Source: an uncultured Candidatus Altimarinota bacterium (GTDB lineage: Bacteria; Patescibacteriota; Gracilibacteria; BD1-5; UBA6164). Taken from it: a stretch of DNA of 64,000 bases. How positions within the stretch are numbered: the first letter of the stretch is position 1; each line of letters begins with the position of its first letter. The translations under genes were made by a program, and so were the position numbers. Below the pieces are notes generated by a model. That model was not told the DNA's origin, did no database searches, and was given only the letters and a program-made list of their open reading frames with translations. Shown one piece after another: positions 1-64,000 of this stretch. Where the stretch lies: contig CALMJA010000025.1 of NCBI GenBank assembly GCA_937864295.1, positions 22,944 through 86,943 on the forward strand, written 5' to 3'.

Positions 1-2
1 AA

Positions 3-392
3 GATATTTCACCATTTATTTTTAAGAGACATGTTAAAAAATATTTAGATGAGTTATCTATTCCTGAAATATTTTTAGATAGAGATTTAAATGTAGGATT
101 TTCAGGTTGAGAAAAAAGAAAGATAGAAATACTTCAAATGAAATTAATTTGACCAAAATATATAATACTTGATGAAATTGATAGTTGACTTGATTTAGAT
201 GCATTTAGAGCAGTTGCTGAAATGCTTAAGAATTTAAGTAGTGAAAATAATACTCTTATTATAATTACTCATTATTTTAAAATCTTGGAATATGTTTCTG
301 TTGATAAAGTTTATGTAATGAAAGATTGAAAAGTAGAAAGAGAATGATGAATTGATATGATTAATGAAATTATGGAAAAAGGTTTTGAATAA
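3..392 (+). CDS. sufC: SufC, Fe-S assembly ABC ATPase (C-terminal part)
   Basis: The gene enters from the left edge; 129 residues of its C-terminal half are visible. They contain the ABC signature (FSGGEKRKIE), Walker B (YIILDEIDSGLD) and the switch His (IIITHY), with two of the glycines encoded by TGA. The DEIDSGLD form, followed by the H-loop and a short tail, is typical of SufC, the ATPase of the SufBCD scaffold that builds Fe-S clusters. sufB follows about 310 bases downstream, after a hairpin and one unrelated minus-strand gene. The missing N-terminal Walker A lies outside the window. Confidence 0.93.
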
Positions 393-397
393 AAAAG

Positions 398-417
398 GAG
401 AGAGCTTACGCTCTCTC
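398..417 (+). terminator. Hairpin downstream of sufC
   Basis: Perfect 8-bp stem GAGAGAGC / GCTCTCTC around a TTAC loop, six bases after the sufC stop. No U-tract follows on either strand, so it may be a weak terminator or an mRNA-stabilising hairpin. Confidence 0.5.
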
Positions 418-438
418 ACTTGCTAGAAGTCTGAGATA

Positions 439-609
439 TTACTCTTCAGACATAGAAACATCGGAAATATGTATTCCTGAACTTCTTCTTCCGGTTTCTT
501 CAGAAATCAATTGCCGGAGCAATTTGTATGAATAACCAGGTTCAACTGACAGTGAAATTTTTTTCTTTTTGCCAGTTTTACCAGCTTTATAAGTGATTTC
601 CAAAATCAT
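439..609 (-). CDS. Small ORF of foreign composition, function unknown
   Basis: A 56-residue basic protein. I chose the second ATG (607-609) because a strong Shine-Dalgarno GAGGAG sits just upstream; a longer start at 630 is possible. All glycines use GGN (GGT, GGC, GGA) and none uses TGA. It also uses CGG, CCG and CTC-type codons that are almost absent from neighbours. Stop is TAA. No family recognised. It is inserted between sufC and sufB on the opposite strand. The composition and the strong SD, unusual here, suggest recent acquisition or an assembly join; I cannot tell which. Confidence 0.5.
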   Translation of the reverse strand: MILEITYKAGKTGKKKKISLSVEPGYSYKLLRQLISEETGRRSSGIHISDVSMSEE

Positions 610-701
610 ATTCCGCTCCTCAATGAACAATTATCACAAAAGAGCAATCAAAAACGATATATCCCGGATAAAGTTTATAAAATATAATTTAAAATATAAA
701 A

Positions 702-2105
702 ATGTCAAATACAGATTTAAAAAATATGAGTATTTCAGACTCTTGGCATTTTCAAGATGAGGTGACATACTCAAATACAATATTAAAATGAATAAATGAA
801 GAAGTTGTTAGACAAATATCTACTTCAAATAATGAACCTGATTGGATGCTAGAACTTAGACTTAAAGCATTGAAAATATTTGAGTGAAAAGAAATGCCAA
901 AATGGTGACCTGATTTAAGTCGTTTAGATTTAAATGAGATTTATTATTTTGCAAAACCAGAGTGAGCTTGAGCTAAAAAAACTTGGGAAGAAGTACCTGA
1001 AAATATCAAAAATACTTTTGATAGATTAGGTATACCAGAAGCTGAAAAGAAATCACTTGCATGAGTTTGAGCACAGTATGACTCTGAAGTAGTTTACCAC
1101 TCTTTAAAACAAGAATTAATAGATGTCTGAGTTATTTTTGATGATACATCTATCGCTGTAAACAAATATCCAGATTTAATTAAAAAATATTTTTCTAAAT
1201 GTATTCCAATATCTGATCATAAATTTGCAGCATTGCATTATGCTGTTTGGTCATGAGGTACTTTTATGTATATACCAGCTTGAGTTAAATTGACTGAACC
1301 GCTTCAATCTTATTTTAGAATGAATAAGAAATCAGGATGACAATTTGAACATACTATAATTATACTTGAAGAAGGTGCAGAAGCACATTATATAGAATGA
1401 TGTTCAGCTCCAAAATATGATGAAAATTCTCTTCATGCTGGATGAGTTGAAATATTTGTAGACAAAAATGCTCACATGAGATATAGTTCAGTTGAAAATT
1501 GGAGTGTTGATACTTATAATTTAAATACAAAAAGAGCTATAGTTCAGGAAAATGCTTATATGGAATGGGTAGGTTGAAATATGTGAAGTTGAGTAACTAT
1601 GCTTTACCCATGTAGTATTTTATTATGAGACAATAGTAAAACTGATATGCTTTGACTTGCATTTGCAAACAAGGGGCAAAATCAAGATGTTTGAGCAAAA
1701 GTTATTCATATATGAAAAAACACTACTTCAAATATAATTTCAAAATCTCTTAGTAAATGAGGTTGAATTAGCACTTATAGATGACTTGTTGATATAAAAC
1801 CAAGTGCAACTTGATCAGTTTCAAAAATAGATTGTGATGCACTACTTTTAGATAATTTATCTGTTTCAGATACTGTTCCAAATATAATTGTAGGAAATAG
1901 TAGTTCTACAGTTGGTCATGAAGCTAGTGCTTGAAAGATAAATGATGATTATTTATTTTATCTAAGAAGTAGAGGAATAAGTGAAGATGAAGCAAAAGCT
2001 ATGATTGTAAATGGTTTTATTTCTTGAGTAGTAAAAGAATTACCACTTGAATATGCTAGTGAAATGAATGTACTAATAAGTATGGAATTTGAATGAGGTT
2101 TTTAA
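702..2105 (+). CDS. sufB: SufB, Fe-S cluster scaffold protein
   Basis: 467 residues, the usual SufB length. Conserved blocks include the start of the beta-helix domain ([11 protein letters not shown]), [15 protein letters not shown], and the C-terminal [22 protein letters not shown] with the conserved His and Glu of the SufBD family. SufB carries the nascent cluster in the SufBC2D complex. It is followed by an A-type carrier and a SufD-like gene. Many glycines are TGA. A TATAAT at 683-688 lies only 14 bases before the ATG, so the mRNA may be nearly leaderless. Confidence 0.95.
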
Positions 2106-2124
2106 TTTTTATTATTAATAAAAA

Positions 2125-2511
2125 ATGAAATTAGATAAAAAAACAGTACTAGATTTAATAGAAAGAAAAGTTGAGAAGATACTTGTTTATTTTTATGATG
2201 CTTGATGTTCTGGTACAAAAGTAGATATAAAAGAAGATTTTATAGTAGACGATAGTTTAGAAAAATTAGAATTAAGCAGCAGTCCATTTTTTGTCTATGT
2301 AGAAAAAAAAGATAAGCAAAAGTTTGCTTGAGCTATTATCACAAAAACTATAGTTGCAGATCATACTTGAAAAGAAAAAATTCGTTATATATTTAATAAT
2401 GAGCAAGTAAAAGATAGATGTGGTTGTGGAAGTAGTTTTAGTTTTGGTAAAAAAACACCTAAATTTGATTTAAGTAAATTAGATTCATTAAAAAATAATT
2501 TTAAAAAATAA
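2125..2511 (+). CDS. A-type Fe-S carrier (SufA/IscA/HesB-like)
   Basis: 128 residues. The three cysteines of A-type carriers are visible: one in DAGCSGTKVDI near residue 28 and the C-terminal CGCGSSFSF pair near residues 98-100. The family receives Fe-S clusters or iron and passes them to apoproteins. It lies 19 bases after sufB, and its TAA stop overlaps the ATG of the next gene, consistent with one operon. The body of the protein is diverged, so the exact subtype is uncertain. Confidence 0.8.
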
Positions 2512-3194
2512 TGATAATTAAAGAAAATTGATTTTATGACATAAGTGATATTTTAGATTTAGAAATAGTAATTAGTAAATGAATTACTGTTTGAATTTAT
2601 GATTCATGAATAAATAATAAAAAAATATTTTTAGAAGAAAATAGTTTTTTAGATTTTTTTTCATTTTTAGAAAATAAAGATAATCACAAAATAGAGTTTT
2701 TTCAAAATGAAAATAATTCTATTTTAAATGTAAAATATTTATTATTTTCTAAAAATGATGAAGTAATAAAATCTAAAATTTATTCAAAGATTTCAAGTTC
2801 TTATTCAAAAAGTGATGTGAAAATACTTTCTCTTATTTGAAATAAGGGGAATATAGACTTAGATTGAGTTATAGAAATAGATTCTGGTTTTGAGAAAATA
2901 ATATGACATTTAAAGGAAGAAAATTTGTTTTTGAGCGAAACTTGAAAAATGAAATGAATACCAACATTACTTGTTAGAAGTGATGATGTAGAAGCAAGTC
3001 ATTCTTGCAAGATTGAAAAAATAAGTGAAAAAAATTTATTTTATTTAAAAAGTAGGTGAATAGATGAAAAAGATGCACATATATTACTTTTAGAAGCAAA
3101 TGTTAAATCTATATTTTCTTGTTTATCTATGATTGATAATATTTTTTATGAATCATTAATAAATAAAATTGTCTATTCTATCAAGGAAAATTAA
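2511..3194 (+). CDS. sufD: SufD-like Fe-S scaffold protein
   Basis: 227 residues, shorter than typical SufD (about 400). The C-terminal block DDVEASHSCKIEKIS followed by LFYLKSRGIDEKDA matches the SufB/SufD family signature with the functional His. The N-terminal half is reduced, leaving mainly a short beta-helix region. The start codon overlaps the stop of the A-type carrier gene. It presumably pairs with SufB in the scaffold complex. The truncated size fits the genome reduction of CPR bacteria. Confidence 0.8.
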
Positions 3195-3264
3195 TAAATT
3201 TTTTTTGATTTATTTTTGTGAAACTATATAATGTATACCATATTTATAAACTAAAATTCTACTA

Positions 3265-3834
3265 ATGAAAAAAGCTATTTCTACATTTTTTTTACTTTTG
3301 ATTTGTTCTACTTCTTTTTCAGTTTCATTTGCTGAAAGTGTTGATTTAAATACTACAAGTACTTGAATAACATCTACATGATTAACTTCTACTTGAGAAA
3401 TAATTAAAATTGAAGAAAATATTGATTTAACAAATACTGGTAGTGAAATTGATGAAACTTCGTATATTTATTATTATGGGCAATGATGTAGTCATTGTGC
3501 AAATTTAGATAAATATTTTAAATGAGTTTGAGCATATGAAAAGTTAAATATTACAAAAAAAGAAGTTTATTTTGATGATAAAAATAGACAAGAAATGATG
3601 GACGAATGAAAAAGACTTTGATTAAATGAAAGTGAAATTTGAGTACCATTTTTTATAATAAATGAATCATGAGTTGAGACTCCTTTAATATGAGATGGTC
3701 CGGTTATAGAAAAATTAAAGCCAACTTTATGAGAAGTTCCAGAAAATAAAAATAAAACTATTATTTTTACCATATTAATAGTTCTTGCTATAATTATTCC
3801 TGTTTTTTTAATAAAATTATCAAACAAAAATTAA
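3265..3834 (+). CDS. Exported thioredoxin-fold protein with C-terminal membrane anchor
   Basis: 189 residues. An N-terminal signal peptide (residues 1-23, ending SFA) is followed by a Thr/Ser/Gly-rich linker. A thioredoxin-like active site YYGQGCSHCANL (CxxC near residue 75) comes next. The segment GVPFFII resembles the cis-Pro loop. A membrane segment of about 20 residues precedes a basic tail. It is one base away from a CcdA-like gene. The pair suggests an extracytoplasmic disulfide-reducing relay with electrons supplied through CcdA. Its place inside an Fe-S assembly cluster is unusual. Confidence 0.75.
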
Positions 3835-3835
3835 T

Positions 3836-4621
3836 ATGAAAAAAATATTATTAGTGCTAATTTCTTTGTTATTTGTTTTTTGAATTGCTAACGCAACTTG
3901 AGATACTGAAGTAATAATTTCATTAAAAGATAGGTTAGATTTCTTTTGGATCTTGGTTCCAGCTGCTATATGAGATAGTATAAATCCATGTGCATTTGCT
4001 GTTATGTTTATATTATTATCATCAATTCTTAGAGAACAATGAAATAAAAAAACAGTAATATTAGCCTGAGCATTATTTACACTTTCTGTATTTATTAGTT
4101 ATATGGCTATGTGATTATGATTATATAGAGCATTAGCAACAACTGATAGTGTTTTTTATTTAAAATTAGTAGTTTGAATACTTTGAGTTTTTATATGACT
4201 TGCTAATTTAAAAGATTATTTTTGGTATGGTAAACTTTTTAAAATGGAAGTTCCAGATAGCTGGAGACCTAAAATGAGAAATTTATTAAAAAAAGTAGTT
4301 TCTCCTATGTGAGCATTTTTTGTTTGATTTTTGATATCATTATTTTTACTTCCTTGTACATCAGGACCTTACTTAGTTGTACTTGGTTATTTGGCTTCTG
4401 AATCAGAAGTAATTAATACATGGTGATATATTTATATACTTATATATAATCTAATTTTTATTATCCCAATGATAATAATTACACTACTTATAGGTTTATG
4501 ATATAAATGAGTTGCTGAACTTAGAGAATATAAAGAATTAAATGTTGAAAAATTACATTTAGTAACATGAATAATTATGTTATTACTTTGAGTTTATATT
4601 TTATTTGATATTTTAGTTTAA
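3836..4621 (+). CDS. CcdA/DsbD-type membrane thiol-electron transporter
   Basis: 261 residues, a signal-like N-terminus and about six to seven membrane segments. The two redox-active cysteines of the CcdA family are seen in SINPCAFAVMF and LLPCTSGPY, each near a proline. The family moves electrons from cytoplasmic thioredoxin to periplasmic or surface thiol proteins. The gene is one base after the exported thioredoxin-like gene, its likely partner. Confidence 0.85.
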
Positions 4622-4625
4622 TTTT

Positions 4626-5027
4626 ATGTACAATGATACAATAACATTTTATAGTAAAACTCCTCCTAATAAATGAGTATTAACTGATTTTACTATAAAA
4701 CATTCTGAAGATAATAGTATATGTTGAGATGATTTAGAAGTATATTTAAAAATAGAAAATAATAAAGTTACTGATTTTTCATTTTCTTGAGAAACTGCAA
4801 TTATTACAACTGCTTGTGCTTCTATATTTTGAGAATCAATTATATGAATGGATCTTCAAGAAATACTTGAAAAAAAATATGATTATATAGAAGAACTTAT
4901 TTGAATGCCAGTTTCTCCTAGAAGAAAACAAGCATCAGTTCTTTGATTATTGACTACAATTAATGCAATTCATAATTATTTATGAGATTTAAAAACAATA
5001 GATTTTGATGATTTAATAATAGACTAA
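4626..5027 (+). CDS. SufU/IscU-like Fe-S scaffold
   Basis: 133 residues. The IscU/SufU pattern is visible: CGDDLEVYLKIENNKVTDF (first Cys plus Asp), then TTACASIFGE (second Cys), then GMPVSPRRKQAS. Family members usually have a third Cys near that last motif (as in PRR-x-x-C), but here there is Ala. It may therefore act as a sulfur-transfer or zinc-type SufU variant or be impaired. It sits between ccdA-like and the Rrf2 regulator in the suf operon. Confidence 0.75.
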
Positions 5028-5030
5028 AAT

Positions 5031-5435
5031 ATGATAAAATTATCAACAAGAGGTGATTATGCAATAAAGACTATTATTTATTTATTAAAAAATAATACTA
5101 GTCTTGTTAAAATATCTGAAATTTCAACAAATCAAAAATTATCAGAATCTCTTCTTAGAAGAGTAGTAGCTGATATGGAAAGAAATTCTATTATAGAAAC
5201 TATAAAATGAAGAAATTGATGAATTAAAATATGAAAAGATTTAGGATCTATTTCTATTTATGATGTATTTTTATCTGTATGAGAAGAGTTATGAATTAGT
5301 GATTGTACTAAATGAATGTATTGTGATAATCATGAAAGTTGTCAAACTACGAGTTTATATTCTTTGATTCAAAAATCTTTTAATGGAGTTTTAAAACTTT
5401 ATACTTTAGATAAAATAATAAAAAAAGAAAGCTAA
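5031..5435 (+). CDS. Rrf2-family transcription regulator (IscR/SufR type)
   Basis: 134 residues. The N-terminal winged helix begins MIKLSTRGDYAIKTIIYLL, typical of Rrf2. The wing contains RNGGIKIGKD. Three cysteines in CTKGMYCDNHESC (about residues 92-104) match the Fe-S ligand loop of IscR-like proteins. As last gene of the suf operon it probably senses cluster status and represses or tunes the operon. No operator could be identified with confidence. Confidence 0.88.
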
Positions 5436-5451
5436 TTTAGCTTTCTTTTTT
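5421..5451. terminator. Bidirectional terminator between rrf2-like gene and rplA
   Basis: Near-perfect palindrome with core GCTAA-T-TTAGC flanked by A and T runs. It lies between convergent genes and overlaps the Rrf2 stop, so it can serve both strands. Confidence 0.85.
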
Positions 5452-5456
5452 TATTA

Positions 5457-6137
5457 TTATGCAATGTCTAATTTAATAGAAGGTCCCATAGCGTTACATA
5501 CATAAACAGTATTTATATATTTACCTTTTGAACCAACTGGTTTAACATCATTTATAGTTTTTAAGAAGTATTTTAAATTTTCTTCTAATTTATCAGCACC
5601 AAATGATAATTTACCAAAAATAGAGTGAACATTACCTTGTTTATCAGTTTTGAATTCAAATTTACCAGCTGCAATTTCTTTAATTACACTTAATAAATCA
5701 GGAGAAACAGTACCAGCTTTTGGATTTGGCATTAAACCTTTTGGACCTAAAACTCTAGCAATTTTACCTAAGTTTCTCATCATTGAAGGAGTTGCAATAC
5801 AAACATCAAAATCTAAAGAGATTTCTCATTTTTCAATTTGTTGAATTAAATCATCACCACCAGCAACTAATGCTCCAGCTTTTTTAAGTTCAGCAGCATC
5901 ACCTTCTGTAAAAGCACAGATTCTTGATACTTTACCTGAACCATTAGGTAGAGTTATAGTAGTTCTAATCATTTGATCAGCATATTTTGGATCTAGATTT
6001 AAGTTGAAATGAATTTCAACAGTAGGGTCAAATTTAACAGTGTTTGTTTTTTCTAATAATTCTACTGCTTCTTTAACTGAGTAAACTTCTGAAGTTATTA
6101 ACTCAACAGCTTTATTATATTTTTTTCCTCTTGCCAT
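5457..6137 (-). CDS. rplA: 50S ribosomal protein L1
   Basis: 226 residues, full length for L1. Starts MARGKKYNKA and contains the L1 signature region MRNLGKIARVLGPKGLMPNPK and TGTVSPDL-like strand. Only one or two glycines are TGA. L1 binds 23S rRNA at the stalk and can repress its own mRNA. The usual partner rplK is not adjacent. Confidence 0.95.
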
Positions 6138-6218
6138 TTGTATAGTTTTAAAAAATAAAGGTAATAGCGAACTTTATATAGTTCTTCCTTGTAAGGCTGG
6201 CAAATTATATATAAAAAA

Positions 6219-6250
6219 ATAAAAAAGTAAAATTAATTTTACTTTTTTAT
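6219..6250 (-). terminator. Terminator downstream of yidD
   Basis: Perfect palindrome centred at AATTAATT with AAAAAAGTAAAA / TTTTACTTTTTT arms. It lies after the yidD stop on the minus strand and upstream of rplA, separating the two transcripts. Confidence 0.75.
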
Positions 6251-6282
6251 TTCAGGAATTATATCTTGAGTCTTTTATCAAA

Positions 6283-6534
6283 TTAATTTTTATCAACTGG
6301 ATCATAGCCTCATTTATTCCATGGCATACATCTAAGAATTCTTCAAGTTCATTTTATAGTTCAAAGTATAGCTCATTTTTTTTCAACTGCTTCTATCATA
6401 TATTGGCTACAAGTAGGGATATGTTTGCAATAGGGGATATTGTTATTTGCTTTAGCCCAAATAGAGTGATCTGGTGAAATATATTTTTGATATTTTTCAA
6501 CAATAGATATTATTATTTTTTGTCCGTTATTCAT
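6283..6534 (-). CDS. yidD: Membrane protein insertion efficiency factor YidD
   Basis: 83 residues. The family signature is clear: IPTCSQYMIEAVEKNG, then WRILRCMPWNKGGYDPV. YidD is a small membrane-associated protein that helps YidC insert membrane proteins. It usually neighbours rnpA/yidC; here it stands alone between rplT and rplA, bounded by hairpins. Confidence 0.92.
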
Positions 6535-6547
6535 ATTTTTAAATTAA

Positions 6548-6580
6548 AAAAAAGTTCTATTATTATAATAGAACTTTTTT
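6548..6580 (-). terminator. Terminator of the rpsT-infC-rpmI-rplT transcript
   Basis: Hairpin AGTTCTATTA / TAATAGAACT with a short loop and flanking A/T tracts, immediately after the rplT stop on the minus strand. Confidence 0.85.
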
Positions 6581-6581
6581 A

Positions 6582-6926
6582 TTATTTTACAAATTTTACA
6601 ATTCAAGCAAAAACTTGTGGATTTGAAACAGCTAAGTTTGATAAAACTTTTCTATTTAATTTAACATTTTTTAAGTATAAAGCGTTAATAAGTTTAGAAT
6701 AACTTAAACCACTTTCTCTAGAAGCAATGTTAATTCTTACATTCCATAGTCTTCTGAAATCTCTTTTCTTTCTTCTTCTACCAATGTAAGCATTAGTACC
6801 AGCTTTCATCCAAGCATTTCTAGCATTAACAAAAGATCTAGATCTTAACATTCTATATCATTTGTTTGCTTTTAAGATTTTACTATGTCTTTTTTTAGTC
6901 ATCAGACCTCTTTTAACTCTAACCAT
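6582..6926 (-). CDS. rplT: 50S ribosomal protein L20
   Basis: 114 residues, standard length. Contains the L20 core NARNAWMKAGTNAYIGRRRKKRD style region and LWNVRINIASRE (read in parts). L20 is needed for early 50S assembly and often controls infC-rpmI-rplT translation. It lies downstream of rpmI in the canonical IF3-L35-L20 order. Confidence 0.95.
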
Positions 6927-6966
6927 CTTAATTTATTAATTATTAATTTAATATTTTAATCTCATA

Positions 6967-7161
6967 TTATATATGAGGCATTTGTTGTCTAATTTTTTTA
7001 GCTTCAGTTCCTGAAACAATTAGACCATATTTATTTCTACCTTTAGCTTTTTTACTTTTATCAGATAGTAAATGTCTTTTACAAGCTTTTCCAAGTTTAA
7101 ATTTACCGCTTCCAGTAACTTTAAGTCTTTTTTTAACTCAGCTTCTAGTTTTTAAAGTCAT
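6967..7161 (-). CDS. rpmI: 50S ribosomal protein L35
   Basis: 64 residues. Starts MTLKTRSGVKKRLKVTGSGK and contains the L35 segment KACKRHLLSDKSKKAKGR. Two glycines are TGA. It sits between infC and rplT as in most bacteria. It was too short or broken to appear as a standard-code ORF. Confidence 0.93.
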
Positions 7162-7186
7162 ATTTCTATTATTAGAATTATAAAGA

Positions 7187-7702
7187 TTATTTTATAGGTT
7201 TTAACATAGCCAAGAAAGTATTTCAATTTTTTTTAATTGGTCAATCAAGTTTATAGTATTCTGCTAAACTATTTACAAAAACATTCATTTTTTCACTTGC
7301 AATGTTTTCATATTGATTTTCTCTTCATTTTAGCATTAAGCTAACTTTTAGAGGATGTCATCATTTAGCAAAACCTTCAGCTTGGTTTTTTCTTACTTCT
7401 AAGTCATGTTCTCAAATTTTGAAAGTTATCCTTATATTTTTTAAGTCAGGAGCTTTTCATTTTTGTTTACTTTTTTGTTCTTGTTTTTTTTGTCTATATA
7501 AAAATTTACCGTAATCAAGAATTTTTATTATACTCAAATCTCATTTACTTCACATTTCCATTAAATCTAGTTCTAATGCTTTAGCTTTTTCTCTAGCTTC
7601 ATCCATAGACATTTCTCATAGGTTTTCTCATTCATCATTAATTAGTTGAATTTTGTTTGCCCTGATTTCATCATTTAATAGTCTTCTTTTCTCTTTCAAG
7701 AT
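7187..7702 (-). CDS. infC: Translation initiation factor IF-3, non-AUG start
   Basis: About 170 residues. The N-terminal block KEKRRLLNDEIRANKIQLI, the linker YGKFLYRQKKQEQKSKQK and the C-domain LKNIRITFKIGEHDLEVR are diagnostic. There is no ATG in frame between the upstream TAA and the conserved NDEIR; the candidates are ATA (7706-7708), ATC (7700-7702, chosen) and TTG (7697-7699). A rare start is a hallmark of infC because IF-3 rejects non-AUG codons and so represses its own synthesis. It lies 16 bases after rpsT. Confidence 0.92.
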
Positions 7703-7718
7703 TGGTATATATTAGAAA

Positions 7719-8018
7719 TTAAGATATAGATTTTAACATTTTAACAAATTTTGCTTTTTTTCTTGAACCATTGTTTGCGTGAACTATATTTTTTTTCACT
7801 AATTTATCAATGATTGATTGTAAACCAGATTTTGTGTTTTTACCATCTTTATCTTTTTGGTTTGTATAGATAGCTTTAGCAGCTTCTAAATCTTTGTTTT
7901 TTATAGCTTTTTCAAAAGCTACTCTAGCTTCTCTATAAAGTGATCTATAATGATCATTTTTAGATTTTCTTTTTTGATTTTGTCTTAATTGTTTTTTTGC
8001 AGACGCTAATATTGGCAT
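7719..8018 (-). CDS. rpsT: 30S ribosomal protein S20
   Basis: 99 residues, starting MPILASAKKQLRQNQKRKSK, typical of S20 (primary 16S binder). This is one of the few genes with no TGA codon at all. It heads the rpsT-infC-rpmI-rplT group on the minus strand. Confidence 0.93.
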   Translation of the reverse strand: MPILASAKKQLRQNQKRKSKNDHYRSLYREARVAFEKAIKNKDLEAAKAIYTNQKDKDGKNTKSGLQSIIDKLVKKNIVHANNGSRKKAKFVKMLKSIS

Positions 8019-8158
8019 AAAAAAAAATTTATTTAAATATAAAACTATTATTATTTGTTTTGATTAAATAACCATATTTGAGGATTGGGCTATTAAATCG
8101 GTCTCTTTTGTGCGGCAATTATATAAGAAACTATACAAAAGTCAAAAGATTTTTACAT

Positions 8159-8190
8159 AAAAAAACTAGGATTTTTAACCTAGTTTTTTT
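8159..8190 (-). terminator. pheT terminator
   Basis: Stem AAACTAGG / CCTAGTTT with loop ATTTTTAA and a T/A run, coincident with the pheT stop codon on the minus strand. Confidence 0.85.
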
Positions 8191-10558
8191 ATCTAAGTTC
8201 TCATCAAATTTTAGCAACATTTTTTACTATTTCATTTATCAAATTTGCTTTATCTTTATCATCAAGAGTTTTTTCAAGTGATTGTATATAAATAGTGAAT
8301 AATAAACTTCTTTTTCAAGGTAATTTTTCTTCATTTTCATATATATCTATTAAATCTACTTTATTTATTATGTTTTTATCAGTTTTTTCAATTGCTAATT
8401 TTATTTTACTTGCTTTATTATCTTTATCAATAACAAAGTTCAAATCAAAATTATTTTCTTGAAAACTTGATATATCTTTTGCTTTTATAGTTGAATAAAT
8501 AGCACTTTCAAGTGATTCTATATTTATTTCAAAAAATCAGATTCTTGAATTTATACTGAAATTATTTGCAACTTTTGGATTTATTTCTCAAATTATTCAT
8601 ACTTGTTGTCATCTAACTATTATTGCTCAAGTTCTTCAAGTATGAGCATATTTAGGTAGAGAAGTAGTATTTTCATATGAAAAATTAAGTACACCTATAT
8701 ATTTTAAGAAATTTGAAACAGTATTTTGAATATCGTAATATGCAATATCTTTGTTTATTATTTCAACTCATGATAAATTATAATTTTCAATTACATCAGT
8801 TTTGTTTAAATTAAAAACTTTTTCAATTTCAAATAATTTCATTTCACTATATTCATTTATATTTTTTTCTAATGATAACAATAAATTAGGGATTAAACTT
8901 CATCTAAGATGAGTTAATTCTTCACTTAATGCATTTTTCATAGGTATAAGATTTTCAGTAGTACCTAATGTTTTTTTCATTAAATCATTACTAACAAAAG
9001 AATATGTATACATATCAAAGTATCAAATACTTGAAAAATAATTTCTCACATCATTTTTTATTTTATATGTATTTGTTTGAGCAACTGCTCACATATTTAT
9101 TTCAGGAATAGTTGAAATTATGTTATTGTAACCAGTAATTCTAGCTATTTCTTCAGCTATATCAGCTTTAAAATTTAAATCCTTTCTCCAGAATGGAATC
9201 AAAAGTTTATCATCTTTTTTTTCTACTCATAGATTATTTAATATTTTTAATACTTCAGCTTCACTATAATTAGTTCAAACTAATTTATTTATGAATTTTA
9301 AATCAAATAAAACATTTATTTCCTTTTGTTTTATAGGGTAGATATCATCAAATGCAGAGATTTTTATATCTTTTAGATTTTTTTCAAGTTCAGAAACTAT
9401 AAGTGATAATCAAGCTTCTTGCATGCCATTAACTATATCTTTTTCAAAAACATTTAATGCATCAGTTCTAACTCATAATTTTTTTCAAGATTTTCTAATT
9501 GTCGCTTGATCAAAATTTGCAGATTCTATTATTATATTTTTTGTAGTATTAGAAACAGCAGAGCTTTTTCATCCAATAACTCATCCAAGAGCTAGTATTT
9601 TTTTATCATCAGCAATTACTATATCTTCACTAGATAATTCATATTCACTATCATTTAAAGCAACGAATTTTTCTCAGGCTCTCGCATATCTAATAGTTAT
9701 ATTTCATTCTATTTTATCTGCGTCAAAACAATGAGTTGGTTGACCATAAAGGTATAGAGAGTAGTTTGATAAATCTATTAATAATCATTTAGATGCTATA
9801 TCACTACTAGCCAAAACTTGTTTTATATAATCTGGACTTTCTATATTTGCTACATTTTCAACTTTTAATCACATATATCTAGAAACAACTTCAGTTATTT
9901 CATTTTTAATTCATAAACTTTTAATTCATGAAAAATCTTTAATCTCATAATTGAAATCAAATTTTTCTCAAGAGATAGCATATATTTCTCTTATTATTCA
10001 AATGTGAGAAAATAAATCGGGTCTATGATTTATTGCTTTGTTATCTATTTCTAATATTTGATCATCTCTTCATACAATTTCATCTATTCAAGTTCAAGTT
10101 TTAGCATTTACAAATGATAAATCAAGAATTTCTTTTTCGTCTTTTGCCGGAAATTCATTTTTTAATCAGATTTCTTCAGATGCACAAATCATACCATAAC
10201 TATCAACTCATCTTATAGCAGTTTTTTTCATAATAACTGGTTCTCATTGTCCATGCCATAAAACACTTGCTCATATTTTTGCAACTGCTACACCTTGTCA
10301 AACTTCTAAATTTGAACCTCAACAAACAATTTGAATGTCTTCGTTTTCTCAAGCATCAACACTGCAAACTCTTAGAGAATTCGCATCAGGATGTGCTTCT
10401 ATTTTTGTAATTTTTCAAAAAACTATGTTTTCAAAATCTTTTTTCTCAGAATGTATTCCTTCTACTTCAGCTGTATGCATAACTAAATCTTTTGCTATAT
10501 CATCAGCAGATTTAATGTTTTTAATGTATTTTTGTAAAACTTTGTAAGAGATTTTCAT
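8189..10558 (-). CDS. pheT: Phenylalanyl-tRNA synthetase beta subunit
   Basis: 789 residues, the normal size for PheT. Starts MKISYKVLQKYI. It has an EMAP/tRNA-binding domain (KITKIEAHPDADSLRVCSVD then IVCGGSNLEVGQGVAVAKIG), the B3/4 editing region, B5 (KILNNLGVEKKDDKLLIPFW), the core domain (RYFSSIGY-like) and a C-terminal FDX-ACB domain. It forms the alpha2beta2 enzyme that charges tRNA-Phe; pheS is not adjacent. Numerous TGA glycines. Confidence 0.95.
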
Positions 10559-10614
10559 TTTTATTCTATTATTAAACTTAATGTATGAAATATATGCAAA
10601 AACCTGAAAAAGGC

Positions 10615-10666
10615 AAGAATAACTAAAACGATTGCTAAATATTTAGCAATCGTTTTAGTTATTCTT
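10615..10666 (-). terminator. 52-bp perfect palindrome, likely terminator
   Basis: Two 26-bp arms, perfectly complementary about the point 10640.5, with no mismatch. The right arm includes the last codons of the GyrI-like gene. It lies upstream of pheT and downstream of the minus-strand gene, so it most likely terminates the latter. The arm length is far beyond that of the other hairpins here. Confidence 0.7.
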
Positions 10667-11080
10667 TCATATATATATTGTTACTCCAGGATTATTAATA
10701 TCTATACTATTTTCATATAGTTCATAGTCTGTTTTAAAGTTTCTATTTATATTAGACTTCCATATTTTTCACCATACTTTTATTATTTTTTCAGGCATTT
10801 CTCAATCTGTGTCAAACTTTTCATAAATTCAATCATTTAAAATTACAGATTCATAATTTTCATTATTAGATTCTCATCAGATAATTAAATCATAATTTCA
10901 TTCTAATAAATTAAAATTTCAATTTTTATCTAATTCATAATTATGATAAACAGCATATATTTTTTTACCATCTAATCATAAATTATTAAAATGTCATTTA
11001 GAATAAAAATCACTCCATAATTCTCAAATTAAATTAGAGTTTTTATTATTTGTTCTTATTTTTATTCATTTTATTTCCAT
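10655..11080 (-). CDS. GyrI-like / AraC effector-binding-domain small protein
   Basis: 141 residues. The segment FNNLGLDGKKIYAVYHNYE followed by DYDLIIGG-like strand resembles the effector-binding fold of GyrI/Cass2 proteins that bind small ligands. There is no DNA-binding domain. The stop TAA (10655-10657) lies inside the palindrome arm. Many glycines are TGA. The role is unknown; ligand binding is inferred from resemblance only. Confidence 0.55.
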
Positions 11081-11088
11081 AATTTTTT

Positions 11089-12075
11089 TTATATACTATT
11101 TTTAATTACTTGTTCTATTTCTATAACTAAAGCTGGATTTTCTCTTAAGAAAGCTTTGCAGTTTTCTCTACCTTGTCCTAATTTAGTTTCTCAGTAAGAG
11201 TAAAATGCACCTGATTTTTTTATAACTCCACTTTCAGAACCAATATCAAGGATTTCTCAAACTTTAGATATTCATTCATTAAACATTACATCAAAACTTG
11301 CTTCTTTGAAAGGAGGAGCAATTTTGTTTTTTATTACTTTTACAACTGTTTCACTACCCATAACTTCTTTATCCATTCAAGCTCAAGCTTCTATTTTTGC
11401 TTTTCTTCTTATATCTAATCTTTGAGAAGCATAAAATTTTAATGCATTACCTCAAGTAGTTGTTTCAGGACTACCAAACATAACTCATATTTTCATTCTT
11501 ATTTGATTTATGAAAATAACAGTACAATTTGTTCTATTAATTGCTCATGTTATTTTTCTAAGAGCTTGACTCATAAGTCTAGCTTGTAATCACATATGAG
11601 AATCTCACATTTCTCATTCTATTTCTGCTTTTGGAGTAAGAGCAGCAACAGAATCTACAACTATAAGATCAACAGCTCATGAATTTACTAATTTTTCAGT
11701 AATTTCAAGTGCTTGTTCACCATAATCTGGTTGAGATATAAGTAAATTATCTGTATCTACTCAAATTTTTCTAGCATATTCTGGATCAAGAGCATGTTCT
11801 GCATCTATAAAAGCTGCAACTCAACCTGCTTTTTGAATTTCTGCAATAGCATGAAGTGTAAGAGTTGTTTTACCAGATGATTCTGGTCAATATATTTCAA
11901 CAATTCTTCCTTTTGCATATCAACCACCTAATGCTAAATCAAGTGAAAGAGAACCAGAACTGAATGTTTCAACTTTTTGTTTCATTCATTCATCTCATAA
12001 TTTCATAATTGATCATTTCCCAAATTGTTTTTCTATCATTGCTAATGCATTGTTTAAAGCTTCTTGTTTGTTCAT
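11089..12075 (-). CDS. recA: RecA recombinase
   Basis: 328 residues, full length. Walker A is GPESSGKTT, Walker B region is [12 protein letters not shown], and loop L2 is [19 protein letters not shown]. Starts [21 protein letters not shown]. It catalyses strand exchange and would activate LexA-type repressor cleavage. A strong promoter with overlapping inverted repeats lies upstream (12098-12147). Confidence 0.97.
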
Positions 12076-12097
12076 AATAATAGAGTTAAAAATAATG

Positions 12098-12147
12098 TAT
12101 ACTTAATTAGTATATAATGAGTATATATCTGTATATACTTTTGTCAA
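12098..12147 (-). promoter_or_regulatory. recA promoter with overlapping AGTATA/TATACT inverted repeats
   Basis: On the minus strand there is TTGACA (12142-12147), a 16-bp spacer and TATACT (12120-12125). Two inverted repeats overlap it: AGTATATA-N4-TATATACT at 12120-12139, covering the spacer, and TATACT-N5-AGTATA at 12098-12114, downstream of the -10. The arrangement is what a repressor operator looks like. The RecA context suggests a LexA-type regulator, but no LexA is in the window. Confidence 0.65.
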
Positions 12148-12156
12148 AACTTTTTT

Positions 12157-12387
12157 CTATAAATCTTTTATTTTATAGTTAGTTTTAAGTCATTCTTTTG
12201 TTCATATTGCGACATTTGTACCATTACAAATTTTGCATAAAAATTTATATCCATTTGGATTTGGTCTTTCAGTTTCAACAAGTTTTCTACAATCTTTACA
12301 ATAAAAAGATACATCTCATCTATCATCTGAGAAATAATCTCTTTTATCAAATTCTTCTATATTTACTAAATCAGAAAAGCTAGACAT
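12157..12387 (-). CDS. Small zinc-ribbon protein
   Basis: 76 residues with two CxxC pairs, YCKDCRK near residue 30 and LCKICNG near residue 52, a classical zinc ribbon. The N-terminus is acidic (SDLVNIEEFDKRDYF). It lies between recA and the exonuclease gene. Similar small zinc ribbons are found in many CPR genomes, but I know no assigned function. Confidence 0.7.
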
Positions 12388-12405
12388 GTTTTTAAAATTA
12401 AATTA

Positions 12406-13014
12406 TTAAAATAAACTCATTATTTCTTGTTTTTTTTCTTCAATTTTTATTATTTTATCTTTTTGTAGTTCTATGAAACATCTTAGTGTTGCTTCTACAT
12501 CTACAAATGCATCATGTGCTCAAATAAAATATTCTCAAAAAACTTTTTTATGGAGTTCTCAAAGTTTAGGATATTTAAATCTATTTCAGTTTCATTCTAA
12601 TGCACAATAATCAACAGTTGTTTTCATTGTACATATTATTTGTTTTGGATTAAATTTATATTCTAAATTTAATCTTTTTAGTTCCAACTTAATCATATCA
12701 ATATCATATTCTATATTGTGTCAGATTATTATATCTGGATCATTTATATATGAAATAATTTCTTCAATTAAATCTTCTATAAATGGAGCATTTTTTACAT
12801 CTATATCATATATATGATGAACTTGACTAGCAGCATAGGGAATAGGAGATTTTGGATTTATAAGTATATTTACTTTTTTTTCTTCTATAAATTTACCATC
12901 TTTTATTTCTCAAAGTATTCAAGCAAATTGTACAATATGTGGTTGAACTTCCAAAGAAGAATCTTTTTTATTTATAAATCAAGTTGTTTCAGTATCAAAT
13001 ACAAATATTTTCAT
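12406..13014 (-). CDS. DnaQ-like DEDDh 3'-5' exonuclease
   Basis: 202 residues. Exo I is FVFDTETTGF at the N-terminus, Exo II is IIIGHNIEYDIDMIK, and Exo III has HDAFVDVEAT, giving the D-E-D-D-h set of catalytic residues. It may be a DNA polymerase III epsilon-type proofreader or a stand-alone exonuclease. It lies 18 bases upstream of the zinc-ribbon gene on the same strand. Confidence 0.88.
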
Positions 13015-13110
13015 TATATTTTTTTATATTATTTAAAAAATTTGAGAAAAAATAATCTCTTTTTGGTTCTTTATATATTACAAAATTGATGTCTTTTGTA
13101 AAGCTATAAA

Positions 13111-13147
13111 ATAAAAAAAGCCTCTTTTTAGGAGAGACTTTTTATTT
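13111..13147 (-). terminator. Hairpin after the sigma-region-4/HARE gene
   Basis: Imperfect stem (AAAAAGCCTCT / AGAGACTTTTT with one mismatch) and A/T tracts overlapping the minus-strand stop at 13142. Confidence 0.6.
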
Positions 13148-14191
13148 TTTTAATTGATAGTAATTTCTACCTACTCTTTCTATAGCTTTTTTATTTTGTA
13201 AATTCATATAGATAGTAGTTTGTTTAACATTTCTTATTTTTAGAACTTCTTTAGTAATTTCTTCAGTACTCATAGGTTCTCAGTTTTTTTCAAGAATTGA
13301 AGAAATAACATCTAGTACAGTACCTGGATTAAATCCCCATTCTTTTAATGCATATATTCATCTTCAAATTAATACGAATTCATTATTTCTAATTAGCTCA
13401 TTATGAATAGTATTAACTTTTACTTTTTCTTCTAACATTTGTGTAATTTTGTTTGAAATTTCAACAAAATGCATAGGAGTTTTTTCTTTTTTCATTACAT
13501 AAATTGCTTTATCCTTAAGAGTTTTAGGATTAAGGATTTTCCATTTTGTAAGTCAAACAAGATTTTCTTCTCAATATACTATATCATCAAATAATTCTAA
13601 ACTAGAATCAATAAATGTAATAGATACTGGTTTATTTAATCAGCTTAATACATTTTCAAAAAGAGAGTTTTTAGTAACTACATCTTTTTTCTTTTTTAAC
13701 ACCTTTAATGCTTCTTTATAAACATTTTCAATATCAGATTTTGATATATTTGGTAAATAAAAATATATTTGACAACCTAATTTTTGTTTAGATTTTTTTA
13801 TTTCAAAGTCACTTTGAATAATCATTTCTAAAATAGAATGATTTGCATCAGAGTCTATATTTAATTCTTTAATAACATTATTAATTAGTTTGTCTTTTGA
13901 CATAACACCTCAATGTAATTTTAAGAATTCAATAGAAACATTTTGAATTTTTGTTAAAAGAGTAGCTTTAATAATTCTACCTATTTTTTTAATTCAAGAG
14001 TCTTCAATTTGTCTTACTCTTTCTCTAGTAATTGACGGCGAAAAAGAATTACCTATGTTTTGTAGGGTTTCTTTATCTCAATTTAATCAAACTCTTCTTT
14101 CAATAACATTTTTTTCTTTTTCAGAAAGAGATTTTAGTATATCTTCAAAAGATTTTACTATAATTTTATTATTTAAAACTGCATTGTTCAT
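13142..14191 (-). CDS. Sigma-70 region-4-like protein with HARE/RpoE-delta-type winged helix repeats
   Basis: 349 residues. The N-terminal part has a sigma region 4-like helix-turn-helix, LSEKEKNVIERRVGLNG then SITRERVRQIEDSGIKK, matching the -35 recognition helix (xxRERVRQIE). The C-terminal 200 residues hold winged-helix segments such as TPMHFVEISNKITQML and EPMSTEEITKEVLKIR, resembling the HARE-HTH domain of RNA polymerase delta. No sigma region 2 is present, so it is not a complete sigma factor. It may be an accessory RNA polymerase subunit or promoter-binding regulator. Confidence 0.7.
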
Positions 14192-14263
14192 CTAAATAAT
14201 TTTAATGTTAATTTTATATAATATATAATTGCTTTTAATAAAAAGTCAAACTTTTTTATTATT

Positions 14264-14836
14264 TTAAAATGGTAGCTCCATATTATTTTTCTCTTTTATT
14301 TTTTCTCTGTTTTGACTAAGTTGCTCTAAAATAATCTCAGAGTTAGTTTTTTTGAAATCTTTTCTTATCAAAAATCATGCAATTAAAATTAATAATCCAG
14401 CTGTCATAGACAATATTGGTCAATTTCAATAGACAATATTTTGTCAAAGTGTTGATAATCAAATTGCAAAACTTAAAGCAATAATACTAAAACTTATACT
14501 TATTAATCATGAATTTATAATTATAAAATGATTTTTAAAATTTAAATCAGTATATAATTTTAATTTATCTCTATACGAATTTGATAGTGTTAATAATATT
14601 GGAATAATAAAAATTATTAAAAGTAAGTATCAAATATTTCATGAAATTGTATTAAATGATGACCAAGTTATATTATTGTCCTTATCTATTACCCAAGGTA
14701 TAAATAGGCTTATAATTCAAAGCAGACTTCAAAATACTACAATTTGGTTTTTAACTGGTAAATTTAAATATTTAAATTTTATATTTTTTAAATTACTTAA
14801 AATTACTTTTTTTATGTCTTTATTTTTTCTGTTCAT
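14264..14836 (-). CDS. Membrane protein, function unknown
   Basis: 190 residues with four predicted membrane segments (QIVVFGSLLGIISLFIPWVI, the LLLIIFIIPILLTL stretch, a Ser/Ile-rich stretch, and LSMTAGLLILIAGFLI) and a charged C-terminal tail. The start follows an AT-rich region and the stop is TAA after LPF. I do not recognise the family. It is divergent from the pilin-like genes to its right. Confidence 0.6.
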
Positions 14837-14932
14837 AATTATTTATTTTGTAAATAATGTAAAAACTTTAATAATATTTGATATTTTTGCAAATACTTTA
14901 TAATAAATTCAATTAATTTTTATTTATATTTG

Positions 14933-15178
14933 ATGAATAATAAAATCGAAATAAAAAATTCCTTTTTTGAAACTACATTTTTTATTATAAGTTTTGTGCT
15001 TTCATTTTTCAGGTCACTACTTGTTTTTTTTAAATCTATGAAAATGAAAAGTAATATTTTCTTTAATTTTTTAGATTTTATATTTAAAAAATGGCCAAAG
15101 TATTTTTGGAGTAAACCAAGTTTGTACAAATTGTTTTCTTTTCCTTGAAATTTATTTAATTATCTATTTAAAAAATAA
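14933..15178 (+). CDS. Small basic hydrophobic protein, unknown
   Basis: 81 residues, with a Phe/Ser/Ile-rich hydrophobic segment (residues 8-30) and a lysine-rich remainder containing FKKWPKYFWSKPSLYK. It includes one TGA glycine near the end and stops two bases before the pilin-like gene. An open frame also exists on the other strand; I prefer plus because of spacing to the next gene. It may be a membrane accessory of the pilus genes, but that is a guess. Confidence 0.45.
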
Positions 15179-15180
15179 AC

Positions 15181-16350
15181 ATGAATTTAAATAAAAAAGC
15201 TTTTACATTAATAGAAATAATGTTGTGAATAGTTATTGTGTCTTTAGTAATTGTTTGATGATTTGAATCATATACAAGAGTATGATTGTGAAAAATTAAT
15301 TTGATGGAAAAGTCAAATATGCAAAAAGATAGTTTTTATTTTAGTGAAAAATTATTTCAAATAATTAAAGAAGGTTGAACTCTTGATTATGAAGAATATT
15401 TTAATAGAGCAACAGTTTCAACTTCATTTTGAAGTTGACATTATTCTACTGAAACTTGATTTTGAAATTTTTGAAGAAATTGACTAATTAATACAACAAC
15501 TTATTGAGATTGATTTTATTATTGTATTAGTAAAAATACAACAAAAATGTCTGCTATTTGATGTGTTACTGATTTTAATACAAATATAACTTGAACAGCA
15601 GGTGCAACAAGAAATATAAATTATACTTGAGTTAGACAAAGGTATGGACAATATAGTTTTCAATTTATAGATTATAATGTAAATTTTGATAATGATTTCT
15701 GAGATGAAGATTGAGATTTAGAAGTTATTTGAGATGATGATGATGAATTTTTATGAGATTGACCAATTTCATTTACAGCTTGAAATGATATAAAAGAATT
15801 ATATCTTATAAGTTGAAATAAGAAAAATAGAACATTAATTAGATGGAATGTTAATAGAGACCCTGATGCTCCTGCAATTCAAACTTGTTCAATAAGTTGA
15901 TTAAATGTTATAACTTGAGATTGATGTAGGTGAACAGTAGAATTTTTGAAATTAGAATGAGTTGATTGGTGACTTGATCATAATAGTGCAGTAATTGATA
16001 CTACTCAAAATGATTGAGTTGTTGATACTTGGTTAATTGATAAACAATTTACTTGATTATCTAATTTAAATACACTAAATTCTATAATTGCCTGATCAAA
16101 TTCTAATAATTATCGGAAACCTCTTTTCCCAACTTGAATTAACGTAACAAATTTTAAAGTTTTTCCTTATCCAAATGTAGAAACAAAATATTTTTGGAAA
16201 AACTCTAATATTTCTTCAAATATATCACCATATGTAATTTTGAATTTTAAATTAAAGCCATCATGGGAAACAAGAAATAAATTGAAAAATAGTTGAAGAG
16301 AATTAAATTTTAATACTACAATTAATTTAACAGATATATATAGTAAATAA
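15181..16350 (+). CDS. Type IV pilin-like prepilin
   Basis: 389 residues. The N-terminus MNLNKKAFTLIEIMLGIVIV is a class III prepilin signal: a short basic leader, the cleavage site before F, Glu5 of the mature protein, then a hydrophobic helix. The long Gly/Asn/Thr-rich body carries acidic segments (DNDFGDEDGDLEVIGDDDDE). Size suggests a minor pilin or adhesive tip protein. Five bases separate it from the next pilus-like gene. Type IV pili are the attachment machinery proposed for epibiotic CPR bacteria. Confidence 0.85.
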
Positions 16351-16355
16351 TTTTT

Positions 16356-17231
16356 ATGAAAAATAATAAAAAAGCATTTAGTTTGGTAATAGCTATGTGA
16401 CTTGTATTGATAACAAGTCTTTTAGCATTTACTATTTTAGAATTTATAGTTCCTTTCTCTAGAGATATTAAATGAATAGAAAATTCAACTAAATCTTATT
16501 ATCAAGCAAATAATTGAATAGAAAGATGATTATATTTTTTTTCTAAAAGATCAGATTCTCAATCAAGAACTGAATTGACTAGAGCTTATTCTGTAAATAT
16601 AGATTATAAATTTTCAACAACATCTTCAGGTGTTGTAATTCCGGCTACGTGAAAATGAAATAGTAGCTTTAACAAAGATTGGGATACTTTAAGTGTTTCT
16701 GATCCTATACAACTGCTTATATGATATGCTTTTATATCAAATCTTGCAACATTAAGAATTGATTTCAGAGTTCCTGATTTAAATAATGATCTAATATTAT
16801 GAGAAACATTGGATTGAACAACAACACCTATGGTTAACTGGCAGTTAATAAGTGAAACAGATACTTTAAATTCATTATCTACAACAGTTTTTACTGCTGA
16901 TAATATTAATAGTTGAGATATGGCATTTTCTTGATTAAATGGTAAGAAAGTTAGTGATTCTTCAACTGTTTCTTTTGCAACTTTTTTTTGAACTAATAAT
17001 TGTAATACAAATAAATGTATATTAAAAATTTCTGTTATTGATGATTTAAAAACTTGATCTAAAACTATTCCTTTTTTAGAGTGGAAAATTACTACTTGAG
17101 CAAATTCTTTACCACTTCGTTATTCAACAGTCGAATCTATATGAAAATCTAATTGATTTAGTAAAAATTTACAAATTAGAGTACCGCAAGAAACAGTTTC
17201 AGAAGCTTTTGATTTTACTGTATTTCAATAA
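16356..17231 (+). CDS. PilX-like pilus-associated protein
   Basis: 291 residues. The N-terminus MKNNKKAFSLVIAMGLVLI resembles PilX/minor pilin starts: a basic leader, A-F-S, and a hydrophobic helix, but with no Glu at the usual position 5. The segment KSYYQANNGIERGLYFFSKR matches the conserved YQANNGIE-type motif of PilX/PulK-like proteins. It likely works with the preceding prepilin in pilus assembly or adhesion. Confidence 0.75.
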
Positions 17232-17237
17232 AAAAAT

Positions 17238-17283
17238 AAAAGTATCTTCATAATTTTCAATCAAAAATTATTTTGATACTTTT
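17238..17283 (+). terminator. Terminator after pilus genes
   Basis: Outer stem AAAAGTATC / GATACTTTT and inner stem ATAATTTT / AAAATTAT, followed by TTTTTT. Confidence 0.75.
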
Positions 17284-17308
17284 TTTCTTAATTATAAACA
17301 ACAAACAA

Positions 17309-18331
17309 ATGAAAATATTTACAATAGAAGAAAATGATGCTAATGGTAGACTTGATAAATTTTTGAAAAAATTATTTCCAAGTGCTAGTATAAGTTTGAT
17401 TTATAAACTTAATAGAAAAGATAAGATTAAAATAAAATTTGAATGAAGTGAAGGTAAATTCAAAAGAAGAGATAATGAATATAAGCTTCAAGTTTGAGAT
17501 GAAGTTAAGATATTTTTAAGTGATAGTGAATATGATTTATTAACAAAAAGTACAAAGGCAATTGTAGAAGCACCATTGTGAAAGAATGATAAATTATTAA
17601 AAGAAGATATAGTTTTTGAAGATGCTGATTTACTTGTTTTAAACAAACCATCATGAATAAATGTGCATCCTTGAGATCATAAAACAAAAGAAACAAATAT
17701 TATTGCACAAGTACAAGATTACTTATGAGACAAACTTAATAGTCTTACATTTAAACCTAGTTTAATTCATAGAATTGATAGAGATACAAGTGGTATTTTA
17801 CTTATTGCAAAGAAAAAAGATATTTTAGTAAAGCTTGTTTGAGATTTCAAAGATCATAAAAAAGTTAGTAAAACATATTTTGCTTTGGTTTTAGGTAGAC
17901 TATCTAGAAAAGAGTGAACAATTACTAAAAAACTTGAAAGAATTGAAGATGCTCAAAATGAAAATAAAGTTAGAGTTAGTGAAAATGGTTTAACAGCAGT
18001 TAGTCATTTTAAATTAATTGAAGAATACAATTTAAATACTCCAGAATGAAATGTAATAATTTCTGCAGTAGAAGTTAGAATTGAAACTTGAAGAATGCAT
18101 CAAATAAGAGTACACATGGCTAGTATTTGAAATCCTGTTTTATGAGATAAAGCATATTGAGATAAAAAAATGAATTCTTATTTAAGTAAGAATTATTCTT
18201 TAAGTAGACAAATGTTACATGCATGGAAAATATGATTTTTTCATTATGCTAGAAATAAAGAATTTTCTCTTGAAGCTAGAATCAAACCAGACATGCAAGA
18301 ATTTATAGAAAAAATAAAAAGAGCAAAATAG
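17309..18331 (+). CDS. RluA-family pseudouridine synthase (RluC/RluD type)
   Basis: 340 residues. An N-terminal S4 RNA-binding domain (NGRLDKFLKKLFP) is followed by the catalytic domain with PSLIHRIDRDTSGILLIAKK, containing the catalytic Asp of the HRxDxxTSG motif. VEVRIETGRMHQIRVHMA is the other family block. It isomerises uridines in 23S rRNA; the exact target cannot be read from sequence. Confidence 0.92.
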
Positions 18332-18341
18332 CTCTTTTTTT
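18319..18341 (+). terminator. Terminator of pseudouridine synthase gene
   Basis: Short GAGC / GCTC stem with A and T tracts, overlapping the TAG stop at 18329-18331. Confidence 0.7.
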
Positions 18342-18400
18342 AGTTGATAAAAAGCAAAATACTTGTATTATTAATAAAATATTTTTTTAAAAATCTTTAT

Positions 18401-19543
18401 ATGATTTGATTTATTTTAAAATTGATGCTTACTAGATGATTATCTATGAAAAGATGGAATAATTTCCCTAGAATAGAGGATGTAAGCCATATGGATAATG
18501 TTGGATATGTTCTTCATATTGCATTGTTTTTATCATATTTAGAAGAAAAAAATGGTAAAAAAGTAGATAGGGAATTTTTAATTAAAAGAATTATTTTTAA
18601 CTCTTTTTCTTATCTTTTGATTTCTGATATCAATTCTTGAACTAGAGAATACATAAAACAAATCAATGAGAATATATTTTCTCAAATAGAGAAAATTGGT
18701 TATGATTTTATATTGTCTATGGATGCACCAGAAAGCATAAAAAATGACATTAGAGACACTCTTTACAATGATAGTGATAAGAAGTTAGAATTACTTATAA
18801 TAAGTGTTGCAAAGAAGTATGCATGATTAAATGAATGTCTTGTAAATCATAAAATATACTCTGATATTTATGAAGTTCCTCTTGATCAAATAAATAGTTT
18901 TTTGTATACAAAAAGAAGCGAATTAAAAAGTCTAGATTTACTTTTATCAAGTGAAAATTATAAAAGATATTTATCACATATTAGAAGATTAAATCATTCT
19001 ATGAGATGGAGTGGTCAAACAAGAATTTTCCCAATTTCTGTTATGTCTCACTTAGTTGTTATTACTTTTATTTCATATGTTCTTTGAAAAATAGAAAATG
19101 AAAATGGTTCAAATCTAGATTTAAAAGAGCTTATGTTAAAATCAATTTATCATGATATTCCAGAAGCTATAACTTGAGATATAATAACTCCAACAAAAAA
19201 ATCTGTAGCTTGATTTGAACATGTTTTGGAACAAGTAGAAATAAAAATGATGGATGATTATATATTTTCTTATGTTGATAGTGATTACAAAGAAAGTGTT
19301 TCTTCATATATGCTTAAACCTTTTGAATGAGAATTATGAAAAATAGCAAAATATGCTGATACATTTTCAGCTCTACTTGAAGCAAAAGTTGAGAGAAATT
19401 ATGGTTGAAAAAACTATAGTGAAATATATAGAAACATCAAAAAAAGAGTGAATAAAATAGAATTAAAAAGTATGGATTATATGTTAAAAAATGTAATTGA
19501 TAGTTTTGATGAAAAAATAGATGATGTACATTTAACTAAATAA
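18401..19543 (+). CDS. HD-domain phosphohydrolase (YfbR/HDDC2-like)
   Basis: 380 residues; a possible alternative start is at 18446. The C-terminal half has the YfbR-like HD layout: MSHLVVITFISYVLG, then YHDIPEAITGDIITPTK (metal-binding HD followed by E-AxTGD), then AKYADTFSALLEAK. The family hydrolyses 5'-deoxynucleotides. The N-terminal half is related in shape (ISDVSHMDNVGYVLHIALFLSY) and looks like a second, degenerate HD repeat lacking the HD pair. Substrate is inferred only. Confidence 0.8.
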
Positions 19544-19550
19544 AAAAAAT

Positions 19551-20285
19551 ATGAAAACTTACGATAAATTTCTTGATTATTATGAAGAAGTTGTTAGATG
19601 AATAAATAGTCCACTAGAAGATGAAGTAGAATTTTTAAAAGAGGATTGTATAAGAGAATATAATCCTGAAGCAAAAACTATTTTGGAACTAGCTTGTGGT
19701 ACTTGAAGTGTAGCAAAAGAATTTATAAAAGCAGGTTATGAAGTAACAGGTTTAGATATAAATGAAAATATGCTAAAAAAGGCAGAAAAAAATATCTGAA
19801 AACAAAATCTTGTTTTATGAGATATGACAAATTTTGATTTATGAAAAACTTATGATGTAGTGCTTTGTAATTATAATTCTATTTGTCATCTATTAACTTG
19901 GAAAGAGTGGCAAGATTTCTTTACTATGGCTTATAAACATTTAAATAAAAATGGTATTTTAATTTTTGATATAAATACACTTTTTGAATTTGAAAGTATA
20001 ACTCGTGATTTTGCACAATTTTATACTTTTTGAGATGATGTAGTTTGTCTTGAAATGTTTAAAAAACAATCTCATTTTGAATGGCTTATAAAGATATTTA
20101 GTCATAAATTGGGTAGTGATTTTGAATTAATTACAGAAGTAGTAAAAGAAAATTCTTTTCCTATTTCAAAAATAGAAAAAGAATTGAAAGAAGCTTGATT
20201 TAAAATACTTGAAAAAGTAGATTATCATTATGGACAAGTTAGTGCTGAGAGTGAAAGGGTATATTTTATATGACAAAAATCTTAG
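19551..20285 (+). CDS. SAM-dependent methyltransferase (class I)
   Basis: 244 residues. Motif I is ILELACGTGSVAKEFIKAG, motif II TGLDINENML, and DMTNFDLGKTYDVVLC lies in the motif III-IV region. This is the Methyltransf_25 type fold with a C-terminal extension. It starts seven bases after the HD gene. The substrate is unknown. Confidence 0.88.
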
Positions 20286-20303
20286 GAATTTCCTAAGATT
20301 TTT
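20275..20303. terminator. Bidirectional terminator, methyltransferase / sixA-like
   Basis: CTTAGGA / TCCTAAG stem with A and T tracts, overlapping the stops of both convergent genes (TAG at 20283-20285 and minus-strand TAG at 20293-20295). Confidence 0.85.
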
Positions 20304-20799
20304 TGTTTGGATTTATAAAAAAATTTAATTCTCATCTCATAGCTTCTACATCAGCCCAAGATTTTGTTTCAAAATCAATAATTGCAACTCCTAGAGTATC
20401 CATACCTAGATTTTCATTTTTTGTAAAATATCTAAGTAATCTAGTGATGAAAGGGTTGTGTCATACTATAATAGCAACATCTTTTTTATTTTCGATTTTT
20501 GTAAATAGATTTAAATAGTAATCTAATTTTTCATCCATATGAAAATCATAAATTCACTTGTCGTAAACTATTTTATCATTTTCTGCATCTAATTGTTCCC
20601 AAAGTCATTCTAAAGTTTCTCTTGTTCTTTTTGCATCACTACAAAAAATAATATCTGATTTTATATCTAATTTTTTAAGCAATTTTTGCATAAAAATAAC
20701 TTCATTGTTTCACTTTTCACTAAGAGGTCTATCAAAATCAATCATAGGAGTATTTTTAAATCCAGATTTTGCATGACGAACAAGTATTATAGTTTTCAT
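20293..20799 (-). CDS. SixA-like histidine phosphatase
   Basis: 168 residues. The RHG motif is [12 protein letters not shown] at the N-terminus, with [15 protein letters not shown] and the second catalytic His in [13 protein letters not shown]. It is close to SixA, which removes phosphate from phosphohistidine proteins. It is convergent with the methyltransferase gene. Confidence 0.88.
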
Positions 20800-20904
20800 A
20801 ATTTAAAAATAGATTATAAGTAATTTAAATATATTTATTTATTATTATATTGCAATTTGCAGCAAAAAATTATAATTAAATGGAGTATTTTTAATATAAA
20901 AAAT

Positions 20905-21414
20905 ATGCTATACGAAAACATAAAAAAAATATTGAAAGAAAAGGACATTTCTTTTGATGAAATAGAGCATTGAGAATCTCAGAGTTGTGAAGATTCAAAG
21001 AGATTTAGAGATGAGGCTTGTCTTGAGGGAATTGGTAGTAAAAATATAGTTTTTCATGCAAAGTGAGAATATTATCTTGTTACTACGATTTGAGATAAGG
21101 AAATAAAAGCTAGAAGATTTAAAAAAGAGTTTGGTACAAAAGATATCAGATTTGCATACCAGGATGAGATTAGTGCTTTGCTTTGAGCAACTATTTGAAG
21201 TATTCCACCGTTTTGATTTCAAAATATAACTATAAAAATATTTGTAGATAAAGAGATATTTAATAGCGAATATTTTATGTTTAATCCTGGAATTTCTACA
21301 AAAACTATTAGAATTAAAACTCCAGATTTAAAAGAAATCTATCTTTCTTTAGAAAACCAAATTAAACTTTTTGAGTTTTTGGAAGAAGAAACAATATTTG
21401 AAGAATTAGCTTAA
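20905..21414 (+). CDS. YbaK/aminoacyl-tRNA deacylase domain protein
   Basis: 169 residues, single domain. HGESQSCEDSKRFRDEACLEG and the ALLGATIGSIPPFG region, along with FNPGISTKTIRI, match the YbaK/ProX editing fold that clears mischarged tRNAs (often Cys-tRNA-Pro). It lies 17 bases before the MgtC-like gene. Substrate specificity cannot be told. Confidence 0.82.
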
Positions 21415-21431
21415 TATTTAAATAAAAAAAT

Positions 21432-22793
21432 ATGAATGTAGATATTATTTTACAATTATTGCTTGCAATGTGACTTTGAGCACTTGTGTGAATGGAAAGA
21501 GGTATAAATGAAAAAACTAAATTACTTAGTAAATCATCTATTTCATTTTGAGATATTAGAACATTTGCACTTTTATCTTTACTTTGAGCTATGAGTACTT
21601 GGTTAACTATGGATTCAAGTAATATTTTCTTTATAGCTGGAACACTTTTTATAATATGACTTTTTATAGTAGTTTATTATTCTTATAGTATTTATAAAGA
21701 AAAACAATTTGGTTTAACTACTGAACTTGCTTCAATTGTTACATTTTTTCTTTGAGTTTTTGTTATGCTAGGTTATGTTCAAATAGCAATTATTATGTCT
21801 ATAGTTTTGACATTTTTACTTTCATCTAAAGGTTTTATAGAAAAAATACTTGAAAAAGTAAGTAGAGAAGAATTAAATAATACTATAAAATTTGCAGTTA
21901 TATCAGTAGTTGTTTTACCACTTTTACCAAATGAAAAATTTTCTATTAGTGATATTTTGACTTATATTTGATATACAAATCCTTTAAATAACTCTATTGT
22001 AAATCTAGAATTTTTAAATTTTTATTGAATCTGGTTTTTCGTAGTTTTGATGTCAGCAATTTCTTATGCTTGATATATAATGAGTAAAGTTATAGGTGAA
22101 AAATGAAGTATTTTGGCAAGTTGAGCTATTGGTTGACTTGTTTCAAGTACAGCAGTTGCTGCATCTATGTCAGAATCAAGTAAAAAAGATTTAAAAAATA
22201 CTTCTATGTATGTTGTTTCAACTCTTCTTGCTTCAACTATAATGTTTGTAAGAGTAATAATTATAGTGTTATTTTTTAATATAAATATGCTTTCTTCGAT
22301 CATTTATCCAAGTCTGTTTATGCTTTCTGGAATGGTTTTATATATGGTTTATTTCTATTATAGTTCAAAAAATAGAGAAGCATCAAATAATTCTAATTTA
22401 AGTTTTGAAGAAAAAAAATATAAGAGTCCTTTTAGTATAGTTCCTGCTTTAAAATTTGCATCATTTGTACTTTTTATCAAATTCATAGCTTGAGTTTGAG
22501 CATTATACAAAGATGTTTGGTGAGATTATTTTTTCTATGTATTATGAATTATATCATGATTAGCTGATGTAGATGCTATAAGTCAAACTATGGCAGTTGA
22601 TGCAGTTGATTGAAAAGTATGAGCTGAACTTGCAGCTATTACTATAATAATAGCTGTTATTTCAAATAATTTAGTTAAAGGTTCTATTGCTTTAAAATTC
22701 TGAGAAAGGAAATTTTGAATTTCAGTTATGATGTGATTTGTAGTTTCTATGATTATGTGAATAATTGGGATGGTGTTTTTAAAAATAGTATAG
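21432..22793 (+). CDS. MgtC/SapB N-terminal domain plus DUF4010 membrane protein
   Basis: 453 residues, about 12 membrane helices. The first 140 residues match MgtC/SapB (LLLAMGLGALVGMERGINEK). The rest is DUF4010-like, with GEKGSILASGAIGGLVSSTAVAA and GLADVDAISQTMA. Proteins of this architecture are widespread, and transport or ion homeostasis is suspected but unproven. Confidence 0.85.
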
Positions 22794-22795
22794 AT

Positions 22796-22824
22796 AAAAA
22801 GTTCTAGATTTTCTAGAACTTTTT
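22796..22824 (+). terminator. Terminator after MgtC/DUF4010 gene
   Basis: GTTCTAGA / TCTAGAAC stem with three-base loop, flanked by A5 and T5. Confidence 0.85.
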
Positions 22825-22855
22825 GTTTATATTTTTTGAAAAAAAGAGAATAATT

Positions 22856-23147
22856 TGTCCTTTTGTGATCAAAAGAGACCATTCTGTACTTTTCACATGA
22901 AAAGTACCAAAAATGCTTAAGGATTCGAACTTTCGCAGAGAATTGATTTAAGTTTTATCTCTCGTATCACGGCGAAATCTCACCCTTAAGAATCCCATTG
23001 ATACATATCGAAAGATTTTTAATGAAATTAAGATAAGATTTGCAATATAACACTCAATGCGAATTTTCATCTGTTTTGCGCTCATTGCGGATTTTTAAGG
23101 CTGCATAAGCCTTAAAGACTTTTGGTACCTTTTGGTCACAAAAGTAC
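22856..23147. repeat. Structured interspersed repeat, copy A (292 bp, inverted-repeat ends)
   Basis: This gene-free stretch lies between 22794 and 23240. Its right end (23111-23147) is an exact 37-bp inverted match to the left end of copy B (26880-26916), and its own left end is a diverged version of it. The core 22951-23013 is nearly identical to copy B 26945-27008. Possible internal stems are CTTAAGG (22916) with CCCTTAAG (22983) and TTTCGC (22931) with GGCGAAA (22971). GC is higher than in surroundings. It may be a miniature mobile element or an RNA-forming element. No coding frame was seen. Confidence 0.75.
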
Positions 23148-23181
23148 ATATAACTTTTTACAAAAGTACATATTGTTTTCT

Positions 23182-23210
23182 TTTGCCTTTAATTATATTT
23201 AAAATATAAT
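23182..23210 (+). promoter_or_regulatory. Promoter upstream of RlmL-like gene
   Basis: TTTGCC, a 17-bp spacer and TATAAT (23205-23210), 30 bases before the start codon. Confidence 0.6.
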
Positions 23211-23240
23211 CACACCATATTAATTAATAATGAAAAATAA

Positions 23241-24347
23241 ATGAAATTTGTATTATCAACAATAGCTTGAGTAGAAAGTATTGCAAAAAAAGAAATAGAA
23301 AAACAAGGTTGAGTTATAGAAGAAACTATAGATAGACTTATAACTTTTTCATGACCAGTTGAACTTATTCCTAGAATAAATTTATGGTCTAGAGTATGAA
23401 ATAAGATGTATATTTTACTAGCAGAAAAGGAAAATGTAGTTACATTTGATGAACTTTTTGATTTAGTTTCAACTATTTCTTGGAAGAGTTATTTTAAAAA
23501 AGATTTTCCTATTATGGTAAAATCAAACTCTACTAGAAGTGAGCTTTTTGCTGAAAGAACTATTCAAAGTTTGACTAAAAAAGCAATTGTAAAATCAAGA
23601 GTTTGAAATGAGGCAATAGTTGATGAAGATACTTCTTTAGAGAAAATGGAAATTTTAGTTTTAGTTATTGATAATAAAGCTAGAATTTTATTAAATACTT
23701 CTTGAAATGCTTTGCATATGAGAGGTTATAGAAGTAAAGCTTGAGAAGCTCCTATAAAAGAATCTCTTGCTGCAGCTCTTGTTTTGTTATCTGGTTGGAA
23801 ATTTAGAGAACCATTTTATGATGTTTTCTGTGGTTCTTGAACTATTGCAATTGAGGCTCTTATGCTTGCGAAAAATATAGCACCAGGACTAAAAAGAAAA
23901 TTTGCTTTTGAAAGATTATGATTAGTAAATCCTGAAATAACAGAAAATGAAAGAGTTTTAGCTAGTAAAAAACAATTTGCTTGAGAATATATAATTAGAG
24001 CAAGTGATATAGATCCTGAGATGATAGAATTAGCAAAAGAAAATGCTAGAATTGCATGATTAGGTGGAGAAATAAATTTTGAAGTAAAAGATTTTAAAGA
24101 ATACTTAGATAAACCTATTTCTTGAACTCTTGTTTCAAATCCTCCTTACGGAGAAAGATTAAAAGATGAAAATTTAAAATCTATGTACAATTCAATAGAT
24201 AAATTATTTAGACTTAATCCAGAATTAAATTGATGAATTATTTCAAGTTTTATGGAATTTGATGATTTAATTAAAAAAGAAACATACAAAAAAAGAAAAC
24301 TTTATAATGGTGGGGAAATGTGTTATTTTTGGAAGAAAAATATATAA
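23241..24347 (+). CDS. THUMP-domain rRNA methyltransferase (RlmL N-terminal/RlmK-less type)
   Basis: 368 residues. The start at 23241 is a second ATG after a possible one at 23230 that is out of frame. The N-terminal ferredoxin-like/THUMP region runs [40 protein letters not shown] joins to the methyltransferase domain with [15 protein letters not shown] (motif I) and the catalytic SNPPYGERL (NPPY). This is the layout of 23S rRNA m2G methyltransferases (RlmL/Trm14 group). Confidence 0.9.
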
Positions 24348-24362
24348 TTTTATTTTTAAAAA

Positions 24363-24695
24363 ATGGCTGAAATTTGAAGACTTTTTCCGAAAGATTTTGA
24401 TAGTAAACTAAAAACTTGAGAATATATTTTGATAGATTTTAGAACTATAGAAGAAAAAGAATATTATGGATATATTGAGTGAACACATTTTTTATACGAT
24501 GTTTATAGACCTGAAATAGTTTCACAAATTGCTTCACTTGATAAAAGTAAAAAGTATTTAATTTATTGTTTTCATTGAAACAGAACTCAAAGTGTTTTAG
24601 CTTATATGAGTGAAAATAATTTTGATCATGTTTATGATTTAGTTTGATGAATTGAATATTGGGAAAATTATGGATACAAATTAAAAAAAGACTAG
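24363..24695 (+). CDS. Rhodanese-like sulfurtransferase domain
   Basis: 110 residues, single rhodanese domain. It contains YILIDFRTIEEKEYYGYIEG and the active-site loop YCFHGNRTQSV with the catalytic Cys, then LVGGIEYWENYGY. The six-residue loop is the GlpE/PspE size. It lies 15 bases after the methyltransferase gene. It could supply persulfide sulfur; the acceptor is unknown. Confidence 0.9.
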
Positions 24696-24714
24696 AATTT
24701 CTAGTCTTTTTTTT
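24683..24714. terminator. Bidirectional terminator between rhodanese gene and minus-strand gene
   Basis: GACTAGA / TCTAGTC stem flanked by A7 and T7, sharing both TAG stops of the convergent genes. Confidence 0.88.
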
Positions 24715-25447
24715 GTAATTTACTTAGATATAAATCTACTATATCTTTTGTTAATTTTATATTTTCTAAATTATTTTCATTTGTTATTTCATCAATTTTT
24801 TCTTGTAAAAATGGAGTAACAGGTCTTCATTTCAATCATAATTCAGATATAGAATCTAAATCAATTCATCTAAAAACTTCAAATAAATATTTTACTTTTT
24901 CTATTTTATAACCTTTTGTTTTAAATTCTTTAATATCAAATTTTTTTGTACTTTGTTTGCTATTTTTTATAAACCACATTAATAATTTTTTTTGATTTTC
25001 TTCTGCAACTTTTTTCATTTTCTCTATACCATTTATTGGTTCTTGAGTTGTTGCTTTTAGTGTAGATTGTCTAGTTGTTTCATCTCTTAATTCCCAGTTT
25101 AATGCTTTTCTTATTGCTCTTGTAAATGCAGCAAATGAAGTGTAATTAAATCAATGATTATTATGATTTTCCCAAATACTTTGCATAGAAATTTTTTTTC
25201 AATAATAGATGAATGCTAAATATTTTACAGGGTCTACTTTTTCTTTATATTCACTTTCTAACCATGTTTGAAAAGATTGTAATTTTTCGTACATAACTTT
25301 TGTTCATTTACTAGCAGAAAAGTTTTCTAGAGATAATTCTATACTTGTTATATCCAAATATGCTCAAGCTCCTATGTTTAATCTTAAAGGGTTAAAGTCA
25401 CTTGGATAAGCTTCTTTTTTAAAATTTTCTTCTTCTCCTAATTTCAT
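24701..25447 (-). CDS. Hypothetical protein, unknown
   Basis: 248 residues, cytoplasmic, basic. The middle region ISMQSIWENHNNHGFNYTSF has the look of a helix-turn-helix like those in mobile nuclease or regulator proteins, and the C-terminal third is Lys/Glu-rich helical. No family recognised. The start (25445-25447) is the first ATG in frame; an upstream AT-rich stretch of 150 bases to 25598 holds nothing else I can identify. Confidence 0.6.
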
Positions 25448-25598
25448 ATAATTAATTATTGTTAAGTTTTACTTATATTATCATATGTTGAGATAAATGT
25501 AAATTATTTTAATTTTTATATTAAAACATATATGAAATATTTGTAAAGTATATAAAAATATGATATATTTATTAAAATATAATTAAATTTAGATAAAT

Positions 25599-26201
25599 AT
25601 GTTTGAATATGCAAATATAACTTGGGAATTTGTATGAATGATTGCACTTGTTTTTAATATAATTTCATACTTAGAAAAAAATGACAAGATGATGTTTATC
25701 ATGCTTGCTATATGTTCGTTTTTTTATTGAATTCATTTTTTATGATTATGACTTTTAACAGCATCAGTTATAAATTTTTTTGATGTATTTAAAAATTTAG
25801 CTGTTATAAAACACAAGAAAAACATTAAACTTTTTTCTATATTTGCTATTGTTTATGTTATTATTTGATTTGAAACAGGAAATTGAGAAATTCTTTCATA
25901 TTTATTAACATTGTGATCTATTTTATCACTTTTTGCAGCATTTTATTTCAGATGAATTTCTCTTAGAATAGTTTATTTAATAGTTACATTTATATACTTT
26001 TTTTATAGTTTTGCTTGAAATTCTATATCTTGAACTCTCACATCATTAGTTTTTATAATTACTCTTTCTTCATCTATATATGTACTTTATAGAAGAAGAT
26101 GATTTTGGTGAAAAGTTAGGTATTGTAAATATCTATTACATAGAAAATGGATAAGATTGTTTGCTTCTAGACATAGAAGACTTAAATTTTTAAGATATTA
26201 A
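25599..26201 (+). CDS. YgjV-like inner membrane protein with basic C-terminal tail
   Basis: 200 residues with about six short membrane segments, as in the YgjV family (FVGMIALVFNIISYLEKND, LGLLTASVINFFDVFKNL). The last 40 residues are rich in Arg and aromatic residues (YRRRGFWGKVRYCKYLLHRK, then FASRHRRLKFLRY), an unusual cytosolic tail. Function unknown. The next gene begins one base after its stop. Confidence 0.6.
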
Positions 26202-26202
26202 T

Positions 26203-26838
26203 ATGAAAAATACTTGATTTATGTATGATGTATCAATTAATTGAGATTCTGAAGTTTTAAAAACTCCAAGAGCACCTTGAAATACATCAATTGAAAATGA
26301 AAGATTATCTGTTGTATTACATAATTCTTATCTTTGAGATTATGTCCCAGATACAAAAATTATATCTTCAGATACACATTGATTTTTAACTCATCAAGAA
26401 TTAGTTAATTGATGAAATCATATAGATTTAGCTATTGAATCTACAAAACAAGATGTTATTGATTTACTTGAAAAATGAGTAAGGATGCAAAATGAACAAA
26501 AAATTCTTTTTGATATTTTTTGAATGCAATGAATGATAAATCTTTTCAATTATTATTTTAAATGAACAAATATTAAAAAATTTTCAGATTTATTGTTACC
26601 TGCAAATGCAAAATATTTACAATTAATGCACAATTTACCAACAGAGGCACTTGTTCAGATGAATAGTGATATAAAATCAAAACCTTTTGTTGCATATAAT
26701 ATACTTAGAGATGATAAATGAATACTTCGTTTTATAGATACAGATTATAGACCACTTGATATTTTTCATCCTTTGAATTTAGTAGGGAATTGGATTACTC
26801 AAAAGGCTTTAGCTGATATAAAGATAATAGGAAAATAA
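26203..26838 (+). CDS. Hypothetical protein, unknown
   Basis: 211 residues, soluble. It contains PRAPGNTSIENERLSVVLH, then HGFLTHQELVNGGNHIDL, and near the C-terminus FVAYNILRDDKGILRFIDTD, which faintly resembles the catalytic end of kinase-like folds. That similarity is too weak to name a function. It is translationally close (one base) to the YgjV-like gene, so the two are probably co-expressed. Confidence 0.6.
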
Positions 26839-26872
26839 AAAAACTTAGAATTTTTAAATTCTAAGTTTTTTT
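26837..26872 (+). terminator. Terminator after 26838 gene
   Basis: ACTTAGAATTT / AAATTCTAAGT stem flanked by A7 and T7. Confidence 0.88.
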
Positions 26873-26879
26873 ATTATTT

Positions 26880-27008
26880 GTACTTTTGTGACCAAAAGGT
26901 ACCAAAAGTCTTTAAGAGGAATAATTTTCGCATACAATCTACCAAGTTTTATCTTTCGTTTCACGGCGAAATATTCCCCTTAAAAATCCCATTGATACAT
27001 ATCGAAAA
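26880..27008. repeat. Structured interspersed repeat, copy B
   Basis: Starts with the 37-bp segment that is the exact reverse complement of 23111-23147 and continues into a core (26945-27008) matching copy A 22951-23013 in the same orientation. Stem TTTAAG-A-GGAATA-A-TTTTCGC (26911-26931) can pair with GGCGAAA-TATTCC-CCTTAAA (26965-26984). Relative to copy A the stem bases differ but pairing is kept. The right terminal repeat seen in copy A is missing, and the copy abuts the stop of the following minus-strand gene. Confidence 0.75.
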
Positions 27009-27011
27009 TTC

Positions 27012-27689
27012 TTAACTTTTAATTTCAATAAATATTATTTTATCTCTTTTATTTTCTATTGTATTTTCTAATATTTCTTTTTTCTTTTCATAATAAATAT
27101 CCATATTTTTTTCTTTATCATAATCTATAATATTTATATTGAATAAAACTATAAATAAAAAATCCCGTTTAGGCAAATAACTATTTATTTTATCAGGAAT
27201 AGTTTTTAATGCTTGCATATTCGTTGGTCATTTTATTTCAATTGCAATATTATCAATTATTATATCTGGTCTAGAGTAATCAATTGATTTTTCTATATCT
27301 AGATTTGGATAATTATTTTTTAAATATCAAGCTAATTCTATTTGATAAGGTTCTTCATGATTATAACTTCTTAATGGTTTAAATCCTCTAATTTTTTCTT
27401 CTATTTCTAATATCAATTGAGGGAATTTTTCTTTTTGTTCTTCTATTATAATTTTCTTTTTTTTCTTTTTATAAATTATTATTAAAACAATAGATATAAT
27501 TAATATTGGTATAAAAATTTTTGTTAGTAATAATATATTATCTATATTTGGTTTAATATAGTTGTTATATATTCAATAAAATCATAATAAAAATATCATT
27601 ATAACTATTGCAATTAATTTTGTTTCAGCATCATCTTGTTTTTTGCTTTTATAATTATTTCTTTTTTTGTAATATTTTTTATAAGCCAT
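27012..27689 (-). CDS. Membrane-anchored PD-(D/E)xK nuclease-like protein
   Basis: 225 residues. A lysine-rich N-terminus is followed by two membrane segments (around residues 25-45 and 58-75), then a soluble domain. The run PYQIELAWYLKNNYPNLDIE, SRPDIIIDNIAIEIKGPT has the D-x(n)-ExK spacing of restriction-endonuclease-like folds, with an early Glu in QIE. It may be a recombination or repair nuclease or an inactive relative. The nuclease assignment rests on motif spacing only. Confidence 0.6.
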
Positions 27690-27691
27690 AA

Positions 27692-27731
27692 AAAAATGTT
27701 ATTATTAAATTTAATTAATAATAACATTTTT
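27692..27731 (-). terminator. dnaK terminator
   Basis: 17-bp stem AAAAATGTTATTATTAA / TTAATAATAACATTTTT with six-base loop, downstream of dnaK on the minus strand. Confidence 0.88.
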
Positions 27732-27748
27732 ATTTATTTTTTGCAAAA

Positions 27749-29632
27749 TTACACTCTCGTAGTATTTCCATCAGTTTCCACTTCTCAATCAACTACTCAA
27801 TCATCATTTTTAGGTGCTTCTTGTGCTCCTGGTTGAGAGTATAATTTTTGTCCTACTTTCATCATTTCATCACTTAATTCTTTGCTTGTAGATTCTAATT
27901 CATCTTTACTAGCATCAGATTTAGCTAACACTTCTTTTACTTTTGATACTTTTTCTTCTACAGATTTTTTGTCAGCATCATCTATTTTATCAGCATTATC
28001 TCTAATCATTTTTTCAGCTTGTGCAACTGCACTATCAGCATGATTTCTAGCATCTACACCTTCTTTTTTCTTTTTATCTTCTTCTTTTTTTGCTTCAGCT
28101 TCTTTTACAAGTCTATCAACTTCAGCATTATCCATACCAGTTGAACCTTGTATAGTTATGTGTTGTTCTTTTCCTGTACCTTTATCTTTAGCTTTTACTT
28201 TAAGTATTCAGTTTGCATCTATATCAAAACTTACTTCAATTTGAGGAACTCATCTTGGAGCTGGTGCAATACCATCAAGCATAAATTTACCCAGTGGTTT
28301 ATTATCTGCAGCCATTTCTCTTTCTCATTGTAATATATGAATTTCAACACTTGGTTGATTATCTACAGCAGTTGAAAATGTTTCAGTTTTGTTAGCTGGA
28401 ATTGTAGTATTTCTAGTAATCATAGCTGTTCTAACTCAACCCATAGTTTCTATACCAATAGTAAGAGGGATAACATCTAATAATAATACATCAGTTACAT
28501 CTCAACCAATAATTCCGGCTTGAATAGCAGCTCAAAGAGCAACAGCTTCATCTGGATTTATTCAAGCATTTGGTTTTTTTCCAAAAAATGCTTCTACTTT
28601 TGATACTACAAGTGGAACTCTAGTTGATCCTCAAACAAGTAAAACTTGGTCTAAATCACTAGCTTTTAATTTTGCATCTTCTAATACTTTTTTACAAGGA
28701 GTTAAAGATTTTTCAACTAAATCAGCAATTAATTCTTCAAATTTTGTTCTAGTAATTGTCATCATTAAGTTTTTTGGACCACTAGAATCAACAGTTATAT
28801 ATGGTAGGTTTATATCATAACTAGTTGTACTAGATAATTCTTTTTTAGCTTTTTCCGCTTCATCTCTTACTCTTTGAAGAGCCATTGGGTCATTTCTTAA
28901 ATCAATTGCTTGTTCTTTTCTAAATTCATCAATTATGAAGTCAGTTATTTTTTTATCAAAATCATCTCAACCTAGGTGAGTATCTCAGTTTGTTGCTAAT
29001 ACTTCAAAAGTACCTTCTTCAGATAATTCAAGAATTGATATATCAAAAGTACCTCCTCATAAATCATAAACTGCAATTTTTTCATTTTTACCTTTTCAAG
29101 CACCATAAGATAGAGCAGCAGCAGTAGGTTCATTTACAATTCTTTTTACTTCAAGTCCAGCAATTTTTCAAGCATTTATTGTAGCTTGTCTTTGATCATC
29201 ATTAAAATATGCAGGAACAGTAATAACTGCTTCAGTTACAGTTTGTCCTAAAAATTTTTCAGCATCTTCTTTTATTTTCATCAAAACATGAGCACCAATT
29301 TCTTCAGGTCTTACTTCTTTACCATCAAATTTAATCAAAGCTTCACCATTTTTACCTTTAACTACTTCAAAAGGTACATTTTTAATTTCATCAAGTACTT
29401 CATCATATTTTCTACCAATAAATCTTTTAGCAGAAAAAATAGTTCCAGCATGATTTGTGATAGCTTGTCTTTTAGCTGGAGTACCAACTATAATATTTCC
29501 ATCTTTATGAGCAACTATACTAGGAGTTGTTCTATTTCATTCTGCATTTGGTATAACTTTTGCTTCTCAACCTTCCATAAAAGCAACACAAGAGTTAGTA
29601 GTTCATAAATCTATTCAAATAATTTTTCCCAT
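27749..29632 (-). CDS. dnaK: Chaperone DnaK (Hsp70)
   Basis: 627 residues. Starts [20 protein letters not shown]. The nucleotide-binding domain has [17 protein letters not shown] and [13 protein letters not shown]; the linker is [14 protein letters not shown]; the C-terminal lid is charged and helical, ending in an acidic tail. ATP-driven folding chaperone. dnaJ and grpE are not adjacent. A promoter and a CIRCE-like site lie upstream. Confidence 0.98.
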
Positions 29633-29688
29633 ATTCAAAAAATTAAGTTTTAAAGTATTTTAGTGTCATTTTTATATGACTTGCATAT

Positions 29689-29716
29689 ATATTATCAAAT
29701 TATTTTTTAATGTCAA
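29689..29716 (-). promoter_or_regulatory. dnaK promoter
   Basis: On the minus strand TTGACA (29711-29716), a 16-bp spacer and TAATAT (29689-29694), about 57 bases before the start codon. Confidence 0.6.
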
Positions 29717-29722
29717 AACTTT

Positions 29723-29749
29723 TTAGCACTTTTTTACATTATGTGCTAA
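29723..29749. promoter_or_regulatory. CIRCE-like HrcA operator
   Basis: TTAGCACTT-N9-ATGTGCTAA fits the CIRCE consensus TTAGCACTC-N9-GAGTGCTAA apart from the innermost one or two bases of each arm. It lies upstream of dnaK, 6 bases beyond the -35 box, and between that promoter and a divergent one. HrcA is the known repressor for CIRCE; it is not in this window. Confidence 0.8.
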
Positions 29750-29760
29750 CTATCTAATTT

Positions 29761-29789
29761 TTGTGTTTTAAAATATACTATGATATAAT
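29761..29789 (+). promoter_or_regulatory. Promoter of small plus-strand gene
   Basis: TTGTGT, 17-bp spacer and TATAAT (29784-29789), 30 bases before the ATG at 29819. Confidence 0.65.
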
Positions 29790-29818
29790 TTATTTAACTT
29801 AATATTTTATATGAAATT

Positions 29819-29944
29819 ATGGATGAATTAAATATAGAAAATGAATGAACTTCACTTCAAGATATACAATTTTCAAATGAATTTGATAAATATGTTTATT
29901 ATTTAGAACAAAAAAGAAAACAAATTGACGATTTGATAAATTAA
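29819..29944 (+). CDS. Small acidic protein divergent from dnaK
   Basis: 41 residues, starting MDELNIENEGTSLQDIQF with one TGA glycine and a helical Lys/Gln-rich C-terminus. It has its own promoter and a perfect terminator. It shares the intergenic region with dnaK and the CIRCE-like site, so heat regulation is possible. A nearby ATG at 29811 is out of frame. No family recognised; the small-RNA alternative cannot be excluded. Confidence 0.55.
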
Positions 29945-29969
29945 AAAGCACGCCTAGGCGTGCTTTTTT
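29943..29969. terminator. Perfect GC-rich terminator
   Basis: AAAAAGCACGCC-TA-GGCGTGCTTTTTT, the strongest hairpin in the window, serving the small plus-strand gene and the minus-strand gene at 29989-30294. Confidence 0.92.
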
Positions 29970-29988
29970 GTTTCTGATAGAAATAGAC

Positions 29989-30294
29989 TCAGGCGGGAAA
30001 AAGGCTTAGTTGTGTACCAGCCAATTCCTCAAGAGCTATTTCTTCTCTTCTCCTTTTTTCTGCTTCTTTTCTTGCTTTCATCATCGCAATTTTTTCTTGC
30101 AAAACAGCAATGATTTGTTTTTTCCTTTCTTGTTGTTCAATCGTCAAATTTGACGATTTACAAAGTTCAGAATACTCTGTGTAAAGACATGAAGCCTCAT
30201 GATCTTCTTTACACAAAGTATCGATGTTGCCACCTGGTAAGGGAAGTGAAAAACCCCAACCAAAGATTGCAAGTCGTGCCTGTTTCCCGGACAT
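29989..30294 (-). CDS. Foreign-looking small protein that ends at TGA
   Basis: 101 residues in the standard reading: GWGFSLPLPGGNIDTLC near the N-terminus, then a long charged coiled-coil helix (KARKEAEKRRREEIALEELA) and an end ...SLFPA followed by TGA at 29989-29991. All internal glycines are GGN and several codons are GC-rich. If TGA is Gly here too, the protein gains 16 residues and stops at TAA 29941-29943, inside the terminator stem. No family recognised. Composition and stop use suggest origin from a standard-code genome. Confidence 0.5.
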   Translation of the reverse strand: MSGKQARLAIFGWGFSLPLPGGNIDTLCKEDHEASCLYTEYSELCKSSNLTIEQQERKKQIIAVLQEKIAMMKARKEAEKRRREEIALEELAGTQLSLFPA

Positions 30295-30433
30295 TTTGTA
30301 CCCCCAAAGGTTAGAAAAAAAGTACTTATTTTATATATCAAAAAAATAAAAAGTCAATGTTAATTTTTATTAATATTTATTATTTTTATATTTTGAGTAC
30401 AATAATAAAAGTATAATAATTATTATTGTAAAA

Positions 30434-30886
30434 ATGATTAAAATAATTAGTTTCGTTGATAGTTTTAAACATTATGAAGAACCTATAAAAGAGTTTCAAA
30501 AGAGATTATGAAATTTTGTAGATTTTGTTAAAATAAAACCTAGTAAAAGGTCAGAAATAAATGAAATAATAAGCGAAGAAACTATAGAACTAAAAAAATA
30601 TTTAGAAAAAACAAAAGGGTATAAAGTACTTCTTTATATAGATAGTAAAACAATGGATACTATTGAATTTTCTAAATTTATAGAAGAAAAACAAATGAAA
30701 TATAGTGATATAGTCTTTATTATATGATGAGCATATTGAGTTGATTATGAAACAATAAAAGAACAAATTGATTTTAAAATATCACTTTCACCTATGACAT
30801 TTCCTCATGCACAAGCTATAATGATGCTTTTTGAACAAATATATAGAGCGAAATGCATAAAATCTGGAGTGAAATATCATCATTAA
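30434..30886 (+). CDS. rlmH: Ribosomal RNA large subunit methyltransferase H
   Basis: 150 residues, the normal size. The SPOUT signature is present: IVFIIGGAYGVDYE (the GG-PYG motif, here with AYG) and SLSPMTFPHAQAIMMLFEQI, ending KYHH. It methylates pseudouridine 1915 of 23S rRNA. The Ala in place of Pro in the G-A-Y-G loop is a small deviation. Confidence 0.92.
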
Positions 30887-30913
30887 AATATATAATCAAA
30901 AAAATTATTAAAT

Positions 30914-30938
30914 TGTCACTTTTTTTTATTTTCTCGTT
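30914..30938 (+). promoter_or_regulatory. ECF-type promoter of the sigma operon
   Basis: TGTCAC (30914-30919), 15 bases, CGTT (30935-30938), ten bases before the sigma gene start. The same TTGTCACTTTTTT...CGTT arrangement recurs at 32407 upstream of the beta-propeller gene, and nowhere else that I noticed. Confidence 0.6.
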
Positions 30939-30947
30939 ATATTGCAT

Positions 30948-31499
30948 ATGGAAGATCTAAAAATTATGCAAAAATGTTTAGATTGAGATCTAAATTATTT
31001 TTGAAATATATATGATAAATATATAGATAAAATACACAATTTTGTTTATATAAAAACAACAAATAAGGAGGTTACTGAAGATATTGTCAGTGATGTTTTT
31101 CTAAGCGCTTTAAAAAATATTAATTCTTTTAAAATAGAGGATTGATCAAGTGTGCAAGCTTGGCTTTATAAAATTGCATATAATAAAGTAATAGATTTTT
31201 ATAGAACAAATAAAGAACCTGAAGATGTTTGAGATTGTTTAGAAATGTCTTGTAATAGTGATTTTTCTCAAGATATTGATAATAAAGATAAATTGAAAGA
31301 GGTTTTTAAATATTTAGAGACAATTAAAAAAGAACATAGAGATATACTTGTTTATAGGATTTGGGATGATCTATCTTATAAAGAAATATCTGATATTACA
31401 TGACTTAGTGTTGATAATTGTAAAAAGATAGTTTCTAGAACTCTAAAAACTATAAGTGCAAATTTTGTTTTACTTATTATGATTTTACTAATTTTATAA
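30948..31499 (+). CDS. ECF-type RNA polymerase sigma factor
   Basis: 183 residues. Region 2 includes TEDIVSDVFLSALKNINSF and SVQAWLYKIAYNKVIDFYR (the 2.4-like recognition part). Region 4 includes DILVYRIWDDLSYKEISDIT then LSVDNCKKIVSRTLK. A hydrophobic C-terminal tail FVLLIMILLIL is unusual and may be a membrane anchor. The anti-sigma-like gene follows two bases later. Confidence 0.88.
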
Positions 31500-31501
31500 A
31501 A

Positions 31502-32368
31502 ATGAAAAATTTTTTAAAAGAATTATATGATAATTTTCCAGAATTAGAAAATTCTAAGGAAAAAGTAGATAAAGCAGTTTATTATTTAAAAGATAATAAG
31601 CCATTTTATGCTGCATCAAATGAATTTAAGACTAAATTAAAAACTAGGTTAGAAAATATTACATCTCTAACCTCTACAAAAAAATCAAATTTTTTTATTT
31701 TTGCAATACCAGTTTTTAGTTTGCTATTTATAGTTGTTTGATTTGCTTATTATTTTAAAGATATAACTTTTTTAAATGATAAAACAAATATTTCTGTTTG
31801 AAATCCAATTGAAAATTCAGTTATGAAAATGCAAGTTGTAAATAATGATGTAATTGAAGAAACATTTGTAGAAATTTGAGAAGATTTGTCTTTAGATAAT
31901 ACAAAGAATACTTTTATTAAAACAGAAAAAAATATAGTAAAAAATAGTGATAAGGAAATTGTTGAAAATAAGGTTGATTTAACAATTAAAGAACCAATTA
32001 TAGAACTTAATATTGAAGAAAATATAAATGAGGCTACTATAGAAAATGATGATATATTTAACTTTTTAGAAGCACTTTGAGAAAATTTAGATGATAATCA
32101 ATCTTTTGGCTCTGATGTAAGTAATATGTGATGAAGTAGTTTGAAAATGATGTGAGAATCTGCTCCTATGATTATGTCAGATTCTGTATCTGAATCTGAA
32201 TCTACTTTTATAATGGAAAGTGAACCTATTTGATTTGAAGATTTTTGTAAAAACAATATTTGAACTATTTATGAAGCAGGAGATGAGAAAATTTGTAGAG
32301 TAGATAAAAAAGAATGTTTATCAAGTAATTATGTAAATTGAGTTTGTGAATTTAAAGAAATAAAATAA
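31502..32368 (+). CDS. Membrane-bound anti-sigma-factor-like protein
   Basis: 288 residues. A cytoplasmic N-terminal domain of about 60 residues is followed by one membrane segment (FFIFAIPVFSLLFIVVGFAY) and a long acidic, Asn/Ser/Met-rich external region ending in a Cys-containing segment (FCKNN ... CRVDKKECLSSN). The size, single helix and position directly after an ECF sigma gene point to an anti-sigma factor, although no zinc HCC motif is seen in the cytoplasmic part. Inference from context. Confidence 0.7.
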
Positions 32369-32371
32369 AAT

Positions 32372-32405
32372 AAAAGCATAAAATTTAAACAAATTTTATG
32401 CTTTT
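32372..32405 (+). terminator. Terminator after anti-sigma gene
   Basis: GCATAAAATTT / AAATTTTATGC stem, AAAC loop, T-run. Confidence 0.88.
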
Positions 32406-32406
32406 T

Positions 32407-32432
32407 TGTCACTTTTTTATTTAAATGCCGTT
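32407..32432 (+). promoter_or_regulatory. ECF-type promoter of beta-propeller gene
   Basis: TGTCAC (32407-32412), 16 bases, CGTT (32429-32432). Shares the TTGTCACTTTTTT start with the sigma operon promoter at 30914. Confidence 0.6.
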
Positions 32433-32470
32433 TTATTAATTGTAGTATTTTATTTTTTAATAAAAAAATT

Positions 32471-34762
32471 ATGAAAAAATCTTTTTTATTATTATGTACA
32501 AGCTTGTTTGCTTTTGCTCCTACATATGCAGCATTAGAGGATAATTCAATTGAAGCAGAATTGGACGCTCAAAAAGTAAAAACTCTTAATACAGATTTTA
32601 AATTAAAATCTTTTGAGAGCTGTCAAAATATGGAAGATGTAATGGGTGATTATATTAAAGAGTATTGGAAAAATAATAAACAAAATTATTATAGATATCC
32701 AATGATGTTAGATGATGTTATGTTTTGATCTATGGAAAAATCTGAAGAAGCTGTAATGGAAACTTCAAATGTAGTTGCTGATCAAGCATCAGGTTCTCCT
32801 GCAACACCTGATTTTTCACAAACAAATAATCAAGTAGTTTGAGTTGATGAATCAGATATCATAAAAACAGATGGTAAATATATATATTATTTTAATGATA
32901 GTGATAGTTATGTTTATATCGTTTCAGTTGCAAATAAAGAAATAGTTAAAAAAATAAAAGTTCCAAAAACTTTTTATTCTCCTATTTTATATTTAGGAAA
33001 CAATACTCTAACTATTTTATCTAGTTGATATTCAAATCAAGATTATTCAGCTAAATGATATTATATAAATAGAAATGATAAAACATATGTTATAGTTTTT
33101 AATATTGCAGATGTTAAAGCTCCAAAATTAGATAAATTATATATTACTGATTGAAGTTTAACTCAATCAAGAAAAATAGGCGATTATATATATATAATTT
33201 CAAATAACTATTTTAATATACCATATTATACTTTTAAAAGTGAAGATGATATAGATTTTTCTGTGTCAGATATAATGCCACAAAAAATAGATATCTCAAA
33301 AACAAGTATAAAAGCAAAACAAAATTTAAAAGTTAAATGAGCAGTTGCACCATATAATGTAACTTCTTGAAATGTTGCTGATTGTACTAAAATAAGTTAT
33401 GTTTTACCTGATGAAGAAACAATAAAACAATATGATTTTAATCCAAGTTATAATGTAATTTCAGTTATTGATACAAAAGATACAAGTAAAAAAGTAGAAA
33501 CTTCAGTTATTGCTTGAAGTAATAATCAAATATATATGAGTTTAGATAATTTATATATGACTTCAAATATGTATCAAAGTTATGATTTTGCATGTCCTAT
33601 GAATGCTAGATGTTTTGCTCCTTGGTTTTCTAGAGGATCAAATACACTTTTACACAAATTAAATGTGGCTTGAATGAAAGTTACATATCAAGATTCTACA
33701 ATAATTCCATGAACTCCATTGACTCAATATAGTATGGATGAATATAAAACTGATTTTAGAATACTTACTCAAACTAATTCTTGGGAAAGTGGTCAAAATG
33801 AAAGTCATACAGATTTATACATTCTAGATAAAGCTTTATCTTTAAAATGAAGTTTAAAAAATCTTTGAACTTGAGAACAATTTAAATGAAGTAGATATAT
33901 AGGTGATAAATTATTTTTAGTTACATTTGAACAAACTGATCCACTTTTTGTTATAGATGTTGCTGATAGTGCTTCTCCAAAAATTTTATGAGAATTAAAA
34001 ATCCCATGATATAGTACATATTTACATCCATATGATGCAAATCATTTAATTGGTATTGGTTATGATACAAAAGAAAATGAATGGGGTTGAATAGTTAATT
34101 CATGATTAAAAGTAGATTTATATGAAATTAATTATGATAAAAAATGTGGTGATACTTGATTAACTGCATTAGAAAAATCAAAATGTGATAGTGGTGATTA
34201 CAAATGAATAATTGTTAAACAAAAATTTACAAAAACTCTAGGATCAAATTGAAGTTATAGTGAAGCTTTAGATAATCCAAGAATGTTTATGTGGAAGGCA
34301 AGTGATAAAAAATTATTTTTACCTGTAACTCTTTATGGTAATAATTGAGTAGATTTATATAGATATACTGATTTCTTTAATGGACTTGTTACTTTATCAA
34401 TAGATAAAGATGCTTGAATAAAAGAAGATTATAGAGTAACTCATATAGATACTACTTGACTTGAAGCAGAAAGAGAAAAAGAATGTAGTGTTTATACTAA
34501 ACAAACTACACAAAGTTCTTGTGTAAAACTTATAAATTGAGAACAATATTGTGAAGATAGAGTTTATAATTATGTACCTACTTATTGTTATGCTGAATCT
34601 AAAATTTGAGAATATTTAGCATCGAGAAGTTGGAATTATTATAATAGTTTCATAAAAAGAGCATTATGGGTTTGAGAAAATTCTTATAGTGTTTCAAATT
34701 CTTATGTTTCTTCTAATAATATATCAACTTGAAAAGAAATTTTTAAATTACAATTAAAATAA
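32471..34762 (+). CDS. Secreted beta-propeller-domain protein
   Basis: 763 residues. Signal peptide of 20 residues (LLLCTSLFAFAPTYA). The family block QVVGVDESDIIKTDGKYIYY is the start of the beta-propeller domain found in many secreted bacterial and archaeal proteins (PF09826 type). Later blocks RYIGDKLFLVTFEQTDPLFV and HPYDANHLIGIGYDTKEN continue the blades. Six or more cysteines appear in the last third. It is likely an exported surface protein under ECF sigma control. The final function is unknown. Confidence 0.85.
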
Positions 34763-34764
34763 TA

Positions 34765-34793
34765 AAAAAATAGCCAATAATTGGCTATTTTTT
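34765..34793 (+). terminator. Terminator after beta-propeller gene
   Basis: TAGCCAA / TTGGCTA stem, three-base loop, A and T tracts. Confidence 0.88.
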
Positions 34794-34820
34794 GTGTTTT
34801 TTACAAAAATATGATTTAAT
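34792..34820 (+). promoter_or_regulatory. Promoter of the ATP synthase operon
   Basis: TTGTGT, 17-bp spacer, TTTAAT (34815-34820), 30 bases before the first gene. It matches the TTGTGT-N17-TATAAT promoter at 29761 in layout. Confidence 0.6.
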
Positions 34821-34849
34821 AATATTATTATTATTAAAATATTATATTT

Positions 34850-36193
34850 ATGGACTTATCATTTGCATGAGCATGACTTGCTATTTGACTTGCATGACTT
34901 TGAATATCTATAGGTCAATGATTTTTGATTTATAAAGCAATGGAAGTTATTGGTAAAAATCCAAAAATGTCACCATTTTATTTGACTACAACTGTTCTAT
35001 GAGTTGCACTTGTTGAATCAGCATGAATATATGGTTTAATAGTGGCATTTAAAATATTATCCACTACTTTTGTTGATCCTATAACTGCTATTTGAGTTGG
35101 TCTTGCAATCTGACTTGCATGACTTTGAGCTTGAGTTTGAGAATGATATTTGGTTTCAGGTGCTTTGGAAGCTATGAATAAAGATCCTGAAAATAAAAAT
35201 AAAATTTTAACTTATATGATTTTATTTTTAGCACTTGTAGAATCTTCAGCTATATATGGATTAATAATAGCATTTCAATTATTATCAAAACTAGATTTAT
35301 CTCCGTTTTTAGCTATATGAGCATGACTTTCTGTTTGATTTGCTTGACTCTGAGTTGCTATAGGTGAATGATTAGTTTCAAGGAGGGCTCTAATTGTTAT
35401 TTGAGATAAGCCAGAGTTAACTTCTTATTTATTACCTATAACTGTTTTAGGTATAGCACTAGTAGAATCAGCAGCAATTTATGGTCTTATTATGTCATTT
35501 TCTATTATAAATGCTACAAATTTAGTTGATCCAGTTATTGCTATATGAGCATGATTAGCTGTATGACTTGCATGACTTTGAGTTTGAATTTGAGAATGAA
35601 TATTGGTTTCAAATGCTATAGAATCTATGTGAATTTTTAGAGTAAATAAAACAAAAACTCTTACTTATATGATTTTATTTTTGGCACTAGTAGAATCATC
35701 AGCAATTTATGGATTAATAGTTTGATTACAAATGCTTTCAGTTTGAGATATTTCATGAATTGGAGCTGTATGAGCATGATTAGCTGTATGACTTGCATGA
35801 CTTTGAGTTTGAATTTGAGAATGAGTATTATCAGGTAGATCTATATTATTGATATCAAAAAGACCTACTTTATCAATATTTTTCTTAACTGTAACTATTT
35901 TATGAATAGCACTAGTAGAATCAGCAGCTATATATGGTTTAATTATAGCTATACAAATTATTTCTACTCCAGCTATTTTAGGAGTTATGTGATTATGAGC
36001 ATGATTATGAGTTTGATTTGCTTGAATTTGAGCATGAATAGGAGAATGATATATGGTTTCATGAGCTTTTGAAGCAATGTATAGAAATCCAGCTTATAAG
36101 ACAAAAATATTAACTTATATGATTTTATGAATAGCACTAGTAGAATCAGCAGCAATTTACTCTTTATTAGTAGCGTTTAATATCTTATTTTAG
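34850..36193 (+). CDS. atpE: ATP synthase c subunit, six fused hairpins (copy 1)
   Basis: 447 residues, about six times the usual 75. Six c-type hairpins are in tandem, each with a Gly-rich first helix (GAGLAIGLAGLG type) and a second helix with the ion-binding Glu in ALVES-x-x-IYG. The first hairpin has GQG in the first helix; hairpins 2 to 6 have GEG. Most of the glycines are TGA (many TGAs in each first helix), so it is invisible to standard-code callers. The ES...Y pattern with Q or E in helix 1 resembles sodium-binding c subunits. Loops between the hairpins vary. Confidence 0.93.
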
Positions 36194-36300
36194 TCTAAAA
36201 AAAAGACACAAAAAAAAGATTTGATTTTTTTATAAAAATAGTTATTATACCAAACAAAAAGCTGTTTTAAAAAACCCTAAAAATCCCTTAGAATAGGGAA

Positions 36301-36340
36301 AAAGCAAATGAAAAAATATAATTTTCATTTGCTTTTTTTT
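36301..36340 (+). terminator. Hairpin between c-subunit copy 1 and atpB
   Basis: GCAAATGAAAA / TTTTCATTTGC stem with seven-base loop and eight T residues. It is preceded by CCCT...AGGG complementary bases. The 206-bp gap (36194-36399) holds nothing else recognisable. It could end or attenuate the copy-1 transcript. Confidence 0.75.
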
Positions 36341-36399
36341 TAGTGTTAACTATACTTTTTTGGTTTTAATTTATTTGTATAACTTTTTAATACAAACAT

Positions 36400-37245
36400 A
36401 TGGATGTACTACATAATTTTTTAAATGCATATTACCATTCATCTGGTGAGCATGTATGATTAAACCCATATTTTTTGTGAACATTTATTGTTCTAGGTTT
36501 AATACTTATTATTTATTTTTTTGTTACAAAAAAACCAAATTCTAGTTTTTCTATATTTTTTGATATGATTTTTGAAAAAGTTTATAATTTTTTTGAAGAT
36601 ATATTATGAGTAGAAGAAAAAAAATGGACTAAATTATATATAACAGGTATGTTTTTTGTTATATTAATTTCAAATCTTTTATGAGTTTTTCTAGAAATAA
36701 TTTGAATAGGTCTGCCTTTCTTACATGAAGTTATTCATATTCCAACATCTGATATAAATTTCAATGTTGCTATGGCTATAATTTGAGTATGTATAGTTAT
36801 ATATGAACAATTTAAATTTCTTTGATTTTGAAAAGCGTTATATGAATATGTTCCTTTTTTATGAAAAGATTATATTCCATATGAAAAAGGTAAATTAAAT
36901 AAATTTATAGATATTCCATTGTTTATATTAGTTAAATTTTTTGATATAGTTATATCTTTATTCTTAGGTATACTTGAAATAGTATGACACTGAGCTAAAA
37001 TTATATCTTTATCATTTAGACTTTTTGGTAATATAACTTCTTGAGGTATGTTACTTGCTATGCTTTTGGCATGAGTTGAACTTTTAACTTGATCAATAAG
37101 TTGATTTATATTTTCAAAAGAAATTAATTTTCCAATTATATTTCCACTTATACTACATTTACAATGATTACTTGTAGCTTTAATACAAGCATTGGTATTT
37201 CCTCTTTTGATTGCTATTTTTATTAAAGTAGCAAAAGCGCATTAA
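36400..37245 (+). CDS. atpB: ATP synthase F0 subunit a
   Basis: 281 residues, about six helices. The conserved Arg helix is SLSFRLFGNITSGGMLL, followed by HLQGLLVALIQALVFPLLI. Subunit a forms the ion half-channels against the c ring. It sits between the two c-subunit genes. Confidence 0.95.
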
Positions 37246-37284
37246 AATTATTTACTTATTTATATTATTTAATTAAAAATTCTT

Positions 37285-38631
37285 ATGGAAAATTTAGCAA
37301 ATTTTATATGAGCATGATTGGCAATTTGATTGTCATGAGTTTGAGTTGCTATAGGGCAATGAATGCTTTGAAAAAATGCTGTTGAAGCTATGTGAAAAAA
37401 TAAAGATTTATCTTCTTTTTTCTTAACAATTACTATTCTTGGTATCGCACTTGTTGAATCAGCTGCAATTTATTGATTAGTTGTTGCATTTAAAATACTT
37501 GGTATAGAAGATATATCTATGGCAGCATCAATTTGAGCATGATTAGCTATATGACTTGCATGAATGTGAGCATGAATCTGAGAACTTATTGCTTGAGCTA
37601 TGTCTGCTATTAGTAATAATCCAAAAATAAAAGGTAGAATTATGGCTTATATGGTATTATTTGTTGCATTGGTTGAAGCTGCTGCAATTTACTGATTAGT
37701 TATAGCATTTAAAATACTTTGAGATACAGATTTTACAAATCAAGCTTTTGTTGGTATGTGATTGGCAGTTTGATTAGCATGATTATGAGTTGCAATTTGA
37801 CAATGAATATTAGCTGATAGATCTATGGAAGTTATGTCAAAACAAGAATCTATGATTTGATTTTTCTTAACAATTACTATTCTTGGTATCGCACTTGTTG
37901 AATCTGCTGCTATATATTGACTTGTTGTTGCTTTTGATATTTTTGGTAAAGAATTATCACTTATGGCTGCAACTTGAGCATGATTAGCTATATGACTTGC
38001 ATGACTTTGAGCTTGAGTTTGAGAATGAATACTTATTGCTTGAGCACTTACTGCTATAAGTAGAAACCCAAAAATAAAAGGTAAACTTTTAACTTTTATG
38101 GTACTTTTCGTAGCTTTAGTTGAAGTTACTGCTATTTATTGATTAATTATTGCATTTAAAATTTCTAGTGATTTCAATTCTTGAATTGATCAATTAGTAT
38201 ATGTATGAACATGATTGGCTATATGACTTGCATGATTATGAGTTGCAATTTGACAATGAAATTTAGCTGAAAAATGATTAGAGGTAATGTGAAAAAACCC
38301 ATCAATTATTGGTTTTATGTTAACTGTTTCTATATTGTGAGTTGCACTTGTTGAATCAGCTGTTATATATGCACTAGTTGTTTCATTTAAAATATTATGA
38401 GCGCAAGCTACATTATCATGATTAGCTGCTGTTTGAGCATGACTTGCAATATGACTTGCATGATTATGAGCTTGAGTTGGTGAATGATTATTAATAAAAG
38501 GTGCTTTAAAATGAATAAATTCTGATCCAGAATCTAAAGGTAAAACTCTAGCATTTATGGTATTGTTCGTAGCATTGGTAGAAGTTGTTGCTATATATTG
38601 ATTATTAATAGCATTTAAAATTATTGGTTAA
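37285..38631 (+). CDS. atpE: ATP synthase c subunit, six fused hairpins (copy 2)
   Basis: 448 residues, again six tandem c hairpins, clearly paralogous to copy 1 but diverged. Helix 1 of hairpins 1, 3 and 5 carries GQG (VAIGQG), while hairpins 2, 4 and 6 carry GEG or GEL, a strict alternation. Helix 2 has the Glu in every hairpin (IALVES or VALVE-x-x-x-IYG). Gly is mainly TGA. Either protein could supply half of a 12-hairpin ring, or each could build its own. It follows atpB by 39 bases. Confidence 0.93.
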
Positions 38632-38654
38632 TTTTTAATATTTTATTTTATATT

Positions 38655-39128
38655 ATGGAAGATTTAAAATTAGAATTGATTATTGCTGCTATGATCAATT
38701 TTGCTATATTATTTTTTGTTTTTAAACATTTTCTTTGAAAGAAATTATCTGAAGCTATTGAAGAAAGAAGAAAACATTTAAAAGCATCTGCTGAAGCTGA
38801 AGATATAGCTAAAGCAAAGTTAGAAGAAGCAGAATGACAAGTTAAAAACATATTAGATGAAGCTAGAAATAATGCTTCAAAAATAGAAAAAACAGCAGAA
38901 GAGCTATCTAAACAAAATACTGCAAAGGCTTTAGAAAGAGCAAGTAAAGATGCAGAATATATTTTAGAAAATGCTAAATCTCAAACAGAAAAAGATAGAT
39001 TAGATATGATTAATTCTATGAGATCTAGAGTTTTGGATTTATCTTTAAAATTAAGTTCTAAATTATTTTCTAAAGAAACTGCTAATAAAGATTTTTTAGA
39101 AAAGGAATTAGATGTATTAACTAAATAA
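38655..39128 (+). CDS. atpF: ATP synthase F0 subunit b
   Basis: 157 residues. One N-terminal membrane helix (LIIAAMINFAILFFVFKHFL) is followed by a long Ala/Glu/Lys coiled coil. This is the peripheral stalk that links F0 to F1. One copy only, so a homodimer is expected. Confidence 0.92.
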
Positions 39129-39136
39129 TAAATATT

Positions 39137-39493
39137 ATGACACAAGATGTTAATATAAATAATTTAACTTTAGAAGAATCTAAAATTTTACTTAATGAAG
39201 TTAAATTATATAGAAATTTGAAAAAACAACTTGGTTCTAGGTGAGTAGCTTTATACAATAAAATGAAAACTTGAAAAAAGAATTTAGTTGTAGAATATTT
39301 TCCAGTAATTTCAGAAGATCTTGCTTGGGAAGAAGCAAATAAAGTATTTAAAAAAATATTTTCTTTAGATGTTAAAAAAGAAGATGTTATATTTACTCCA
39401 AAAGAATCAATACTTGGTTGAATAAGAGTATATGTTGATGACTCAGTTATTGATTTAAGTTATCTAAAAATAGAGAGAATTGTGAAAAAATAA
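39137..39493 (+). CDS. atpH: ATP synthase delta subunit, short form
   Basis: 118 residues versus about 180 in most bacteria. The C-terminal motif GGIRVYVDDSVIDLSYLKIE matches the delta family end (GG-x-R-V...D-x-S). The normal N-terminal helical domain that binds alpha is largely missing or greatly diverged. Position between b and alpha supports the call. Confidence 0.78.
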
Positions 39494-39522
39494 TAAATAA
39501 TTTTAATTTTAATATAATTTTT

Positions 39523-41028
39523 ATGTCAAAAGACTTATTAAACAGTATTATAAATGATATAGAAGCTAGAATTGATTCTGTTGAATTAAATCCTAGTGTA
39601 TGAAATGTTGGTGAAGTATTTTACCTATGAGATGGTGTTGCAAAAGTTTCAGGTTTAAGTCAAGTTTCTTACAATGAAGTAGTTGAATTTGAATCTGGTG
39701 CTAGAGGTATTGCTTTAAATTTAGAAGAACATTTTGTTTGAGTAGTAGTTTTATCTGGATTTAATACAATTAAAGAAGGTGAAAAAGTTTATTCAAATGG
39801 AAAAGTTTTAGAAGTTCCAGTTGGTAGAGGTTTAATTGGTAGAGTAGTAGATGCACTATGAAATCCTATAGATGGTTTAGGTGATATTAAATCAACTGAA
39901 AATTATCCTATTGAAAGAGTAGCTACTTGAGTTATGGCTAGAAAATCAGTTCATGAACCAATGTCTACAGGTATTAAAGCTATTGATGCTCTTGTACCAA
40001 TTGGTAGATGACAAAGAGAATTAATTATCGGTGATAGACAAACTGGTAAAACTCAAATTGCAATAGATGCTATTTTAAATCAAAAAGGTCAATGAGTAAC
40101 TTGTGTATACGTTGCTATTGGTCAAAAAGAAGGTAAAATCGCTAGAATTGTTGAAGAGCTTAAAAAAAGATGAGCTATGGATTATACTATAGTTGTTGCT
40201 GCTTGAGCTTCTGCTCCTGCTTCTATGCAATATTTATCTCCATATGCTGGTTGTGCTATGGCTGAATATTTCATGTTTAACAAAGAACATTCATTAATTA
40301 TCTATGATGATTTAACTAAACAAGCAAATGCTTATAGAGAAATGTCATTATTATTAAGAAGACCACCAGGTAGAGAAGCTTATCCATGAGATGTATTTTA
40401 TACTCACTCTAGATTACTTGAAAGAGCATCAAAATTAAATGATGAATTAGGTGCTGGTTCTATGACAGCTCTTCCTATTATTGAAACTCAAGCTTGAGAT
40501 GTTTCTGCTTATATTCCAACAAATGTAATTTCAATTACTGATGGACAAATATTTTTAGAATCAAACTTATTTAATGCAGGTCAAAAACCAGCTATCAATG
40601 TTTGATTATCAGTTTCAAGAGTTTGAGGTTCTGCTCAAATCAAAGGTATGAAAAAAGTTTCAGGTACTTTAAAATTAGACTTAGCTCAATATAGAGAACT
40701 TGCTGCATTTTCACAATTTGCTTCTGATTTAGATAAAGAAACAAAAGCACAATTAGATAGAGGTGCTAGAATGATGGAATTATTAAAACAATGAGTTTAT
40801 TCTCCTGTTACAGTTGAAAAACAAATTGCTTCAATTTATGCTGGTTGAAAAGGTTACTTAGATGCTATTGATGTTTCTAAAGTTGCTAAATTTGAACATG
40901 ATTTATATTCTACATTAGATGAAGAAAAAACTATTTTGGCATATATATCAAAAGAAAAACAAATGAATGAAGAAATTGAAGCAAAATTAATTGAAGTTAT
41001 TAAAAAAGTTGTTGAATTAAATAAATAA
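39523..41028 (+). CDS. atpA: ATP synthase F1 alpha subunit
   Basis: 501 residues, standard length. P-loop GDRQTGKT near residue 170, and the C-terminal helical domain. It contains [19 protein letters not shown] and [15 protein letters not shown]. Glycines mix GGT and TGA. Alpha forms the non-catalytic sites in the hexamer with beta. Confidence 0.97.
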
Positions 41029-41055
41029 TTTTATCAAATAAATTAAATAAATTTT

Positions 41056-41970
41056 ATGGCAAATGCTAAAGAGATAAAAAGAAAAATAGGTTCCATAAAA
41101 AATACAGCAAAAATAACTAAAGCTATGGAGTTGATTTCAACTGTAAAGATGAAAAAATCTCAAGACTTAGCAATGGAAAAAAGAAACTTTGTTTTAGAAA
41201 TGTTAAAAATATTTCTAAGAGTTGAGGATTACCTTTCAGAGTTTCCACTTTTTTCTTCACCTAATTCATGAGAAAAAACTCTGTGAGTAGTTATAACTTC
41301 AAATAAATGATTATGTTGAGGTTATAATGTTAATGTTATGAAAAAAGTTAATTCTTATTTAAAAGAAACAGGTGAAAGTATGGATTATGTAGCTATTTGA
41401 AAAAAAGCTTCAAATTTCGTACTTAGAACTTGAAACAATTTAATTGCTGATTTTAGTGATGAATTTACTGATACATTGGACCCGGTTTTTACAAAAAAAA
41501 TATCAGAATTTATAAGAGAGGAATATCTTTCTTGAAAATATAATAAAGTAGTTGTATTCTATAATTTTTATGTAAATACAATTAAACAAATACCAGTTGC
41601 TAAGGTAAATTTACCTATAGATTCAGCTGATATAAAAAAATATCTTATTTCTATTTTGGAAGGTCATGTTGATATAGAAAAAGAAATTGAAGATATGAAA
41701 AATACTTATGCTTATGATTTAGAACCAAGTCCAGAAGAACTTGTATCTAGTGTAATACCAATGATTTTAGATATGATGTTGTTTGATGTTTTACTTAATG
41801 CTAAAGCAAGTGAACATAGTTCTAGAATGATTGCTATGAAAAATGCCAAAGATAGTGCAAATAAAATAGCTAAAGCTCTTACACTTAAATACAATAAAGC
41901 AAGACAAGCTAGTATTACTAGTGAAGTTTCTGAAATTACTGCTTGAGTTGAATCAATGAAAGAAGTTTAA
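41056..41970 (+). CDS. atpG: ATP synthase gamma subunit
   Basis: 304 residues. N-terminus [20 protein letters not shown] with [14 protein letters not shown], the coiled-coil shaft, and the C-terminal [20 protein letters not shown] helix, both typical of gamma. It couples rotation to catalysis. Confidence 0.95.
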
Positions 41971-41977
41971 AAATTTT

Positions 41978-42004
41978 TTGCACATAATTAAAAAGCACTA
42001 TAAT
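41978..42004 (+). promoter_or_regulatory. Possible internal promoter after atpG
   Basis: TTGCAC and TATAAT (41999-42004) with a short 15-bp spacer, 28 bases before the membrane-protein gene. Weak evidence. Confidence 0.35.
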
Positions 42005-42032
42005 AAATTTATTATATTTTAAATATTTTATT

Positions 42033-42368
42033 ATGAAAACATTATTGATTATCTTAAAGATAATAGTTAATGCTTTATTGTTTATATTTTATACATTGGT
42101 TTTTATTATTGCATCAAACTTCATTTTTTGATTAATTTTAGATTTAGTTCTAAACAAAAATGTTCCAGGAAGCGATGATCCAATTCATATGAAAATGGCT
42201 GTATTAGTTATATTTTTATCTTTACTTGTTACTTTATTATTTAGAAAATTTTTCTATATAAATATTTTTTCTAATAAAAATATAATTAACGAATCAAAAG
42301 ATAATAAATCTAAAATTGAATCAAATGATGAAGATTTAAAAATTTATGTAAATAAAGAAATAAAATAA
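42033..42368 (+). CDS. Two-helix membrane protein inserted in the atp operon
   Basis: 111 residues with two membrane segments (residues 3-38 and 55-75) and a charged Lys/Asp/Asn tail. It lies between gamma and beta, where no gene is normally found. It does not look like AtpI or AtpQ. It could be an assembly or regulatory partner; this is inference from location only. The following 102 bases are AT-rich without features. Confidence 0.6.
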
Positions 42369-42470
42369 TAAATTTATTAAAATCATAATAAATTTATTTA
42401 GAATAATAAAAATTTTTATTATCAAAATGAATTTAAATTAAAAAAATTTACAATTAATATTTTATATAAA

Positions 42471-43871
<1,401 letters not shown>

Positions 43872-43893
43872 TTAGTCTTTTAATTCAAAATTT

Positions 43894-44325
43894 ATGAAAT
43901 TAAAAATGTTATCATTTTCATGAGAAAGTTTTAATTCAGATGAAGTGATTTCTATTACATTAATGACTGCTGTTTGAGAAATAACTATACTAGACAATCA
44001 TTCTCCATTATTAACAAGTGTTAAACCTTCTACAATGTATTTATTATATACAGATTCAACTTGAATTGAAAAAAGAGATGATTTCGCAATTTGAAAATGA
44101 TTTGTTGAAGTAAGTAATAATGAAGTTAAAATAATGGCTGATATGCTTATTGATATAGAAGATCTTGATCTAGAATATGCAGAAAGAGCTAGAAATAAGG
44201 CTATTGAATTAATGGCTAAATATAGAGATAGTACTGATAAGCTTGACATGGAAAAATATATAGAAGCAGAAGATATGCTTTTAAAATCAATTGCTCAATT
44301 AAAGTTAAGTGATACTTTAAAATAA
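43894..44325 (+). CDS. atpC: ATP synthase epsilon subunit
   Basis: 143 residues. The N-terminal beta-sandwich includes AVGEITILDNHSPLLTSVKP, the typical epsilon block, and there are two C-terminal helices. Closes the operon. Several glycines are TGA. Confidence 0.93.
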
Positions 44326-44368
44326 AAAAATAATAAGACCAAAAAAGATTTGGTCTTATTATTTTTTT
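44324..44368 (+). terminator. Terminator of the atp operon
   Basis: 17-bp stem AATAATAAGACCAAA / TTTGGTCTTATTATT with short loop and T-run. Confidence 0.9.
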
Positions 44369-44377
44369 TTGTATAAT
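44350..44377 (+). promoter_or_regulatory. Putative promoter of the HXS cluster
   Basis: TATAAT at 44372-44377, 36 bases before the first HXS gene, with TTGGTC about 16 bases upstream inside the terminator stem. The -35 is weak. Confidence 0.45.
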
Positions 44378-44413
44378 AGTCAAAATATTTTTTTTATTTA
44401 ATAATATAAATAT

Positions 44414-44995
44414 ATGGAGAATTTTTTAAACAAAATAGTAGATTGAAATAAATTTGAATTACTTATTGATAAAAACATTTTTGATAAAGATATAGTTTTA
44501 AAAGCAGCATATAATTTTTTAGATAAATGATTTTTCTTTTTCAAGTTAGATTCTAATTGAAATATAATTTTAGTTTTTACTAAAAGAGAAGAAATTAAAG
44601 AAAAATCTGAAGAAATTATTGCTAATTTTAGTGATGAGTTAATTGCAGTTTATTTGAGAGATAAATTAGAAAAAGAAAATAAGACTATAAGAGAAGCTAT
44701 AGTAAATAAAGCTATAAATTGACCATTAGATATGAACAATTTTATAACTCTTGATACTACTAATTTAAATATTAATCAAGAAAAAAATCAAATTGATTTC
44801 GATAAAGATATAGATGATATTTTAAAAGAAATAGAGAATGATCCTGACTTAAAAATAGATGAGGAAGAAATAGAAAAAATATTAAGAGAAATAGAAGAAG
44901 AAAGTAAATTATTTGAAATTGAAAATAAAAAACCTAAAATAAATTTAGATACTAATGCTTTAAAAAATGTCAAAAAAAACTTTCAAGATAGATAA
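44414..44995 (+). CDS. hxsD: HxsD-like protein of the His-Xaa-Ser system
   Basis: 193 residues. The first 100 match the HxsD pattern: LLIDKNIFDKDIVLKAAYNF, a beta-strand pair, then ELIAVYLRDKLEKENKTIRE (family LLNDYxLRE motif). The rest is a very acidic coiled coil (EEIEKILREIEEESKL) not usual in HxsD. HxsD accompanies the radical SAM maturases HxsB/HxsC and is thought to take part in precursor recognition or assembly. The end overlaps the next gene by 29 bases. Confidence 0.8.
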
Positions 44996-45158
44996 TAGTA
45001 TTTACAAAAGTAATATTATATTAAAAGCCATAGAAGATTTTAAGGATTATTATATTATATCTTTTGAAAATAATGAAATAATAATAGACTGATATGATAA
45101 TATAGATGAAATTTTTAATGAGTTTATGAATTATGTTATTTGATTAATTAATGAGTAA
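44967..45158 (+). CDS. Second, short HxsD-like protein
   Basis: 63 residues. The start KIDNSIYKSNIILKAIEDFK mirrors the N-terminus of the gene before (IYDK-like, LKA-x-x-x-F) and the rest covers the beta-strand part (YYIISFENNEIIIDGYDN) without the LRE tail. It overlaps the preceding gene by 29 bases and lies five bases before hxsB. A split or duplicated HxsD is the simplest view. Confidence 0.65.
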
Positions 45159-45163
45159 AAATT

Positions 45164-46615
45164 ATGTTAAATGTAGAAAAAATAAAAAAAATAAATACTG
45201 AAAAAATATGATTTTTTAGATTTAAAAAATTAGATAAATATACTTATTTAATAACAAATGACGCTTGAAAATTTGAATATTTATCTAATCATGAATTTGA
45301 TAAATATATTTCATGACAAAATTTAAGAGATTTAATTAATTATCATGATTTGGTAAAAAAATGATTTATTAAAGATGAAAGCTATATAGAAAAAATGTCT
45401 TGAAGTGTATCTTTAAAAAATCATTTTGTGTGACTTTGACCAACATTACATATGATAGTAACTACTCTTAGATGTAACCATAAATGTAAATATTGTCACG
45501 CAGCTGTTGCCCCTATGTCAGCAAAAGAATTTGATATGACTATAGAAACTGCAAAAGAAGTTGTTGATACTATATTTTTTACTAATTCATCTTTTTTGAC
45601 AATAGAGTTTCAATGATGAGAATCTTTAGTTAACTATGATGTTGTCAAATTTATAGTTGATTATGCTAGAGAAAGAGCTTTTCATCTTAAAAAAAATTTA
45701 TCTTTTGTTATTGTTTCTAATTTAACTCTTATGACAGAAGATAAATTAAAATGGCTTCTAGATAATTGAGTTGATATTTGTACTAGTTTAGATTGAGATA
45801 AATTAACTCATAATAGTAATAGAACTTGATTTGATTGAGATAGTTTTGATTCTGTTACTTATTGGATGAAAAGAGTAGATGAGGAAAAACAAAAGAGAAA
45901 TATGTGAAAAATAGGTGCATTATTAACTGTTACCAAAGAGACTTTACCAAAATATAAGGAAATAATAGATACATATATTGATTTATGATTGAGTGGTATA
46001 TTTTTGAGATGGCTTAATCCTTATTGATTTGCTGCTTCACTAAAACAAGAAATATCTTATAATAAAGAAGATTGGATTGAATTTTATAAAAAATCTCTTG
46101 ATTATATAATAGAAATAAACAAATCTTGAAAATTCTTTAAAGAAAATATAACATCTGTTTATCTTAAAAAAATATTTAATCCTATTGATCCTGCTTTTAT
46201 GGATATAAGAAGTCCAAGTTGAATAGCTATTGGAGGAGTTGCTTATAATTATGATGGTAAAATTTATGCTAGTGATGAATCAAGGATGCTTTGAAGAATG
46301 TGAGATGATACATTTCTTATGACTAATCTTACTTGATCTTGAGAACAAAATTATAAAAATATGATGAATAGTGATATATCTAAAGTTGCTATTCAATCTA
46401 GTACATTAGATTGATTACCTTGATTTAATGAACATGTTTATAAACCTTATATATGAGTAGATATAATACATAATTATAAAATTACATGAAATTTTTATAA
46501 TCCAATTTTAAAGGATGATAAAGCTCAAATGCAGATAGCAATTCTTGATATTATTTTTGATAAACTTAGAAATGAAGAGGATAAGGCAATTTTGATGAGC
46601 TGGATAAAAGATTAA
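45164..46615 (+). CDS. hxsB: HxsB, radical SAM maturase of the His-Xaa-Ser system
   Basis: 483 residues. The radical SAM cluster motif is CNHKCKYCHAAV at residues 104-115, followed by FQGGES. An N-terminal region precedes it, as in HxsB. The C-terminal block STLDGLPGFNEHVYKPYIGV matches the HxsB end (cysteine-rich PGC...YKPYCG in the family), but all expected cysteines there are replaced (T, F, H, I). It should install a modification on HxsA, 23 bases downstream. The auxiliary Fe-S site appears lost. Confidence 0.88.
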
Positions 46616-46638
46616 TTTATTTAACTATATTTGTTTCT

Positions 46639-47166
46639 ATGAAAGAAAATAAAAAGAAAATTTTTCCTAAACTTAATAAAAAGATAACATCTTTTTTGAC
46701 TGATGAGAGTGGTAAAATTACTAAAAAGGATGCTTTAGGGTTGAGTGCTTGAGCTATTATTCTAACTTGATTAGAAGATGTATCAGCTGTACACGCTAAT
46801 TCTTGACACGCTAGTTGATGACATTGTAGTTCTGTTTGACCTCTTTGAGGTCATGTTAATTATGCTCCAAGTCATTCAAATTATGCTAGTCATGATAATA
46901 ATGCTTGATGATGACATAGTAGTGTAGATCCTTGACATTATAATTGAGAATGTATTTATCCTAATTGACATTCTAATTGAACATTAACTAGCCATACTAG
47001 TTGAATAGTTAATTGACATTATAGTTGAACTCCTAATTGATGAACTATAAATGATTCTAAATTAGGTAGTTGGCATACTAATGTTGATCCAGCACATGCA
47101 AGTCATGGTTCACACGGTTCACACGGTTCACACGGTTCACACGGTTCACATTGAAGTAGATGGTAA
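46639..47166 (+). CDS. hxsA: HxsA, His-Xaa-Ser repeat precursor protein
   Basis: 175 residues. The N-terminal leader-like part is basic (MKENKKKIFPKLNKKITSFL, then TDESGKITKKDALGLSAGAI). After about residue 52 it is rich in His, Gly, Ser and Asn with His-x-Ser triplets HAS, HCS, HSS, HTS, HYS and HAS. It ends with six HGS triplets (47104-47157) and RW. Most glycines before the tandem are TGA. The family is the substrate of HxsB/HxsC. No HxsC by name is found; the next radical SAM gene may take that role. Confidence 0.85.
47104..47157 (+). repeat. Six tandem 9-bp units encoding His-Gly-Ser
   Basis: Units CAC/CAT-GGT-TCA. The first five use GGT for Gly and the sixth is CAT-TGA-AGT, using the recoded codon. 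The near-identical units suggest slippage expansion. Confidence 0.9.
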
Positions 47167-47180
47167 TATAAATTATTTTT

Positions 47181-48065
47181 ATGTCTTGATTAAATTGAAT
47201 AGAGATCTTTCTTTGATATCCTTGTAATCAAAAATGTAGTTTTTGTTTTCAAAAAGACTTAAGATATAAAGAACCTAAATTTTTAGATTATGATAAAGTT
47301 ATATCTATAATTGATTCTTGAATATCTGAGTGAAAAAATTCTATAATATTTTCATGATGAGAGTCAACTATGGATAAAAATATTCTAAAATATGTATCTT
47401 ATAGTAAATTATTGTGATTTAAAGATATAAGGATTCATACTAATTGATTATTATTTTCTGATAATAATAAGTTATTAGAATATTACAATAATTGAATTAC
47501 ATGAATTATTATATCAGTTCATTGATATTCAAAAATTCATGATTATTTAGTATGATTGGATTGAGCTTTTGAAAAATTGAAATTATCATTTTCTAATATA
47601 TCCGAATTAATAAAAACGGATAGGAACTTTGTACTAGATACCAATACTGTTTTAACTAGATATAATTACAATAGTATACATATATTATTTAAATTTTTAT
47701 CATATTTTCCCATTACTAGGAGCCAAGTAGTTCAGTTATATTCATTATATCTTTTTACTGATGAAGAGAAAAAAAAATTGTATATTCCTTATGATAAATT
47801 TAAGCCATTTATAGAAAAAATTATTCTTAATAATAAAAATGTTACTTTTGAAAATTTCCCATTATGTAAAGTTGATAGTAAATATTGGGATTATATTATT
47901 AAAAGACAAAAATACGATAATAATGCATATTGAAATATGTGAGAATGATTTGAAGAATCTGATTGCAAATATTTAGAAACTTGTCATGGTTGTAATCATA
48001 AAAATGATTGTACATGAATTCCAAAAGATTATTTAAGTATTTTTAATGATACGTTTAAAATTTAA
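47181..48065 (+). CDS. Radical SAM protein next to hxsA
   Basis: 294 residues. CNQKCSFCFQ at C15, C19 and C22, then IIFSGGEST. The C-terminus has FPLCKV and a cluster C-x5-C-x2-C-x5-C ending TGIPKDYLSIF, a layout seen in radical SAM enzymes with an auxiliary Fe-S site. It starts 14 bases after hxsA and so probably also works on HxsA. It does not have the HxsC sequence pattern that I know, so I leave it unnamed. Confidence 0.82.
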
Positions 48066-48075
48066 ATTTTAAAAT

Positions 48076-48801
48076 ATGAAAAATTTATTAATAATTATAT
48101 CTCTTGTATTTCTTTTATCTTCATGTTTTAACAATAAAGAAGATAAAAAATCAGATATTGTAGATAATGTTATTTATAGTTGAGACACTTTACCTTTGAA
48201 TGATAATTCTTCCTCTTCTTGAACTATTAACATATATTGAGAAAAAATTAGAAGCGATTTCAAGCTAGATGGAGATTTATTATGATTTCAAATGCTTATT
48301 GATAAAGATATTTGAGACGATGAAATTTATTATTATATTAATAGAGCTTATTTATTTTGAGATAAGGTTGATAATGATGATATAAATAAATTAATATCTT
48401 GTTTAGATTGAAATATATCTTCAGAATTATTATCTACTTTATTCAAAGAAATTTGTATTTGAGAAAATAAATATATAAAAGATGAAAATTCTAATAATTT
48501 TTCTATAAAAGATAGTTTATTAAAACTTAAAGAAGCTAAAAACAATAAAGACTTTAGTTGTAACTATTTTCTTGAAAAAGACTTATATGATTACCCTAAA
48601 GATGATAATCATTTTATTACTAGAGATTATTATTTTATTTGTAATAAAATTAAGAACTTAAATACTTATGATTTAAGAAAGGAACTTTTTTATTATGTAA
48701 AGGCTTTGGAAATAAACCAATGTGATTCTTTGAAAGATAAAAATCTTATAAATCTTTGTTTATATGAAAAAACAATTAATAATCCAAAATTTAAAAAATA
48801 A
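48076..48801 (+). CDS. Lipoprotein, unknown
   Basis: 241 residues. Signal peptide and lipobox LIIISLVFLLSSCFNN (Cys near residue 17). A Ser/Asn/Asp linker is followed by a helical domain with several cysteines (ISCLDG, EICIGE, FSCNYF, YFICNK, NQCDS). No family recognised. It overlaps the next gene by 38 bases. It could be the surface receptor or immunity-type partner of the cluster, which is only a guess. Confidence 0.65.
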
Positions 48802-50146
48802 ATCTAATATAGATTATTATTATTATCATAATTTCTGAAATAATATATTAAATTTAGATTTTAATATAAATAATTTCACTATTAATTATATAGTTTATAT
48901 AGTTAATAGTGATTTTTCGTGATTTACAAAGTTTTATGAAAAAATAAAAAATAACTTTATAACTGATGTTTTTGTTGAGAGAATTACTTTTAATAAAATA
49001 GAAAAACAATTGTTTTTTTCTATGATTTTTAATAAATTATTTTGGTTAAAATTAAATAATATTTATTTTGATAAAAATGATTATTTAGGATTGATAAATT
49101 TTCTAAATTTAAATAAGTTAGATATAAATAGGATATTTTTAGAAAATATGTCTATACAAGACGATTTATTATATCTTTTCAATAATTTAAATTGATTTAA
49201 TAATTTATCTTTTATTAATTTAGATAATAATTTAATTACTCATAATGGTATTAATAATTTAGTTTTATTTTTAACACTAAATTATATTGATTTAGAATAT
49301 TTAAGTTTAGTGTGAAATAAAATATCGGATTTGAATATTTTAAATCAATATTTAATTAATTCAAAAAATATTAGAATTTTAGATTTATCTGGAAATAATA
49401 TTTTAAATATAAAGTTGATTATAGATTTCCTTTATAAATCTAAATCCATTAAAGAACTTTATCTAAAAAATATATTTCTTTCTAATCATTTATTAGATGA
49501 ATTGTTATTATTTTTTTCTAAAAATAATAACTTAGATTTTTTTAGATTTAGTATAACAAAAGAACAATTTTTTTATAAGGAAAAATTTAATTCTTTAGAT
49601 ACAAATACTTATTTTGATATAGACTTAGTAAGTAATAATAAAATTTACTCTACTATTTATTTTAAAGTTTTGAATTGAAAAAAAATAGATAATTTAGACA
49701 ATGATTATTTTTATACTTTGCTATCTGATAATTTAGACAACGATTTTGAATATATAATTAAGGAAAAATCATTATATTTGAGTAGTTGAATTAATTTGTT
49801 TCTTTTTGATTTTAACGATTATAATAAAATAGATTTTTTACTTACAAATTATAGTTTTAATTATATTTATCTAGAAAATTATAAAATATCTGATAATGAT
49901 TTTATATTTTTTATAAATACTATTTTAAAAAATAGCAATAAAAAATATAAAATAAATTTTGTTTCAATAGAATTAAATTATTTTCAATTGGAGTATTTGA
50001 TAAATAGTTTTCCTAAAAACATATTTTATATAGAATTAAATCTAAACAAAATAGTTAAGAATAGAGAATTATATATAATACAAATGCTTAAAAATAAATC
50101 TTTCATATTTGAAAATATGGAGTTATATTCAAAAATTTTTAGATAA
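48764..50146 (+). CDS. Leucine-rich-repeat protein
   Basis: 460 residues, very rich in Asn, Leu, Ile and Phe. Repeats of the type LEYLSLVGNKISDLNIL, IRILDLSGNNILNIKLI and SIKELYLKNIFLS mark an LRR solenoid of the ribonuclease-inhibitor kind between residues 140 and 250. The frame starts inside the end of the lipoprotein gene (ATG 48764; a later ATG is possible). The first 100 residues and the last 150 are diverged. LRR proteins bind other proteins, so this may bind a precursor or target cell. Confidence 0.65.
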
Positions 50147-50147
50147 T

Positions 50148-51482
50148 ATGGAATCATTTTTAAATAAATCAGAAAAATTACTTTTAAATTTTTTAAAGGA
50201 GCCTTGAGCTTTTAGTTTTTTTCCTTCTTCATTTTTTTGGAATAGGGATTTTATAGATTTAGAAAAAAAATATATAGATTTTTTTTCTTCAGATTTATAT
50301 TTAAAAAAAGATAAAAATACTAAAAATAATCTCTACATTCATATTCCATTTTGTAGCAAAATTTGTAATTATTGTAACTGCTTTAAATATAAAGTTAATT
50401 CTAGAATTGAAATAAAAAAATATTTACGTTACCTAGAAAAAGAATCCGATATTTTGTTTAGGTTTAATTCTTATAGAAAAATAAATATTGATTGAATTTT
50501 TGTATGATGATGAACACCAAATATATTAAATTTAGATGATTTTGAATTTTTATATAAAATAATAAATAAATATTTTTTTATTGATAAAATAGAGGATTTT
50601 ATATTGGATTGACATCCAAATTATTATAATAAGAAAAAGTTAGACTTATTTAAAAATCTTTGAGTCACTAGAATCACATTTGCTATACAAACTTTTGATA
50701 AAAATATACTTATAAAAAATAATAGGGATTTTTATGACATAGATTTGGTTATTGAAAATTTATCTTATGCTAAAAAATTGGGAATCAAAGTTAATATTGA
50801 TTTATTAATTTGATTAAAATGACAGACTATAGATAGTTTTTTAAATGATATGTCTATTTTAAGTAATTTGCAGTATGATAATTTATCAATTCATTATTTT
50901 ATGAATAGCAATAATATATCATACAAAATTGCTTCAAATTATAATGATTTGATTATTTTTGTTAAGAAATACTTTAAAGAAAATAAATTTTTTTCAAACA
51001 GTAGTAACAAGTTTGAAGACAATTTTGCATCAACTAAAAATACTACTTTATCTTTATGAGCATCTAGTATAACTAATATTTATTCTAAAGTAATTTATTC
51101 TAAACCTGATATTTGAGATTATTATATCTTTTTAGATAATTTAAATCTTCCTTATTATAAATGACTTTCTTTATCCAAAAGAGATGAAATGATTAAATTT
51201 ATTTATTTAAATATATTGTATTGAATTAATATAAGTCATTTTTTAAATTTATACGAAGTTGATATATTTAAGGAATTTTATAATGAATTTAAGTTCCTAA
51301 ATAGTAACGATATTATCTTTATAGATAATAATATAATATATTCTAAAAAAAATGATTTAGAAACTCTTATTTATTTTAATATTTTTTTTATAGAAAAGTT
51401 TAGTTTTTTTGATTTAAATAATTATAATAAATCTGAATTAGATACATTTTTTTTATCTAACTGAGAATTAATTGATAAATAA
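50148..51482 (+). CDS. HemN/HemW-like radical SAM protein (copy 1)
   Basis: 444 residues. YIHIPFCSKICNYCNCF has the HemN-type CxxxCxxCxC at C69, C73, C76, C78, then IFVGGGTPNIL and VTRITFAIQTF, and DLLIGLKGQT. It resembles coproporphyrinogen oxidase-like enzymes and radical SAM methyl- or cyclopropanation enzymes of that class. No heme pathway gene is nearby. It starts one base after the LRR stop. A frameshifted paralog is at 56907. Confidence 0.85.
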
Positions 51483-51486
51483 TACT

Positions 51487-51858
51487 ATGGAAAAACACAA
51501 TATAGGGAAGCATTTTATATTAGATATTAATAATGTATGATTTAATAAATTCTATAAATTTGATGAAAAATATATAGAAGATTTTATTGTTGAATTGATA
51601 TCAAAAAATTGATTAAATGTTTTGTCTTCTAACTTTCATTTTTTTTGAAATATCAAATCATTTACTTGAGTAGTTTTACTTTCAGAGTCACACTTTAGTA
51701 TTCATACATGGCCTGAGTTTTCTTATGTTTCTATGGATTTATTTTCTTGTAATTTAAGTAAAGATTTAAGTACTAATATAGAAATTATATTAAAAGAATT
51801 ACTTTCAGAATTTTTTGATGGTGATATTTTAGTCGATAAAAAAATAATTAATCGTTAA
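51487..51858 (+). CDS. speD: S-adenosylmethionine decarboxylase family protein (SpeD)
   Basis: 123 residues, the size of bacterial class 1b SpeD. The self-cleavage site is visible in LLSESHFSIHTWPE (cleavage expected between Glu67 and Ser68 to give the pyruvoyl group), with the His and Cys (LFSCN, C88) of the active site. It would make decarboxylated SAM for aminopropyl transfer. No SpeE is nearby. Family members in some bacteria use ornithine or arginine instead. Strong family match, less sure of substrate. Confidence 0.92.
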
Positions 51859-51868
51859 TAATAATAAC

Positions 51869-52546
51869 ATGCTTGATCTACATAAAATGCTTTGATTTGA
51901 TGAAGTTTATGATGAATCTTTTAAAAACATTTTTCCTATATTTAAAAAGCTTTGAATAAAGAATAATCATACAATTGCTTCTGAAAGTTGATATTTTGTA
52001 AAATTATTAAATGATGCTTGAATAAAATCTAGCTGATCTGATATATTTTCCTGAATAGTAAATTTATCAAAATATAGATATCCTGAAATAGAATTTACAG
52101 TAAAAGATATGAGAAATTTTACTTTAGAGCCTAAGGTTGAATTAATTTCTTGTGTTGATTGATGTATTAATCATGTTTTTTCACTAGAAGAAGTTTGAGA
52201 AGTTTTTGATAGTGTTTATAGAAATTTAGAAGAAAAATGATTTTTTTATTTAGAATTTTGGACTGAAGAAGAAGTCTCTGAAAGTAATAAATTATCAACT
52301 AATAAAATTTTTAATATTGATTGATATAATATAACTCAGGTTGAAAGAAGACTATGAAATAATATTCATAATATGACTACTAAAGTTGAAAAAGATGGTG
52401 AAATTATAGACATTTTAAATGCTTATCATACATCTTTTAATTTTGAGAGTGTTATATCTCTTTTATATAAATCTTGATTCAAAACCCATATTGAATTATC
52501 TTTTAGCACAAACTATTCTAAAAAAATATTAGCTTTTAAGTATTAA
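51869..52546 (+). CDS. Methyltransferase-fold protein
   Basis: 225 residues. The layout is that of a class I SAM methyltransferase: SESGYFVKLLNDAGIKSSGS at motif I, FTVKDMRNFTLEPKVELISC at motif III, then HVFSLEEVGEVFDSVYRNLE. The typical DxGxGxG is replaced by ASESGYF, so SAM binding may be altered. It follows SpeD by ten bases. It could be a methyl- or aminopropyltransferase; the last share this fold. Confidence 0.6.
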
Positions 52547-52549
52547 TTT

Positions 52550-53491
52550 ATGTATTTATTTAATTATGCTAGGTCAGGTGAATTATATAGTGATAAACCA
52601 CATGTTTCTATAAAAATATGAAGTTGATGCCAAGCTTGATGTGATTGTGATTTTTCATATAAAAAGATTAAAAATATTGTTTTATATAAAAAAGATTCTA
52701 TTATAAGAAATGTTGATTATATTTCAGATAATTTTTCTTTGGATTTTGAAATATTTTTAGTATGATTAAATTTGTTAAAGTATGATGAAATAGAAGAAAT
52801 TTTAGATTATATTATTAAAAAATGAAGAAAATTTAAATTACAAATTCCTCATAATATGGATAAAGAGGATTATTCTACTTTATCATTTTTGTATAAAAAA
52901 TATGGCAGCTTTGATTGTTCTGTTCCCAAAACTATAGATACTTATATAGATCTTTCAAATTTGATATCTTATATAAATGATTTTAAAAAAATTAATATAT
53001 CTTGAAAAATATATTTTGATATTTTTTTAGACATAAATAAGTATACAAAAATAATAGAAACCATAATATCAAAACTTTCTACAAATAAAAGTAATAATAT
53101 ATATAATTGTATTATATGAAAATATTTTGATTTAAAATTTCATGATTTATCTTGGAAAATAGATAATGAAAATAAAATTATATCAAATTTACAAAGGGAT
53201 AATTGTTTGATGAAAGATTATTTTTATTTGGATAATTCAAAAATATTTTTATATGACCATATAGAGGTATGACCAAATTGAGCTTTTACATTCCATGACA
53301 ACTTATGTTACTTATGACATTTTGAGATAAGTAATATATCTTTTAATAATTTTGAAATAATATCACATTTTGATAAATACAAAGATTATTTAAATAATAT
53401 AACTAAATGTTGAAATTTAAATAATCAATGCTATAAATGTATAAAAAATCAATATAATTATAATAAATCTAACTCTGAATATGTCTATTAA
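52550..53491 (+). CDS. Radical SAM-like protein with shifted cysteine motif
   Basis: 313 residues. SIKIGSGCQAGCDCDF has C27, C31 and C33 (CX3CX1C) in place of the CX3CX2C of its paralog at 59122 (C21, C25, C28). The C-terminal half has GPNGAFTFHDNLCYLGHFEI and ends with C-x5-C-x2-C (QCYKCIKN), resembling a twitch/SPASM site shared with the paralog. The changed motif could bind the 4Fe-4S cluster poorly or not at all, so it may be a substrate-binding partner. Overlaps the next gene by 11 bases. Confidence 0.6.
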
Positions 53492-54227
53492 AAAAGTTTT
53501 AGTTTTTGGCTTATGAAAACAATGACAAAAATATATCAATTTTTTTAAAAAAAATTGATATATTGTTAATTGAGTTTGTGTTACTGAAAAAACTAAAATA
53601 AATATAATTAAAAATTTTTCTATAGAAGTTTTATTGGAATCAGAGTTATTAGATTATTCATCATTTGACTTAATAGTTTTTGCTTTACCTCCTATAATTC
53701 AGTGAAAAAAAGCATTAGAAATTTTATCTAAATGATACACAAATAAAGTAATAATTGAAATCCCAGTTTCCTTTGAAAATAGTGAGATAAAAGATTTATT
53801 AAAATATAAAAATGTATATTTCTTTTTAGAGGAATATTTTACTTTGCTCTCTGAATTTATAAGAAAAATAGATATTAGATTAATAGAAGAGATTAATATC
53901 TCAATTTTTACTAATAAATCAGACTATGATAATTTAGAAGCTAGAAAAGTAACTTTTTTACATATAAATAGTAATTTTTTATGATTAAAAATTAAAAAAG
54001 AACTTTTTAATTATGAAATAAATTTTCATGACTTAGAAGATATTTTTTACGAAGTTTCATTTTATTATAAGTGAAATAAAATTTTTTATAAATTTTCTCA
54101 AGAAAAATATTTAGAAATATGAGAAAAAAAAATAAATGATGATTTTAATTTTGATAAAGTTTTGAGTAATATTATAAGGTCTAAAAGTAATTTATTTACT
54201 TCAAATTTTTATTTATATAATATTTAA
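53481..54227 (+). CDS. Gfo/Idh-type Rossmann-fold protein
   Basis: 248 residues. The N-terminal NAD(P) fold is VLVFGLGKQGQKYINFFKKN, followed by FDLIVFALPPIIQGKKALEI and KVIIEIPVSF, the typical Gfo/Idh/MocA pattern (E-x-P near the active site). Only the N-terminal half is convincing; the C-terminal part is short and diverged. Oxidoreductase on a sugar-like or thiazoline-type substrate is a possibility. It overlaps the gene before. Confidence 0.65.
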
Positions 54228-54238
54228 TTTATATTAAA

Positions 54239-56020
54239 ATGGATAAACTATATATTTCTACAAATTTTTTATCTAGTAATCATAATTATAGTATAGCTTA
54301 TATATATAATAATGAGATTTTTTGTATAGAATTAGAAAGAATAAATAGAATTAAGGATTATCCTTCATTGCCTTGAAAAAATACATTATTGGACTTAGAA
54401 TTATTTGATTTATTAGATAAAGAAACTTTAGATTTAAGAGTTAAAAAACTGTGAAATTATTTATGAAAATTATTATATTATAGTATCTTAAAAAATGGAA
54501 TTGATTTATCTTTAATAAATCAGATATATATACTTAATTTACCAATTAATGTTGATATATCATGGTTAAAATGAGAAATTTTTAATTATAAATATAATTA
54601 TCATCATTTATTTCATGCTTTTAGTGCTTTTTATTCATCTTGATTTGATTCTTCTTTGATTCTATGTATGGATCATGATTGATATGATGAATATTTATGA
54701 TGAAAAGATATTATGCATTCATTATGGTATTTTGATAAAGATAAATTTGATTGTTTATCTTTTCAAGAGTTTTCCCCAATTAATTGATATGCTTGAATAT
54801 GAGTTATATATGAAATTTCCTCTAAAATTTGTTGATTATCAGAATGAACTTTTATGTGACTATCATCTTTTTGATTTGATATATGGCCAGATTTAAAAAT
54901 TTTTGATTTAAATAGTGATTGAGTTTTAATAAACACTGAAATTCTATGAAAAAAAAGTTTTTTAGATTATTATGATATCCATGAAAATATAAAAAAGTGA
55001 CTTTTAAACAAATTTTGAATCAAAGAAACTGATAAATTTATTTGAATAGAAAAAAGTTTATATTCTAACTTTGCATTTAAAATACAGAAGGAAACAGAAG
55101 CTGCAATTTTTCATTTGGCTAAAATATGATTTTCTCTAACTTGAAATATTAATATATCTATTGCTTGATGAATATGATTGAATATACCTTCAAACTCTAA
55201 AATAATATCAGAACTAAATTATAAAAATATTTTTGTACAACCTGCTTGTCACGACTCTTGACTGTCTCTATGATGACTTTATTATTTGTATTATAAAATT
55301 TTATGAAACAGTAATATTATAAATTTTAAAAGTTGATGACTTTGATTTTTATATTCAGATGAAGAAATACTTTCTGAATTAATCAAATTTAGTGAATTAT
55401 CTTTTGAATTAATTTGAGATAAAAAATATCAATTTGCTGCTGAATTGTTGAGTAAATGATTTATAATATGATGGTTTCAATGAAAATCAGAATTTTGACC
55501 TAGAGCATTGTGATTTAGAAGTATATTTTCATGAGCATTTTCTTTGGATTTAAAAAATAAGTTAAATGATATAAAATGAAGAGAAAGGTATAGACCTTTA
55601 GCTCCTATTTTGTTGGAAGAAGATATAGATAATTATTTTATAAATTGAAAGATTAGTCCATTTATGACAATGTCTTTTAAGATTAAAGAAGATAAAATTA
55701 ATAATATAATTTGAGCTACTCATGTTGATTGAACAGCTCGTTATCAAAGTGTTAATATTGATAATAATATTTATGTATTTAAATTATTAAATGAATATAA
55801 GAAAATTACTTGAGAATCATTAATAATAAATACATCATTTAATCAAAACAATGAACCAATTGTTGAAAAACCATTAGATGCTATAAAAATGTTTTTGTCT
55901 ACAGATTTAGATAAATTATTTATTTGAAATTACATGGTTAGCAAGAAAAAAGTAGATTTAAAATACAAATATAATTCAGAAAAATATATATATAATCATA
56001 ATAATTTAATTTCACAATAA
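54239..56020 (+). CDS. O-carbamoyltransferase of the NodU/CmcH/TobZ family
   Basis: 593 residues, typical size. Kae1-like N-domain with NHNYSIAYIY, ERINRIKDY and YHHLFHAFSAFYSSGF (metal-binding HH-x-x-H), then ISIAGGIGLN and the YrdC-like C-domain with GKSEFGPRALGFRSIFSG, YRPLAPILLEE and LIINTSFNQNNEP. These enzymes transfer a carbamoyl from carbamoyl phosphate via carbamoyl-AMP to hydroxyls of antibiotics or Nod factors. It strongly suggests a decorated secondary metabolite. Confidence 0.92.
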
Positions 56021-56914
56021 ATGAACAATATACTTATAGAACTTATACTTACAAATCAATGTAATAAAAGATGTGAATATTGTGATTTAGACTTTAGAAA
56101 TAAATCTCTTTCTTATAGTGACTTAGATTTATTTATAGATTTTTTGTCTAAAAATAAAGCAAATTATACTATAAATTTTTTTTGATGAGAGCCTTTGTTA
56201 GAGTTTGAGAATTTAAAATATTTTTTAGAAAAATCAAAAAAATATGTAAATAGATTTACTATATGAACTAATTGATTTTTTCTTGATAGGGGAAAATTGG
56301 ATTTTTTTAAGGTAAATAATGTTAAAATTTATTTATCTATAGATAATATAACTCTCTGAAAAGATTTAAATTTAGATCTTATAAAAAATTATAATGAAAT
56401 TATTAATATAAACTTTATAAATGATCCAGATTATCTTAATAACTCTCTTGATTTATATGAAAAAATAATTTCTTTTTGATTCAAAAATATATCTTTTATG
56501 CCAGTTTACACTACAAAAAAACGGAACAAAGACAATTTAGTAAAATTAAAAATTGTTTATGATAATATTTTATCTAATAGTGTAGTTGTTAATTTAAATT
56601 CTTTTTGTTATTATAACTGATTTTCAAGTGATAAACAATTTATACTTGATACAGATTGATTTTTTTATAGTGACTTAGATTCTTTATTGTGGTTACAAAA
56701 ACAATATAACATCATTGATAAAAATATTGTAAAAGATATTGAAATTAATACTAAATTAATTAGTTTATATGATAATAATTTATCATTAGAAAAAGTTATA
56801 AGTTTGTATAATAAAGAAAAAATATTAAGATTAGTTTTAGATATACCTAAATCAACTTGAAACATTGTTAGTTTTAAAATTATAGATAAAATACTAAAAT
56901 ATAATTATGTATAA
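56021..56914 (+). CDS. Radical SAM protein (copy 1 of a paralogous pair)
   Basis: 297 residues. QCNKRCEYCDLDF with C14, C18, C21, then INFFGGEPLL and FTIGTNGFFL. There is no C-terminal cysteine cluster, so no auxiliary site. It starts immediately after the carbamoyltransferase stop. A clear paralog is at 63099 (shared FFGGEPLL, MPVYTTKKRNKDNL versus LPVYFTKKWSKDNL). Substrate unknown. Confidence 0.82.
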
Positions 56915-58229
56915 AAAATTTATTGAAAATAACTGACTTTTTGCTCTTAATGATATATTTAAAGATTATTTAGGTACCCAATTTTTCCCTAGCAAATTTT
57001 TATGTAATGACAATTACGATTTATTAAAAATAAAAAATATATATTCATATAGTTTTGATTTAAATAATATAAATAACCTTTATATACATATACCATTTTG
57101 TAAAACAAGATGTTATTATTGTCACTGTTTTACTTATGTTAGTGATAAATTTATTGAGGATTATGATATTTATTATTGATTATTTAATAAAAAATATAGA
57201 TTTTGTAATTTGAAATTCGAACTCTAAAATAAAGTTAAATTCAATTTATATTTGATGATGAACTCCTAACATCGTATGAGCAAAAAATTTAAATAAATTA
57301 TTTAAATATATTTTTAGTGTTTTTGATTTATCATGTATTAAGCAATTTAATATAGATATTAATCCATATCTTTTAGATAATGAAATATTTACTGTTCTCA
57401 AAGAATATAATGTTACAAGAGTTACTTATGCTATTCAATCTTTTAATAAGTCAGTTTTAGATTTAAACTCTAGATATAATACTGAAATAGATCATTATTA
57501 TAATATTAATTTATTTCATAAGCTTTGAATTAAAGTTAATATTGATTTAATGATATGAATAAAGTGACAAACATTAGAAATATGTAAAAGTGATATACTT
57601 AAGTCAATTGACTTAAATGTAGATAATATATCTTTAAACTATTTTATACAAAGTGATAATGTAGTATATCAAATAGATGATGAAAAAAAATATTTAATAT
57701 CTCAAGTTAAGAAGTATTTTAATAAAGTTATAAATTATAGGTATAATAAATCGTATAATGAGCAAGAGGAAACATAATTTGAATTTGAAATTGATCTATT
57801 ACTCATTTAAATTCTAATCTAATTGGATATAATAATTTTGAATTAAAAAATTATTATGAAAATATTGATTCTTGAATTTATTTCTCAAATTTAAAATATT
57901 TGGATAGACAAATTGAATTAATAAAATATTTATTTTTTAATTTAGTTTTTTGAGTTGAAATATCTTATATTGAAAATAATTATTGATGATTTTTATGATT
58001 AGAAGATAAGATGAGTTTTTTATATGATAATAATATACTAATAAATAACTGATATAAAATATATTCAAATGTAAATAACTTTAAACTTTATTTATATCTT
58101 ACAATACTATTATATGACCATATTGAACATGATAATTATTTAAATACAAAACTTAATAAAATTAGTATAATTATAAATTTAAGGAAGTTTTTCTTACAAA
58201 ATTGAGAGAAAGTAGACGAAGATTATTAA
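56907..58229 (+). pseudogene. HemN/HemW-like radical SAM (copy 2) with two compensating frameshifts
   Basis: The frame from 56907 has the CKTRCYYCHC motif (C65, C69, C72, C74) and runs to a TAA at about 57225. The downstream homology (GIYIGGGTPNIV, VTYAIQSF, DLMIGIKGQT) is in the +1 frame and stops at 57775-57777. The final third (IGIGNGSITHLNSNLIGYNN to the TAA at 58229) returns to the first frame. The two shifts compensate, so the gene would be 440 residues like copy 1. The first site is near an A-run (57165-57195), the second near 57768-57775. Recent decay, error or recoding are all possible. Confidence 0.75.
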
Positions 58230-58240
58230 AAAAAAATATT

Positions 58241-59125
58241 ATGGAACCTAAAAAATCAAATGTATTTGAATGTAGTGCAGTAACTAGATGACTTGAAATA
58301 GAGTTAACTAGTTTTTGTTGAATGAAATGTTTGGTTTGTGCTAGAGAAGAGTTGGAAAAACATCAATTTTTAGATTTTGAGGGTTTTATAAAAATAGTAG
58401 ATCTTTTAGAAGAATGAAATTATACAGAAGTTATGGTTTGCGGTTTATGAGATGCATTTATTCATCCAGAAGTAAATGACTTTATGGATTATTTATTCAA
58501 TAGACTCCCAAAAATAAATCTTTTTTTCATGACAAAGTGACTTGCATTAAAAGATTTTCATTTAAATAAAATGAAAGAATTAAAATCAAGATGATACAAT
58601 GTTTCTTTAACATTTTCTGTTTTTTCTTTACAAAAAGAAATGTATAATTATCTTACTTGAGGAGATTTTTATGATAATTTTATATCCGTATTAAATAAGG
58701 CACATAAATTAAAAATAAATTATTCTATGGAGTTTATGTTATCTGTTTTAACATTAAAAGAATTAGATAAATTTAAGAAATTTGCAAATAGTTTATGAAA
58801 AGACTATTGAATTTCTTTAGTTCATAATTGGTGAGGAAAGATCTCTGAATGAGTTCATAAGAAGCTTTTTGATAAAGACATTTTAAAATGACATTACATA
58901 GAAAGATGAGAATGAGATATTTGTGAAGTAATGAAATATGATTATTTGTATATAGATTCTAAATCTTGAGTTTTCCAGTGTTCTCTTAATGAAATTGATA
59001 GGATAGGTTACTTATGACAATTAGGAGATTATACTTTGCAAGAATTTTTAAAAAAAAAGAGAAATATAAATTATAAAAAAGCTTGTGAAAATTGTTTTTA
59101 TTATAAATATAAAACATTTAATTAG
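58241..59125 (+). CDS. Radical SAM protein with C-terminal cysteine cluster
   Basis: 294 residues. TSFCGMKCLVCAREE with C26, C30, C33, and MVCGLGDAFIHP at the place of the GGE motif. The C-terminus has CEVMKY, FQCSLNE and CENCFYY, suggesting a SPASM/twitch cluster. The order of cysteines resembles peptide-modifying SPASM enzymes. It starts 11 bases after the frameshifted gene and ends with a four-base overlap with the convergent gene. Confidence 0.8.
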
Positions 59126-59985
59126 TATTTATTATAGTTAAATCAAGTTGATATGCACTTATAACAGTTGTTTTCAAAATCATTATTTAGTTTTTCTAAA
59201 TAGTGATTTTTATATTTATTTAGATCATCTATTATATCTTTTTCATTTTTTTCTAAGTTGGATATTTTATTATTTCATATAAAACATAAGGGGTTATGAA
59301 AAACTATATTTAAGTCTTTATCTACTTCAAAATGATCATTAATTATTATGTTGCTTCAATTAATTTCAAATGAATCATAAGCAAAACATGATTTTATATT
59401 TAGGTTTTCTATTTTTTTTTCTTTTGTGTTTATGTTATATAATTCTCTTGTATTAATAATTATATTTCAAATTTTTATTGTTTTAGCATTATTATTTTCC
59501 TCAAAATTTATTTTAAGTATTTTTTCTAAAACTTTAACAAATTCATATTTTATTAATAAGTCATAATTTAATATTATATCTTTATTATAAAATTCTTTTA
59601 TACTGTTTATTAATTTTATTAAGTCATTTTTATTTTCAATTTTTTTGGATATTACAAATTCATTTATTATATTTTCGTATATTTTTAGATCATTATTTTC
59701 TGATTCAATAGGTATTTGTATCCTGCAATTTCTTTCAAGTTTCTGAATATATTTTATTATTTCTAGAATATATTCATTTTTTATGTTATTTGTTCAATAT
59801 AAAAAATAACTAAATCAAGAATCTGAAACATTATTAGATATATCTATTTGTTTTTTTAAATCATCTAACTTAAAGTTTCTATTTTTTTTAATTGTTTCAC
59901 TACAACTTTGGCATCAAGTAGGGCATCATTCTCATATTGATAAAAAAATTTCTGTTTTTGAGTTCTTTGAAATAAATAGTGACAT
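59122..59985 (-). CDS. Radical SAM protein, paralog of 52550 (minus strand)
   Basis: 287 residues. IGEGCPTGCQSCSETIKK has the intact CX3CX2C at C21, C25, C28. HFEVDKDLNIVFHNPLCFIG and NNCYKCISTGFNYNKY align with the ends of the protein at 52550 (HIEVGPNG...LCYLG; CYKCIKNQYNYNK). It is the only minus-strand gene in the island. Its last four bases overlap the stop of the plus-strand gene at 58241-59125, and its start is 72 bases from the divergent SPASM gene. Confidence 0.78.
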
Positions 59986-60057
59986 TTTTAGTAATATTTA
60001 TCTTTTAAATTATTATTTTTTAAGTATACTAATACATATATTTAAATCAATTAATTT

Positions 60058-61428
60058 ATGATAACAAAAATTTTTTATTCTTTGGTTTTATTTCCTGATA
60101 TTTCTTATAATAATACTATTTATAATTATTTTTATTTGGAAAAAATTAATGAATTTTCTTATTGAACTTTTGAGTTGATTTTTAGTAATTGAGTTATATC
60201 TGAAAAAATTTATTTTACTCATATAGATTTTGATATAGATTTTAAATATAAAACTACTAAAAACTGGAAAATTTATTGAGAAAATATATCTTTATTGGAA
60301 TCTATATTTTTAATTATAAATAAAACTGACAATTGAGACTTTAACTTTTTTAAAGATAAGTCTTTTTATGATAAAATCCCTTTTTGAACTGTTTTGACAA
60401 TTACTAGTAAATGTAATTTATTTTGCAATTATTGTTTTAATGATTATGACTATCCTCTAAAAGATAGAAATACAAGAGAAAATATATGATTAGATAGATA
60501 TAAAAAAATAGTAGATATATTGTATAAATATTGAACTAGGGACATAATTATAACTTGATGAGAGCCATTTTCTGCTCCATTTTTATGGGAACTTTTAGAT
60601 TATATAAAAAGTAAGAAGATTTTTATAAGAATAAATACAAACTGAACTTTATTATTAAATAAAACTCTTGAAAGATTAAACAGAGACTTCTCACTTAACT
60701 TGATGGTTTCTATGCATGAATTTAATAATAAAGATTATTATGAAATTAATCGTGTCTGAGCTAAAAATATAGCATGAATTGAAGAATTAAAATCTTTTGA
60801 GAGTAAATTTGAAGAAAAAGTCATACAATTAAAAAAGATAAAAAATTTTAAAAATATAAGTTTAGATTTCCTTACAATATTGACTCCTAAAAATATACTA
60901 TATCTTGATGATATATATAAATTTGTATTGAATAATTTTGAAATTCAGAATTGGCATTTTTTTAGGTTATATTCTACTTGAACTACTAAATGAATAAGTA
61001 GAGAGATGATAAATTTAGCTATTCATAAAATCTATAAATTAAACAATTTCTATCAAGTTAATTTTAAAATAGTCGATAGTGTACCTTTTTGTGCAACTAA
61101 AAATACTGAAATAGCAAAACAAGTTATTGATTGAGAACTTTCAGAACATCATAATGTAAAAACCATAATTACAACAGATTGATATATTCAAATAATGAGT
61201 GCTTTTGATTCAAATTTATGAAGCATTTTTGAAAATGACTTAATGGAAGTATGGAACTGAGAGTTTGTACAAAAAATGTTAAACCATTGATTTTTACCTA
61301 AAGATTGTTTTGATTGTAAATATAAAGAAGATTGTAGATGATGATCTAGAATGGATGCCAATATATTTAATTGAAATTATAGTGCTTTTGATCCACTTTG
61401 AGATTTAAATAATAAAGTTAAAATGTAA
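60058..61428 (+). CDS. Radical SAM/SPASM peptide maturase-like protein
   Basis: 456 residues. An N-terminal domain of about 115 residues (RRE-like in position, not proven) precedes SKCNLFCNYCFNDYDY (C119, C123, C126) and IITGGEPFSAP. The C-terminal SPASM has VPFCATKN, then KDCFDCKYKEDCRGGSRMDA, the classic C-x2-C-x5-C-x-G-G pattern. Such enzymes (PqqE, anaerobic sulfatase-maturing, RiPP maturases) modify peptides or proteins. It is the best RiPP-type maturase here after HxsB. Confidence 0.9.
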
Positions 61429-61431
61429 TAT

Positions 61432-62298
61432 ATGAATAAATGTCATTTAAACCATTCTATTAATTGTGAATATTCTACTATATGTTCTAAATGATCAAAA
61501 TGAATAAAAGATTATAAGAATTTTATATATTTTAATAATTTAATATCAAGTTATAGTCTTGAAAATTTTGAATTATTAAAATATTTAATAATAAATTGAT
61601 ATAGAAAAAGTTATTTAAATATGTGAGGACATAATAAGTTAGAGAATATTTTATCTATAAAGAGAAAATTATCTTATAATTTTATTTGATTTTTTAAAAA
61701 GATAGTTTTTAATTCAGATTATGGATTTTGAATTTTTTATTATTTGAATTGAAGTTCTGATTATTTTTGATTATATCCAAGATGTTGTGTTGATAATTTT
61801 AATTATGTTTGATGAGATAATTTATACTGAAACTCTTATTTTACTTCACTAGCATTTTCAAATTCTGATTTCTTTTGCCCATTACTTTTCCCAATAGTTT
61901 ATTGAAAATCTAATTTAGATTTCAATTTTATGCCTTGATACAAATTTCATTCATTTGATTGTGACTGAACAATAAAATATATGCATTGAGTTTTGAAATA
62001 TTTTTTTTCTAGAAATATAATAACAAAAGATATTTTTTTTAATTTTATATCATTACCATTTTTAATAACAAAAAATAAAATTATTTTATTTGATTGATAT
62101 TATGAAGATTGAAATATATTTTATTCTTGATTTTTTAATATAGATTTTTGAGAATTTAAAGAAACTATTTTTTTTTCTAGAAGTATTAAATTATCTTATT
62201 TAAGTTCTAATAATTTAGTTATTCCTTGATTTTCAAAAAAAATAATTCCTAAAAATGTAAATTTAATATATGGATCTAAGAATAGTAAATACTTGTAA
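61432..62298 (+). CDS. Unknown protein with N-terminal cysteine cluster
   Basis: 288 residues, Phe/Tyr/Asn/Gly-rich. The start MNKCHLNHSINCEYSTICSK has three cysteines and two histidines, and further cysteines appear in RCCVDN, FFCPLL and FDCDG. Many glycines are TGA, including paired ones. No radical SAM or other motif was seen. It lies between two radical SAM genes, three bases after the first and overlapping the second by 29 bases, so it is likely part of the pathway. It could be a substrate protein or a metal-binding partner. Confidence 0.6.
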
Positions 62299-63109
62299 TA
62301 ACAATTGTTTATATTGTTTGGAATCTTCACTTAGAGATAAGGATAAATTTATAGATAAAAATACTATATTTTCTAAGGTTATTGAAAATTCCGATAGATT
62401 TAACATAACATTTTATTGATGAAATCCATTAATGCATCCTGACTTAAAGGAAATAATATCATTTTGTAAAAAAATAGGTTATAAATCTATATGATTATTA
62501 ACAAATACTTATTGATTAAATAAAAATAATTTACAAGATTATTATAACTTGTGACTTTCCACAATTTGAGTTTATTTTAATTCTTTTTCTAAAGAAAATC
62601 ATGAAAAAGTAAATTGAAATTGAATTTCTTATGAGCAGTTGATTTACAATATTAAATTAATTTCAGAATTTAATTTAAATTTAAAAATAATTATCCATGT
62701 AAATAATCTAAATTTATCAAATCTTTATAAAGATATATATCTATTAAATAAAAATTTTTGAATAAATAATATAGATTTTGTAAACTATTTTCCTTTTGAT
62801 AAGCCTTATCAAAATAGAAACCTTTTAGAATATGAATTAATAGAAAATAGAGAAAATATTATTTCTTTATTTAAAATATTAATTAAATTAGATATAAAAT
62901 TTAATTTCTTAAAATTTAGTAAAGATTTTTTCTTTGATAATAAAAATTACTATAATTTTAAAATTTGAGTTGAACAACAAGTCTGAAAAGAAGATCTCAT
63001 TGTTTTAAATTCAAAAACCAAACCTTTTTGTTTTACAGAAAAAAGATGTAAAAGTTGTTTTTTAAAAGATATTTGTAAGTTTTATAAAAATTTTGATTAT
63101 GAAATATAA
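62270..63109 (+). CDS. Radical SAM protein
   Basis: 279 residues. VNTCNNNCLYCLESSL with C9, C13, C16, and FYGGNPLMHP in the GGE position (Asn for Glu). The C-terminus has KPFCFTEKRCKSCFLKDICK, a C-x5-C-x2-C-x5-C auxiliary-type cluster. It overlaps both neighbours. Confidence 0.82.
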
Positions 63110-64000
63110 TTTAATCCAACATATAACTACTTATTGTAATTATGATTGTAGTTATTGTGATGTAATAAAAGATTGAAAGAACATAAAAGATCTTGATTTA
63201 GAATTATTGAAAAATTTTATTAAACTTAATAAAGATAATATAAATAGATTTAAATTTTTCTGATGAGAACCTCTTTTAAGGTGGAATGATATAAAAAATA
63301 TCATAGATAACACAAAAATATACTTATGAAATAAATTTGAGATAGTTACAAATACAACTTTATTAAATGATGAAATTTGATTATATTTTTATAATTATTT
63401 TGAGATAATTTTTTTTAGTATAGATAGTGAAAATCAATTTAATTATGAAAAAATTTTTAATTTTATAAATAAGCATAATTTAAAAAATAAAGTTTATTTT
63501 AATTTAATAATATCTCCTTCCAAAGAAGAAATTGCTTATGAACAATTTTTAAAAATTTATTCTGCTTGATATAAAAATTTCAATATATTACCGGTTTATT
63601 TTACGAAAAAATGGTCTAAAGATAATTTATTAAATTTATCTAAAGTTTTAAAAAAAATTATTGATTTATCTATAGTAGATTCCTCTATAAATTTGTATTG
63701 ATTTCAATCAAATAATTGATACAATAGTTCTTTGATAAATGATAGCTTATTTATAGATACTAATTTAAATATTTATTATAGCGATTTTGTATCTACTTTT
63801 TATTGAAAAGATATAAAGAATGATTTATTTATATCAAAAATAGAACCTATAACAAATATACCAAATTTTATTTTGAGAAATAAGAAAAATATACTATTAG
63901 ATTTTGAAAAGAAATTGATTGATAAAATAGATTGACAAAAACAGCTTCACTTAATAATGGATTACTTTTCTATATATTTAAATAAAAAATTAAATGGAAT
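63099..64000 (+). CDS. Radical SAM protein (copy 2), cut by window end
   Basis: At least 300 residues; the frame is open to the window edge. TTYCNYDCSYCDVIKD with C13, C17, C20, then FKFFGGEPLLRW and LPVYFTKKWSKDNLL. Paralog of the protein at 56021. It overlaps the previous gene by 11 bases. The island continues beyond the window. Confidence 0.8.

Follow-up and report, generated by a model that had tools for sequence, protein, structure and literature searches.

The window analysed here comprises 64,000 nucleotides from an uncultured Candidatus Altimarinota bacterium, and its genes were read with translation table 25 (TGA=Gly). Ten radical SAM (rSAM) proteins are encoded in its last 17 kb (47181-64000), in an island behind the His-x-Ser peptide gene hxsA. 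A first-pass annotation of this DNA had proposed nine or ten such enzymes next to an HXS system; its genes were recovered at the same positions under table 25, and the adjacency is direct, with hxsD, hxsB and hxsA immediately before the island. All genes lie on the plus strand unless stated otherwise. HxsD (44414-44995) scored 61.3 bits with TIGR03976 (cut-off 50) and the rSAM maturase HxsB (45164-46615) 479 bits with TIGR03978 (cut-off 370). Between them lies a gene for a 63-aa protein (44967-45158) that clusters into a family, F4, with members in 17 of 25 neighbourhoods compared; a Pfam search with the member from genome G072 gave no match.

The HxsA precursor (46639-47166) was recognized by leader alignment and motif counts, its score with the HxsA3 model NF038309 being 36.8 bits, below the cut-off of 65. 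The window HxsA consists of a conserved leader (alignment of 20 leaders), a variable core and a C-terminal (HGS)n-RW tail, and carries seven consecutive H-[GSA]-S units. All 19 of its histidines after residue 40 lie in H-x-[SN], including 11 of 11 in the core (shuffled mean 2.9). Across 22 HxsA sequences the motif holds 241 of the 251 histidines after residue 40, and an NGH segment is present in every one. As in a RiPP locus, a short gene encoding a conserved leader and a variable core stands beside candidate modifying enzymes. Export and trimming of HxsA are predicted. A likeness of its leader to that of Flp pilins served as a lead only; 20 leaders matched four Pfam families at E<=1, none of them a Flp family. 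A PqqD-like RRE was sought via the HxsD structure model only (pLDDT 74.7), whose best match was to RPB11-like subunits (E 3e-3).

The island opens with rS1 (47181-48065; PF04055 3e-15; 59% to genome G119), an HxsC-like rSAM protein that may belong to the HXS cassette. It scored 73.4 bits (range 73-74) with the HxsC equivalog TIGR03977, whose cut-off is 267.9, and for this reason we treat the locus as a variant derived from HXS and not as canonical HXS. A predicted lipoprotein adjoins it (48076-48801), with relatives in G149 and G119, the latter matching LPAM_1 below threshold. The gene announced as an LRR protein is present (48764-50146; 51% to G119), its LRR assignment resting on sub-threshold matches (PF12799, E 0.005). 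There follow the HemN-like rSAM protein hemNa (50109-51482; PF04055 4e-20), the S-adenosylmethionine decarboxylase SpeD (51472-51858), a plausible class I methyltransferase-like protein (51869-52546; 39% to G119) whose best match, PF13649 at E 5e-4, lies below the cut-off, the rSAM-fold protein X1 (52550-53491), an equally plausible but weak Gfo/Idh-like oxidoreductase (53481-54227; PF01408, 24.4 bits, cut-off 24) and a NodU/TobZ-type carbamoyltransferase (54239-56020). The SpeD and carbamoyltransferase calls proved sound (PF02675 2e-20 and TIGR03330 81.9 bits, cut-off 75.65, for the former; PF16861 3e-56 and PF02543 9e-18 for the latter).

The remainder of the island contains rS2 (56021-56914; PF04055 2e-10), a paralogue of rS6 (35%), and a second HemN-like gene (56907-58229) that is broken over three frames (56907-57227, 57136-57777 and 57900-58229) and has an intact 446-aa counterpart in G119. 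These are followed by rS3 (58202-59125; PF04055 4e-12; 76% to G119), X2 (59122-59985), which lies on the minus strand here and is likewise opposed in G119, and rS4 (60058-61428; PF04055 4e-15; 78% to G119), which has a SPASM-like end. For a protein without family match (61432-62298), comparison with 16 other arrays gave no reciprocal-best orthologue, and rS5 (62270-63109; PF04055 9e-19) and rS6 (63093-64000; NCBIfam rSAM matches, PF04055 at C25:86066) complete the series at the contig end. The strand of X2, the broken HemN-like gene, the HxsC likeness of rS1 and the position of HxsD correct the earlier description, and its statement that almost every gene overlaps its neighbour is slightly too strong, because 7 of the 16 neighbour pairs are 0-72 bases apart while nine overlap when starts are set mechanically. 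GC content drops beyond 48 kb from 21-29% to 16-20%.

Eight of the ten rSAM proteins match PF04055; X1 and X2, mutual paralogues with 32% identity, were missed, having no meaningful Pfam match. A confident structure model of X1 shows the fold of the rSAM superfamily. Its nearest folds include the peptide-modifying rSAM enzymes EpeE, SuiB and SkfB as well as MoaA, BlsE and viperin, and a sequence search of the PDB returned only biotin synthase (E 0.71). X1 lacks the CX3CX2C cluster motif and reads CX3CXC, as do 10 of its 11 nearest X1-like relatives in set A7 (P0020 reads CX3CX2C); CX3CX2C is found in X2 and in the more distant G119 counterpart of X1. SpeD, aligned to 1vr7, retains the SESHxxIHTWPE stretch. 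It occurs in four of the 192 class genomes (G182, G145, G124 and G000, the genome carrying the window) and was discarded as a tracer of the island, the copies in the first three lying outside any such island.

As the first-pass annotation had expected, the island continues past the window. Contig C25 ends inside it, and C81 of the same genome (L105), with four further rSAM genes, looks like its far end, so that the whole locus likely has fifteen rSAM genes. The 1.28-Mb genome, which is 91% complete, has 22 PF04055 matches (E<=0.001); nine, HxsB included, fall on the C25 stretch and four on C81, and together these 13 of 22 are clustered more than chance would allow.

Of 192 genomes sampled from the class, 22 have an HxsB that scores above the cut-off. 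The HxsA leader was found in 22 of 34 genomes searched, as a single gene in 20 of them and never as more than two; no leader-bearing gene was found in the ten genomes that also had no HxsB over the cut-off. At least one rSAM gene follows hxsA in 21 of the 22, and in the remaining one, G125, the contig stops at hxsA. In G182, hxsD and hxsB lie on C66 without an array, and hxsA heads an array on C72. This hxsB is one of three copies without a recognizable adjacent hxsA (G182 C66, G163 C16 and G079), and the stretches fetched downstream of them held no labelled rSAM gene. The genomes with HXS measure about 0.9-2.1 Mb and have few rSAM proteins outside the locus (4-12 in 12 complete cases). Their rSAM matches number 15.5 at the median (24 genomes, in two of which, G024 and G071, HxsB stays under the cut-off) versus 6 in ten genomes without HXS (Mann-Whitney p=1.2e-5, a value that ignores relatedness).

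Array gene content differs between species and the borders are mostly constant. The left border reads, for example, ATP-synthase epsilon gene, hxsD, hxsB, hxsA, and the right border prepilin-peptidase-family gene, F8, F5, rpoD, dnaG, with a right-border gene on the same contig in 12 of the 21 arrays examined. In a survey for a dedicated prepilin peptidase, PF01478 was matched in 25 of 34 genomes (twice in G186, G085 and G178, otherwise once), with the border gene of C81 missed at E 0.01; genomes without HXS had one match or none. A match is the border gene in G119, G043, G072, G170, G051, G178 and G186. At 40% identity the 156 array rSAM proteins of at least 200 aa fall into 74 orthogroups, 42 of them singletons. 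PF04055 (E<=0.001) was matched by 93 of 97 array proteins tested; the 97 comprise the four from C81 and 93 of the 166 that carry a label outside hxsB.

Conservation is patchy. Fifteen reciprocal-best orthologues, mostly in the same order, are shared with G119, which belongs to another genus, whereas G149 of the same genus has rS1 and the lipoprotein alone behind hxsA before its contig ends. The emphasis laid earlier on SpeD and NodU did not hold up; neither is present in the G119 locus, and among the loci compared the NodU-type carbamoyltransferase cluster is confined to G000, G170, G174 and G163. Both are optional extras, and the genes of the window represent a single version of an array that varies, rather than a fixed pathway. 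Other arrays contribute NifH/NifDK-like proteins, DegT, Asn synthase and PEP-utilising proteins, families better known from small-molecule pathways. Many arrays have, at their right end, a recurring pair of genes for 422- and 314-aa proteins.

Related arrays were also seen at HXS loci of one Parcubacteria, one Azambacteria, one Schekmanbacteria and one Omnitrophota genome, where the architecture is the same, the array genes are homologous and the HxsA leader is conserved; the 422/314-aa pair recurs in the first two. The proteobacterial and myxococcal HXS loci counted had none or one rSAM gene, and 16 of 21 loci outside the code-25 group with at least 6 kb downstream had 0 or 1 behind hxsB, counted with an rSAM model built from Gracilibacteria arrays that may undercount elsewhere. 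This count started from 80 loci; 8 were dropped because no ORF for hxsB was found, and another 24, with under 6 kb of downstream sequence, did not enter the medians. In Falkowbacteria L166 no rSAM gene was found in the 9.8 kb behind hxsB despite a long HxsA repeat; the HxsA tail therefore does not need the array.

We compared HxsA cores with array content in 17 loci, leaving out four incomplete arrays. A simple Mantel test gave r=0.247 (p=0.027), and with HxsB controlled the partial Mantel r was 0.086 (p=0.22). G000 and G178 have a core similarity of 0.81 and two array genes in common; for G000 and G119 the values are 0.24 and 15. Array size correlated with total H-x-[SN] in HxsA (rho 0.756, p=4e-4, 17 loci), one of several correlations tried, and did so for genus means (rho 0.78, p=0.005, 11 genera); with core-only counts rho was 0.39 (p=0.12). 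The size correlation did not show in fresh loci, where downstream DNA was limited to 10 kb (rho -0.01 in seven code-25 loci, -0.22 in all ten).

How might such an array be used? We give an even chance to a system derived from HXS whose exchangeable sets of rSAM enzymes modify the His-x-Ser/Asn precursor HxsA, itself predicted to be exported. We infer that HxsA is the array's substrate, and the product of the island would most likely be a secreted peptide with many modifications. The H-x-S/N sites would be the targets of HxsB and the HxsC-like enzyme, and the enzymes of the array would likely work on HxsA one after another, adding further changes such as methylation (HemN-like proteins) and carbamoylation (NodU-type). 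The leader might then be removed by signal peptidase at an A-x-A site or by the prepilin-type peptidase of the far border. Gain, loss and replacement of array genes would alter the product from species to species, while the leader and the NGH segment would be kept, as would, in most cases, the H-[GSA]-S tail. In favour of this reading we count that hxsA and array stay together (21 of 22 genomes, and G182), that X1 has peptide-modifying fold neighbours, that genomes with HXS have more rSAM matches, that HxsA histidines follow the H-x-[SN] pattern and that the architecture returns in other phyla. Against it we count the missing co-variation of core and array and the unrepeated size correlation, the array families of small-molecule type, the broken HemN-like gene, G149 and L166, and also HxsC and HxsA below their NCBIfam cut-offs and an HxsD model whose best match is RPB11-like and not an RRE.

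In a rival view the array produces a small molecule, resembling a sugar, nucleoside, lipid or tetrapyrrole, that is then set free or joined to the constant part of HxsA; HxsA would be a carrier or anchor and not itself tailored. Array content independent of the core once relatedness is controlled fits this idea, as do the carbamoyltransferase, Gfo/Idh, DegT aminotransferase, NifH/NifDK-like, Asn synthase and PEP-utilising enzymes, and the best-scoring models were NirJ2/AhbD for rS4 and HemN for hemNa. The array nevertheless stays linked to hxsA where hxsB lies elsewhere, the best folds of X1 include several peptide-modifying enzymes (though MoaA, BlsE and viperin too), and no polyketide, NRPS or terpene family was among the array families scanned, a set that includes only part of the single genes. 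We consider a small molecule rather unlikely. It is improbable that the array targets another protein of the locus, be it the lipoprotein encoded behind hxsA or F5, a large border protein that appears to be secreted. Many loci do have behind hxsA a 200-350 aa gene whose N-terminus looks secreted or lipoprotein-like by eye, and F5 (771-1476 aa) is present in 15 of 25 neighbourhoods; however, F5 is also found near the array-less hxsB copies of G163 (G163b) and G079 and nearly lacks H-x-S (0-2 in five sequences), and the post-hxsA proteins split into separate clusters F30, F41 and F49 plus singletons. A hot spot that gathers unrelated rSAM genes without joint function would fit the many singleton orthogroups, the broken gene, the low GC and the near-absence of the island from G149, but is very unlikely given the orthologues shared in order by G000 and G119, the recurring 422/314-aa pair and the few rSAM matches in genomes of the order without HXS.

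Returning to HxsA as the substrate, we tentatively extend this reading, with considerable doubt, to a new class of peptide natural products. HxsA would be its backbone and the array a swappable line of up to about fifteen rSAM enzymes, joined in some species by a nitrogenase-like NifH/NifDK-type complex; ultra-small bacteria would exchange cassettes between fixed borders to renew the product, with parallels in Parcubacteria, Schekmanbacteria and Omnitrophota. Since its product would most likely be a heavily modified peptide, the array is a promising site in the search for new chemistry. Lack of conservation and membership of housekeeping pathways had been named as grounds for abandoning the idea of a new system; neither was found outright, since the locus is HXS-linked, largely conserved in G119, continued past the window and without a matching pathway, no known one with such a gene set having been found.

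No description of the array was found in the open PMC papers searched, although one could be missed there, and none of the papers searched gave a function for HXS; HxsB is named in three papers, of which PMC9062424 alone is relevant, and its passages on HXS are mere mentions. If true, our reading would make the locus one of the richest known sets of radical enzymes devoted to a single product and would offer a first handle on the role of the little-studied HXS system. The pair G000/G178, with similar cores and different arrays, and the reverse pair G000/G119 form a natural experiment for assigning enzymes to changes, and rSAM-fold families invisible to Pfam become concrete targets.

Parts of the locus resemble known systems. 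SpeD recalls polyamine synthesis, with spermidine-synthase-family (PF01564) matches in G000 that are weak (34.5 and 26.7 bits) though above the 22.9-bit cut-off; the family scored 119 bits in G182, 23.8 in G145 (with SpeD) and 28.8 in G149 (without SpeD). The carbamoyltransferase has both Pfam domains, N and C, of the TobZ/GdmN/NodU enzymes and PDB matches to TobZ and GdmN. Among class C (HemN-like) methyltransferases such as NocN and NosN, NocN (9p2u) is matched by hemNa at 2.5e-11, and HemN (1olt) is matched better, at 2e-23. The leader-bearing precursor beside rSAM genes and the fold of the X1 model are shared with SuiB/streptide, EpeE/epipeptides and SkfB. Those systems use one or two rSAM enzymes, whereas our locus has 10-15 diverse ones and replaceable content. 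A further likeness is to HXS itself, with HxsB and HxsD over the NCBIfam cut-offs and an adjoining HxsA-like precursor with HGS repeats; it differs in that the rSAM protein after hxsA falls far below the HxsC cut-off and up to about 15 rSAM genes follow, together with other tailoring genes.

Read with translation table 25, the region from 44.4 to 64.0 kb forms a single dense gene block headed by a His-Xaa-Ser (HXS) cassette. The cassette opens with HxsD (44414-44995; 61.3 bits against a cut-off of 50), followed by a 63-aa gene, the maturase HxsB (479 bits against 370) and a precursor resembling HxsA (46639-47166; 36.8 bits against 65). An HxsC-like radical SAM (rSAM) protein (73 bits, cut-off 268) lies directly behind the precursor. 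Next come a predicted lipoprotein, an LRR-like protein, a HemN-like rSAM and SpeD, then a methyltransferase-like protein followed by X1, Gfo/Idh and a NodU-type carbamoyltransferase. The last stretch before the contig end carries rS2, a broken HemN-like gene, rS3, X2 on the minus strand, rS4, a protein with no family match, rS5 and rS6. Adjacent genes overlap in 9 of 16 pairs. Ten rSAM proteins, the HxsC-like one included, are encoded in 47181-64000: eight were recognized by the Pfam family PF04055, X1 and X2 by paralogy, and X1 also by its fold. The broken HemN-like rSAM gene (56907-58229) is spread over three frames and intact in G119, a genome of another genus, reflecting either real decay or an assembly error. 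X1 (52550-53491) and its relatives P0001-P0018 have the rSAM fold with an unusual CX3CXC site, not CX3CX2C. The N-terminal domain model of HxsD is similar to RPB11-like polymerase subunits (E 3e-3), and the 61-66 aa protein adjoining HxsD might be its partner.

The window's end is that of its contig, C25. Using a G119 array protein as search query, we picked up contig C81 of the same genome (G000). It begins inside one rSAM gene and carries three further ones, encoding 346, 421 and 312 aa. Behind them lie the gene of a 409-aa protein, which appears LRR-like by eye, and then homologues of the families seen at the right border, namely F7 (prepilin peptidase), F8, F5, F9 (rpoD) and F12 (dnaG), whose Pfam identities rest on other family members. 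The same border genes close the G119 array, and we infer the join of C25 and C81 because the gene order matches G119. If joined, the predicted locus would hold fifteen rSAM-type genes, HxsB counted; the two contigs account for 13 of the 22 PF04055 matches in the whole genome.

Of 192 sampled genomes of the class, 22 have an HxsB above the cut-off, and all 22 belong to the window's order; the 14 control genomes gave no such match. Across 25 neighbourhoods from 24 genomes, a left frame (hxsD, a small gene, hxsB and hxsA, in many cases beside ATP synthase genes) and a right frame (prepilin peptidase, F8, F5, rpoD, dnaG) recur. Between them lie 2 to 15 rSAM genes (12 arrays with a right-border gene on the same contig). 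The filling varies: 156 array rSAMs of at least 200 aa fell into 74 groups at 40% identity, 42 of them singletons, and 93 of 97 tested matched PF04055. The most widespread members are the 422- and 314-aa rSAMs of the right end, the C81 copies having orthologues in 11 and 9 of 16 other arrays, respectively. Fifteen orthologues are common to G000 and G119, which belong to different genera; the G119 locus has no counterpart of SpeD, NodU or the protein at 61432. In G149, of the same genus as G000, only rS1 and the lipoprotein precede the contig end. NodU is present in three further arrays (G170, G174, G163), and other fillings include NifH-/NifDK-like genes, a DegT aminotransferase, Asn synthases, PEP-utilising proteins and a U32 peptidase-family protein. 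The nitrogenase-like genes (NifH/BchL-like and NifDK-like; G043, L071; G135, L081; G071, L096) are unexpected company for rSAM genes beside a peptide precursor. The median number of rSAM matches is 15.5 in genomes with HXS (n=24, taking in G024 and G071, where HxsB is below cut-off), versus 6 in those of the same order without it (n=10; p=1.2e-5). The 297-aa rSAM ending the G119 array (78% identity) is located elsewhere in G000 (L106, C38:5663-6556) and G149 (L107, C22). Upstream of the cassette in G156 (L029:11398-19253) stand six consecutive genes for pilin-like proteins of 429-444 aa, all from a single family.

The array is linked to the precursor gene. Of 34 genomes searched, 22 have the HxsA leader, 20 of them once and two (G024 and G135) twice; it was absent from all 10 genomes without HXS and from G071, which carries a divergent HxsA-like gene, and G079. 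In 21 of the 22 leader genomes rSAM genes follow hxsA, the contig ending there in G125. G182 has hxsA at the head of its array and hxsB on another contig, and no downstream rSAM was labelled for hxsA-less HxsB copies (G182 C66, G163 C16, G079). Among the 22 HxsA sequences, 241 of 251 His residues past residue 40 lie within H-x-[SN], and all keep an NGH segment. Cores are similar between the window (46639-47166) and G178 (L068), between G186 and G072 and, by eye, between G085 and G149; such likeness across genera or families suggests that cores are exchanged separately from the rest of the locus. The second leader genes lie off the main locus (L213, G024 C6; L214, G135 C2), L213 near a prepilin-peptidase-family gene.

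We wondered whether HxsA is the substrate of the array. An array tuned to its HxsA core should co-vary with it; with HxsB identity controlled, no co-variation was detected (r=0.086, p=0.22; without control r=0.247, p=0.027). Array size tracked the number of H-x-[SN] motifs in 17 loci (rho 0.756), with no such relation in 10 further loci, whose arrays were viewed to 10 kb. The array may therefore act on the constant part of HxsA, or may make something else, and we give HxsA an even chance of being its substrate. SpeD retains the SESHxxIHTWPE stretch in alignment with the PDB enzyme 1vr7. Spermidine-synthase-family matches in G000 are weak, yet over cut-off, and no better in G145, also SpeD-bearing. 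Decarboxylated SAM might thus serve local enzymes, as aminopropyl donor for neighbouring methyltransferase-like or rSAM proteins.

An HxsB scan of 84,980 species genomes confirmed 206 places, of which the best 80 loci were retained. Counted within 10 kb behind hxsB, and only where 6 kb or more of downstream sequence was present, the median was 4 rSAMs in 27 code-25 loci versus 1 in 21 others. Outside the code-25 group, arrays occur in Parcubacteria (L146, 7 rSAMs), Azambacteria (L153, 4), Schekmanbacteria (L154, 8), Omnitrophota (L173, 6) and Elusimicrobiales (L188, 3), and several proteins of the first four match Gracilibacteria array proteins (best 51-56%). HxsA precursors with similar leaders and an H-[GSA]-S tail were seen in L148, L150, L153, L154, L162, L164, L166, L168, L175 and L180. 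In Falkowbacteria, long HxsA repeats occur without any rSAM behind hxsB at two loci, L164, where 3.6 kb of downstream DNA was available, and L166, with 9.8 kb.

Family names exist for HXS; the open-access papers searched yielded no functional study of it, and among the matches listed from that literature we saw no paper on rSAM arrays in these bacteria. With HxsB and HxsD above their cut-offs and HxsC below, we regard the locus as a new variant of HXS.
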